Below are positions 1 through 64,000 of a stretch of 64,000 nt of DNA, piece by piece; position 1 is the stretch's first letter; every line of letters begins with the position of its first letter. The notes beneath the pieces are model-generated. The model was not told the origin of the DNA, ran no database searches, and worked only from the letters and a program-made list of their open reading frames with translations. A program made the translations under genes and the position numbers. This DNA comes from Styela clava. Taxonomy: Eukaryota > Chordata > Ascidiacea > Stolidobranchia > Styelidae. The stretch lies in NCBI RefSeq assembly GCF_964204865.1, contig NC_135251.1:19344001-19408000 (forward strand), in the 5' to 3' direction.

Positions 1-655
1 TTTGTCTTTCCATGTCGTTTACCTTCTGTTAAGTAGTACCGCCTCTATTCTTACGTTACATAGACAAGACTTGCTGCATTTTCGTGAGCTGCAGTTTATT
101 AACCTGATGAACCGAATATGGCGAACATGAGTGTTTTTTAGGCATTCCAAAAGGAAATCAGGCAGAGATAAGAAAGAAAAGTTGACCTTCTGCATTTTAT
201 TTTCAGGCCTACATGTTTACAAACTTTTAAAGGCATGATAATATACATTAATGATCACAAAAGTGAGTTTTATTCAAAAGCAGCGTTTTTTTCGTGTCAG
301 GGCGCCGTGAGTTTTTTCCTTGATAATTTGGCGACGCATGAACAAAAAGTTGCAAGGGTATTACATTTTTGTGTTCATATAATTGAGTATAGCTCTCCTG
401 TTCCTGTAACCATAACCAATCAATATCAACTCAAAAATGACGTACCAATTATAATTTGTGTAGCCGCTTCTGCTGCTCAGACAAACATGACTATTAACAT
501 TGCCTCGTTTTCATAGTTTTGCGTGGTATTTGTCAGTTTCAGTTGTGTTTCCGAAAAATATTTGTATAGTAAATTACTTTCCTAAAAATCGTTATCATGT
601 CTTCAGAATAGCTTTAGTTTATTTGAAATATTCAAAAATTAGTCTTGCTGCAAAA
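1..655. other. Intergenic, no gene seen
   Basis: AT-rich sequence. The longest open frame, about 93 codons near 235-516, has low-complexity composition, no recognisable domain and no splice partners, so I do not treat it as a gene. Confidence 0.5.
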
Positions 656-663
656 GACTAGGC

Positions 664-1083
664 CAGGGGCGAAAATTTTCTATGTCCTAAAAAATTTGCA
701 ACTGCATTACACTCCATGTTTTCATCTACATATGCTTGTGAATCTATGTTCTCAGTTATGAACTATATCAAGTCTGTAGCCTGATAAATGAAACCGATAG
801 TTCGTGTACTTCTCTGAAAATTACAAACCATCAACCCAATGTAAAATCTCTATCAGCGGCAATGCAGCAGCAGTCTCACTGATATAGAATGAAAAAAGTA
901 ATCAAATCTATTCGTTGGACTGATATTTACCCAAATAGTGAATTTGTCTGTACATGTTTAAAAGGTCAATTGTTGTGTATCATTGCTTTGAATTATATTT
1001 AATTGTGGTCGGCACGCGGAAGAATTTTGTCGTTAAACTTAACCGATTTTAGCACGCGAGCCGGAAAAGGTTGCCCACCCCTG
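664..1083 (-). mobile_element. hAT-like non-autonomous element (family 1 copy)
   Basis: The element begins CAGGGG and ends GGTTGCCCACCCCTG. It is flanked by a perfect 8-bp direct repeat, gactaggc, at 656-663 and 1084-1091, which is the hAT signature. Its interior (the stretches around TCGGCACGCGGAAGAATTTT and the CTATCAGCGG block) matches, in opposite orientation, the element at 59305-59918, so the two belong to one family. No transposase is encoded. The left end does not mirror the right beyond CAGGGG, so the left terminus may be rearranged. Confidence 0.8.
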
Positions 1084-1875
1084 GACTAGGCTAAAATAAG
1101 CTATCAGTAAATTTGAGCAACACGTGGATGTAACATCCGGATCTATTTTACAAAACCCCTGGCACTAATGCAAAAATGCAAGATTTAGGAAAACCCACCC
1201 TCGCTACTTTTCAAAATAAAAATATTTTTAAATATCCAGTTAGGGTTAGGGCGAGGAACGATATGAATTTCTAACGAAATCTGCATTACTAACCCTAACT
1301 GGATAATTACTAATTATTTTGAGAGTTGGCGGGAATTATTTATATGGCGGGAACTTCGTACAAAAGGTACAAACATTTTAAATGAATACTAAAACATGTA
1401 CACGGCATTACAAACGTCAACTCTCAAAACCAGCTGAAAAACTTGTTGCGATACTAAGGCACAAAGAGAAGTTTTATGGGATCAAGGGTCGGGAATCGTT
1501 TAAAGAACTTTAGTGTCTCCATGTAAAGATATAAAGGCGAAGTGTTAATATTTTCTGACCTTGTAACAGGTGTTTATTTACATCAGAGCTTTATTTTCTT
1601 CAGTGTTTTTTTGTGTGTGAACCTGATGTTATACTATATTTTAAGCTTACATAATTAGTAAGATATTTCATTTAGCTTTTCTGATTTTTTTTTATTGGTC
1701 GAAAAGCAATCTTGACTGAGTAAATACATGTATAAGGTACTCTGTATTGGTAACGGATCCGTACCGGTACCTGTACAAGAGTAACCGGTAAGGTCATCGT
1801 TGCCGTTTACTGATAATGTTGAAAGCCAGCGTAAAAGACAGTAGATTCCGAACTCTAAAATTTCAAATTACATAT

Positions 1876-2020
1876 TTGAACCTTGAGTGTCGCTGCTCGA
1901 TAACCAGCTTTGGTTGCCCGCGACTTCCCTTCCCCAGCCCAGTAAATTTGTTTAATTTTTCATTGTCTCGTAGTTTGTGTTCAATTTTTTTTTGGTTGGA
2001 GAAAATTAACTTGACTTGAC
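1876..2020 (+). repeat. Retroelement 3' tail, copy 1
   Basis: This stretch contains GTGTCGCTGCTCGATAACCA and ends in a cttgacttgact microsatellite-like tail. The same order of blocks, diverged, recurs at about 31296-31442, where the tail is cttgactatgactatgact. Shared 3' sequence followed by a short tandem tail is typical of the 3' ends of LINE/SINE retrotransposons. The family cannot be named from sequence alone. Confidence 0.5.
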
Positions 2021-2847
2021 TTCTTGATTGCTAGAACTCCTTATTGATTTCCATTGAAAAATTCATTAAACTGGAAGCGATAGCTTGGTATTCAGCGTAG
2101 GCTGGCGTTGCATGTTGAAGATCCCGGATAAAAAGCATATCTCATTCATATCATGATAAATTCTGTGAGCATAAATAACGCAATGATACATAAATTTTTA
2201 CGCATTTGTCAACAATATTTTACTTTATTTTTGAAAGATTTACTGAAAGCTGACTATTCTTGGTTTTCTATCAATAATCCTTTCATTAAATGAACCAACC
2301 CATATATGAAAATGCGCGCGTGTACACCTTCCACAGCAAAGTAAGTCTGTAGAGAGATTATTTAAGATATTGTTATATATCAGTGGCTGCTTTTATCTAG
2401 CCTTGTTTGGAACAAAAGACCAGGTTAGCGTCGTATAAAATTAGGCTGGCTACACTCTTAGTATAGGGTTATTATCATATAATCAGAGGTGTTGATTTAT
2501 TTGGTAGCCATTCATATACACGTATTCCGAAATACACTTTCATCAACGATTTTCCTTGATGTGAATTTTCTCTCGCTTGTTAGATATTTTTATGCACTCA
2601 AATTTGTTAATGACCCAATTCTTGTACAATGGACAGTATTGAACATTGCCAACCGCAGAACAGGGACCACAATGCTAGGCGCAAAACTGATTGGACTTTT
2701 CTCTTCGAAGAAAACTCCCCGTTCTCTCCAGTTGATGAGGTTATTTCACAGGGTGTTTTCACCTTGTCGCGCATGAAATGTGTGAACATAATGAGGGTAA
2801 GCATTTATCAATCACAATAACCTTACAAATACCGCTGAAATGATAAA

Positions 2848-2914
2848 CAGTGGTCCATGAGTGCTAAACGCCGTCGAGAGGGGACCACGTGATATAGAAA
2901 GTTGGGAACCACTG
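2848..2914. mobile_element. hAT-type terminal fragment
   Basis: AAAGTTGGGAACCACTG at 2898-2914 is the reverse complement of the CAGTGGTTCCCAACCTTT at 3280, a common hAT terminal form. The block starts CAGTGGTCC at 2848. No matching 8-bp target duplication was found, so this is either a degenerate mini-element or one end of a broken one. Confidence 0.4.
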
Positions 2915-3279
2915 GTCTGAAGTTACATTATATTCTCACATCACAAAATTTTCTGCGACACCTGTGAGTTCGTTTATGCCATAAATGTTCAACCGTTTCC
3001 ATCACGTAATCTGTTTGAGCTGAAATATATTGGGTTTTAAGAAGGAATTTGCAAACGAAATCTCTAAGTGGCTGAATGGTAATGCGATTGAGCAATATTG
3101 CTAGTTAGAAAATAACGAGGTTTTATTCTAAATAAATAATTAGTAATCCACAACACATGTGAGAAACAATCATCAATAATAGATTGAAAAGATCTTCGAA
3201 TATTTAGGGACAAAATCCCCATATTTAAGGTGTCTATTCTGCGATATGGCGCTAACAAATTACGCATTATTAATTAGCG

Positions 3280-3720
3280 CAGTGGTTCCCAACCTTTTTT
3301 TGGTCTTTTTTTGGTAATGTGCTCCATAAATATTCGCGGCAAACCGATCACAAAACATGAAAAATTCCTACTCATAATGCCATTTTGCTAAAAAATAATG
3401 AAAAATTAAGAAGCTCAAATGAGAGGAATTTTACCCGTGTAAATACAACATACCCTGTATTTAGTAAAAGGTATATGGGTACATACACACATTGGTAATA
3501 CGTGACGCTAATACTCATTGTTCGCTCGCCCTTCCCCGATCACGTTACGCCCTTGTTATTATCACAAGTATTCTCACTTTTACACAACTTAATTCTTTTT
3601 AGTTATAATTTAATATGTTTCTCCCATTGCCAAATCATTCAATATTGTTATTGTCGGCGAGAGCAATGAAAGAGGCAAATAAACTGTATTTCAAAATGTT
3701 GACCTTCCTAAGAATTTACT
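3280..3720 (+). mobile_element. hAT-type element remnant (CAGTGGTTCCC end)
   Basis: The stretch starts CAGTGGTTCCCAACCTTTTT. Its distal part (about 3490-3720: GCTCGCCCTTCCCC, TTATTATCACA, CTCCCATTGC, CATTCAAT) aligns with 36484-36740, so a dispersed family is present. The right terminus and target duplication were not found. Confidence 0.45.
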
Positions 3721-3789
3721 TTTCTATCGTGCCTGTTTTATTTTTGTATTTAATAGTTATTGAAAACACTGCAAAGTCATTGCGTGAAT

Positions 3790-4432
3790 CGTGAATGTTA
3801 TTTTGAATTCTACTAGTCTACTAGCCTATGACTGGGGGACACATGCGCAATTTTGCAACTTGACTCTATTCATCATTCCTGGTAACCAAACATTTGAAAA
3901 ACGTAGGCAATTTACTGTATCTACGATGTCTAATCCCCAAAATAGTTTTTCTGTTTCAATAACATTATTTTTTATGTTTGAAATATATATTTCATCAATA
4001 TAGCGCGCTCTGCACACCCATCGAAAATGAGACTTTACATATAAATATAAAGAATTCTTTAAATAATGCATCCTTAAAAAAAAATGCGAATGGGTCTCAG
4101 ATAGCGGATATCACAAGTGCCGACTTGCCTATGCTGTAGTGTAAATTCAAATTTATAAGCGCTAAGCTAGAATCTCGAATCTACTTCGCTGACGTTGTTT
4201 TGCCTTTGTGACATCACAATAATCTTGTGATAAACAATGATAATTCATTATTACGGAACAATTGCAAGAATTTGCATGTGACATAAATCTTCATTTTTAT
4301 TGGTTTTGGAATTCTTGGGATAAAATCTGATTTAACAGACAGGTGCGCAGCATTGTATAAATAACTATGACATAAAAAAAAACACTCAAAACCGCCAAAA
4401 ATGACTTGCGCAATTCGGTTATTAGCATGACG
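3790..4432 (+). mobile_element. Long-TIR MITE, 5'-truncated copy
   Basis: The right end (about 4385-4432) carries the inverted repeat containing CAATTCGGTTATTAGC and TGACG that bounds the full copy at 19534-20358. Interior blocks (ACATGCGCAATTTTGCAAC, ATGTCTAATCCCCAAAATAG) also match that copy in reverse orientation. About 200 bp of the left end are missing. Confidence 0.65.
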
Positions 4433-6773
4433 ATATGTATGTAATTAAAAAAAAAGGTTATATAGTGACATATTTGTAAAACTTCTTAACATTTTAAATA
4501 GTCTAAAAAAATTAACGAAACCATCGGTTCTTCCAAAGCTGTGACCCGCATGAAATATTACTGTGTTACGACTTGGGAATGCCGTAAACGTGGGGAAAAT
4601 AAACGCTTTTGGTCGATGATGAGACAACGCCGCTGCATCGTATCGCCTCGTGTTATCTAATTTATTATTATTTTTTTAAATACAATCAAGCGTTTTTTTC
4701 TCAAATTGCTTCTAATGGATATTGATTCGGATAACTTTGATATTCTGAAACTTACATCCCTAGTTATCACTCCTTCCACAAGATTGAAATTCTAATATTA
4801 AAATTTGCAGGGTGAAATGGGAAAGCAGGCAAAACGACAAGCTTTTTCAATGGAAGAGTTTTGCGCATTCTTTATACGATAGTTCCAGTATTCCTCATTC
4901 AAAAATTTATGATAACGCAAGCATACATCTGGGCACCTCGAGGTGCAAACTCTCCATTTCTATGTAATGTAGTAGATAATGTGGGAAAGAGTTATGACTT
5001 GATTATAATATATCTTGTTTATCTTATGGGTGAGACAAAAATTATTTTATAATCAAAGACTGACTACAGGAAAATTTATCAATTTTTTCAAGTTGGGGAA
5101 TATTTGCGATGCTTTCTTCACGTTTAATTCTTCATAAATTTTTTTATTATATTTGATCACCGAGAGCCGATATCATAAGATTGTGTGGTAATTAAAGACA
5201 ATATCGGATTTTTGTATCCTAACCTGTACATTCTTTTATTCATAACCCATTCCGTCCTTCCTGGTCTGCTCGTCGTTCAAGTTGTGAAAAATACCATGGA
5301 ATACAAGTCAAGAAATCAAGGCTGGAAATGGATCTTTCTTTTGTGCAATACAGGAACTTTGAAGCGCGCATTTTCATTTATCTCGGTTTGGTGAAAGAAT
5401 TATTCATAGCAATCCAGGAAAAGTCAGTTTTCAGGAAATCGTCCAAACATAAAGTTAAATGGTGATGAAAAAGGCATAACAATATATGTTTCACTGCAAA
5501 TGCCCCAAAATTGGGCAACACGGGATTATGCGGATTATGATTCAACACCTTTTACGTAATTTGTCCAGTATCGAAACGCTCGCGTAAATAACGTGACTCG
5601 ACAGTGGACAATGATGTACACTGGGATTTAATCATTGACACGCAAAACTCGGAGTGTTCGAACTGAACATTCGCAAATACGTAGTTTTGTTATTACTTCA
5701 TAAGCATATTGTTTGAATTTCTTTAAAAAAAAGAAGAATTCAATCGTGCCAGAGGCATACACTTTGCAGGTATAGTTGGTCGGAACCACTGTACAAGTTT
5801 AATAGGAACAAGGATAGCGTGCAATTTTTGATGCACTCGAACGCCCATAATTCTGAATCTATGTAATTCCACTAATAAATTTTTTTTATTTCAAATTTAT
5901 AATTTAAAGTAAATTCAGAATAAATCACGCACATACTTGATTAAGCTAATTGATCAATAACACACCTTGGAGCGTCGTTTAATTTAAAGGTTCTATAAAA
6001 ACTGCTTACTTAAAATTATACTAGAGAATAAATTACAATTACAAGACTCACGGATATAGCTATTTCTTTTTATTAATCATTTTTTAATTTATTTTGTAAT
6101 AAAGACTCCGTAATTCAATTCAATTTTAGCGCAAATATTCTGGACCTGGAATGAGTATAGAATTGAAATAGCAAACATTTTGTTCCTCTATCTCTCTCCC
6201 TCACTCTTACACTCTATTTCTCTGTCTCCAGAAATTGATATGAAAATATTTTTGAATGAATTTCAGAAGATTTGTTTATAATATAATATTATACATTTTT
6301 AAATGTCACGTCATATTCAGAACTTCCCAATCTGTCAAAGTCGTAATGAATCGTGCGATAATGATTCAAAAAGATGTGCATTTCTTATTCATATTCACAA
6401 CAGAAAAAAACTTGAGCGGTGGAGTTGTAATTTTGCTTTTGTTACATTTATTAGCATTAGCAAGGAGTAAAATGTCATCCGAGTTAAATTTGTTGTATAA
6501 GTGAAAACAATTATCGTGAAAGTTCATAGGCCTTTAAAATGAAAATGATCAATGAAAAACATGGGATTATACAAGATTATGAGTAATCAGTTACGCACTG
6601 AAATTCTCAAGGACGCGATTCAATGTTTAGGTATCTGGTATTATATCTGTTGTTATTACAGTTGTGAAGTCAATTAAGTTTTCCTCTGTTATTGTCCGAT
6701 AATCTTGACAACATCATTCCTCATAACCACAGATGGGCTCGTGTTAGTTGATGAAATGTATAACTGGTGAATT

Positions 6774-9700
6774 TTATTCTTCAGCAACTGTTTCTCCGTT
6801 GGAGGGAGCCAAAGGTATGGCAGTTTCATTCATTGGTTCTGGAGAGTCACGATCGCTTTCATCAGTCTAGAAAAATACAAAATATTTGCATAATTGCATA
6901 CTAGTAAGCATGTGTTGTTCGTTCGTCACAAAAGCAACTCGATCTGTATTCCGATCCCGATAAAAATATTCGGCTTACTGGCTAACTGATAAACATCTAT
7001 ATTCTATAGCGTGGAGATCTAAACATCTATAGCATGGAGAAAACTATCTTACGATCCAGTATTTGGAATCTTCAAACAGGTTGTTTTCGTCTGCTGAATC
7101 AATGAAAGGTGCCCTTAATACTAGACCAGTAAGAACACCTCCGACAATGGAAGTTCCTAAAGTCACTGCCAATCCGGCCATCTGCATGTTTGCTTGGTGC
7201 TGGAAATTTCCGTCCTTGACATTGGGATAGACGATTGCAAGCCTGCAAAAATAATAGTTTCAATGTTTTGAGTCAGTTGCAATAAAACCATTTCTTTAGG
7301 GAAAATATGTTAGACATTGATATATTAAAACAAAGTTGACCTTCGAGCGATTAACTGATAACATATCGCTCTCCGTTAAACTATCCTATCATTTCAGAAT
7401 AATGAAAATAATTGTTGGATAAGACAATATAGTACTTACTCTTCAGGCGAAAAGGTCGTTGGGGACATAAATCTCGCCATAACAACGGCAATGAACGCAG
7501 ACATTACTCCTGGCATTCCATGAAGATTATGAACACCGCATGTGTCATGAATATGGAACGCTCTGGCAAACGTGGGCTGTAAAGTATGAAAGTAAAAACA
7601 TTAGAATTGCATTATTCAGTGAAAAGATATTTTTCAAGTGTTATTCCACACTTTTTTTTTCAAGATTACGCAATTTAATAAAAAGACGCCAACAGCACAG
7701 AGTTATTACGGTTGAAAATACTGAGTCAGTATTGCCACGCTCTGTCAACTTTACTGGGTCACGAGATAACGTTTTTTCTAGCCAGACATGTTCGTTGTCA
7801 AGACTACGTATTTTGAATTTGAGTTCACACAAAAACAACAGGACTTGTTTATTGAACATAGAAACCATCAAAACGTAAGATGACACCACGAGTTCTAATG
7901 ATGAAAAAAAACAAGCTTGTGCTATAAAAATCCTTTCAATATACCATAAATTTTAATAAATCCATCAGAATGAGCAAAGATCGTGAATGCTGCGAGTATT
8001 AATATAATAATAAATTGTTGATGTGTTAAAATATCAAAAAAATCATCTTCTCATTTCCTTTGTTTGCAATCTTTGCAAAACAACATGCTCTTACTGTAGT
8101 TTACAAAATAAGGGTGCTGACGGATTTCTCATCCGCAGAACCACAGAGTATATACTAGAGATAAGTATAAGCCTTAGGTTAGTTTAGGTATTAGGCTAAG
8201 AATTTGGGTTCATAAATCAGTTTTACATAAACCTCTAGCTTCATTTGCAATTATGTGGATTAAAGATGAAAAAGCAATGGCTGCAAATACATTGCCGTTG
8301 CTTAGCTTTTGGTGAGCAGTTTTTGGAATGCGATTATGTGTTGCGGCAATACAATTAAAAAAGTTCTTCCGTCAGGAAAGTTTAATCTTGTTTAGTGTCT
8401 CATAAACCAACTCACAGTTATACTATTATGTTGTAAATTAATTTAGTAAATCCAAGCGATTTAGTTATTTTATTAACTTGCATATTGGGAACTCAACGCA
8501 TGCGTAACCTTTCTTCTGAAGAGTTATTTTTAAAGTGAGATTTTAATATTTTGTTGTTGACGTGACCAGAAATTGGTACAAATATTTCAAGGTAGTTTTC
8601 AGTAATTTTCCCTGTTTTGCAATAGCTTGCGTTACCGTGACGTATTTGTATCCAGCGACGGAGATTATACCAGCGCATGTACCAATCAGCAATGCGCCCA
8701 TCGGTCCTGTGGCCAAGTTTGCAACCGCTCCGGCCGCAACACCTCCTGCCAAACTTGAATTTTGCACATGAACCTAAAAATAAAAAATAAAATCGATTCA
8801 ATATTGTAGATTAAAATTAAAACAATTAAACTGTACTTTTGTATGCCATTCCAACGTCAGGTAAACTTTTTTTTAAAACACATTGCCCATTGTTTATAAA
8901 ATAACCAATGTCCGTGAAGTAGTGCGTCGCAGACTATACATAAAAATCCATTGGTTGTATATGCAACCCCTTGTTTGATGTATGACACACTTGGTCGGCT
9001 ACATATTATATCTGATTGACCATATATAAAAGTATATAAACGTCAAATCCCCCTACAAGCTGTATAGTTGTGAAATCGAGTTTATGGCATTCTGTCTAAC
9101 TGGATCATTTATTGAAGCATTGATGTATTTCAAAAACCCATGACATGTTCGATTTAATTTTAGTTGGTTATACGGATAAGATTTCAGCTTCTTACAGTTT
9201 GCAGTCTTGGAATAAGAGATAACGGTTAAATTTATACATACATTCGCCTTGTTCAAGTCAATATGAAGTTAAGTTAAAAATTTAATTTGACCAATTTATA
9301 AGCCAGCAATCTGCTCTATTAAAATATTTAAAGCAGTAAATCTGACAAATTATTTTAATTGGCCCGAGTTCGCTATATGGACTCATCCACCTGACCACTT
9401 AATTTATGTTACAACTTACCATAGACAGTTTTCCCTTTTTATCTATAATTGAAGATATGGCGAAAGAAGCGATCGTTGAAGCAACGATGGAATACAGAGT
9501 GTTCGTAACACATCGTTGGGCTACCACAGAATGGGATGCCGCCAAAGCACCGTTGAAACTCGGCCAAAAAAGCCAGAGAAACAGCGTTCCTATAGTGATG
9601 AAATAAGGAAAATAATGTTACATCGATTGAATAAATTCAGTTGCAAGTTGAAATATTGTCTCACCTATCATTGCAAACATATCTGAATGATATACTGACT

Positions 9701-12045
9701 CTTCTTTTTGATTGTCCACTAATCGTTTCTTCCAATGCATGACAGAGACTGCGAGGCCAAAGTAGGCACCAAATGAGTGAATGATTAAAGACCCACCAAT
9801 GTCATTAATCTTGAATAAAAAAAGTAAATGGAGATGGCTTTTGTTGTGAGTACCTAACATTTATCATTCGGATAAATTGATTAAATCAGTCGTTATGCAT
9901 TCAAAACACAATTGTGAGGACATTCATCATTTAATAACGTGCTATGGATGAACCCAAAAATGCAAAGGTTAACCCGAAAAATTATTTCTTTGGAAGCCTG
10001 ATGTTGGACTAGAATTTGAAATAATTTTGTCCTTTACGACAAAGCATTCGTTTTTTTTTATTGATCGCACGTAATTATAACATCAATCATAAAAGTAGAA
10101 CTGAATTGAATAAATTTTAATTGCAAGTCTGTAAGTTGAGTGACATGTCTGGTAAAATCATACGCGTTATATATAAGCGTGTACTATAATACTATAAATC
10201 ATGATCATTCAAGTCTATACCGTAATGATGACTTATTGTTTTAAATGATCATTTTTGAATTGTTTATTTTTCTTTGATACGGTTATACATAGCAAGTCGA
10301 AGAGATTCTTTCGTTTGCATAAAATATTTTCCCCATTTTTTTTTTCATTTTTAATCCCAAAAGGGTGCCCGTAACTGTGTAAAAGTAGCATGACTATCTG
10401 GCGTAGTATTAAAGAACCTAATGTACGTGTTTATTTAAACTCAATATCCATCTAATCCTACAACACCAATAATTTCAACTCACATGCAGATGTTCAACGA
10501 TGATATATTCATTCACTGCATAGACGGCTACTTCAAGCAGAGCCATAACCAATAATTGGATCGGACTCAAAACACCGAGAACTGCTCCAAATGAAATCAA
10601 AACCGCACCGGCAGCAAAATCTGCGTTCATTATCCTGAAGTTCAAAATTGTAGTTTTAACACTATACTAACTATAGCTTCAAAATTTCAGATTCGTTCAA
10701 TGCCGTTATAATCTATTGCAACAAACTTAGTTTTAATAAGCGAGCAGTGACGCGATCATGACTCGAAATTGAATAAAATGAAATGCTAAATACTAAGTCT
10801 CGCCCTCAGAACTCTTGAAAATGCAGGTTTTCCACAACCCACTTATCCGCTACATCCAGAATACGAGTTAAAATATTTGTTCAATGCGATTATTTCTTAG
10901 TTTTTGTCCTTTGACTCTGAAAAGTTTCCAATTTCTACTAGGGTCGTTATGCAAAATATGAAGAAAGACACTTCACAGGGGTTTCAATTAGAAGCAGAGC
11001 TGAAAGTGAATACTAAGTAAAACAATGTAGTAGAGATAATAAATCTATATATCTCTTGAAAAATTTATTACGTTTCCACGGATAGGTGAATTTTGCTTTC
11101 TGCGGTAAGTGATCCCCTCATCAATATTGCCCATTGAATGACAAAAGCTGCCAGCAAAAGATTGAACCCGACCGCTCCGTATCCATATCTTTTAAGAAAT
11201 GTCATCAAAAATCCAAAACCGACGAAGATCATCACATGTACATCTTGGAACACTGAAATATAGAAATTATCGGATAAATGCCAAAATGTCGTATGAACTA
11301 AAAATAAATATCAAATTTTATTATTGCAAAACAATATTAATATTGTTTAAATTGTTTGAAGATATGTCATGTCAGATGGGGACTGACCAAATAATAAAAG
11401 TTCAATGAATGAGAACGATTTCCTGTCGTATAATCAATATCTCTACACTATACAAGCGTTGTTAGTTGTTGTACGTGAAATTGTCCTGTTGGCCTAATTT
11501 CACTCAAATTTACGTATTTACGTTTCACGTCAACTCGTCAAAGACATCATTGACCTTGTTGTATTCAAAATTCAAGAAAAGCCTGTGAGAGCCCATTGAG
11601 TCTAACATACACTAACTTCACAGGTAGCAATTCGTCTAAAAAAAATCTACGCGTGGCAAATAGATATGTATAAAATTTTGGGGGAAATTGCTGGATATGC
11701 ATGCAAAGCTGAATTAAAAATTAAATTGAGAAGCTGGACATGTTGTTTTCCAAAAACGTTACACTAACAAGATTCCATGACCGCTGTTATTGAATTGTTC
11801 GGGTTAAAGAATTGTTTTAAGCTGTTAAATATAAATCAATTGATTTTTTTAGCCTATGAAAACTGTTACAAAAAGAAAGTAATCGTACTTGGATATAAAA
11901 TTTCAAATTGTCTGTTGTCTTCTGCAGAACTTTGGTTGGTTTTCGGTCCAGCTACTTCATCGTACTCAACGAAAAAACCGTACATGAAGATGAAAATAAC
12001 TTGCAACAGTAGCAGAAAAATACTGAACTTCATATCCTTAATCAT
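6774..12045 (-). CDS. RH50-like: Rh-type (Rh50) ammonium/CO2 channel, gene 1
   Basis: Nine coding exons on the minus strand: 12045-11889, 11252-11072, 10634-10484, 9809-9665, 9589-9420, 8773-8636, 7576-7440, 7242-7053 and 6866-6774. All introns are GT-AG and the phases join into 453 codons with a TAA stop. Rh glycoproteins are 12-helix membrane channels for NH3/NH4+ (and possibly CO2). The family motifs are present: [19 protein letters not shown] from residue 53, the pore Asp166 and His174 in [17 protein letters not shown], the second pore His333 in [13 protein letters not shown], and [11 protein letters not shown]. An N-X-S sequon (Asn37) sits in the first extracellular loop, where Rh glycoproteins are usually glycosylated. 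The start is uncertain. ATGs at 12045 and 12033 are both in frame, and gtcag just upstream could be an acceptor for a tiny first exon like that of gene 2. Length is normal for the family and nothing looks broken. Confidence 0.93.
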
Positions 12046-15000
12046 ACTGACAAGCTTGTGTATAACCAACTATAAAATGCAACAAAATTCTCACTTTGAA
12101 TCGTAGAACGTGACAGATATGATTGGAAACAAATATTTGCTCAACGGCGCAGCTGATAGCCCATTCAACAATTGATAAACCAACAAAAGATGCCGGGTCA
12201 GCAAAAAAATGTGCCAAATTAACTAGAAATGCAAAGATAGAGCGAAGCTGTTCGGCATTACTTATGGATAGCGATTCTCAAATGCGAGTAGTAAATAAGG
12301 TGCGGTTATTCTATTGCTAGTCTTTCAGCGTTATGATTTCTACATATTCCTAGTTTAGTTCAAAGTGAGTCACTTTTTATCATTTAATTAACATTATTCT
12401 ATACAAACTCAATGCTTTTGTTACTTTTTATGGGCGGGTATACGAACCCTTCATTTGGGCCAATCAGATCAAACCTCCGCTATATAGTATAAAGCGTGCA
12501 ATATCATGATTGGTATGTTGCTGAGCACTCAAATACGATGCGAATGATCCGAGATACGACTGAATAAAAGTTACTCATTTACGCATCTACTTTGACAGTA
12601 GTATTGGCCGCTATTTCTCGCTTCAAAACGCCTAAAATACGATATAATATTAATGCTTTTGATTTTATTAGTTTTAAGTTTAAACGATGCAATAACCAAG
12701 TAGCATATTGCAGAAAATGGGTCTCAAGCAAAGGCAAAGAGAAGCTTACAATACGTGAGTAAATTAAAATAATTGTATGGTACTTTATTTGATACTGTAT
12801 AACATAGATGGGATTTGAAACATTTTTTGCTTTTGTTTTATCATTTTCTGTTAACAAGAAACTTGAACCTCAACTTAAACAAATGTTTTCAACTGAGGTA
12901 AAGAGGCGAATCCGATAATTTTATATTTATTTGGGCATTGACGAGTAGTATCGTAGATATTCTTAATATTCGGGATCATGTGCCCACACGCAGAGTACTT
13001 ACCGCAATGGGCGCAATATGTTAAAAATAATATAGCATCTGGTGCTACCTATTGTATTGCTGGTGCATTAACATATATGTAGAGCAATGGAGGCGATTTT
13101 TAAACAAATAAGTTGATAGATTGAATCATATTACATCTTATGACATATATCGCTGATATATTTCACTTTCTGAAGCATGAGCTAATGGCATATGAACCGT
13201 CATAATACGCTATATTTCCCGGCAGCATTCATTGCATTACAAATGTATATAAATTTACAAACTAAGGGTTGTAGACAAGTGGGGAGTATGAACAATAATT
13301 TACAGACCTATTTGCGGTAGCTTTGACAACTTTTTCCAAAGATTAGAACGTGAATCTTCCCATATGTTCCACAGTACGAGCTTTTATCAGATCTTTCCTG
13401 TTTTTCTTATCGTACTAGTTTATGGCAGATGCTTAGCTTGACATTTGTGGTTTATCTTTAAGATTTTGAAATTCTTTGAAAACCATGTGTAATAATATCT
13501 CATTTACCGCACGAAGTTCTACGTCTATTCGAAGATAATTGTACTCATATGCAGCCAATCGTGAATCATATTCGATACGCGTTACTGCGTTTTTGCACGT
13601 GTGGCGAAGGATTAGATAAGATTAATAATGGGTAAACACTTATCGGGAGTCGTTCAAAATAAAATAGGAAATTTATCTACTTTTGATACTGTTGCAAGCA
13701 TTGCAAAACGTTTCTGCACGACTTGGACTAAGTTTCTGCTAATCCAGCGCCTTTACCGCTGACCTACAATCATACCCTATACTAATTTAATATATGTTCA
13801 CACTTGGCACTCTATGGAATCCTTGAGTAGAAACACAGTACGATACTTTATGGATTATCACCCCATACAGATGTCAGATGGCAGAGTTCCGCCACCGTTT
13901 ATATCGTTATGATAAAGCGTACACACTAATATGGGTACAGTATTCTCGAGTTGGTTACCAAGTGTTAGTATAACAACACCGCTTCCAGTGATTTAAAAAC
14001 TGATTTCTTGCTTAATTTGTGTTAAATTCAATGCACACGATTTATATGAGTATCACACATTATCTTTATTGTGCAACTACAAGTGCATTTGAGCCGTGCT
14101 AGCATAACATACTTACTATCCCAGATACAAATATTCATGGCGTAACATCTCCTAATTTAGAAATAAATTACTCCATATATAACCATTAATTCAGTTAAAG
14201 GTAACATAATTCCGTGCCACTTTGGTATGCAATCTCAACGGTTGTGTGATCGAAGTGATTTTAGTATTAACCTAACCCTAACCCATCGATGACAGGGTTA
14301 GGAACTGAATTCTATGAGAATGGGTTTAATGGCGCGAGATCGCCGATACGAAAGTGGCATCCATAATTCTTATGATCCTCCATTTTTACAGCTATTGCTT
14401 GTAATGTATAGCGGATATACAAACTCTCGAATCAATTTTTCAGTGGGCGTACTTTAATACACTGGGTTGAAAATCGAATTGCAAAATATATTAAATTAGA
14501 GCTTAAATTAGCAAATTTAATCTAATTATATATAGTTTTTTTTATTTTATTTCTGTCATGTTTTATTCATCTGATGGCTGTCTCGAAATGTTGTGCAAAC
14601 TTAACGATAATTCAGCTTAGTTGTACTGCCTTCTACCAACAATAACCTGCCAGTAAATATTGGAGAAGAATATCAGTGCAACACCAAAATTTCTGAGCTA
14701 CGATTGTTATGAGGGCGTATCAACAGACACACTGAAAGTAAAACAAAGTTTAGCCCGAAGCGATAATCTCAGGCATTTTTAAAGAATTCCTCTCGGCCAA
14801 TCGCGCGATAAAAATGTCCCGCATGATTGGACATTATCTTACAAAATGCAACATATTATTAATGCTATACGGTTTCCTCTAAAATTAATCTCACAGTAAA
14901 AAATAAATTCTGTTTAACGGAATCGTTAAAAATATTAGTACAATTTAGTGTCATATATAAAAACAATTGTAATTTTCGCGTCTTTTGTCTCATTTTTTTT

Positions 15001-16238
15001 GTTAATCAGCACATCCTATGATAACAAATAGAACTAATTACGAAACAATAAGCAGGTATTTGGTTTTAAATTAAGTCGATTGCATTATAATAAGAAGTAA
15101 CAGCTCAATATTTGACATCTCGAAATCTTTCGTTGATGTTTGATGACATCACAAAAGAAATTTAGTTAGTCGTTAAGATTTGTCAGTATATAACAGGCAA
15201 TTTGCCAACGTTATTCATAATACTTACTGGACTTTATATGTGATATTTCTGTCAGGAAGGTAGATATGTATTTGAAGAGTAAAACTGAAAACGTTGAGTA
15301 TAGAAAGCGCTATTGTCACATTAAATGTTATTGCTTTTTCCACCTACCTTCAGGTATCTTGGATGATTCTCTTCGTTATTTCAGCGTTCAGCGAGTTCAA
15401 AAAAATATATTTGTACTTTAGTTTTTTGTGGACCTAAATTGGAATTCGCTTAGCTGCTAGGTCTTTTCGCTATTTCTCTTCGATGTCGAAACCAATCGAG
15501 ATAACTATTAGGTAATTGGATTCAAACTTTTTGTGTTCATGTAATTCATGTTATAAAACATCTCCTGCTGTTTAAACCGGTTGAAAATCACTGAGCAATA
15601 CACTTTGTATCGTGTTTATTATGTGCGGTTAGGAATGCGGCACCGAAATACAACAAATTTGATAATTTGACGAGAACTCTGTTTAATATATTAGGATCTT
15701 ATCTTACATGCCAAAGAGATCATTGCACCACACGTTGATTGTTGCTCGACAACTTGATGACAATGGGTGATGTTTATGATCTAAGTAAGGAAACGAACAA
15801 ACAACATTTTTTAATTAAATCTTCAGGAAAACATGACACAGACTCTGACAGGACCCAGGGAATAGAGATATCAGCTGCCAACTTGTATGTATGTTGAGGC
15901 GATGGTGCGTCATCGAGGCATTTTCTGAAAGCATAAAATATTTAAATCACTGACTAGTAAATAAATTTTGATAATAAACAAACTTTAACAATTAAAATGT
16001 TCTCTGTGCTTCCGTCATTTACTCGTGTCGATGCGCTAGCAGTAGCGTTTTTAATATCAAAACAATCCACAAATCCCTTCAGCGAAGTCAGCCCGCGAGA
16101 GCGCTTCAAAATATATTCTACAGTACAAGTTGTCTCAAGCAAATTCATGTCATGCGGTACTGTTAATTCATTCAAGCATATTTCAATTTGATGATGCCTA
16201 TAGGTCTTTTAACGCCACCGCCAATGTTTAGAATAGAA

Positions 16239-16440
16239 GGCTTTCAACGCACCTTCTGAGGTTGTGTGTCTGAAATCTGCATACCGTATCGTTTTGATGA
16301 TATAGCAATTTTATCCTTTGACAGCTATAGGGAAATAAGGCTTTTAACGCACCTCCTGAGGTTGAGTGTCTGAAATCTGCATACCGTATCGTTTTGATGA
16401 TATAGTAATTTTATTCTTTGATATCTATGGGGGAAATAAG
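16239..16440. repeat. Two-copy tandem repeat, about 100 bp unit
   Basis: Units 16239-16338 and 16339-16440 are near-identical. Each runs from GGCTTT[CT]AACGCACC through CTGAAATCTGCATACCGTAT to GGGAAATAAG. A few substitutions separate them, so the duplication is fairly recent. Confidence 0.85.
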
Positions 16441-17476
16441 CAATGGATTCGATGGCACAAGTACTGCAATATATATATGTTTTTTTTTTGTGAGTGGAAA
16501 AAATAGTGCAACACGAAATCGTTGGTTGATTTGATTTGTTTTTAAAAGGCGTGGGTTAAGTATTATTTCGCTTCCCCCCTCTTCCTTATATTGGTATCTA
16601 ACTGTCATCCTTACATTTTCACCTGTAAACGTCAACCAGGAATGACGCACCTGCCAACTCCTCCCTGCACCCAAGTACATTGCACCTATTGGTTCATTTT
16701 CTCGCGGTGCGAATGTTCGTGAATGTTCCTCGAATATTTTCACGAAAATTACAAACATATAAATATTTTAGGAATTTGAAAAATAAAAACAATTATTTTT
16801 ATAGCCAGCAGAAAATATATCAACATAAGTAACTTGAAACTTTTGTCGTTTACTTATATATATAATGTCATATCATGAATATGTATGTATTGCTTTATAA
16901 CTATTGTTTTAACTTCAATTTTGTTTCAAAATGGGTATACAAAACGTCATTTGCTATTATATACCGTACGGAGTGATTACAGGTTGATTTTATAAATATG
17001 TAGTTATAACATGAAATATTCCAATGAACAAATTGCAACATAGGCTCGTTTACAGGAGTTATGTAAATAACATGTGTCAATTCAGATATTTTCGTAGATC
17101 CTCTGATATCACCCCGAGTACATAAAAAAATTATACATTGCCTGCAAGCAGTGATATTAATCTGATATTGAGCTAACAAAATCTCACAAAACACTAGTGA
17201 ACCATATAATCATCCGGACTGTCTATAAGTAACAAATGATCTATTTATTTACGTATTTGTATTAAATGACTTTATCGCGGCAGTCCTAAGGTTTAATTTT
17301 AGGGGTTTCCGGTGTCCGATCCACAAATGATTATGTTATTTTGCTTACAGCGTTATCGCCTGGTTAACTAAAAATTATACATGTTTCCGAACTGTTTTCT
17401 GTCGTTAAATTGGGTTTCCGCTTTGTATATCTGTGATTACACGACTATTTCGGCCAAAGAATATTTTGGTTCCATT

Positions 17477-17660
17477 ACATTTGAACCCATGTACATTTGA
17501 ACCCGTAACTTGAACCAACGACAATTGCACCTGCATTTTTTTACCGATATTTGAACGCATACTAACCCTAACCTATGGGTTTTAGCAGCCTCATATAGAT
17601 TGAACCCGCGGATATACGGATGCAAATGTAGGGGTTCAAATGAGCGTGGGTTCAAAATTT
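17477..17660. mobile_element. Short inverted-repeat element (TTTGAACCC family)
   Basis: The left end carries ACATTTGAACCCATG then ACATTTGAACCCG. The right end carries GGGGTTCAAATGAGCG then TGGGTTCAAAATTT, which is the inverted counterpart with doubled TTTGAACCC motifs at both ends. The structure suggests a small foldback MITE. The target duplication is not clear. Confidence 0.5.
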
Positions 17661-18604
17661 ACGGTCACCAATTAAGACATATCACGAAACGAAATGAGAA
17701 TAGCGTTACAGGTCTTTCTCAGTTTTCTATGCAGGCAGGTAGTACTGCCTGGTGGTACCTGGTACTACCTGAGGTAGTACAAACAAATATTACATTTACT
17801 CGTCACGAAATTGATGCTATCACTTATTAAGAATTATATTTCGATTTGAATCGAAAAATATCTTGTCAATTTTTTAAAATTTAAATCCAAAATAAAGTGC
17901 TCGGTGGCACGCTAAGTCGATAATGTAAGTATATTTCAACGCTTTTAACTTTTCCTTCAAACTTTTGCTTTGAAACAAAGGCCCTCATCCTTCTTCTAAT
18001 AAACTACGTATTTTTTTAAACTGATATATTTTTGTTTATCGTTGCCTAACGAATTGATTACACCCAAACCGACGCGGTGATGATGGCTTATTGGAAGCTC
18101 TTGATATTATTGAATTATGACGCTAACTCACGTCCAACACGAATACCAAAAGAATCCATCGTCAGTACAGTAGCATCAATTACGTCTTTCCCCAATAATG
18201 AGAGATCTTAATCTCAAGTTATCACGCGTCAGTCGGCAAAATTCGACAAGGAAGAAGGAACTACTCCCGATGTCAAAGGTATTTCGTCGACGTACAAAAT
18301 CATGAACAGGATAACATCGTGCTAAACATAATTTTATATCATATATTATAATTTCTTTTTAAAAGAAATTAGAGAAAATGATGCGCCCAAACGCATTTTG
18401 ATTTTAATTGAATGATATAAGTATTTCGGATTTGAATGAAATTGTATATACGTCGTATACGGTTAGTTACTGAATAAAAAATAATTCAATAATTCAAATC
18501 ACTCTCCATGCATTGACGAAAATGAGGTTAATGGAATAATTTTTTCGTATAAGAAGAATGATAAAACTGTATATATTATCTGATATTATTTATATATATA
18601 TAAA

Positions 18605-19065
18605 CGAGTCAACTTAGGAAATATGATTAGCGCTTGTTTTTGCACGTGATCACTGAACAATATAATCGAAGTGTGAATTTTGCTCGTATAATTTTGATAA
18701 GTCGCTCTTAGAGTCGTGTGCGAACACATCGGGATATCATTAGGCTAGTCAGCTCTACAATACCCAGTATTTTAAATATATATTGTAAATACGTCTGACA
18801 TTCAAGGACTTGTGAAAGGGGCAGCAAAGAAGACACACATCTCATTAAAATCACTTTGGTATTATGATATCTGTAGTCAACTTAGGGGAAATGATTAGCC
18901 CTTGTTTTTGCACGTGATCGCTGAACAATGTCATCGAAGCGTGAATTTTGCCCATAGACTTTTGATAAGTCGCACTTAGAGTCGTGTGCTAACACATCGG
19001 GATATTGTTAGGCTGGACAGCTCTTCGATACACAATATTTTGAATATATATTGTAAATACGTCTG
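18605..19065. repeat. Direct repeat pair, about 190 bp
   Basis: The block beginning GTCAACTTAGG (about 18607) and containing CTTGTTTTTGCACGTGATC, TAGAGTCGTGTGC and ATATATTGTAAATACGTCTG recurs from about 18877 in the same orientation. About 75 bp lie between the copies. No coding potential is evident. Confidence 0.8.
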
Positions 19066-19533
19066 GTATTATGCTTTGTTTTATTTAAATTTGGGACAAA
19101 ATACTAATAAAACGCGCAATGTAGATTGACGTTACCTAGCCCGGTATGCAACTTCATTTTGAAATTGCATCGGGACCCATAGCAAAAATAATTGCCCAGC
19201 CCTGGGATAGTAGAATAGGATCAAATAGGTCTGTGTGTGATTTTCCAAACTTTATTCTATTTACTCTTTCTAGTCTACATCAACAAATGGACAGTATACT
19301 TTGTTTGCATAAAACTTTTAATTTGTAAGTAGACTTTATGGCAGTGGCTTTCAATCAGAATTTCATGGAACCCACCAGTACAGTCCGGGGGTTCCGCAAA
19401 TTTTTATTCAAATCCGATTGTTTATGTATATTGTCTATATAACCAAATACTTATTAGATTAGCCACTAACTTTTTTTTTTCTAATTGAAATATTAAAATT
19501 ATTCTTCCCTTTGGAATAATCACCAACATAATT

Positions 19534-20358
19534 CGTCACGCTAGTAACCGAATTGCGTAAGTCATTTTTGGCGATTTTGAGTTTTTTTTATAAAATAGGT
19601 ATTTATGTAATGCTGTGCACCTGTCTGTTAACTCAGATTTTATTTCAAGAATTCCGAAACCAATAAAAATGGAGATTTAGTTTGACATGCACATTTGTGC
19701 AATAGTTTCGTCATAATGAATTATCATTGTTACCGCAGGAATATTGTGACGTCACACTGGCAAAATAACCTCGGCTAAGTATTTTCGAGTTTTTGCATCT
19801 CGGATTCTAGCTTAGCACGTATTAATTTGAATTTATGCTACAGTATAGGAAGGCGTGCACTTGTGATATTCACTGTCCGAGTCCAATTCACCTTGGTTGA
19901 CTTTTATATTGGGTGCATTGTTGTTTTATTCTTTATATTTAATCTTAGTCTTATTTCGGTGGGTGTGCAGAACGTGTTACATTGATGAAATATATATTTT
20001 TAAACATAAAAAATTAATGTAATTAGAACTGATTAGCTATTTTGGGGATTAGACATTGTAGATACTGAGAATTACATTTGTTTTCGGAATGTTTAGTTTT
20101 CAGGACTGGTGCATATAGTAAAGTTGCAAAATTGCGTATGTCCCCAAGTCATACACACATTTCTGCCTAAGTCACAGTGCGCCATTATGACGTCACTTAA
20201 CTGCGTCATACAAATTAACTTAAATCCGGCTACGATGAAAAAATTGAACCATGGCAAATTATTGACTCTCAATGGCATAACAATATCATTAGGAAGTTTT
20301 TTACGTTTTTCTCAAAACTGCTAAAAATGACTTACGCAATTCGGTTATTAGCGTGACG
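19534..20358. mobile_element. Complete long-TIR MITE (about 825 bp)
   Basis: Terminal inverted repeats of about 48 bp: the left starts CGTCACGCTAGTAACCGAAT and the right is its near-exact inverse, ending GGTTATTAGCGTGACG. There is no transposase frame. Partial copies lie at 3790-4432 and 39117-39260. The flanks are AT-rich and no clear target duplication can be assigned, so the superfamily is unresolved. Confidence 0.8.
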
Positions 20359-21405
20359 ATATATATATATATATAACTCATTTGATAAAAAATTGAAATT
20401 GAAATATATAGAGGTTAAGATAAATAACTGCTTGATTTTCCGTTTTATTTTTCCAAGAGTTATGCGAAGACGTTATTTATCCATTCTGTTTATCAACTTC
20501 CCATTGTTTTTTACACAATGTTGAAAATCACAAATCAATGTATTTTTCAACTGGTAATTGCAACGGGTAATGAGCATTGTTTTCAGCGAATATTTCACGA
20601 AACTTTTCGCAAGTGTACTGACATCTCAGTGTTACTGGAAATGTTGTAGATTGCACATGAAAATGTCTCGCATGCCATAATTGCACGATGAAAGAAAGCA
20701 GTATTTTCAAAGTCCGTAACTCATTGAGTATCGCCTTCTTTTATATGGAGCGATGAAAACATTCTTAAAAATAGTTTCATTCAGAATAGTAACCCCTTAT
20801 GACAATGCAAACTCGTACTCAAAATCAGAAATCAGAAGGACGAGATATTGCTGATTTTGCATAACCCTACATTGTATCACACCACGACGGGGTTGTGTGA
20901 ATCGACTAGAAGCACTGGAAAATATGTGAACTAAACTACTCGTTTGTTTTGTTTAATAACCTGAAAGGGCTGTATTGTCGAATCACGTATATAAGTATTC
21001 AATATGATAAATTTAATTAATAGAATATGGAAACGATACAGTAAAAATTTGAATTCAGCAGTATAATTTATAGCTGAAGTACTGGAACTAAAAAGACAAT
21101 TTCGAATTTTCACCAGGCCTTGCGATAATTAGATTGCTTAAATAATTACCAATGGTTAGGGGGAGATTACAAAGCAATTGTCAACGTCCTTTATTTATTT
21201 GATAATTCGGCTAAATTTGGTGCGAGGTATTCAATTGTTATTGGACAAAGGAACTTTAATGCTTCCGAGGAAACAATTGTGCGATACATGTCTGTATGGG
21301 CCATGAACCAACGCCTAAAGCGAGAAAAAATTTACTCGAGCGATACTCTCTTCTTTTTCTTTCGTGACTGCATGATTGGTTGATATTGAAGTGTGTGGCT
21401 GGAAC

Positions 21406-21412
21406 TATATTA
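21406..21412 (+). promoter_or_regulatory. Possible TATA element of Rh gene 2
   Basis: TATATTA lies about 75 bp upstream of the proposed start codon at 21484. This is a position-based guess in an AT-rich genome. Confidence 0.2.
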
Positions 21413-21483
21413 GTTTGGGTTGGCAACTTGCAAGATCACATTAAATTTTTGAATCTGATTAAAGTCAACTTTGGGAAAAAAAC

Positions 21484-24400
21484 ATGGCTGCGTGAGTATT
21501 TCTATTTTTGCTTTCTTATTAATTAAAATTTGTTGAGTTAGATGAAGAAATTCTTAAATTTTTTTTATAAAAACATTCAAAACTCCAGGTTTTGTGCCAA
21601 ATTGTACAAAAAATTAATAAAAATGACATGTTTTGAGAAAAGTTTTAAAAAATTTTGTCAACCTTTCAAGAGTGTAAAATGATAATGACCAGTTATTTTC
21701 TAGTTATTTATCCAAACCTAAGTGATTAAAGAGTCTTGCTACAGCATTATATGTATGCATACAGACCGGTCGTCACAAAATCATAAAAAAAGTTACTCCC
21801 GTAGAAACCCAATTGATAGCAAATATCTGGAAAAAGTCAATTTTAGACGCAATTTTTTAGTATGGTTTACAGTCTGGTACATCAAAAATTTAGAAGTTGC
21901 CACGATTGTAAATCTCAGGAATGCAAAATATTTCAGAATGTGCATATTTTCGTTTTTGCTTCTAGTGACGCTAAATATGCCAAACTAAAATGCTTGAATT
22001 AGGCAAAACTTCAAACGTGTAACTTCAAGCCTAAAGCGTGCATTATGCATTAATTTGAAATTAATATGCTGTTTAGTGAAATCCATTTCTCAGTGTCAAT
22101 ATGGTCTGCAATATTGATAAATTGTTATCTGATAAAATATTAGGTATCGTTCTATATATATAAGCTCATGACTTACAGACAAGTATTTTTGTTCTCATGT
22201 TTCAGAAATGATTTCGCAGATTGCAGAAATATTTTTTAAATTGTATTGAGTTGTGTTTATATTATGTTATTCGACACATTGGAAATACATAACGACATAA
22301 CATTTTAGAAGTAACTTGCGTTTGGAAACGAATAAGCTTTCACTGAGTTTTCACAAAACAAACCTAGTGATAACATTTAATATTTAGAAACAAAATTATT
22401 TCCTTGAACTCTAAATGATCATCATAAATAAATATATCAGAATTTTGTGTATGCAAATTACAATGATTTAAATAACAATATTCCTGAAATACTGCTTCAA
22501 ACATTCGCCACTTATTATTAATTATAAATTCAATTTTTTTTTTCCATTTTAAAAAAAATAAGAAATTCGTATTTATTTCTTATTTTCAATAAGAGCGTGT
22601 GAGCGCTTTGCGCCGTATCATCTTTTTTATTACTTTTACCAAAACCGTTTTACGGATCAGTAACTTCTATGGTGTCCTCGCTTCTCGTAGCCCTTGCTAA
22701 AAAGGACTGTATAGATTATTATGAAGCGCTTGGCCAGTGTGGGTGTGGTCGCTCTGCAGCGCCGCCATAGAAGGAAGTCTTTTTTAATAAAATAGTTCCA
22801 ACAATGTAGTGGTTTGTATTGCTGTTTTTGATTTGCTATGTATGCATTGTGTTCGACAGAGGTTTTCTTCTGAGTATTGACCGCCATAAAATTTGTGTTA
22901 CAACCCTTTGTAACACATTCCTTGTTAATATTGATAAATACTTCTATGCACCCCGATCAGTTGAACGAACTATGATAAAAATGAATAATATAATTATGTT
23001 ATTGGATGTTTGGATAAGGTTCCTAATTTATTAGTTGTTGCTTTGACCTCGGGCCAGGAAAACGTCATCAAATCGATCGTTCGATTTTTTCGATTCACGT
23101 GATGATGTTATTTATTTTTATAAACAACACTGTCGCACATTGAAAACTCATTGAAAAACAATCTTTTCTGATGAGTTAATTACTAGATTATTATTGTTTA
23201 CGACGGTATTTTCATTGACATTCGAGTTATCCAATCCAAAGAGTATCTATCCAAGGGTGTGCCAAGCAATATAAAGCACAGCATCTTTTTTCAAACTGTT
23301 TTTTATTTTCGCATAAAGTTCACATACCACTGATATATTTGACTCATTTTATATGTATGCAAATAATTGAAACAATATACTATCAATGTTCATCTTCTTA
23401 CGACAAAATCATTTCGATGAGGTTGTTTTTGCACGGCACAGACAATTTTAACATTTCTACCATGCGATGCAAAATAATATACTGTTGTTTGCATAAATAA
23501 GCCAAAAAATTTGATTCTGATGCAATCTCAAAAAATCTGATATTGCTAAAGCCTAAAGTAACCATTATTAAAGATTACTGTCTCAAATGTTGCTGATAAT
23601 TTATACGCGATCACTTGAAGTAGACGTTTTTTGGTAAAATATTCGTACATAAATAGCAAAAAGCTATAGTGAGACCTCTGTCTCATACAAACTCTGCAAA
23701 AAGTTATTTTGTTGATATTTTCATTCGTAAAATATATACCGGGATAACACAATATCTCAATTTTAGGAACACTCGAGGGAAAGCCACTGCCGTCTTGATA
23801 ATAGCACAAATTCTTTTCGTCGTATTGTTTGGGTTGTTCGTTGACTATGCTCCAACGGCTTCACAGCAAACAAACAACACTCATCATGATCCCGAACACG
23901 TTAAATTAGAGTCACTCTACCCAAGTAAGTGAACCAAATCGACTTAACTACAACGATTATTATTCTATAATCCTAAAATGATCATGAAGCAATGACCTTG
24001 TTTTGCTGACAACTTTACGTCTTTAGTTTTTTGCTTTCGTATTGGCGATTCTTGTAAATCATTTGGATTATTGTAATCCGCCTGATATGAAACGCACAAA
24101 AACCTGTTGTTCCAAACCAAATCTTTGACCTTAAGAGTCATAAATAAGCTCTCCAGAATAAATAATTTCTGGAAATGCAAGGCCTATCTGGTCAATCGTA
24201 CTTGAGTTTATTCTTCCTGGAATATTTTCAAAGCTGATCTTTGACCTTAAGAGTCAAAAATAAGCTCTCCACAGTAAATAATTAAAATTCTTCCTTGAAT
24301 ATTTGTTTCGTATAATGTAATTACTGTGAATTAAAATCGATCGTGCTCAGTCAAGTATGAACACTACTTACTCGCTGAATAAAAACCACGGTATCAAAAT

Positions 24401-27400
24401 AACCTCTAAATATAATATATGAATATTTAAGGTATACTATAAGGTTATAGAGACAATCATAGCTGTGCGTGGAATTCATACTTCAAAAAGTATTCACACA
24501 ATCTTGGATTTCCATCAGATTTCTAAGTGTAATTCGCACGCAATCACCAAGCTTTCTCCATATATTTTTGTTTTTATAATTTATGTAAAAGAGAGAAATT
24601 TATAAAAAATCACTTGAATACGAAATTAAGAAATTATAGTTTTGACTCAAATGACGATTTCGATAATTTTTCAATAAGCATTAGCAGCTTCGAATTTTAT
24701 ATCGGTCATTTAATTTAGACACTAGATTAGTGTTTTTGAAATAATTTCTAATTAAATAAATTTTCTTCATAAAGTGTTTCAGGACATTCACGTTATGATA
24801 TTGATCGGTTTTGGATTTCTGATGACGTTTCTTGCTCACCATGGATTCGGGTCAGTCGGGTTCAATTTTATGCTGACATGTTTTGTCATCGAATGGGCGA
24901 CACTCATCAATGGGTATTTTAAAATGATTGGAACTGGAAATGACAGAATTTTGCTAGATATTACCAGGTTTGTTTATTCACCAATGTTTTCTTACTTCGC
25001 TTTCAAATAATACTATTTTTAAAATGGAAGCTTCAGATGTTCACAGAATGTATTTTTAATAATGTATATATATATATATATGTTATATCAAATAAGTCGC
25101 TGACACGTTCAAAACTTTCTATCAATTTTTTACAATCAAAAAATAATTGTTTTATTTAATATACGTTTGTATCTCGCTCCAAATATGTATGCTGACTGGA
25201 AGATTATCATTTGAAGCTATATCATAATGTTGTATCGTTTTTATAAAGAAAAAAACTTCCATACGTTCAGAATAGCTCGAGTAGTCATTCATTGTTGTAG
25301 CCTTGCCTGTAAAATTTTAACAGCAGTCCTTTGTTGATGAACCTGTATAGGGTTCATACTACATTCCCCATCGAAGATTGGAATTTAGCGTTGAGTGCCG
25401 GTATCTCTGTTGCAGATAATCCCTCACTGTTTTAAACTAAAATATCTGTATGTTTAATTATTGTGTTCGGGTCAAGGCATCGCGTGCAAATCGAGTCGGG
25501 ATTGCCTGAATAAAGTGAAAGGAGATACCTAAAGCCCCAATGTTGATGGAGTGGTGCATAAATTTTACCATTGTATATGCAATCCTAACCAACTGGAAAA
25601 ATACAATAAATTGGCTGTTGCGAGTTAGTATTAATATGCGGGGGGTGAATATGATATTATCTTTATCATTTGCATAATCAATTGATATTGTTCTTCACCC
25701 ATACTCATCAGCAAATTCATACTTGAAGGTTGAACTATTGAATTTGTAAACATTGAAGTTTATTAACATAATAATACAGAATAGAGACTAAATTTTTACC
25801 TTGAAGGAATCTCAAGTTCAATATTTGGCAAACCTTAGCGGTAAATTGTTCAATAGCACCTTGTGTAACAAAAAAATCGATAAAATATTTGAGTAGGAAG
25901 TAAAAAATAATCGGAAACTGAAAAATAACCAAAAGCAGGAGATATTTTTATAGCCAGGACTCTGTTATATTGCAATACGTCAAATGACAATAAATGCAAT
26001 ATAGTACTCCAAAATTGCAATTATCTTCAAGGTTGAGTTTCAGGTAATCGAGAAATATACTTAAAAATGTGCTTTTAACGTAATCCTATCAACATACCAG
26101 CATCCAACCATAAAAAAGGGTAACGTTGTTCCGATAAAAAAATTTCGTTGAAATTTATCTTTTTTATTGTAAAGAATCTATTCGACCATACTTTACTATA
26201 ATTGGTGAACGTGGTTGACTAGCTTTTGGGGTGTTATTTCATATCCTCCAATAGAAATACAAATTATGTGCTCCATATACATGCGTATCGCTTCATCGCT
26301 CACGCTTCATAGTTCATAAATAGCCTCAAATGTGGTACCGTATATATTTTTTCTTGGATTGCACAACACTTCCGGGTTATTCGCCATCGTTTCGGTTTAC
26401 AAAACCGCAAATATGATGGTAGAAGACGGCGCTTTTTTGGTAAACAACATCTTACGAAAAATGCGAACTAATAAAAGGTTGTACTTGGTATACCATGTTC
26501 GTCCCCGTCACAGTATGTGTTAACTTTCAACTAAAATTATTTGACCTATAGGAAAGTAAGTAATTCAGTAAAATTTATTTATGAAATATAACAGATTGCA
26601 AACGAACCAATAATATTTTTTGTGCATATTAGTTTCATGGAAGCCGACTTCGCCGTGGCCACCGTTCTCATATCATTTGGCGCTTTGCTGGGTAAGACAA
26701 GTCCTGTCCAACTTCTTGTTATGGCAACACTTGAGGTCATTTTCTACAATATCAGCATTTACGTTGGCGTCGGTATTTTCAAGGTTTGTATATTGCAATA
26801 TTGTTTCACGGGTATGCAAAGTTAGGATAGAATATGGAGAAATCAAATGAATACAGGTTTTCTAACCTGTCTGTGCGTTTCAGTTGTTGTTTGTACAGCA
26901 CCTTCTTGAAATAAATGAGTGAGAACATGTTTGTAACTCAGAAATGTTGAGATTATGAACACAAATAGAGCGATGTTGTGGGGAATTTTCATTTATCTGT
27001 GTGTGCTAAAATGTTGAATATCTCCACTTTTTGGGTGATACACATATATAATATATATATACTGTATATATTGTATCCTTGTCGTTGAGTATTGAGTCAA
27101 ACCAATAAGAACAAATGCCTTAGCTTTTATATACATGAAACCTATAATCATCGTCACTAGGAGTCAATTTAATAAGTGTAAATAAAACTTTTATGAGATA
27201 TTTATTGATATGCTACAATAAAACTACCGCTGATATCATATTGAGTCTTTCAACCATGAACAGGCTATCGACGTTGGAGGATCAATTTTTCTTCACGCAT
27301 TTGGTGCTTACTTCGGTTTGGCCGTATCTCGAGTTCTTTACAAGAAGGCTCAAACTCAGAGCAGTAAGGAGACATCCATTTACCACTCTGACATTTTTGC

Positions 27401-29071
27401 TATGATCGGTAGGTAAAACTTTTTATTTGCGTAAAATATTTGATAAGAATGTTTCAAATAAGCGCATTATCAATATTGCAGCATGCGAACTCCCTGAACT
27501 CATTATTTTCAGGTACGATTTTTCTTTGGCTGTACTGGCCCAGCTTCAATGCGGGTCCTGCTGCTGACAACGAGCGCCACCGTGCAGTCATCAACACAAT
27601 ACTCAGTCTCTCTTCTTGTACAGTGATGACATTTGCTCTATCTTCTATCGTCAACAAAGACAATAAACTTGACATGGTAATCTTAATAATATTATATTTA
27701 AATAAAAACTATATATTTCAGAATAATAATTGTTTACACTGTAAATATGTTGAAATACCATTAAAATCATGGCCATTTGCTTTTTTTTATTATTAATTGA
27801 AATATTCAAAGGTTCATGTTCAAAACGCTACATTGGCTGGTGGCGTTATAATGGGAGCATCTGCCGATTTGATGATTCAGCCATTTGGTTCTTTAATTGC
27901 TGGTATGGTAGCTGCAACTGTTTCAACTTTGGGATATAAGTACCTGCAGGTGAGCTTTATACTTAAGTGGACTATCGACTATAAATAATTTTCAATTTTT
28001 TAGTATAATTTGTTGATATTCGGAAGATTTTGTTTAGTTTCTTATGAATTTTTTAGCGGCAAAATGAATTCTGTTTGAATGTATTTAAATAAATATATCA
28101 TAGAGCAAATACTAGAACCTAGCTGAGTCTGAACTTGTAATGTAAATATGCAAATGCATTTATGTGTAGTAAGCATGTGTGCTCAAATAAATGTTACTGT
28201 TTGACTAAATGGGAAAATTAAGATTTATATTTTCTTCAGCCGATTCTCACGGAAAAAGCCAAAATTCACGACACGTGCGGCGTCAACAATCTTCACGGTA
28301 TGCCCGGTATTTTGGGAGCTGTTTTGAGTGCAATTGTCTGTGCTGCTGCTACAAGAGAGACATATGAGAAAAGGTAAACATATATATATATTCAATGACA
28401 GCCTGTAATAGATAACGTACAAAAGCAAGTAACTGGCGATGACATTGTAAGAACAACAATCCTTATTGAAATTAATGATTGCAGTTACGACGAACTATTT
28501 CCGGACTCCCGAAGCGGAACGACACAAGGCGGTTATCAGATTGCAGCTTTGGTCGTTGCTTTAGCGATAGCGTTAGTTGGCGGAACACTCACCGGATTTT
28601 TATTGAAAATGTTGCCTGGACTTTTCGACGCCCTCGATGAGAATGATTACTACGATGACGCAGTATTTTGGGATGTAAGTCAAATTATATATATGGTTAG
28701 ACTGCGAAATGGGCACATGCGTATCTAAAATCCCCACAAAAGTCGTTTAGTTGAAACATAAAAACTTAACAGTGATGTGATAAAATTGAAATTCTATAAC
28801 ACGAAAATGATTGCGCCTAAAAAAAACTTAAGTCATAAATGTGTTCTGATTGATTCCAATGCCTTGCGATAGTGAATATGTAAGTTTGTCTCACTCGACA
28901 AGCATCGAATAACAACTTATCAAATTGTTAATATATTTCATATTCATGTTTGACAACATTCAGGCTGTGGACGATCAGCCTTCGATCTTGAACGAGGAGA
29001 CAAAACCTGAATCTTTACAAGCCAGGACAAGTAAAGAAGACGAAGCAATGGCACAGGAACAACAAATTTAA
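21484..29071 (+). CDS. RH50-like: Rh-type (Rh50) ammonium/CO2 channel, gene 2
   Basis: Ten coding exons: 21484-21491, 23767-23924, 24775-24967, 26633-26783, 27264-27408, 27513-27676, 27812-27949, 28240-28373, 28485-28674 and 28964-29071. They join in phase to 462 residues ending in TAA. Exon 1 supplies only MA plus two bases of codon 3 (ATGGCTGC|gtgagt). Exon 2 continues [15 protein letters not shown], the first membrane helix. Key Rh residues are present: Asp173 and His181 in [16 protein letters not shown], His338 in [13 protein letters not shown], and [11 protein letters not shown]. An N-X-T sequon (Asn39) sits in the first extracellular loop. All eight introns after the first shared exon lie where they do in gene 1 (shared exon lengths 151, 145, 138 and 190). 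The cytoplasmic tail is acidic and differs from gene 1. A polyadenylation signal AATAAA is at 29299-29304. Likely a plasma-membrane NH3 channel with a tissue pattern distinct from gene 1, which is an inference. Confidence 0.94.
23580..24290 (+). repeat. Left arm of Rh exon-2 inverted duplication
   Basis: Exon 2 of Rh gene 2 with its flanking introns matches, in inverted orientation, about 29960-30660. Shared blocks include ACAAACTCTGCAAAAAGT, TATACCGGGATAACACAATA, exon 2 itself and TTTGTGCGTTTCATATCA. Inside this arm the block TTTGACCTTAAGAGTCA[TA]A is itself tandemly repeated, about 120 bp apart. Confidence 0.85.
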
Positions 29072-29959
29072 ACAAACAGATGATATAAAAAAACATTCGT
29101 TTTTATGACACTAACGTTAAATGTGTATGATGAATTAATTGTCTTATACTTTACTTCATTGGTGATCTGATAATGTAACATGACTTGTTAGGTTCGCGCC
29201 GGGCTTATGAATGCAGGAATCGCAAGATGGATGACCTTATTAGCCTGTCACAAATATTCATTGTTGTAATAAGAAAAACGACAATTCCTAACTACTAAAA
29301 TAAACTTCATTAGTAAACACTTTCGACATCAATGTAATTAACAATAAGTCCACGCGGCGTTTTTGAGTATATTAATATCAACTAAATTATCATATTCTTT
29401 TTACAATATTTTTTGATATATTAATATTTTGTCTGGAAGATTCAAGTTTCAAGTTCCGTGTGGTGGCATCGCTTGGATGCACTTTTTTATTATAGAGGTT
29501 GTGCGCACGGACAATTAGCGTTTTATGACACCATCATCCGATTTCAATCAATCATCAATTGCGGTGATTGTATTACAATCTATTTTGGAAGTTATACTCG
29601 ATGAATTTGTTTATGGCACACCTAAAATTGTGTTTATATAGGATTGGCGGCAACAGCCGATAATATCGCAGTACAGTTATAAGAAGCATTTGCAGGTTGG
29701 GCCAGTTAGTAGGTCGAAGTATCTCGAATTTTTTTTTATAAAATTATCGACAAGTAGATCATTTTTCATATCCCATTTCATCATTCGCTGCTACCTATAC
29801 TTTGAAATATCAAACTCCTGAAAAAACGTCTACGGATTTCGAGCTCATTAATTTAGATATAGCAATGGGCGAGAAGGTAGCACATTTATTTATGTAGCTC
29901 TAAGCTAGGTGATACGAAACAAATATTCAACAAATAATTTAAACTCAGGTAGGACTGCC

Positions 29960-30660
29960 TAGGTAACACTTGCATTCTCGGAAATGGTTTACTGTGGTGA
30001 GCCTATTTTTGACCTTAAGGTCAAAGATTTGCTTTGAAAATATTCAAGGAAGAATTTAAACTAAACTAAGATTGACAAGATAGCACTTTCATTCCCAGTA
30101 ATGATTTATTGTAGAGAGCTTATTTATGACTTTTAAGGCAAAGATTTGGTTTAAAAAGACAGAATATTGAATTTTTGAACAACAGGCAGGTTTTTGTGCG
30201 TTTCATATCACGCAGATTACAATAATTCTAATGATTTACAAGAATCGTCAACATGAAAGCAAAAATCTATAAGACGAAAGGTTGTCAGCAAAACAAGGTC
30301 ATTTGCCTCACAAGGTCATAGTTTTAGGATTGTAGATAACAATCGTTTTATTTAAGTCGACTTGGTTAAGCCGTCGGAGCATAGTCAACGAACAACCCAA
30401 ACAATACGACGAAAAGAATTTGTGCTATCATCAAAACGGCAGTGGCTTTCATTCGAGTGTTCCTACAAATGAGATATTGTGTTATCCCGGTATATATTTT
30501 ACGAAATAAAATATCAACAAAATGACTTTTTGCAGAGTTTGTATGAGGCAGAGATCTAACTTTACATATCTGCTATTTTTGTGAAAGTATTTCACTCAAA
30601 TATGTCTACTTCCAAGTGACCGCGTATAAATTATCGGTTTTTGATTCACCAATCATGACA
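29960..30660 (-). repeat. Right arm of Rh exon-2 inverted duplication
   Basis: Reverse-complement match to 23580-24290, with scattered substitutions and small indels. The largest change deletes about 70 bp covering the end of the copied exon and its splice donor. Confidence 0.85.
30366..30462 (-). pseudogene. Inverted Rh exon-2 copy, truncated
   Basis: Read on the minus strand after a good acceptor (tttgtag), the codons give NTRMKATAVLMIAQILF and then [14 protein letters not shown], followed at once by TAA. Gene 2 continues past APTA through its glycosylation sequon. Here that part and the donor gtaagt are deleted, so the copy cannot be spliced to a following exon. No other Rh exons accompany it. 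Confidence 0.9.
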
Positions 30661-31148
30661 GCCGTCTTGCGCTTTGATTTTGAAAATCTTGCTTCGCCAA
30701 ATTCTTCGATACCGGCGACCCACTGTAAATAAATACGGTACGGTAAGTTACCGTTAAAGGTGAAGTATTTTAAATTAATTAATACTACAGTTGTGAGTCG
30801 TCTCAGTCGAGTCATTCAACATTTCAATTTACGTTGCCACAAGAACCAACTTCGAACAAATATTTCAAACTGGCATAAGTTGACTAAAATTCCCAGTGGG
30901 CTATACCGATAATGTCATTCATTATATGTGTAAACCTATTCGATAATAGTGCCATCGATTTGCGCAATTTCCAGTACATTGGTAATCTAAATCATTATAG
31001 CAAGCTCTGCTCTGTTATGTGTTAATCCATCCGAGGATTCGATAAGATATTCTTGTTCTGTATATAGGTGATGTCAGTCATAACAGAGAGCGTTGTCACG
31101 AGACAATCTATTTCAATATTCGATAAAAGAATCTAGTTATAATACCAC

Positions 31149-31244
31149 CAGGTGTAGATGTGCCGAGAATATCAAATGTCTGATTCCATTTCTTTCCGGT
31201 ACCATCGATTGAATTAGCTTCGGACACAATTTGGCATATCTTGG
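31149..31244 (-). other. Orphan exon-like open stretch
   Basis: On the minus strand a consensus-like acceptor (ttctag-like, ggctag reading inward) opens a 96-nt phase 1-1 frame encoding KICQIVSEANSIDGTGKK and further mixed-composition residues, closed by a weak donor (G|gtggta). Its composition looks more like protein than the surroundings, but I found no partner exons and recognise no family. It could be a fossil exon or chance. Confidence 0.2.
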
Positions 31245-31295
31245 CTAGAAGACGAAAAAAGGTTCATTTAGTCGATACTCGACTTTAGTAACAGA

Positions 31296-31442
31296 TATTT
31301 GAACCTCGGGTGTCGCTGCTTGATAACCAGCTTTGGTTCCCCGCGGTTCCCCGCGAATGTGTATTCAATATTATTTATTCGTCTTAATTTTGCTTGTTAA
31401 CTTTTTTTACTGGACGGAAAAAATAAACTTGACTATGACTAT
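31296..31442 (+). repeat. Retroelement 3' tail, copy 2
   Basis: Matches 1876-2020 (GTGTCGCTGCTTGATAACCA, CAGCTTTGGTT) and ends in AAATAAACTTGAC followed by a tatgac tandem tail. Confidence 0.5.
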
Positions 31443-32144
31443 GACTATTTCTTTTTATGCGCATGCCTGTACCATTAAAAATCGATTGATTTTTCTACGA
31501 CCTCCGACCCGAGACTTTCAGGACACGAAATGTACCAATGGATTCTTTTGTTGTTGTGCTGTTATTGTTGTCTACGGGATTCGTTTTTCACTTTAATTAT
31601 TGTGTGATGAAATCATCAAGATTAAAAATTGCTCACTGTACCTTGGTTCCGTGATCGAATATCATTAAGCGTCAGTGGTTGAATGTTTAAATAGCATTTC
31701 GCCGTAATTTCAATACTGTTAAAAAGTGTCAGTCGTTGAACGTCTGAATATAATTTCATCGTAACTTCCTTCAATAGTGTCGATACTTGACTTCACTGAA
31801 GGTATTTATTAGTTCGGGTTACAACGTAAGACCAACTATTTAGCCTCGCTCCGTTATGCCGACGGATTTGTGGGCGTATTATACAGCAAGGATGTTGTAG
31901 CCATGACTGAATTATCCAGTAGGCAAAATAAGCACGCGCTTAAGGCACCAAGAAAATGGGTCCCTACAAAAACTTTCACATACGAGTTTTCAATAGTGCC
32001 TCGGTGTTTAATAAAATGATATGTCAGACGATTCTGACATCAATATTGAACCGGTTGAAATTAATTTTGCTTGATTTCCCTAATAATTAATCCTAATTTG
32101 GCCTTCAATCAGGATTGAATACTCAAACTGCTCACTGAAATATA

Positions 32145-32432
32145 TCTCTGTGTTGTTGCTGCGTTGGCGATATGGAGATTTCCCCGGCATCAAAACATTC
32201 GTATTCGTAACTAATCACAAGCGAGCAGAAACAAACATTCTCCGCTGGAAGTCGCTCAGACAGCTTTGGACGCATTCCGTAACCGACCAGCGGTTACGTG
32301 AACCGCCCTACGGCGGAGAGGAGTCCAGCAATCCTCTCGCACGAGATTCGAACCTGCGATCCCACGAAGGGTAATCAGAGATGCGGTGGCGAGCGTTTTC
32401 CTAACGCTTAGCACGATGCGCCACGCCGCCGA
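32145..32432 (-). mobile_element. tRNA-derived SINE
   Basis: On the minus strand the head has RNA polymerase III promoter boxes like a tRNA gene: an A-box region GTGGCGCATCGTGC (32411-32424 reversed) and a B box GGTTCGAATCTC (32343-32354 reversed). A variable region and a body containing GATTGCTGGACTCCTC follow. It is not a functional tRNA because a proper acceptor stem and anticodon arm do not form. A diverged second copy lies at 34926-35056. Ciona is known to carry tRNA-like SINEs. Membership of a named family was not tested. Confidence 0.7.
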
Positions 32433-33291
32433 TTATCGCCACAATATCTCGTTTTCGCGCTTTTTACCTCTATTCGTTAGTTTTCTGTTGTGTTTTGGAG
32501 ACCTAAATATAAATCAGATAAATCAATGATCAGTCTGCCTCCCTAGGAGTTTTAACTTAATTGCAGTAATACAAAATTATTGTAGAAATAGCAGTGATAG
32601 ACCAGGCTAAAATTCTTTACCGGTACTTTTAAAAAACAGATTGTTATATGCGATGAATCATAATGATGGTTTGAAACACATACCCCATTTTACAGGCGCC
32701 AACTCGCAAAAGCACTCTTAAAATAGCCCCGAAAATTTTGCAATGGTAAAGTATAGGAAGAATTTTTCGGGGGTGAAAGGTCTATGCTGAAGAATTTTTC
32801 TGGGGTCAAGGGTCGTGAAAACATCCATAACAAGAGGTCTTAAGTTTGGTAAGAAAGCGGAACTCCTGGATATATTTCGCATTGTACCGGATACCGGTAC
32901 CGGGTTAAATATGTAAATCCTATCCTATTTTTAGCTTTGACACTTCAGCATTTTTAGCATACCAGTGTTCAGTGTATAGGTATAGACTATAGAAAGATAT
33001 ACGGTAGGCTAGAACTTCTTTAATTTTGGTTTCTTCAATTCAATTTAGTTTTAAAATTTGCAGATTTACGGTACCGTACTGATTTAATAGAATTAATCGT
33101 ACCGGTATTCAAATTCATATGTTATTCATTTCTAACGTTACTTATATCCAGTATATCTTTATTTACTGATATATAAAATACTAATATTCGGATATTAGAA
33201 TCTTATTTGATTGCAGGATTGTGTGTGATGATCTTCATGTAAATTTAACTTTTTTGCAACTCGGTTCACTCATTGCAGCATTAGCTGAATC

Positions 33292-36200
33292 ATGGAAGAA
33301 GAATTATCAAACGCTAGTTATGAACATTTGGTCATAGGGGCACAAAGCCTAGAGTATGATGGAAGAGGAGAAGAAAAAGAAATAGGTAGCCTAATTGTTA
33401 TATTAAAACCAAATTCATTTAGGATGACAAAAGGAAATGTGTATGACCTAGTGCAGACTCTTTATAATTAATTCCAATGAAGTTGCAATAAAGACTTTAT
33501 ATTTGGTTAGGTCTGTAGATAAAAGTTCTGGTAAGTTGTGATAAATTCAAACATCTATCCTGATTATTTGATCAAAACCTGATTTTCATAAAATTGCTGA
33601 AACTTTTATATCGTAGAGACTGCATTTAAGAGAAAGTAAAAACTTGTAATGTAATTCCAAATATACAAAGTTAGATCATTCGGATAGTCATAGTTCAGTA
33701 GTTGAATTAAATATCCTTCACAATTATACATATCAGCATATTGCATATTTTGTAATGTGGTTCCTCATATACAAAATCCAGTCATTTGGGTTGTCATAGT
33801 TTAATTCAATGTATATAGCAGGGAAATTCTAATTTTCATGGAATGTTTTCCTTGTTTTGAATATCTATCTAATGTACTTGGTAATAGGGTAGTCTTGAAA
33901 TAAATAAATTTACAAAAGTTTTTTATGGCGTTTTTATATGCTATCCACAATACTTTTTACAAGCACTGCTAGGTAAGAAGCTACTTACTATACTGAAACT
34001 ATACTGGGTTGAATAAGACAGGCAGAATTTGTTCATGTTATTACAAGCTACTAAAAGTCATACATATTTTTAAATATTTTTCTCAGTACTCATAGTTTTG
34101 CAAATCTTTTATTTAACTACTTTGAGAAAACAGAACTATTTTCAATTTATTTTTCTTCTGTAGGCTACTCACTGTTTTTGCTTTTCAAAAAAATATATTC
34201 TGTAGTAATCCCTCCATCTACTTTAGATTCAACTAAAAGTGATCTTGATACACATGTTGCCCTCGGAGTCGTCGATGTTAGCAATGTCAAGATTGATCAA
34301 TCTCATTCAAAGCTAAAAGTTATTGGTCTGTATTTTGGTTGTATCACTTGATTGTTATTGCTAAAAAATTATGCTTTTCTTTCTTATATTATAATTAGGT
34401 CTACATCTAATCATGTTTTACATAAATTGGGTTTTTCTACTGTCCATATATGTTGACCTGTACCTGTACTCTCCGTATATGGTGACCTGTATTAGCATTT
34501 ATTCAACTTAGCTTAGCTTTGACTAGCTTAGTCTTGGACAAATTGGAATAGAAAGAGAAAGACCGAGCTGGTATCATTGGTCACTCACTCACCGTTATGA
34601 AAACTTATTTTCTATTCATCACAATATTAATTAGAAATACCTCCTGCTCCTAACATCAAATTCAATAATATTAGAACGATTTGTGACACAAAATTAAAAA
34701 ATGACACAAACTTGAAAAATATAGCAATCAATAGAAATCATTTGATTCATAAATATATATGTGGAAATGTGAAAAAAATTTATTGTCAATTCAGGTGGTG
34801 GCGAAGGAAAGACCACAGCAATGAACAGAATTGATGGTGCTCACAGTCTTCATTTGGACCAAGATAATATGAGTGCTAAAGTAGGCAAGTATATCCATAT
34901 TTGAGAAATAATTTAATAATATAATGGCTCGGCAGTATGGTGCATCTTATTAAGCGTGAGGAATACGTTTTCCATCCCTGCGTGAGTTTGAATCCTGTGG
35001 AAGGTAATCATGTGACAACTGAGAGTAAATTGCTGGACTCCTCGCCACCTCAATCAGGTAACATTTTACCCTCTTTTCAAAGTCGAGTAGCCACCTATAA
35101 TTATTTTTGCTGAAGTCTATTGATATAATTTGATTTTCTTTAGAATCGAATGGACCTGGGATTACAGCAGTGAATCTTATAACCAATTCACAAAATATCA
35201 CACAAACAATGAATAATTCAAAGTTGGTTGTTGGTGGCAGCAAGAAGCCCAACAGTATGTAATTTTACTGAATTCAATACTCAATTTATACTGTGAATAC
35301 TGATACAAATGTGTAGATTTTTTATTTTAAATACTAGTAAATAGATGTCAATATTAAACTCAATGAGACTCAGAATGGAATTTAAAAAAAGGATGTCAGT
35401 AAGTTTTTTGGTGTTACCATGAAAATTTAACAAATCTCAACTATAAATGGGGTCTGCTCTAGGTTATTTTACTTTTTCTTTCAAAAGGATGTTTTTTCAT
35501 TTACATGTAGTCTGCACAGAAAACATTAATTGAAACTAGAAAGTCGTTTAAAGATTTTTCCAATCGGTAGGTTACTGGTGAAGGTAATCGTATATTTTGA
35601 AGTCATTTTTAGGGTTTCTGTTCAATAGTGATCTCCTGCAGTCCTAGCAAATGTTCCAGATTTTTTGCTTCCGCTCTTCTGTTTGGTTATTCTATTTCGC
35701 AAATGATGACTTCTAATGATTTTATTAGTTACGAACTCAAAAATCTTAAAATTTTACTTATGTTTCTATCCCTTGCCATGGAGTGAGTCTTAGTCTTCTT
35801 TCCCCTTTTTATATCAGGTTTGCATTTCATTTTTTTTCGTTTCATCTCATTTTATTCCAAAGTTTTGAATGCTTGGAATTAGCAGTTACATGTTGCAGTC
35901 GAATTTGCAAATATTCCGGAAGTTGAATATTTGTTACAGGTCCACAACTATGTTTTGAAAATTATGACTATTAATAATACTGTTATGAATGATGAATGTT
36001 AAGAGTGATTGACAATATCCAGTATATGTTGCCTATGCTTACTATTTCCTAATCATTATCCATTGTCATGGCACTTTTATTATTGATAAAGATATTTATG
36101 TGATCGTCTTTTTTACAGGATCATCGAAGCCAAGTATAACGTCAGTAAATCACTTCGATCAATGCCACGGTATCACTATAACAGGCAACTCGCATACCAG

Positions 36201-37114
36201 AAGTCACAAAAGTATGGCTTTATGATTCTATAATGATTTTTATTATTATATTTCAATGAATTGGTTGGTTTTGAGATCCACTTTGCAGCTGTCTTCAATT
36301 GGATTGGATCGGATCCGTTGAGATCAAGCCATTTTTATCATAAAAACTTATCTGGGGATTGACGGGAGCGAAACACATGTTGTTTGTGCGTGGCTTATAA
36401 AATTATTACTGTTCGAAAGGTACGATAGTCTGGCACGAACAAATCATTATTAATTACCGATATTGTAACTGTTTTCGTACACTAATGTGCACGAGAACGC
36501 TGTCAGAGCACATCACGTCTTTGTGTGACGTGGTCGTCGACAACCGCCAATGCTGCGCTTCGGTTTTGCTCGCCCTCCCCCACTTCACCCCTTATTATTA
36601 TTATCATATGTGTTCTAACTTTTACAAAACCTAATTCATTCTCGTTACAACTTAAAGGTTGCTCCCGTTGCAAAAGTCATTCAATAGTTTTATTGTGTTT
36701 ATTTGTCAGAGAAATCATAAAGACAAACAAACTTTATTACAACAAATAAATATTATCGCTAAGAACACTAATCACCGACCACCGCTGTCCGACGTCGGCG
36801 ATATATATGTCGATAACAACTATAAGTAGTGGATTCAGGATTTCATATGTTAAGTAACAATGTGTGAACACGGTTCCGTGTTTTTGGCTAAGGATCCAAG
36901 TTGCCCCCTCCCCCTAAAATTATGGAACGTGTCCGTCCCTGCATGTTATGATGTTCATGCCAAAATGCACTAGAATATCAAAGCGACGTTCCACATGTAT
37001 CACGGTCATATTTTTTCAGAAGGAAGAATCACCGCTCACACTGTCATCAGTGGAAATTCAGATGTTACCATTCACCAGAATAATGGCACCAACACCACAA
37101 TTATATTTGATTAG
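33292..37114 (+). CDS. Six-exon beta-repeat protein, family unknown
   Basis: Exons 33292-33385, 34227-34325, 34795-34884, 35144-35254, 36119-36211 and 37020-37114 join to 193 residues, and every intron is phase 1. Introns are GT-AG except the third, whose donor is GTAG|GCAAGT (GC-AG). There is no signal peptide or membrane segment, so the protein is probably cytoplasmic. After an acidic N-terminus (MEEELSNASYEHLVIG), each of exons 2-6 encodes one degenerate repeat of about 30 residues. The cores are NVKIDQSHSKLKVIGG, AHSLHLDQDNMSAKV, NSQNITQTMNNSKLVVGG, CHGITITGNSHTRSHK and NSDVTIHQNNGTNTTIIF. The pattern of alternating hydrophobics, N/S/G turns and a [VIL]-x-[ILQ]-x core resembles RHIM-type amyloid motifs or a small beta-solenoid. 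That resemblance is weak and the function is unknown. Consistent phases across five joins support a real gene. Confidence 0.65.
34926..35056 (+). mobile_element. tRNA-derived SINE in an intron, diverged
   Basis: GGCAGTATGGTGCATCTTAT..AAG (A-box region), the B-box-like GAGTTTGAATCC (34984-34995) and AAATTGCTGGACTCCTCGCCA match, in the opposite orientation, the SINE at 32145-32432. It lies inside intron 3 of the six-exon gene. Confidence 0.6.
36484..36740 (+). mobile_element. Transposon fragment in intron 5
   Basis: Aligned blocks (GCTCGCCCTCCCCCACTTCA, TTATTATTATCA, CTCCCGTTGCAAAAGTCATT, ATAAAGACAAACAAACTTTA) match about 3490-3720, part of a hAT-type remnant. Neither terminus is clear. Confidence 0.4.
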
Positions 37115-39646
37115 ATTTAATATTGTAAATGAGTAACCTTCAATTTAAACTTTTATTCTAGTTTTTAGTCGATTCAATATAACATATATTTTAAATTATT
37201 TTGTTAAACTTTTTATCAATTTCAATCAGTCAATATTTTTTATCGTCTTTAATATTCTAAAAAGTTCATGAGCATGAACTGTCCCTCATCATTAGACAAA
37301 ACTGAAAGAAGTATACCGTTATAAGACCTATTTTTCTCAGAGTGACAGTTACACTTAAAACTAACAAGCCTTTTTAAGAACAAATAACGGGAGCAGCTTG
37401 AAATAAATAAGAGATCCAAAATATGCAAATGGTATATAGCTTAAAAAAATGGACCCACTAGATTAAGTCGCTCTCATGAATATGTATCACTTGTGTTTTA
37501 TCTTCAATGGTGCACATATATCAGTAGCAAAATTTCTCCTTCCTAACGAATTTGGCACTTCGTTTGTATAGTAACCATTGCTATGTCTTGTATCCTTTAC
37601 TTGTTGTCTCACTATCATTCTTTTGAATCATTGCGGTGCTAGTTCTAACTAACCACTGCTAAAAATACATTAATACTGTCGTTTTTAATCTTTCAGAGCC
37701 ATGGGCTTTTTTGATTATTTCGATAAAAACGGAGTTTTCTTTACTAGAAACAATGCTTTTCATCTAAACTGCATGGGAAATTGCTTTAAAACAGTTACTA
37801 ACAATATGTTCCTTTATAAACTTTAATCTTTTTTACCCTTTATTCTTGCTTTATGGAGTTGCTTTAATTTGTCTTTTTCAAGCTTGCCCACAATTGTGGG
37901 AAATTTTTGATCTCACATTATTCATGAAATGACTAAACTCTTTCCGTGAACCACTGGAGGTCCACGAACCTTCGGTCGGTGTCATTATACCAATAAATGC
38001 AAAAGTTGGTTTTCAATCGATAGAAATACCTGGCAAAGTGTTTCAGCTTATCCAGCCAGCTGTTAAGCTAACATCAACGAGTTATCAATTTTATTATATA
38101 CAGCGTATCTGGGTGCATTAAATTTTTTTTTAATCGCACTGCTTTATTTGGAACACGCCTCTCTGGTAATTGGCGATTGACAATAATGCATTTATTCATT
38201 TAGTTGGTATATGCAAACTTGTTGATAATTTTCTTTATTTTTACTTCAATAATTTTATGCTTCAGTTTTGAATCATGAAAACAAAAAAAATTTGGTGTCT
38301 CTTAATTGGGTATCTGGGCTGGCACAGGATATATATATCTCCGGTTTCACGTCTAGCTGGAATGAATGATTTTACTTCTCCATTAGAAGAAAAGTGGAAG
38401 GGTGTTGCATATGGCCACTCAGTCAGTCAATTTCTAAACAAATAGTTGTCACAGCTCGAGTGTTTTATTTTTGCTCTTTCGGATTGCACAACTTAGTGAC
38501 ACGGACTTTCTTCATTACTTTGGTTTGAATGAATGCATGCTTCGTAAATGCCCATAATTAGTATAAGATAAGTACATTTTGCATTGGAAAACTCTAGTAT
38601 GTAGCCCCTTACAATTTACGCAATTAAGCCAAAAATATGTTTCATACCAAATGATAAAAAGAACAATTCGGGATTAATATTTCAGTATAGGAAGTAATGT
38701 AATCCCCGCATACTCAGTATTTTAGTACAAACACAAGTTTTTCACTAATAAGCCATTGGAACGCCATAAGAAATGTGCTATATATCTTGACCTGGTTTAC
38801 ATTCACTTTGGTCAGGATGTTCATTTATTCTAACGTAGAATATCATAACGACAGATTTAATCACCGCAATAGCTTTTCTTTCCGCCCTATGAACATGTGT
38901 TGTAGCTCGTGCTGATAATGCACACTTGTTCTACGTTAAATTTTCTCTTTTTTATTTGGACAAATGCGTTTCTTTCTTTGTTAATGGCCGAAACTGTAAA
39001 CAATCAGAATTAGGAGGCTTTTTAAACATTCAAGTCTCAGTCAGATGTTGCTGCAATTGACTATTTTCTTGGGATACATTTTTGTAGGTATGTGGCTTAC
39101 GGAATTCTATTGTCATAGCAAAATCTCCATTTTCGGAATTCTTGGGATGAAATCTCAGGTAACAGACAGGTGCGCAGCATTACATAAATAACTATTTTAT
39201 AAAAAAAAACTCAAAACCGCCAAAATGACTTATGCAATTCGGTTACAAGCCTGACGACATGCAAACCTATTTTTAAATTTTTTTTCATGAAATAATCGCA
39301 CAAGAGCCCAGAAGCGTTGTAATGGCGCTAACAGTACAACTGCAAACTTGTTTTCTATTATGTTCCCACGAATTTTTATTATATATATACGAAATAGTCG
39401 CGGAAGATACCAAATCTCTGTGGTAACGTTAACAGTATACTGCAAATCCTATTTTTGATTTTTTTTTCTACGAAATAGTCGTGGTAGAGCCCATAGCTGT
39501 CTGGTTGGACTTCCTGAAGTAAGAGCACCAAGATAGCGCACAAACTGAACTCAGGTTGTGTACCAGGTTAGGGTTCAGGTTGTGCGACATATTGTTGTGC
39601 ATACTTCAGGAGTACCGTCTGGTGTTATTCACAGTACAAATACAAA
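37115..39646. other. Intergenic, repeat 5' of the intelectin cluster
   Basis: No gene seen. It contains the third, end-only copy of the long-TIR element (39117-39260). The breakpoint where the intelectin pseudogene begins is near 39646. Confidence 0.45.
39117..39260 (+). mobile_element. Long-TIR MITE, end fragment
   Basis: AAACTCAAAACCGCC, AAAATGACTTATGCAATTCG and GGTTACAAGCCTGACGA correspond to the right end of the element at 3790-4432. Only about 140 bp remain. Confidence 0.6.
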
Positions 39647-42193
39647 CATACACCGAATGACACACCCGTTGGAAACTTTGATTCTGAGTAACATTTATAA
39701 TATATATATTAATTTATATGAGAATTTGTTTAATGCATGAACTCACGCGCTAACTCAGAAATAAAAACTCAAGTTACATTGTTTTTTATTACCCTCTTCC
39801 CAATTTTGTTTTCAAACTCCATACCTTTGTCAATATATTTAGTGTTTGAATAACAATAACAATTTTTTTCTAAAAGATAGGCTTGAATTTCAGAGCATTT
39901 CTCAAGTATCATACAAGTAACGGTTTCTTAAGGATATGACGAAAATATTCAAACTCTGTTCAAAACACTTCCCGATGCGCAGCGTGCAATATGCCTTTGA
40001 TACAGATAATGGACCAGCAATACCCATAACTTGGGACAAATGTAGTAATGCAGAAATGCTGGAAGTCACTCCTGTCAATTCAATACCTGAAGTCGAACCT
40101 GGATATGTACAGGTTATTCTATTTTTTTTTGTGTGTGTTTTATGCAAGTGACAAGGTTAAACTAATAAATTCAATCAGTCATGAGGTCAGTAATATTTGG
40201 TAATTGATAAGCGACCAGGCCGCGTTTTCAAATGTTATGTAAATTATAGTCAGGTTGTTTCTAAATGCATTGATATTCTTATTATGATATTTAAACCCAA
40301 TACGGCCATTGGTTACATATATTTACAATTCTACAATACATATACCAGGAGCCCTGGTACAAATAAATGCACTTGAGAACAAGATGAGGATTTCGAAGTA
40401 TTTTTTAACAATTTCAATCCAATATGTCAAAATTTTGCCTGCGATTGTCTGAGCATATCACTAGTAGGCTTGCACGTAATTGACAAAAATCAATTCCGTA
40501 ATTACGTCAAAATCGATTACGTAATGACCCCGTAATTGCGATATTTTTTCACGCATTTAAAAACCTATCATAACAACCATTTGAATCCACTTCTTTTCCG
40601 AATGGGACATCGAAGCTCGATTTTCATATTCCTGGCAGTACTACTCGTCGACGAAATATGTTAAAGACAAATATCAAAGAGTATATTCAAATTAATTTTA
40701 TTTTGATTTTTAACTTTTGTGTTAGCTTTGATTTTCCTTTATCACCTTCGCAAATTAACCGTCCCAATTTTATGCGATCAATTTTGTCATTACCGACACT
40801 GGTATACGGATATTTATGAAACGATGGTTGACTTTTTTTTTAAATCGAGTTTCGTATTAAATAAAAATTTCGGGATTCCAATTTATTAAATCTACGACGA
40901 GCGTATTCTCTCGTTTGATTATACTTGCGCTTGCCTCGCGACAAAGACTTCTCATTGCACCGTTTTTTACATTATCCCACTTCACCACCTAGTTAACATT
41001 TTATAATAATTATTGATGCCGACTTATTGACGATATTCCGATTACCATGCCTCATTTTACATAAAATCTTTCCGCGTCCTAAATGTTATAACATTATTTG
41101 CGATAAATTTGTATCAAATATTAATTATTTGCGCATAATTTAAATGCCGTACCTATATGACATGCCTTTACCGAAAATACAAAGTTATATCGCAAAACAA
41201 TGCATTTTGTGACATTTATTTTGCACTAACGAAAAAATTAACTCGTTTTTCTAACTCAAATCGACGATGCTATCGCCCAAAATTGACACAAGTTTGGTCG
41301 AGTGGCGGTGGCATTCGAGTCCGCGATAAATAAAAATAAGTTGCCGCATTTGGTAAAGACAGTTGATCACATTCTCTCCTTTTGTGCGCCCATAACGGCG
41401 GTAAAATTCGTTTCATGTCTGTTTCATGAAGAGAAAGAAAAATACGACTTCCGGAATTGCAATCAACAATCACACATTCTTATTTATCATTCATTATCAG
41501 CGCCGAAAAGATACCATATCGTGAAGACAAAAAAGTCTGGCGGTGTTAATTGCGTGATAATGCAGAGAATAATATCGTTTTGACCGGGAAACCAAGATGC
41601 GCAATCGTAAAACGACGCTGCTGCTTTTTTGTAGATGAAATTGCACATTAAAATTTTCTTTCAAACGGTGGTGGCAACGCGTCATGCCTTACCCCACCTC
41701 CGTAACAAAAGAGAGAAAAACGGCTGAGATTGACGCAACTCTACTTATTAAACTTTAATTTTTTACAATCGACGGAATTGACTGCTTTGAAGAGAGCTCG
41801 TTTCAATCGTGAAAGAGCTCGACAAATATTTACGACTTTACGTAATTCGTAACTTCCCTTCCGTAACTCGAAAGCCTAATCACTAGTAAAAAGAAAAAAC
41901 GCATTTAATTATTTATCATGAATTGTTCTATTTCATATGGAAAGCTTTGAATTCCATATAGAGTTCGTGCAGTCAACGTTGGACAAAGTTCATTCGCACT
42001 TTGTCCTGGTGTTCATATCCGACCAAAAAAGTTTAACGTAGAACATGTATGCATCGGAAGTAAAAGCAAAAACATCGGTCATAATCGTGAAGAAGAATAC
42101 TGCGGTGATTTTGCTGCGAGAGATTTGTTCCAACTGGACTTTTACCACCAGAAAAAGTGCTCACATCTGTTGTCATGATATTCTATCTTTAGG
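39647..42193 (+). pseudogene. Intelectin pseudogene A (5'-truncated, frameshifted)
   Basis: Three pieces remain, all close to intelectin gene B. Piece one (39647-39687) is the last 41 nt of the large exon 6, coding HTPNDTPVGNFDSE, with its donor. Piece two (39894-40112) is exon 7, with two 2-bp deletions relative to B (219 instead of 223 nt) that create an early TGA. Piece three (about 41961-42193) is exon 8, which keeps the calcium-site motif NVEHVCIG but has a damaged acceptor end, lacks the conserved Trp after Asp and shifts frame before the terminal IFYR. Signal-peptide, collagen and neck exons are absent. A hAT-like element (40465-41878) sits in its last intron. It cannot make a functional lectin. 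Confidence 0.9.
40465..41878. mobile_element. hAT-like element, 1.4 kb, in pseudogene A intron
   Basis: The ends TAGGCTTGCACG and (reversed) TAGGCTTTCGAG are flanked by a perfect 8-bp target duplication atcactag at 40457-40464 and 41879-41886. The matching intron of gene B (about 50975, minus) has the unoccupied site catataactagtaaaaag. Subterminal GTAATTACG/CGTAATTCG motifs recur at both ends. The longest internal frames (about 60-95 codons near 41270-41685) show no transposase signature, so it is non-autonomous. Confidence 0.9.
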
Positions 42194-44422
42194 TTGAAAT
42201 TATTTGAACTGCTGCAATTTCAAAATTGACTTAGATGTGATTCAATATTTTGAAGTGCAAATATGATTGAATAAATTTTAAATTCATCATAGATCAGGCA
42301 TTCAAATTTGTTCTTATTTGCAAGATTAGAAAGTATATATAAAGAGAAATCAAATTGTGAGATATGGTAGGCAATGTTCTTGAGATTCACGCAATAAAGT
42401 TCGTTAATAAATATAGGCAACACATAAAATTTACTAATGCAGAACAATTTTTAAATTAGGCTCAGCGTTGATGTATGTACTTTAGTTTCTATAGAAAATT
42501 TTTAAATTTTTTCCTTGTATACAAAAGAAGAAAACTTAATATATGAGATTGGAGAAAACATTATTTTTGCAATTTCGCTGGGTGGGAATGATATTAGTAA
42601 TAGGAGTTATAGCAATATATATTTCTGCACTAAATTTGTGCAAATTAAGCATTCGCTTCATATAGTAAAACATTCATTATGGAATGAATGTTATTTGAAA
42701 ACGTATTAAAAATAACAGACAGAAATAACATTTTATTCATTTCTGTTTTATAAACGAGTAGTTTTGATGAAGAATTATGCTTTGACACGAAAAGAGAATA
42801 AGAGTAAAAAATTGATTTGAAGCGTGTGTTCACCACTCACAGTGAGCACATTAAGTCACATGAAATTTTTATCAAATTTAGGTTTATTGCGGAAAAAGTA
42901 TTTTACAAAAAATTCTGTCTTTAAACACGTCCTTCACGTCTTGTTTTCAAAACTAGTGCGTTGCACTGGATGTAAATCAATTGTTCAATTTCGTATTCTT
43001 CAATACATAGGTTCTCAAACTTTTGTTGTTATGGGGCCCGGGAAAAGGTTGACCAGTATTCACGAAGCCCCACAATAAATACAGAAAAAAACAAAAACAT
43101 TGTTACTTATCAATTAATGCTCCAGAGTAAATTAAAATTACTATATTTAGGGAAACGAATGTATTTGCAGCTATGTATTTAAAAATATTCCGTATTCAGA
43201 TTTAATAGAGAAACAAATAGCTCGCGGAGTTCGTATGTAGCACTTTGAGAACATATGCTTTAGTACATTCATGCTTTAAATATTTCTGGATATTTTTAAA
43301 TTTACTAATGACACGGAAATGATATAATAATGTGAGAATTACATTCACTGAAGATCAGGGTTTGTTAATAATAACTACTTGTCTTATAACTACTTGAATC
43401 ATCTTTAATTTCAGACGCGATAATACCCATTTTCTGTCGAAGCGGCCTAGATTGGATTGAAATATAAATGTGTATTGCAATATCAGTCTATACTTCTATA
43501 GTACCAAGATTATAATCGAGCCTTTGACAATTCATGTTAATACTTACATAAACTTCGAGAATATTAGACAGTCACTATATATACAATAACAAAAACGGAA
43601 CGCACAAATATGTTCACGATGTATCGGTACCACGGTGTTGAATAATTAAAAAAATAATAACAAATTTCAAATTTAATACGGCCAGCTTATTTTATTTTGA
43701 AATTCATTGATCGTCGGCAATATGGTAAAATACCTAAAACTATTACTGATGTTGCGCAATCAATATTACTTCATTAATATTTGTCTCAATATTTAGGCTT
43801 TGGGATTTTTGATAGCTGTATAAGTTTTAAAGCCAAAATAATTTATATCTTCAACTATGAAAATATATACTGCTTTTAGAACAAAATCTATTCCTTTCAT
43901 GAAACGCGATATATATAATTTAGAGCGCCATATCTTGAATCAAATGTAACTGTATTATTTCATTCAACTCCTCATTTTTTAAAGCATTTTAGCACGCAGC
44001 AGTAATATTAATTTAAAATCTCAACCAGATTCTTTAATCGTTTAATTAAATACGTTTAGCTGTTATTATTTGAATCAGCAATAACTTTAAAGGCTTACAT
44101 TTTTGTCCTTGAGGTGCGACTCAATTGAAAATGAATTGAAAGCAGTATGGTTATACCCCGGTTAAACTCGAGCTCACATACGAGCTGGTGATTGAACATT
44201 TGTCTTCTGAATAGGCAATAGGCATCTCTGTAAAGCCTCCAGGCATAAGCGTACATCCGACATTTGAACAACTTGGTGAAGGTATATTATTATAATGAGA
44301 GATAGTTTGCAAAGCTAGTGTAGTAACAAAATGTACTAGGCCTACTGGTATTATTCCGCCTTGATGCATATTGGCCCATAATTCATTTATTGCTTGTTTC
44401 AGATTTCGAAAATAAATAAATA
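42194..44422. other. Spacer between pseudogene A and intelectin D
   Basis: No gene. It is the inverted paralog of the spacer 49143-50662 and holds one probable hAT insertion (43009-43260). The promoter of the following gene must lie near its right end but no motif can be pinned down. Confidence 0.5.
43009..43260. mobile_element. Probable hAT-like insertion
   Basis: Begins AGGTTCTCAAACTTTT, with an inverse GCACTTTGAGAAC near the right end. The flanks caatacat (43001-43008) and tagtacat (43261-43268) match at six of eight bases. The inverted paralog near 49850 reads straight through (CAAATACATTTCTGATTTAA), so this block is an insertion. The exact right end is uncertain. Confidence 0.5.
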
Positions 44423-47400
44423 ATGAGTAAGTTATTGTTTTTGTCCTTTCTGAATATGCTGCTACTGTATACCACAGATGCAAATTTATACCAAATGGAA
44501 AGGGGTGAGCATATCAAATTGAAATTTTTATGTAGTCTACTAGCAAATATGTTGACAAAGCAATTGATAACCACACGCTTACAGCAGATAACAATTGTTG
44601 TTTAGCATAGACGTTGAATGTGAAAATCGGTTGATTGTAGAGATGTTTTTTGATCATTTTTCTTCTCATTAGTTTTGGTAGAAATTATGCTGTATTGAAA
44701 AATATTTCTGTGCAATAGATGCCCAAACCAAAGAGTGAAAAAGACAGTTGCGAATTTGGTGGTCTTTTATAAACACAGACTATATAAAATCCAACAATAA
44801 TTTTCCGATCAGTCAGACTGTTATCGATAAGTAATTTTTTGAACGTATAAGTATTTGTGTATGCACATTATGTTCTTGGTTCATCATTTCAAAATCAGCT
44901 GAACCGGTCTCTCCCTGCCACGATTGTATGCAATGATGAGGCTAGATAAGGTTGATTTTTGTGGTTATTCCAACTCGAAGCGTGCGAAATTTTTTGAAAG
45001 ATGAGGATGTATCTGCTAATCCCTTTGCTTTGATTAACTGTACTTTGACACACTGCTATTCAATTTTCGTCGCCTTTACCTACAGCACTGGGCTGATTCA
45101 AGGCACAGAAACAGATAATACCATTTCCACTTAAAGGATTTTATTCACAATTTTCTGAGCAAAAAAGCAGTTTAATAACATCCTTTTCAATTGCTTTTTA
45201 CTTTAATAACGGACTTATGAAATATCGATATAATATTTCTGTCGAATTTTACTTTCGAGTACTAAAATCAACGGATACAAGAGGTAAAATAATTTACATG
45301 CTTCACGTCATATAACCACGATTAGGTAGAACATAAGAACGTTCTGATAGCCCAAAAATACTAGTTAGTCTTCATTTCAAGGTTCAACTATAAAGTTGCA
45401 ATGTCCTAATACGAACGATGATGTTGCGAACCCTGGGATGAATATGATTATTGGAAGACCCGGCAAAATGGTGAGATATTGTCGTCGAAAAATGTTTAAA
45501 GTGATTTTCCATATATATTTATATTAATTCACTAACTTGTTTCCTATTAAATCCACCAGCTTGTTATTCCCGAGTACGAGATGACCTATGTATTTCCCAG
45601 CCGCAGGCTACGCCGTGCAAATGTTTACCACTGAACACGAATTATCTGATAGTTGAAATGATATATTATTCTACAACAATCAAATTCATGTCACTACAAC
45701 AACAATTTGAATAACGATGTATATATGTTTCAATGAAAATGTTGCTAAAATGTATAATATTATCTATTTCGATTACTGTGAATTTGATTAGTTATAATTA
45801 TGGTTGTATAATCAAAATAAAATGAATATAAATATGATTATATCCAGTGGTGGGATTAATGCTAACCGGTTCGTACCGGTTCTATAAAACCGTCTCACGG
45901 AATTTTATGAGATCAGCGAACCGGTTAGCATTACTGGTTACTGTCAATTTTCAAACAGAATATGACTTCTGTGATGGAACCGGCTGACAAAAAATTGAAT
46001 CCCACCACTGATTATATCTATGTTTTATCTCAGTAAATCAACTTTGTTTAGGGTCCACAAGGTCCACCAGGCCCACCTGGCATAAAAGAACCCGACTCTG
46101 TTCTAAGAAGGAAATACGAAGGTTAGATGCCAGTCGTGATAATCTACTAATTTATGCTAAGATTTACCTTTCATCGTTTTTTTTTAATTTCAGGAAGAAT
46201 ATCAGAATTGGAGACAAAGTTATCGAGTACGCGTAATGTTATAATTTGAGCACATTAATAGAAGTGCATCGTTTCTCGCGTTATTGGATAAATTAAGTAC
46301 TTAGTACCACATTTTATAGTCAACGCTCGCGTACACAACAATATCAATTCAGCGCAGTCAAAGAGAATTTATTTTAAATGAAAAGTTTTGTGCTAGCAGT
46401 GTATGTATTGGTTTGATTTTTGTTTGTTGTTTTCAACAAGATTGGAATCATTTAAAAACCTTTTCTCATTTATATAGTTGCAATGTGTACTTTATTTTTT
46501 TGGACTATGACAAATGTTTGTACGCACGCGCCATACTTGATGAATCAGAAGTTAGTTCGAGTTTAGAACTCCTCAGAGCATATTCTCCTTCATAGATTTG
46601 TTAACCAGTATGACTGTTTTAACAGATCTGAATGCAATTGGAAAATTAGGATCTCACTCCAATCCAGCAACAAGTTGTTTGCAAATCAGACAAACGAATT
46701 CAGCTTCAAGCAATGGAATATACTACCTTGTCGATAGTGAGGTGCGTCAATATTATAGAACATAAAAACAAATAATAAAAACTTATACAATAGGGTTGAA
46801 ATACCTAAACTTTATTTCAGCTTTCCATAATAGATTTGAACTATGGTACCCAAACAGATTTAAGTCTTCTCGTAATTTTAATGTTAGATTTTAGTTGTTG
46901 ACCAAAACTTTAATATATTGTAGCAAAACGTGTTCTCGACATACTGTGATATGACAACAGATAGTGGTGGGTGGACTCTCATTGCATCTATCCATGAAAA
47001 CAACATGAATGGAAGGTGCACAGCTGGGGATCGGTGGTCAAGTGAGCAAGGAAATAGCGCTGAACATCCGCACGGAGACGGATTTTGGGAAAACCGAGCC
47101 ATTCATGGAAGTGCCTCATCGTCTAGCAGTGATGATTATAAAAGTGTTGGCTATTTCACTATGAAAGCAGAAGATATCATGATATGGCATGTTCCAAATG
47201 ACACACCAATCTAGGTAAAAATGTTGGGAAAACCTTACTGAATTACCCGTTTGACTTAATTAAACTAAAATGCCTTATTATCTCCTACTTAATACTCTTC
47301 ATTGAAGTAATCCATTTTGCACATTCATTAGATATTTCACATATATTTCTATAAGTTTTAGGATCCAATGACGAGGTATATAGAATATCTTAAACCAATT

Positions 47401-48145
47401 AGAAAGCATTTCAGTCACATTCCGTTACGGCGTTATACCCTACATTCAGGCTAATGCCCTTCGCGTTCATTCATCATTCTTTCTCATAAAAAAATACTGG
47501 AAGATATGGTTTGGTTGCGTTTCTTTAATAGCACTTTCTAATTGCAGTGCATTTCTGAAATACTTCACCCGATCAAAGTTCTTAACGACATATGGTGGAA
47601 ATCTGCAGACTTTATACACTGGGTATTTCCCAATGAGGAGCAAAACATACAGAACAAACACGGACAATGGACCTGCGATTCCAGTTTACTGGGCTAGAGG
47701 AAGTGGTGACAAATTGGCGGCTTTTTTACCTTCCAACGCTCAGGCCGAGACAGATTCAGGTTATATTCAGGTGGGTCCAAAATAGACGTTGCTATGGCTC
47801 TACAAATTCCTTTGACCACAAACATGCAAAAATGATCACAAGAAAATATTAAATCCTAACAAAGCTGATTGAGACTTGATTGTTATAATAATGTTTCCTA
47901 ATTCTGTTTGTTTACAGTTTCGAGCCATAAACAAAGAAAGAAACGCATTTGCACTGTGTCCAGGGGTGCGAATTAAAAGGGGAAAGTTTAACGTTGAACA
48001 CGTGTGCATTGGTAGCACAAGCTACAACATGGGGGGGCATGGTGGAGAAGAAAGATATTGCGGTGATTATGCAGCAAAAGATTGGCCAAAGTGGACATCA
48101 AGCGACAAACTCATAAAATCTGTCGTTATGATATTCTACCGTTAG
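44423..48145 (+). CDS. ITLN-like: Collagenous intelectin gene D (one in-frame TAG)
   Basis: Exons 44423-44504, 45382-45470, 46052-46121, 46194-46226, 46626-46741, 46924-47214, 47362-47375 (14 nt), 47548-47770 and 47918-48145 join in phase to 382 codons including the TAG stop. Order of parts: signal peptide (MSKLLFLSFLNMLLLYTTDA); Cys35; Gly-X-Y triplets GRP GKM GPQ GPP GPP GIK (52-69), containing PGKMGP; a short heptad neck (GRISELETKLS); the fibrinogen-like start YCDMTTDSGGWTLIAS; and an intelectin C-terminus with NVEHVCIG, CGDY and IFYR. Intelectins are secreted, calcium-dependent lectins for microbial exocyclic 1,2-diols. Exon 6 is split relative to genes B and C by an extra intron, and its last codon (47212-47214) is TAG. 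All later exons stay open, so this is a fresh nonsense change, a sequence error, or an unrecognised splice. Polyadenylation signal AATAAA at 48146-48151. Confidence 0.85.
45845..46010. mobile_element. hAT-like MITE, 166 bp
   Basis: The terminal inverted repeats CAGTGGTGGGATT and AATCCCACCACTG are perfect. The 8-bp target duplication attatatc is exact at 45837-45844 and 46011-46018. The element lies in intron 2 of intelectin D and is rich in internal ACCGGTT inverted motifs. Confidence 0.95.
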
Positions 48146-50662
48146 AATAAAGTAACATCCTGACAAAACTGAATGAAAACCATATGAAGTTTAAATAGCA
48201 CATTTCTAATGTCGTCTTAAGTGAAAAACATTGTTTTAAAATGTTTCGCGTCGTTTATATTATTTACAATATGTACAAAAATATTGTGTATGTGGGAACT
48301 ATATATATTATGTAATATATCGAGATATTAATTACAAATTGGCCTATTCCATCATGTAATTAAGTTGTGAAGAATTGATCATTTGTTTACACAACGTACA
48401 CGTATTGTCCAAAAAACATTATACATATTATAAATCTATAATAGCGTTAAATTAGTCATTATTAGGGCTGGGAATTTCAGGGAAAACACTTTTGAAACAC
48501 TTGTGAAATTAACCGGTCAACCTCAGCTAGTGCTGTAGGGAAAATAAATAGGAGAAAATCAGAGTCCAAAAAATTAAAATAAAACAATGTCAGTAGCAGG
48601 TATACGCTCATATTTTAAAATATTTCGCATGCTTAAAGTTGAAATAACAACGATAATCTTCTTTTAGTCGCATCATTGCATACAATTGTAAAATGATGAA
48701 AGACAGTATTAACTGTTTTTGAAATGATGAAGCAATCGCATAATGTGCATACACTAATTCTGTCACTTTTTGAACTTATTCTCTCAAACAATCACTGATA
48801 GATTACAGTCTGATGGATCGAAGAATTACAGCTACACTTTACACTGTTTGGGTATATAAAAGACTACGAATTTGCAACTGCCTCTTGCACTTCTTGGTTT
48901 TGGGATCTATTGAAGGGTAAAACTTTCCAGTGCAGCATATCACCAAAACCAATTAGAAAAGAAAATGATCCCAAAACATCTCTACAAATAACCAATATTC
49001 ACAGTTAATGTCCATACTAAACAAACAATATTATTCTGCTGTAAGCGTGTAGTTAGTTATCAATTGCTTTATCGACACATTTTGCATCTGCAATATACAG
49101 AAGCAACATATTCAAAAATGACAAAAGCTTTAATCTTCTCATTATTTATTTATTTTAAAAATCTGAAACAAGCAACAAATGAACTATGGGGAATAAGTTG
49201 CATCTAGGTCTAGGCGCATCTATATCGGTAATACATTTTAATTGCGATACAAGCTTTACAATTTTCTATAATAAATTAAATATATTTTTAATTGAGTTAT
49301 ATTGATTGCACCTTAGAGGTAAAAACTGTAAGCATATAAAGTTATCGTTCATGCATATAATAACATATAAACGTATTAAACGATTCAAGACTCTGATTGG
49401 GATTTCAAATAGATATTAGTGTTGCATGCTGAAATGCTTATTAAAAATGTTGAACGTTGAAGAAAATAGTTTAGCAGCCATTTATTCAAGATATGACCGA
49501 TTAGCACCGATACATCGTGAACATATTTGTGCCTTTTTATTGTACTACAGTAATATAAATTTTCTTTTTAACGTAAATTCTAACTAATATTTTGTAAATA
49601 TTAACATGAAATGTCAAAAACTCGTATTTAATCATGGTATAAAATTATATTGCAATACGCATTTATGTTTCACTCCGAATTCGGCTACTTCGGCAGAAAA
49701 TTGTTACTTTCGCTTCTTAAATTAATGATGATTCAAGTAGTCATGAACAAACGTCTATGTTCAGTAAATTCAATGCCTAGCTAGTCCATCTTACATTAGT
49801 ATATCATTCCCGTGTTATTAGAAGGTTTTAAAATATTCGAAAATATTTAAATCAGAAATGTATTTGAGAATACTAAATTGAACAATTGATTTCCATCCAG
49901 CGTAATGCACTATTTATGAAAACAAGACGTGAAAGACGTGTTTAAAGACATGTTTTTTGTTAAAATACTTTTACCGCAATGAACCTAAACAGATGAAAAA
50001 TATTATGTAACCTAATGTGCTGACTATGCCTGATGAACACTCAGTTCAAATTAATTTTTTTTTTATTCTCTTTTTGTGTCAAAGCTTATATATCTTTGTC
50101 AAAACTACTCGTTTAAAAAATAGAAATAAATAAAATATTCTATTATTTTAATACGTTTTCAAATAACATTCATTCCATAATAAATGTTTCACTATATGAA
50201 GCTATGCTAAACTTGCGCAAAATTTGTAAACATATACTGCCTATAATTCGCGTTATTAATATCATTCCTATCAAGCGAAATTACAAAATAGTGACCTCCC
50301 TAATATCATATATTATTTAGTTTTCATTTTGTATATCGGAGATTCAATTAACTATTTCCCAAAGAAAGGAACGGGCCATTAAAGTGCATACATCCAGGCC
50401 AAATTAAACACTGTTCAGCCTAAGTATGATGAAATTTATGTGTTGCTGGTGTTGTTAATTAACGAGCTTTCTTTCTTACTTTCTTTCTTACCTTATCCTA
50501 CACATTGATTTTCCCCCTATGTACTTTCCAATCTTGCAAACGAGAACAAATTTGAATTCCAAATTTTTGCCACTACATTTTATTTAAACGTTTGCACTTC
50601 AAAAAAATGAATCACAGCTAAGTGGGTCAGTTTTGAATTGCAACAGTTTAAACCATTTTAAC
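48146..50662. other. Centre and right spacer of the inverted duplication
   Basis: About 48146-48500 is unique AT-rich sequence at the convergence of the plus- and minus-strand intelectin genes. The rest is the right inverted arm, holding the broken signal-peptide exon at 49053-49142. No intact gene is present. Confidence 0.5.
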
Positions 50663-50893
50663 TTAACGATAGAATATCATGACAACAGATTTGATCATTT
50701 TTTCTGGTGATGACCATCTAGTGCTGAACCAATCTTTTGCTGCAAAATCACCACAATATTCTTCTTCACGATCATGACCGATATTTTTGCTTGTACTTCC
50801 GATGCATACATGTTCTACGTTGAACTTTTTTGGTTTGATACGAACACCAGGACAAAGTGCGAATGAACTTTGTTCGACGTTGACTGCACGAAA
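48500..50893 (-). repeat. Right arm of inverted segmental duplication
   Basis: Read on the minus strand it gives gene B exon 8, then the spacer, then an intelectin exon 1, then intron 1, the same order as 41960-45110 on the plus strand. It lacks the insertions at 40465-41878 and 43009-43260. Confidence 0.85.
49053..49142 (-). pseudogene. Orphan intelectin signal-peptide exon, broken
   Basis: The minus-strand ATG opens LLSFLNMLLLY-type signal sequence and DAKCVDKAIDN, then TAA. Compared with exon 1 of gene D (44423-44504), the segment from the codons after DA to the middle of intron 1 is deleted, including the MERG codons and the donor, so intron sequence is read through to a stop. No downstream intelectin exons follow on this strand. 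Confidence 0.85.
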
Positions 50894-53800
50894 CTGTAGA
50901 TAGAATTAAAGGTTTCCATCAGATACAGAAATGAGAACCAATGATAAATAAATAAATGTATTTCTTCTTTTTACTAGTTATATGATCAGACAATAGCAGG
51001 CAAAATGTTTGACATGTTGCAATGGAATTGTTGAAGAATACTTCGAAATTACCATTTTCTACTCAGATATATTTATTTGTAACAAGTTTTTTGTTATGTA
51101 CATGGAGAACTGTATATATATGTAACCAATTTTTGTATTGAATGTAAACATAATAATAAGAGTATAATAAACTATCTGTCTATAATTTACAACACATTTG
51201 AAAACGCGGTCTAATTACTTACCAGTTACCGAATTTTACTGACCTCTTCACTGATCGATTTTTTTAGTTTAATATTTTCACTTGCATAAAACAAACACAA
51301 AAAAATAGAATAACCTGTACATATCCAGGTTCGATTTCCAGTCTTGAATTGACAGGAGTGACTTCTAGCATTTCTGCATTACTACCTTTGTCCCAAGTTA
51401 TGGGTATTGCTGGTCCATTATCTGTATCAAAGGCATATTGCTCGCTGCGCATCGGGAAGTGTTTTGAATAGAGAGTTTGAAGATTTCCGTCATATCCTTG
51501 TAAGAAACCATTACTCGTATGATACTTGAAAAATGCTCTGAAATTCAAGCCTATATTTTTGAATAATTTGGTAATGTTATTTAAATAAAAAATTTATTGA
51601 CAAAGGCATGAAATTTAAAAAAAGTTGCCAAGAGGAGAATGAAAAATCAATATCTGGGAGTAGGAAAAAATGACAAGGCAGTAAATTGGTAACGCAGTTC
51701 CATGCCTTGTGCTACTGGTATTCAAGGCGCCTATTGTAGAACTACATGTTTGTATATATGCCATAACTTTTGCTTTTTCAATGGTTACTTGTTACTCTCT
51801 TTCCAGGTAACTTGAGTTTTTGAGTATTTCTGTGTTGACGCGTGAGATCATGCATTGAAAAAATCTGAATTATATATTTTAATAGTTACTCAGAATCAAA
51901 GTTTCCAACGGGTGTGTCATTTGGTGTATGCCATATCATAACGTCACGTGCATTCATTGCAAAGTATCCAGAATTTTTATAATCGTCACTGGTGGATGAA
52001 GACGCACTTCCATGAACAGCTCTGTTCTCCCAGAAGCCGTCACCGTGAGGATGTTGTGCACTATTTCCTTGTTCACTCGACCATCTATCGCCTGATGTGC
52101 ATCTTCCCTTCATATTGTTTTCGTAAACAGAAGCAACGAGAGTCCACCCTCCACCACTAATATTCATGTCGCAATATGTTTGAAATACATTTCCCTGAAA
52201 TTTTTTATAGTCCCAGTATGCATCCCATCTAAAGGTCTATTCTATGCTAAATGACAACAATATGCAGTTGAGGTCAATGATGCAAACATAAATAAATAAA
52301 TATAGTAAACATTTCAAGGGTAAAATATCTTGTTTAGCTATTAATCTCTACTTGATGGTCACAAGAAATTTAAGAAAACAAGTACGAAATGAATATTTTA
52401 CCTCCATATCCTTGATATAATAGAGACCATTTTCGGCGTTATCATTCGCTTGTTTTATGGCTTTGCAATTTTCCGCAGGATTTCCAACTTGTCCTAGTCC
52501 ACCTAATTGCTCGCTTTGTGCTGAATATACAACTTACATGAGTTACGTTTATGAGTTACAGTGTTTCACTAATTTTATAATTATTGATAGATAAATGTTT
52601 TCCAACAGAAACTGAAAGCTTTTTATGAAAAGTGTTGCTGCTCTGGTCAACAAAATTGTTCCAAGATTATATTTTAGTCATTTTGATTGTTTGCAAAATG
52701 AATCAGCGCCCAAAAATTAAAATTCTGTTATCAATTCACATTATTTACAGTAAAATCACCAGGCTTGTCCATGGGACATATTTTTTGTCCCATTCTCATC
52801 CCATCCCATAGCAATTATGCCTGTCCCATCTCATCCCATGGGATTTCCATTGGAATAAAATTCAATAAAAATTGTTAAATTTGGGTTTAGCGTCCATTAA
52901 ACAGGACTACATGTACGAATAGACATGCAAAACAGCAAAATTCACGGACTTTGTTAGCTTTAAACTTAGAACTACTATACATGTGTCCATCAGCCCCTTC
53001 ACGAAGTATATTGTTAATGCTGAATATATTTTGCTCTTTATAACTAACAAGAGAGTTATGTTCAAATATATGAAAACGAAGTCCATAACGAAATGTTTTA
53101 CCATCATTTCCCCGAAAATCATACGGTTTTCGCGTCCCATGGGATATACAAATGTGTGCTGTCCCATCCCATCCCATGGGACGTTTCTCATGGACAAGCC
53201 TGCAAATCACACAATACAACAAGAATGTTAAATACGCGATCATACGTATGAATGATAAGTTTGGACTGTTTGTTTTAAAAATGTTTCAGCAAATTTTTTA
53301 TCGGATATAATGAAGATTGTTAAATTATTTTGATATCGTTTTTACTTATAACGATTCCGTTCTTTTTTTCAGTTCTCTCGAACTTAATATATATATATAT
53401 ATATATATAAATGATCTTGTTTATGGTCAAAGTCAAAAATTAGAAATAAACTCATCACATACCTGATAATTGAGTTTCCAACCCCAAAATTCGATCTAGA
53501 TTTGAATAAATATGATTTTGTTACATTTTTTAATTTCGAAACTTGGCAGGATTCTTGGTTTTTTGTTTGACACGGAACAGGAGTTTTAGCAACTGCGCGT
53601 TTTTGCCAACTTTCTTTTTTAATATTTTGCTTATTTTGGTGTTGTCCGAACAACTTGTAAGCTATATTACGCTCTTAGTTAGGATATCCTTTTGGAATTT
53701 TATATATATAAGATTCTTTATAGTTCACCTTCATATCTTCTCCGTATTTCTGAATCTGGTTCTTTTGCACCAGGCGGTCCTGGTGGACCTTGTGGACCCT

Positions 53801-54482
53801 AAACGTCAAGTAATAAAGCTAAACTCAGAGGTTCAAATTAACTTGTTTGGGCTTGTGAATGTGTCATGAAGCACTGATGTAGGCAATCTTAATTTTGTCA
53901 AGATTTTTTACCCTTGTGAAACAATATAAAACATACCAACGGCAACAGACGGGGAGGACATAAGGTATGTTCGAACTGTCGTGGCATGTAAAATACACCA
54001 TTCAGAGTATATAACTTGAAAATGATTATTACTAACAGCACTTTTATTAACAGAACTCTTTAGTACTACAACAATTCAAAAATTAAGTTTGCTGTCAATA
54101 AAGTTTTCACGCTTTCCGTTTTAAAAGTTTTAAAATTCTCACTCTTTTTCCCGGTTTTCCTGTAGATATGTTTACATGCGATATATTTGACTCGTATTCT
54201 AAATCATCTTGTTCGTCTCCGGGACAGACCAATTTCAAAGCAGATCCTAAAGATAAAATTGGACCAGGTCCTGGATATGCCAGAAACAAAAATATTAGCA
54301 ATAGTAACGTTATTTGCTTATTTAGGTCAAGTGTGACTTTAATCATCAATAGCTCATAATTAATAATCATTCATAGCTTGAAGAATTTTTTTATACAATC
54401 CCATACCTCTCTCCATTTTGAACATCGATGACGTTGCATTTCCCAAAAGTAAAAAGAGTAAAATTATGAAACACAACTTCAT
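50663..54482 (-). CDS. ITLN-like: Collagenous intelectin gene B
   Basis: Exons on the minus strand: 54482-54407, 54246-54143, 53798-53729, 53495-53463, 52520-52402, 52194-51890, 51537-51315 and 50893-50663. They give 386 residues ending in TAA. Parts: signal peptide (about 1-19); Cys33, a possible inter-chain disulfide; six Gly-X-Y triplets, residues 55-72, including PGKRGP at 57-62; a coiled-coil neck (about 76-105, DRILGLETQLS); a fibrinogen-like start (NGLYYIKD, YCDMNISGGGWTLVAS); and the intelectin domain. Residues matching the human intelectin-1 calcium site are Asn315, Asn335, Glu337, His338, the 353-355 Glu run and Asp359. Aromatic pocket candidates are Trp365 and Trp370, Trp370 standing where human has Tyr297. 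The acceptor of exon 2 is chosen by conservation with C and D; a second AG 24 nt upstream would add eight residues. Intron 4 contains a hAT-like element. Probably a secreted multimeric pattern-recognition lectin. Confidence 0.92.
52760..53202. mobile_element. hAT-like element in intelectin B intron 4
   Basis: The ends CAGGCTTGTCCATG(G/A)GA are inverted repeats. Target duplications are aaaatcac (52752-52759) and caaatcac (53203-53210), seven of eight. The interior has many CCCATCCCATGGGA repeats. The same intron of gene C (near 60439) reads uninterrupted, so the insertion postdates the B/C duplication. Confidence 0.88.
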
Positions 54483-54925
54483 TTTCGCAATAGCGAGCTT
54501 TGAGCTCAGAATTTCTTCGAAAACTATTAATTTTATTGTTTTAAATATGTTTGCACCTGAAATCATGTGAGACAATACTTATTGTGAACAGTTATTATAC
54601 TTTGTTTTGTTACGAAAGCATACAAAATTGTATTGTATTGGCATTGGATATAATTTTCTGTTATTTTTAAACTTTATTCTTTCAATTTTATTTTAAATTG
54701 AATCGAATATCGCGTATAACCTTTTCATTTCATATAAACTAATTAGTTTTATAAGTTAAGACTATACTGTCCCATTTCTACCAGGCCGCTGTTATTGTTA
54801 AATATATATTTCAATATTATATTGAATTGCAATCCACTTCTTTGTAATAAATTCATCGGAATAGGAGACATTTTGCAGCACCATTACCCCTTTCCATAGT
54901 TTTCAGGAAAACATTTTAACTGATG

Positions 54926-55506
54926 CAGTGGTCACCAAACTTTTTTGACCCCAGATCAGGTATGACACAAACTGTGTTGAAACGGGCCGGACAAATATTT
55001 TTGTCAATGCAATACAATAAATTCACAAAAGTTGGGAAATCCATTCAATTTATTCAACAATATAAATTCTACATTTCCGAAGCCTTGAATATTAAATTCT
55101 ATATCGTACGTACACAGCAACAGTTTCGCCACGAGTGCAAAATGAATTTGATTACTGCAATTAAACTACAACTCCTGAAAAGTAAAATGATGATTGACTT
55201 ATTTGATTCATACTTAAATTTCCGAAACACAACCCAAAACTAACGAATAGCATTCAAAATCGAGAAAATGAGGTATTGTTCACAACCACGACTGAAAATT
55301 TGTCTGAGCGGATATGAAAAGACCCATTGTTACGTCACTCTTTGCATCTTGCTGATTGGCCAATGTTATGAAATAAACAAGAAAGTCGATGCTCAGGGAA
55401 ACAAACCTTGGAAAAAAAATCCGATATCTTTCTGTGTTATTGCGGGCCAGATGAAATGAGGCCACGGGCTGGATCTGGCCCGCGGGACGTAGTTTGGTGA
55501 CCCCTC
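54926..55506. mobile_element. hAT-like element upstream of intelectin B
   Basis: The ends CAGTGGTCACCAAACT and (reversed) GAGGGGTCACCAAACT are inverted repeats. Flanks aactgatg (54918-54925) and aactaatg (55507-55514) match at seven of eight. It carries an open stretch of about 100 codons without transposase features. The matching flank of gene C lacks it. Confidence 0.9.
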
Positions 55507-56220
55507 AACTAATGGAACATAAGGCACTGCGTATAACATATTTTTTCAGTATTATATCAACAATTAGGTTATTAAGTCAAGTTATTAGGTTATTGATGAT
55601 TTTTTGTAATGTAAGGATACCACGGACAAATCATACAATGTGTTTTTTATTACAAGGTTAAATGATGATGTCAAATCAAAGATGCAAAAACGTCAGATTA
55701 AAATAAATGATTGCCAACAATAGATGAAACTTGAATTCATTGAACTCATTTGGGAATATTGATGCACTTGATTTTATGGTGATACATTTTTGGATTACAA
55801 TAAGCGAATGAGTATATTTTTCCATCTGTCTACACTCTACACTCAACACTACACTAAACTTATTATTGTAACTTTTTTAATGAAAAAAAAACCATAAACC
55901 GAACATGTAAAACTGCTCTTCTGATGACATTTCATGATTCGTCTCTAAATCATATAACGTTGCCCTCCTTAACACAAGATCCTCGCTACAATAATTACAT
56001 ACTTGACATTTTCTATGTCAATATTGAATAGAATAACTTATTCGAAACCTTGGAACACGAGACGAGCGTTTTGCATTAGGACTTCGCATCTAACAAAACG
56101 TCAAATTCGGCAAAACGTAATCTTATCTTAAGTGAAAGAACATTTGTTTGATTATTGAACAGACATTTTCATATCTTACCCACCTAATTGAATGGTTTCT
56201 TATTTTTTATTACCTATATA

Positions 56221-56718
56221 TAGGGTTACCATATTTTTGTGACTTCAAATCGGGTCGCCTCGAAAGACAACGACCCATTAGCTGTGATTTTGTCACTTCA
56301 CATTTTCCAATTTTACTACATAGGCCCATATTCCTACATTTAAAGCTGTCTGGGCTGTCTTTATTGACCATATTGTTATCGAAATTTCATGCGCTTATTC
56401 TCTGTCTAAATATCGGGTTTAGTTCGAAAAATAGGAAGGAATTGACGGTAACGATACCGGTACAAATAATTCGAATTTAGACTAATTAGTATTGGTTTCA
56501 CATGCGATACGTCTGCCATCAATGGGAATCAGCGGGAAACGAACGCATTCACCTTCAGTAAGAAGACTAGCGTTGCGCTACACAGAAACAACAGTAACAA
56601 GAACATGTTTGTGTATTATGCTGGAAAAGCGGGACTTTTGGCTGACTTATCAGGACGGCGGGACAAAACGATGAAAAGCGGGACTGTCCCGCCTAAAGCG
56701 GGACGTATGGTAAGCCTA
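56221..56718. mobile_element. hAT-like element far upstream of intelectin B
   Basis: The ends TAGGGTTACCATAT and (reversed) TAGGCTTACCATAC are inverted repeats. The 8-bp target duplication cctatata is perfect (56213-56220 and 56719-56726). The C paralog at about 63143 has the single unoccupied site gcctatattaggctg. Confidence 0.93.
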
Positions 56719-57747
56719 CCTATATATAATAGGTTGAAAACTAAAAACTTCTAGTTGTTTGTCTCTAAGACATAAATTTTTAGTTTATTCAATACAATTT
56801 TTGAAACAGCTATTTTCAACTTTACGGCTCCTGTACTATATCCTGCTCTTTTGTTCTATGTCAGTTTTCTTTATTTTATAAAATAGATTTCTGTTCAAAC
56901 GAATGACGATTAGTCAATTTCATTATGACTCCTTTAGTGATCTTTGGACACTCGGAGCAAAGTGAATAAAATCTACTCACACATTTCGGTAATCCTTTAG
57001 TGTTCTAGATGTACACAACTGCACTAATGTATCAAACACAATAAGATTACTGGATACTGCAATTTATGGTAATGATTGAAATGAAGAAAAAAACACACAT
57101 GGTATTACCAAAAAATGTTGATACTATTACTGTTGATACTTGATAAGGAAATATTATGCAAGTGTTTATTTCTTGGTTTTCAATTTATGAACTATTCCAA
57201 TTTAACGAGGATTTTCTTGTGATTTGGCCTGATATCCAAATTCGACCTCTACTCAAATTGTTTCAGTCTACTTCAGTTCTCTGATACATTTTGAAACTAC
57301 TTTATGGGCATTAATTATTTCTTGGTACAATGAATGAGGAAGTCATTATTCATGAACGACGTCCTGTTGGTTCACTGCGCCATCGTCAGTTTCATAAATA
57401 GGATTATCACATGATCATTTCGACCAATGTACTTTCATTTACTGTATTCTGCACACGTATAGAAATCATGCCCAAATACTTTGTAACTGTACAACTAATC
57501 CTCCTCCCGTTGGCACGGCTTTTCACATCAAGTACTAGTTTAAATTTATTAATGGTATTGCAGTAATCGCAACAAAATATAAAACAGTATAAATGTCTTT
57601 AATTAAATGAATCTCATATACTTTCCAATCTTGCTAACAGGAACAAATTTTTCTTGTAATATATACACTTTATTTCAGTTTTTGTATTTTAAAACTGATT
57701 CACTGGTAGTTGTTGTTGAAATCACAACACAGGTAAATTTTCTCATC

Positions 57748-60700
57748 CTAACGATAGAATATCATGACAACTGATGTGATTATTTTTTCTGGTGCGGACC
57801 ACCCTGATGAATGACTCCAATCCTTTGCTGCAAAATCACCGCAGTATTCTTCTTCGCGTGTATGGCCGATGTTATAGCTTGTACTTCCGATGCATACATG
57901 TTCTACGTTTCGCTTGTTTGGTTTGATACGAACACCCGGGCAAAGTGCAAACGCATTTCGCTCGTTGTTGACTGCTCGAAACTGCAAATACAATTTTATT
58001 TTTGTTTCGGAAATATATATTCGGACTTAGAAGATTAATCAAGAAAACCAAAATTATTATAAAGAAAATTTACTTTAAGTAAAAGTATTTCTTCTTCTTA
58101 TGAATGACTGAATCAGGAATTTATTAATTGAAATATTTCAAATTAGTGGTACGGAATCTCTGGAGACAAATTTTATTGTTATGTGTTATATAATTAAATA
58201 CAGAAATATGAGTTATGCGTCTTATTCCTGCGTCTAATATTTACTATAATAGAGCATATTTGTTGCATTAAATATAACTTGACACCGACAATTTATTACT
58301 ACAACCATAGCAGCAATAGACAATATATCAATACATAAACAAACTATTTTCGCCTAACCCGCATGTCTAGCTTCAATTAAATTGGGAAAAGCTGCGTTAG
58401 TAATTTTGTTATTTAGTGAAAATAAATGAGGATAAGTAAATAACCTGTACATATCCAGACTCGGTTTCACCTCTTGAATTAATTGGAGTAAGTTCCACCA
58501 TTTTGGCATTACTACCCTTGTCCCAAGTTATAGGTATTGATGGTCCATTGTCTTTATTAGCGGTATATTGTTTACTGCGCATCGGGTAGTGTTTTGAATA
58601 AAGAGTTTGAAGATTTCCGCCGTATCTTTGTAAGAAACCATTACTCGTATGATACTTGATAAATGCCCTGAAATTTAAATCCACGTTTTAGTATGAAGTT
58701 TATTGATATAATTTGGATGCAAATTATTACAAACATACTTTTAAAAGGCATGGATTTTAAAAGAATTGCTCACTGGAAAAAAACTTAAATAAATGGAATA
58801 TGTTGGGGTAGTTAAATATTTACAATAACCTGACAGTGAAGTTTTCTGAACGTTACTTTTGATCTTTACTTCTGAACACGAGTTCTGATCATTTTTTAAA
58901 GAATTGAAATTTTCATTTTTTTTAATAATATTTTAATTTAATAGTAGTTACTCAGAATCAAAGCTTCCAACTGGCGTGTCATTTGGTGTATGCCATAACA
59001 TAATGTCGCGTGCATTCATTGCAAAGTATCCAGAATTTTTATAATCGTCACTGGCGGATGAAGAAGCACTTCCATGAACAGCTCTATTCTCCCAAAAGCC
59101 GTCACCGTGTGGATGTTGTGCACTGTTTCCTTGTTCACTCGACCATCTATCGCCTGATGTGCATCTACCCTTCATATTGTTTTCGTCAACAGAAGCAACG
59201 AGAGTCCATCCTCCACCATTAATATCCATGTCGCAATATGTTTGAAATACATTTCCCTGAAAATTTTATTAGTCCCAGTATGCATCTCATCTGAAGGTCT
59301 ATTTCGTGGGTGGGCAACCTTTTTCGGATCGCGTGCCAAAATATGCTGAAATTAACGACAAAATTCTTCCGCGTGCCGACCAAAATTAAAAACAATTCTA
59401 TGCTATCTTCAAAGCAATGATGCACAATAATAAACCACTTCAACATGTACAGATAGATTCACTATTCGGGAAAATATCAGTCCGACAAATATATTTGATT
59501 ACTTTTCTTATTCGATATCAGTAAGACTTCTGCTGATTCATTACCGCTGATAGAGATTTTACGTTGGGTTCATATTTTGTAACTTTCAGAGTAATACACG
59601 GACTACTGGTTTCATCAGTCAGGCTACTCCTATTACGAGACTTAATAAAGTTCATAACTGAGAACAGAGATTCACAAACATATGTAATATATTTCTTTGT
59701 AGCCATATGTCATGAAAAAACAAAAAGGGTTTAAATAAATAACGGATGGTTAAACGATAATAAATAAACAAACACCGAGTTTCTTCAGATAATTCATCAG
59801 AGTCTTGAAACTTTTTATCTGAAGGACAATGATCTCGTTTCCGAGGGCTCGCTCGCGTGCTGAATGAATGGGCTCGCGTGCCAAGTTCGGCACGAGTGCC
59901 AGGGGTTGCCCACCCCTGGTCTATTCTATGCTAAATGGCAACAATATGCAGTAGAGGTCAATGTTGCAAACATAAATAAATAAATATATAGTAAACACTT
60001 CAAAGTAAAAAAAAAATTGTTTAGCCATCAATTTCTACTTGATGGTCACAAGGAATTTTAGTTAATAAGTACAAAATGAATATTTTACCTCATTATCCCT
60101 GATATAATAGAGACCATTTTCGGCGTTATCATTTGCTAGCTTTATGGCTTTGCAACTTTCCGCAGGATTTCCAATTTGTCCTAATCCACCAATTTGATCA
60201 TTTTGTGCTGCATATACAACGTACAGTATATCAGTTAAACTGTTTCGTTAAGTTTTATAACTTTCAACTGATAAATATTTGCCAAATAGAAACTGAAAGA
60301 AACTTTTCATAAAAAATAATGCTGCTGTGTAAAAAAAAATCGTTCCAAGATTCTGTTTTAGTCATTTTGATTGTTGGCAAATAGAATCAGTTCCCAGAAA
60401 TCAAAACTGAATTGTGTGATCAATTCGCATCATTCACAGTCAACACAAAACACAACAATATTACATACGCGATCATACATATAAATGATAAGTTTGAACT
60501 GTTTGTTTTGAAAAAGTTTCAGCAATTTTTTTTTCGGATATAAATGATGATTATTGAATCATTTTAATATCGTTTTTACTTCTCCCGATTCCGTTCTCTT
60601 ATTTCGTTCTCTCGAATTTATTACATATATGAAGATGTTTATAGTCAGAGTCAGAAATTACCAATAAACATATCACATACCTTTCAATTGAGTTTCCAAC

Positions 60701-61718
60701 GCCAAAATTCGATCTAAATTTGAATAGATATTTGTTACCACATTTCTGCATTAAGAAACTTGGCACGATTCTTGGTTGTATGTTTTTAGCTGCTGCGCGT
60801 TTCTGGCAACTTTCTTTTTTAAAATTTGCCTATTTTGGTGTTGTCCGAACCTGTCAGCTATATTACGCTTCTAGTTAAAATTTACTTTTTGGAATTTTAT
60901 ATATATACAGATTTAATATAGTTCACCTTCATATCTTCTCCGTATTTCTGAATCTGGTTCTTTTGCACCAGGCGGTCCTGGTGGACCTTGTGGACCCTAG
61001 ACGTCAAGTAATAAAGCTAAACTCAGAATAAGGCAAAGTGATTGAAGCTAACTTGTTTGGCCGTGTGAATATGATTATGTGTCACGAAGCAATGCTGTAG
61101 GGTGTAGTAGGCAGTCTTCACCTTGTCAAAATTTCCAATCAATATGACAATACTAATGACAATAGATTGGAAAGAACATAAGGTGTGCAAATTGTCGTGC
61201 CTTGTAAAACGCACCATGTTGAGTATTTAACGTAAAAGTTATTATTAACAACAGTACTTTTAGTAACAGAAATCTTTGATACTATTAACGATTCCAAAAA
61301 CGGTTGCTGTCAATACAGTTTCCAGTTTCCGAGTTTTATATTTGAAATATGTTTAACACAAGTTTCTAAAATTCATACTCTTTTCCCCGGTTTTCCTCTA
61401 GATATGTTTACATGCGATATATTTGACTCGTATTCTAAATCATCTTGTTCGTCGCCGGGACAGACCAATTTCAAAGCAGATCCTAAATATAAAATTGGAT
61501 CAGGTGTTGGACATGTCAAAAACAAAAATATTAGCAATAGTAACGTTATTTGCATGTTTAGGGTAGATGTGACTTCAATCACCAATAGCTCATAATCAAT
61601 ATTTCTTCATAGCTTGGAGAAAATTTTCATACAATCCCATACCTCTCTCCATTTTGAACATTGATGACGATGCATTTCCCAAAAGAAAAAAGAGTAAAAT
61701 TATTGAACACAACTTCAT
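57748..61718 (-). CDS. ITLN-like: Collagenous intelectin gene C
   Basis: Tandem paralog of gene B with the same eight exons: 61718-61643, 61482-61379, 60996-60927, 60713-60681, 60207-60089, 59256-58952, 58667-58445 and 57981-57748. It encodes 387 residues ending in TAG. Signal peptide, Cys33, six Gly-X-Y triplets with PGKRGP (57-62), neck (DRILALETQLK), fibrinogen-like and intelectin regions are all intact. The last exon keeps NVEHVCIG, an acidic EEE run before CGDF, DW and a Trp near SGWSAPEK. The upstream alternative acceptor seen in B is mutated here (AG to AA), which confirms the inner acceptor for exon 2. Exon 7 has diverged most from B (YTANKDNGPS against YAFDTDNGPA), so ligand preference or stability may differ, which is an inference. 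Intron 5 contains a hAT-like element. Confidence 0.92.
59305..59918 (+). mobile_element. hAT-like element in intelectin C intron 5 (family 1)
   Basis: The ends CGTGGGTGGGCAACC and (reversed) CAGGGGTGGGCAACC are inverted repeats. Flanks gtctattt (59297-59304) and gtctattc (59919-59926) match at seven of eight. Gene B has the single uninterrupted site GGTCTATTCTATGCTAAATG near 52230. The interior matches the element at 664-1083 in the opposite orientation. Confidence 0.93.
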
Positions 61719-64000
61719 TCTTGTAACAGCGAGCTTTGTGCCCAGAACTTCTTCAAAATATTATTGATTTTATTGTTTTAAATACGTTTGCACCTGAAAT
61801 CATGTGAGACATTACTTATTGTGAACTGTTATTATACTTTGTTTTGTTACGAAATCTTACAAAATATGAGAAAATTATAAAACTGATTTAGTTTGGCATT
61901 TTTTGTCATTGGAAAATTTTATAGTTTCAATCTTTTGGAATCGAATATTTTTTATAACCTTTCTATTTCATATACTAATTAGCTTGTTAATACTACTCTC
62001 CTATCAATACCATGCTTTTGTTATCGTTAAATAAATATCTCGATACTATTGGATTAAATTTCAATCGACTTCTTTGTAATAAATTGATCGAAATAGGAGG
62101 CATGTTGAAGCATCACTACCCCGTTCCATAGTTTTCAAGACAATATTTGAACCTAGAATATCGGTCGGAGACCGAAGACTTATCGATCGGAAGTTAGGGG
62201 ATCCCAAAAATGTGGTTCCGATTCATCCCCTCTTACTCCATAGCGACACCGTGTGTCCCATCACTAATTGATTAATGACTCGCTAATTATACGACATAAT
62301 TTGTCCAAAATCATAAAATTCTGGTCCGAGATATGATGAATGCATATGCAAAATTTGGAGCAGATTTAACCTCGCTTTCGTGAAATATAGCGTCCATCTA
62401 ACAGTCAAACAAACAGACAGACAAATAAATACCTTTCAACATACTTATCGAGATCGATAAGTAATAATGCAACAGAAAGCACTTGTAGGCTAAATACTGT
62501 GTTTTTGCAGTATTATATCAACAATACCAAAAATTAAATTATTGTCAATTTTTTTTTGTAATTGGATGATACCACGTACATATCATACAATATGCTTTAT
62601 TTTTTGCGCGCTGCATATCTTTAATACCAAATCAAAGATGCATAATCGTCAGATTAAAATAAATATTTGTCGGCAACAGAATATTGGGAATATTATTGCA
62701 CTCGATGTCCTGGCAGTAAATGTTTGGGTTACACTAACCGAATGAGAATATTTGTTCATTTGTCTGCACTATACACTACACTAAACTTATTTTACAAAAT
62801 AAATTAATGAAAAGAATGAAACATAAACCAAACACATTTAAAGCTGCTCTCTTGATGGCATTTGATAATTCTTCTCTAAATCACATAACGTTTGTCTCCT
62901 TAACACAAGATCCTTGCTACAATTATTACTTGTCTGTCATTTTTAATGTCAAATATGAATAGAATCTTTTTTTCAAAACCTTGAAACATGTTTCGAGAGT
63001 TTTGCATCAGGACGTCAAATCTAACAAAACGTCAAATTCGGCAAAACGTAATCTTATTCTGAGTGGAACAACATTTGTTCAATTTTTGAACAGACATGTT
63101 GATATACAGAATCTTACTTAATTGAATGATTTGATTCTTTAATGCCTATATTAGGCTGAAAACTGCTGCTGAAAAGTTCTAGTTGTTTGTTTCTAAGATA
63201 TAAATCTTTAGTTTATTCGATACATTTTTTGAAACAGCTATGTTTTAAGTTTACTGCTCCTGTACTATATCCTGCTCTTTTGTTCTGAGTCAGTTTCTTT
63301 ATTTTATAAAATGGATAATTCTTAACAATTTTTTTATTTCCGGCCAGACAAATGACGATTAATCAATTTCATCATGACTTCTTTAGTAATCTTCAAACAC
63401 TCGTAGAAAAACGCGTAATATCTACTCAAACATTTCGGTAATCTATTAGTTTTCTATATATATATATTTACATAACAGCACCAATGTATCGAACACAATA
63501 AGATCACTTGGTACTCCCATTTATTGAAGAATAAAAACTTGTTAATAACACAAAATATTGAGAGAATATTATACAAATGTCCATTTCGTGATTTTTAATT
63601 TATTACTACGTCAATTTTGCGATTCTTCCCAGGATTTGGCTTTGATGCATATTCGCTAATTTAGTCACATGATTCAAAAATTAATAGCTTGTGATAATTA
63701 TTAGTATGAATTCATTAAATCGTATGGCAGTGATCGCAGCAAAATATAAACCAGTATGAAAGTCTTCTAATGACTCTTAATGGCTGAAGATTGTGTTTGC
63801 CTTATATTTAATCAGCTTTCGGCAAAATTCATAGTTGAACCCAGCTTATTGATTAAATATAAATAATGAAAAATTTGGTTCACTGCAAACCACAATGCAA
63901 CACATCAATGTACTATTCGAAGTACAAATTAGGTTCTTGCATTCTCGAAAAATACTAACCTGATTCAACAAAAAATGATGAATTGACATATATGTTGTAT
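61719..64000. other. 5' region of intelectin C
   Basis: No gene. It is paralogous to the upstream flank of B until about 63780, with one private retroelement insertion. The window ends in unassigned AT-rich sequence. Confidence 0.5.
62152..62467 (+). mobile_element. LINE-like 3' end inserted upstream of intelectin C
   Basis: This block of about 310 bp is absent from the B paralog. It contains TCTGGTCCGAGATATGATGA, a caaacaaacagacagacaaa run and ends ACTTATCGAGATCGATAAGT. Such 3' ends with a terminal short palindrome are typical of non-LTR retrotransposon tails. No reverse transcriptase is present. Exact ends are approximate. Confidence 0.6.

Follow-up and report, generated by a model that had tools for sequence, protein, structure and literature searches.

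The window examined here is a stretch of 64,000 nucleotides from the ascidian Styela clava (contig NC_135251.1, positions 19,344,001 to 19,408,000 of the forward strand). It contains the intelectin genes B, C and D, together with a relic, A (Table 1). The spliced models built from the DNA show genes B and C to be intact, each having eight exons with GT-AG borders, and encoding 386 and 387 amino acids, respectively. In both, the signal peptide leads into a segment bearing a single Cys, after which come six Gly-X-Y triplets, a charged neck and the intelectin head. The region that had been singled out beforehand as encoding a collagen stretch with a MASP-binding-type motif (53729-54246) corresponds exactly to gene B from exon 3 to exon 2, on the minus strand. 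Gene D had been grouped with B and C, but the in-frame stop and lost phase of its sixth exon speak against a third working copy. Since this exon stops at TAG and is out of phase with exon 7, the gene is probably broken; an assembly error at this point is also conceivable.

Table 1. Intelectin genes and their exons in the window (positions count from the first nucleotide of the 64,000)
Feature	Position	Strand	Basis and remarks
Gene B, whole	54482 to 50663	minus	eight-exon spliced model
Gene B exon 1, signal peptide	54407..54482	-	ATG start, GT donor, phase 1 end
Gene B exon 2, one Cys then GKPGKR	54143..54246	-	spliced model
Gene B exon 3, GPQGPPGPPGAK then neck start	53729..53798	-	phase 0 junction with exon 2, giving PGKRGP
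Gene B exon 4, neck	53463..53495	-	spliced model
Gene B exon 5, last part of neck, fibrinogen-like start	52402..52520	-	spliced model and head alignment
Gene B exon 6, lectin head	51890..52194	-	spliced model and head alignment
Gene B exon 7, lectin head	51315..51537	-	spliced model and head alignment
Gene B exon 8, lectin head end and stop	50663..50893	-	spliced model and head alignment
Gene C, whole	61718 to 57748	minus	eight-exon spliced model
Gene C exon 1, signal peptide	61643..61718	-	spliced model
Gene C exon 2, Cys and GKPGKR	61379..61482	-	spliced model
Gene C exon 3, GPQGPPGPPGAK then neck start	60927..60996	-	spliced model
Gene C exons 4-8, neck and lectin head	60681-60713, 60089-60207, 58952-59256, 58445-58667, 57748-57981	-	spliced model
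Gene D, whole	44423 to 48145	plus	exon reading
Gene D exon 1, signal peptide	44423..44504	+	exon reading
Gene D exon 2, Cys and GRPGKM	45382..45470	+	exon reading
Gene D exon 3, GPQGPPGPPGIK then neck start	46052..46121	+	exon reading
Gene D exons 4-5, neck and head start	46194-46226, 46626-46741	+	exon reading
Gene D exon 6, shorter by 14 nt than its gene B counterpart, with in-frame TAG at its end and lost phase	46924..47214	+	exon reading
Gene D exons 7-8, open in their own frame, out of phase with exon 6	47548-47770, 47918-48145	+	ORFs, exon reading
Gene A, relic of B-like intelectin exons 7-8, with frame changes	39647..42339	+	ORFs, alignment

With gene B as the query, residues 109-386 align to residues 13-289 of Xenopus XEEL (E 9e-79), and the head matches human ITLN1 with an E value of 2e-69. 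Both the fibrinogen-like start and the intelectin-specific C-terminal part are present across the whole of the gene B head. Among residues that may serve as calcium and glycan ligands, the alignment retains EH.CIG, CGDF and a Trp. By analogy with other members of the family, B and C would be secreted intelectins with heads that bind microbial glycans. Their necks have hydrophobic residues at six of nine a/d places in the best register; this and the one Cys of exon 2 are suggestive only as regards a trimer, a triple helix or higher oligomers.

As predicted, the collagen of B and C consists of six uninterrupted triplets, GKP GKR GPQ GPP GPP GAK, ahead of the lectin head, so that within each of these intact genes collagen precedes a recognition domain, as expected of a component of the lectin pathway. 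In gene D, exon reading gives GRP GKM GPQ GPP GPP GIK. As the shortness of the stretch would lead one to expect, none of the three genes reaches the cut-off of the Pfam Collagen model (E 0.35, 0.41 and 0.017 for B, C and D). The motif crosses the junction of exons 2 and 3 in B, C and D; in B and C intron 2 is in phase 0 and lies between Arg and Gly. The expected PGKMGP, a sequence also present in human ficolin-3, does stand at this junction in gene D, but upstream of the exon 6 defect. Over 31 codons, counted from the start of the collagen stretch, B and D agree at every Gly and at the Lys and Pro of the motif, again in line with the original prediction. Furin-type cleavage at the KR of the stalk was considered and dropped, because the P4 residue is Pro rather than the Arg expected of such sites.

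The fit to the known MASP-binding motif is less exact. The published motif has an aliphatic residue at its variable position, and joint replacement of this residue and the Lys abolished binding in rat MBL (PMC2592599). We therefore regard the Arg of B and C as a true deviation; PGKMGP of gene D does match the published motif in sequence, in a gene that is probably broken. In MBL the motif is located beyond the collagen interruption (PMC2592599), whereas in B and C it sits at the start of a helix of only six triplets. The putative motif of collectin-11 is HGKIGP (PMC6172411), and so the first residue need not be hydroxyproline.

Comparison of B with C revealed conservation in the stalk. Exons 2-3 differ by 1 non-synonymous change in 131.5 sites and 2 synonymous changes in 39.5 sites, as against 60.25 in 722.2 and 49.75 in 186.8, respectively, after residue 83 (Fisher p 7e-4 for non-synonymous and 3e-3 for synonymous changes, on rounded counts). 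The stalk exons are thus more conserved than the downstream part, synonymous sites included. Such a pattern could stem from gene conversion over a short tract or from constraint acting on these exons; the aligned block of exons 1-4, introns included, has 79.5% identity. In the comparison of B with D, the same 31 codons have 14.5 synonymous changes in 23.5 sites and 9.5 non-synonymous changes in 69.5 sites (dS 1.3, dN 0.15), and dN is 0.56 in the portion of exon 2 that precedes the collagen stretch.

A search for other fusions of this kind, which the original prediction had proposed, began from the intelectin head and returned at least 94 exon matches genome-wide. For some of these we read the DNA lying upstream, the genes being chosen by head and not by motif. 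Collagen was found in six genes, namely B, C, D and those at C16:16.57, C8:15.57 and C17:9.02 Mb, a count that leaves out the heads at C13, C14, C17:8.57 and C1:27.38 Mb, with about 1 kb or less of upstream DNA. The C16 gene has 16 triplets in total, including GPS GKK GPK (SGKKGP); its stalk ends in a VVDY neck like those of C-type-lectin-like stalks and is linked to the head via an exon with CKEIKQ and GLYDIK. At C8:15.57 Mb there are seven triplets, with GRD GKR GPV (DGKRGP), and at C17:9.02 Mb the sequence GRP GKP GSL reads PGKPGS, without GKxGP; both of these stretches are tied to their heads by nearness only. The heads at C5:17.161, C5:17.170, C1:10.943 and C1:10.968 Mb showed no collagen in the roughly 4 kb that precede them. 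The motif is therefore kept in its shorter form, GKxGP, by five of the six collagen-intelectins (B, C, D and the unlinked C16 and C8 genes), but as PGKxGP by just three.

The proposed role in complement would require a MASP. We used the CUB1-EGF-CUB2 part of human MASP-1, identical to PDB 4aqb, as a probe and obtained 60 genome matches, including four pairs of CUB1 and EGF in order at C8:17.31-17.36 Mb. One of the four was read (C8:17361200-17371500). Exons identified by eye give a MASP-type gene at C8:17.361-17.371 Mb, with the order CUB-EGF-CUB-CCP-CCP-protease, and the partner on which the original prediction depended is thus present. The first CCP was confirmed by Pfam and the second by eye; the protease carries AAHC, ENDIAIL and DSCQGDSGG. 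In MASP-1, calcium is bound by E49, D57, D102, S104 and N105 of CUB1 and by E216, D226, D263 and S265 of CUB2, and the collagen Lys contacts three calcium-coordinating residues in each CUB (PMC5300068). In the alignment, the ascidian CUB1 is identical at all five of its calcium ligands and at Y56, and CUB2 is identical at E216, Y225, D226 and D263, with Thr in place of S265. The same genome therefore encodes, in exons read by eye, a MASP-type protein with the calcium and lysine sites of the CUB domains. It also has one GH6 match above the family cut-off (35.4 bits against 27), where 14 control genomes gave none, and GH6 joined to cellulose synthase is a hallmark of tunicates; taken with the intelectins and the MASP, such gene content is very probably that of a tunicate. 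A six-residue insertion with acidic residues adjoins the CUB1 site, and our guess is that it might pair with the Arg of PGKRGP.

Our best reading of these results, to which we give not quite an even chance, is that B and C are collagen-bearing intelectins predicted to dock MASP through the stalk Lys. The intelectin head would be carried on its neck and a short collagen triple helix, presumably as a trimer. The Lys of GKxGP, which occupies the X position of its triplet, would fit into the calcium site that the CUB domains of this tunicate's MASP provide, and binding of the head to a microbe would then activate the docked protease, leading to C3. Trimerisation, proline hydroxylation, MASP docking and complement activation are all steps that we infer for B and C, which may in this way work like ficolins or collectins. 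Of the complement-activating stalk originally proposed, B and C do bear out the fusion of head and collagen, in intact genes, and a MASP-type gene exists; on the other side stand the Arg at the variable position, the probable loss of gene D, the shortness of the stalk with its motif at the helix start, the PGKPGS of the C17:9.02 Mb gene and the four heads with no collagen seen before them.

The strongest rival, doubtful in our judgement but far from negligible, is that the stalk, the exon 2 Cys and the neck serve only to oligomerise the heads for avidity or agglutination, with GKR-GP as a stable helix start and no involvement of MASP. All three elements are indeed present in B and C, and Arg in the Y position of a triplet stabilises triple helices. 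Such a role does not, however, predict Lys at X, and here the genome as a whole is informative. We searched 376.6 Mb in 379 contigs for DNA patterns, and PGKxGP gave 213 matches against 61 for the reversed pattern. The single matched control, PGExGP, which is of equal degeneracy, showed little excess (89 against 71 reversed). The difference between the two is significant in a 2x2 test (p 3e-6), although the places counted are not independent, because many share ancestry. Some of the control matches themselves lie in stalks: 26 of the 89 are in a stalk cluster at C6:13.26-13.60 Mb, beside PGKxGP, and 25 of these 26 have PGKxGP exactly 18 bases upstream, an association that is free of selection on Lys but confined to one tandem family. 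Lys may nevertheless not be universal in such stalks, since eight of the PGExGP matches, known from the pattern only, lie in tandem at C10:7.93-8.03 Mb and read PGERGP.

Among the PGKxGP matches listed, 29 of the 213 places were read (loci L001-L028); eight were given by the search and twenty were chosen in a way that favoured clusters, with one place in both sets. Collagen stalks were found at 22 of these places and not at the other 7. In all 22 the motif stands at the start of the readable collagen (at L020 the open frame begins there), which is what a helix-starting role in oligomerisation would lead one to expect. At the variable position 17 have Arg, 3 have Ile, and Met and Ala occur in 1 each, all of the exons having been selected on Lys. 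This composition bears on a second alternative, in which the basic cluster (KPGKR, RPGKR or SGKKGPKGSR) anchors the lectins to tissue or haemocytes by way of sulphated glycans or a cell-surface receptor. Several basic residues do surround the motif in B, C and the C16 gene, and Arg predominates among the stalks read, but with Ile, Met or Ala in the other 5 of these Lys-selected exons, and Met in gene D, it is the Lys that stays and the second basic residue that varies; we consider such an anchor improbable.

Given little credence too is a third alternative, in which the head or neck of these intelectins makes the contact with MASP, the collagen motif being incidental: the lamprey intelectin LSSL, which may bind in this way, is found in association with MASP-1 at target cells and enhances the deposition of C3, in a paper with a main text that describes no collagen stalk and does not use the word collagen (PMC9682848), and in amphioxus a ficolin that has no collagen works together with MASP1/3 (PMC11312191), but the recurrence of GKxGP on stalks before unrelated heads is then left unexplained. 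These two precedents do mean that a collagen motif may not be needed. LSSL in particular supports a function of intelectins in complement while weakening the need for the motif. LSSL purified from serum showed no MASP-1 band, association being seen only after target cells were added (PMC9682848).

Docking through the stalk Lys would also accommodate the variety of domains found behind the stalks. At L017, a PGKIGP stalk, downstream exons on the same strand match the fibrinogen domain in two pieces above the Pfam cut-off, as does a same-strand exon downstream of L027 for F5/8C. Exons downstream of the PGKRGP stalks L018 and L021 match C-type lectin just under the cut-off. All four assignments of head to stalk rest on nearness. 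The next exons at L024 and L028, C-type-lectin-like by eye, gave no Pfam match, nor did the downstream pieces at L010 and L015; heads were identified for a minority of the stalks read, the large C6 cluster being among those without. With slightly more reserve, we suggest that one shuffled GKxGP stalk could be a shared MASP handle for intelectin, C-type lectin, fibrinogen and F5/8C heads, its variable residue having gone from aliphatic to Arg.

If the stalk does dock MASP, intelectins would join collectins and ficolins as recognition molecules of complement, using the same lysine mechanism. The tunicate lectin pathway would then work on a plug-in principle, with a single effector handle common to different heads, and its recognition heads would be far more diverse here than in vertebrates. 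There is relevant background in related animals. A review reports MASPs, MBLs and ficolins from ascidians, along with a C-type lectin whose interaction with MASP takes part in activating C3 (PMC5465252), and the markers of an ascidian endostyle include C3 and two intelectins (PMC9953650). Complement activation by the collagen-bearing ficolin and MBL of urochordates is described as still not clear (PMC11312191). A placozoan study states that collagen repeats are absent from intelectins, and it cites 22 tunicate intelectins (PMC6321704). The titles and abstract openings of the intelectin literature that we found name no collagen-bearing intelectin; since earlier work on the 22 tunicate proteins exists, the fusion in B and C may already be known, and we do not claim priority.

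Within the same genome, B and C resemble other lectin genes with collagen stalks, having an intelectin head where those have fibrinogen-domain or C-type-lectin-like exons behind GKxGP. They differ in that the motif is split by intron 2, whereas in stalks of the L017, L018 and L021 type it lies within one exon, and in that their neck is unlike the VDY neck of those three. Compared with the known intelectins (ITLN1, XEEL and LSSL), gene B has a head that aligns to XEEL and ITLN1 from residue 109, and LSSL provides a precedent for the link to MASP-1 and C3. What sets B and C apart from the solved intelectins is the GKxGP collagen stalk before the head, the solved proteins aligning from query residue 109 or 111, after the stalk. 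Docking of MASP by this stalk, if real, would also bear on how the lamprey intelectin reaches MASP with no described stalk of this kind. Ficolins and collectins such as MBL and collectin-11 are built of signal, Cys, collagen, neck and head, in the same order as B and C, and carry GKxGP in their collagen. B and C depart from them in having an intelectin head, only six triplets, Arg at the variable position and the motif at the helix start, and their binding of MASP is putative.

Exons 2-3 of the two intact intelectin genes B and C, which encode the short collagen stalk, are nearly identical (dS 0.05), and dS between the two genes is 0.33 in the coding part downstream of these exons; the aligned block, introns included, shows 79.5% identity. 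At the level of sequence, this near-identity could reflect either a short gene conversion or a constraint acting on the nucleotides themselves. Upstream of the intelectins, two open frames match the ammonium transporter family.

Coordinates of the features (C5, C6, C8 and C10, contigs of the whole genome, G000)
Feature	Sequence	Position	Strand
Exons 2-3 of B and C	window	53729-54246 and 60927-61482	-
Ammonium transporter family matches	window	24756-25007 and 27413-27793	+
L015, PGKRGP stalk	C5	17.461-17.468 Mb	
L027, PGKRGP collagen stalk	C6	2.319-2.326 Mb	
25 tandem PGKxGP stalk exons (including L009, L010)	C6	13.26-13.60 Mb	
Four CUB1 + EGF pairs	C8	17.31-17.36 Mb	
Eight tandem PGERGP places	C10	7.93-8.03 Mb	

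Elsewhere in the genome, both stalks read from the tandem C6 cluster (L009 and L010) carry a VDY neck, and no head was identified from these two. At L027, a stalk lies ~1.9 kb upstream of an exon that encodes an F5/8 type C domain; this is an unusual combination, in which stalk and exon are connected solely by their proximity. Behind the stalk of L015 comes an open frame that contains Cys (YIGCYKEE...) and has no Pfam match.

The PGERGP set emerged from the genome-wide count of PGExGP, the equally degenerate control pattern with Glu for Lys, and is possibly a Lys-free counterpart of the stalk. Finally, the CUB1 and EGF pairs on C8, one of which was read, suggest a tandem set of MASP-type genes; a MASP is the proposed partner of the stalk, whose motif has been likened to the MASP-binding motif of vertebrate MBL and ficolins.
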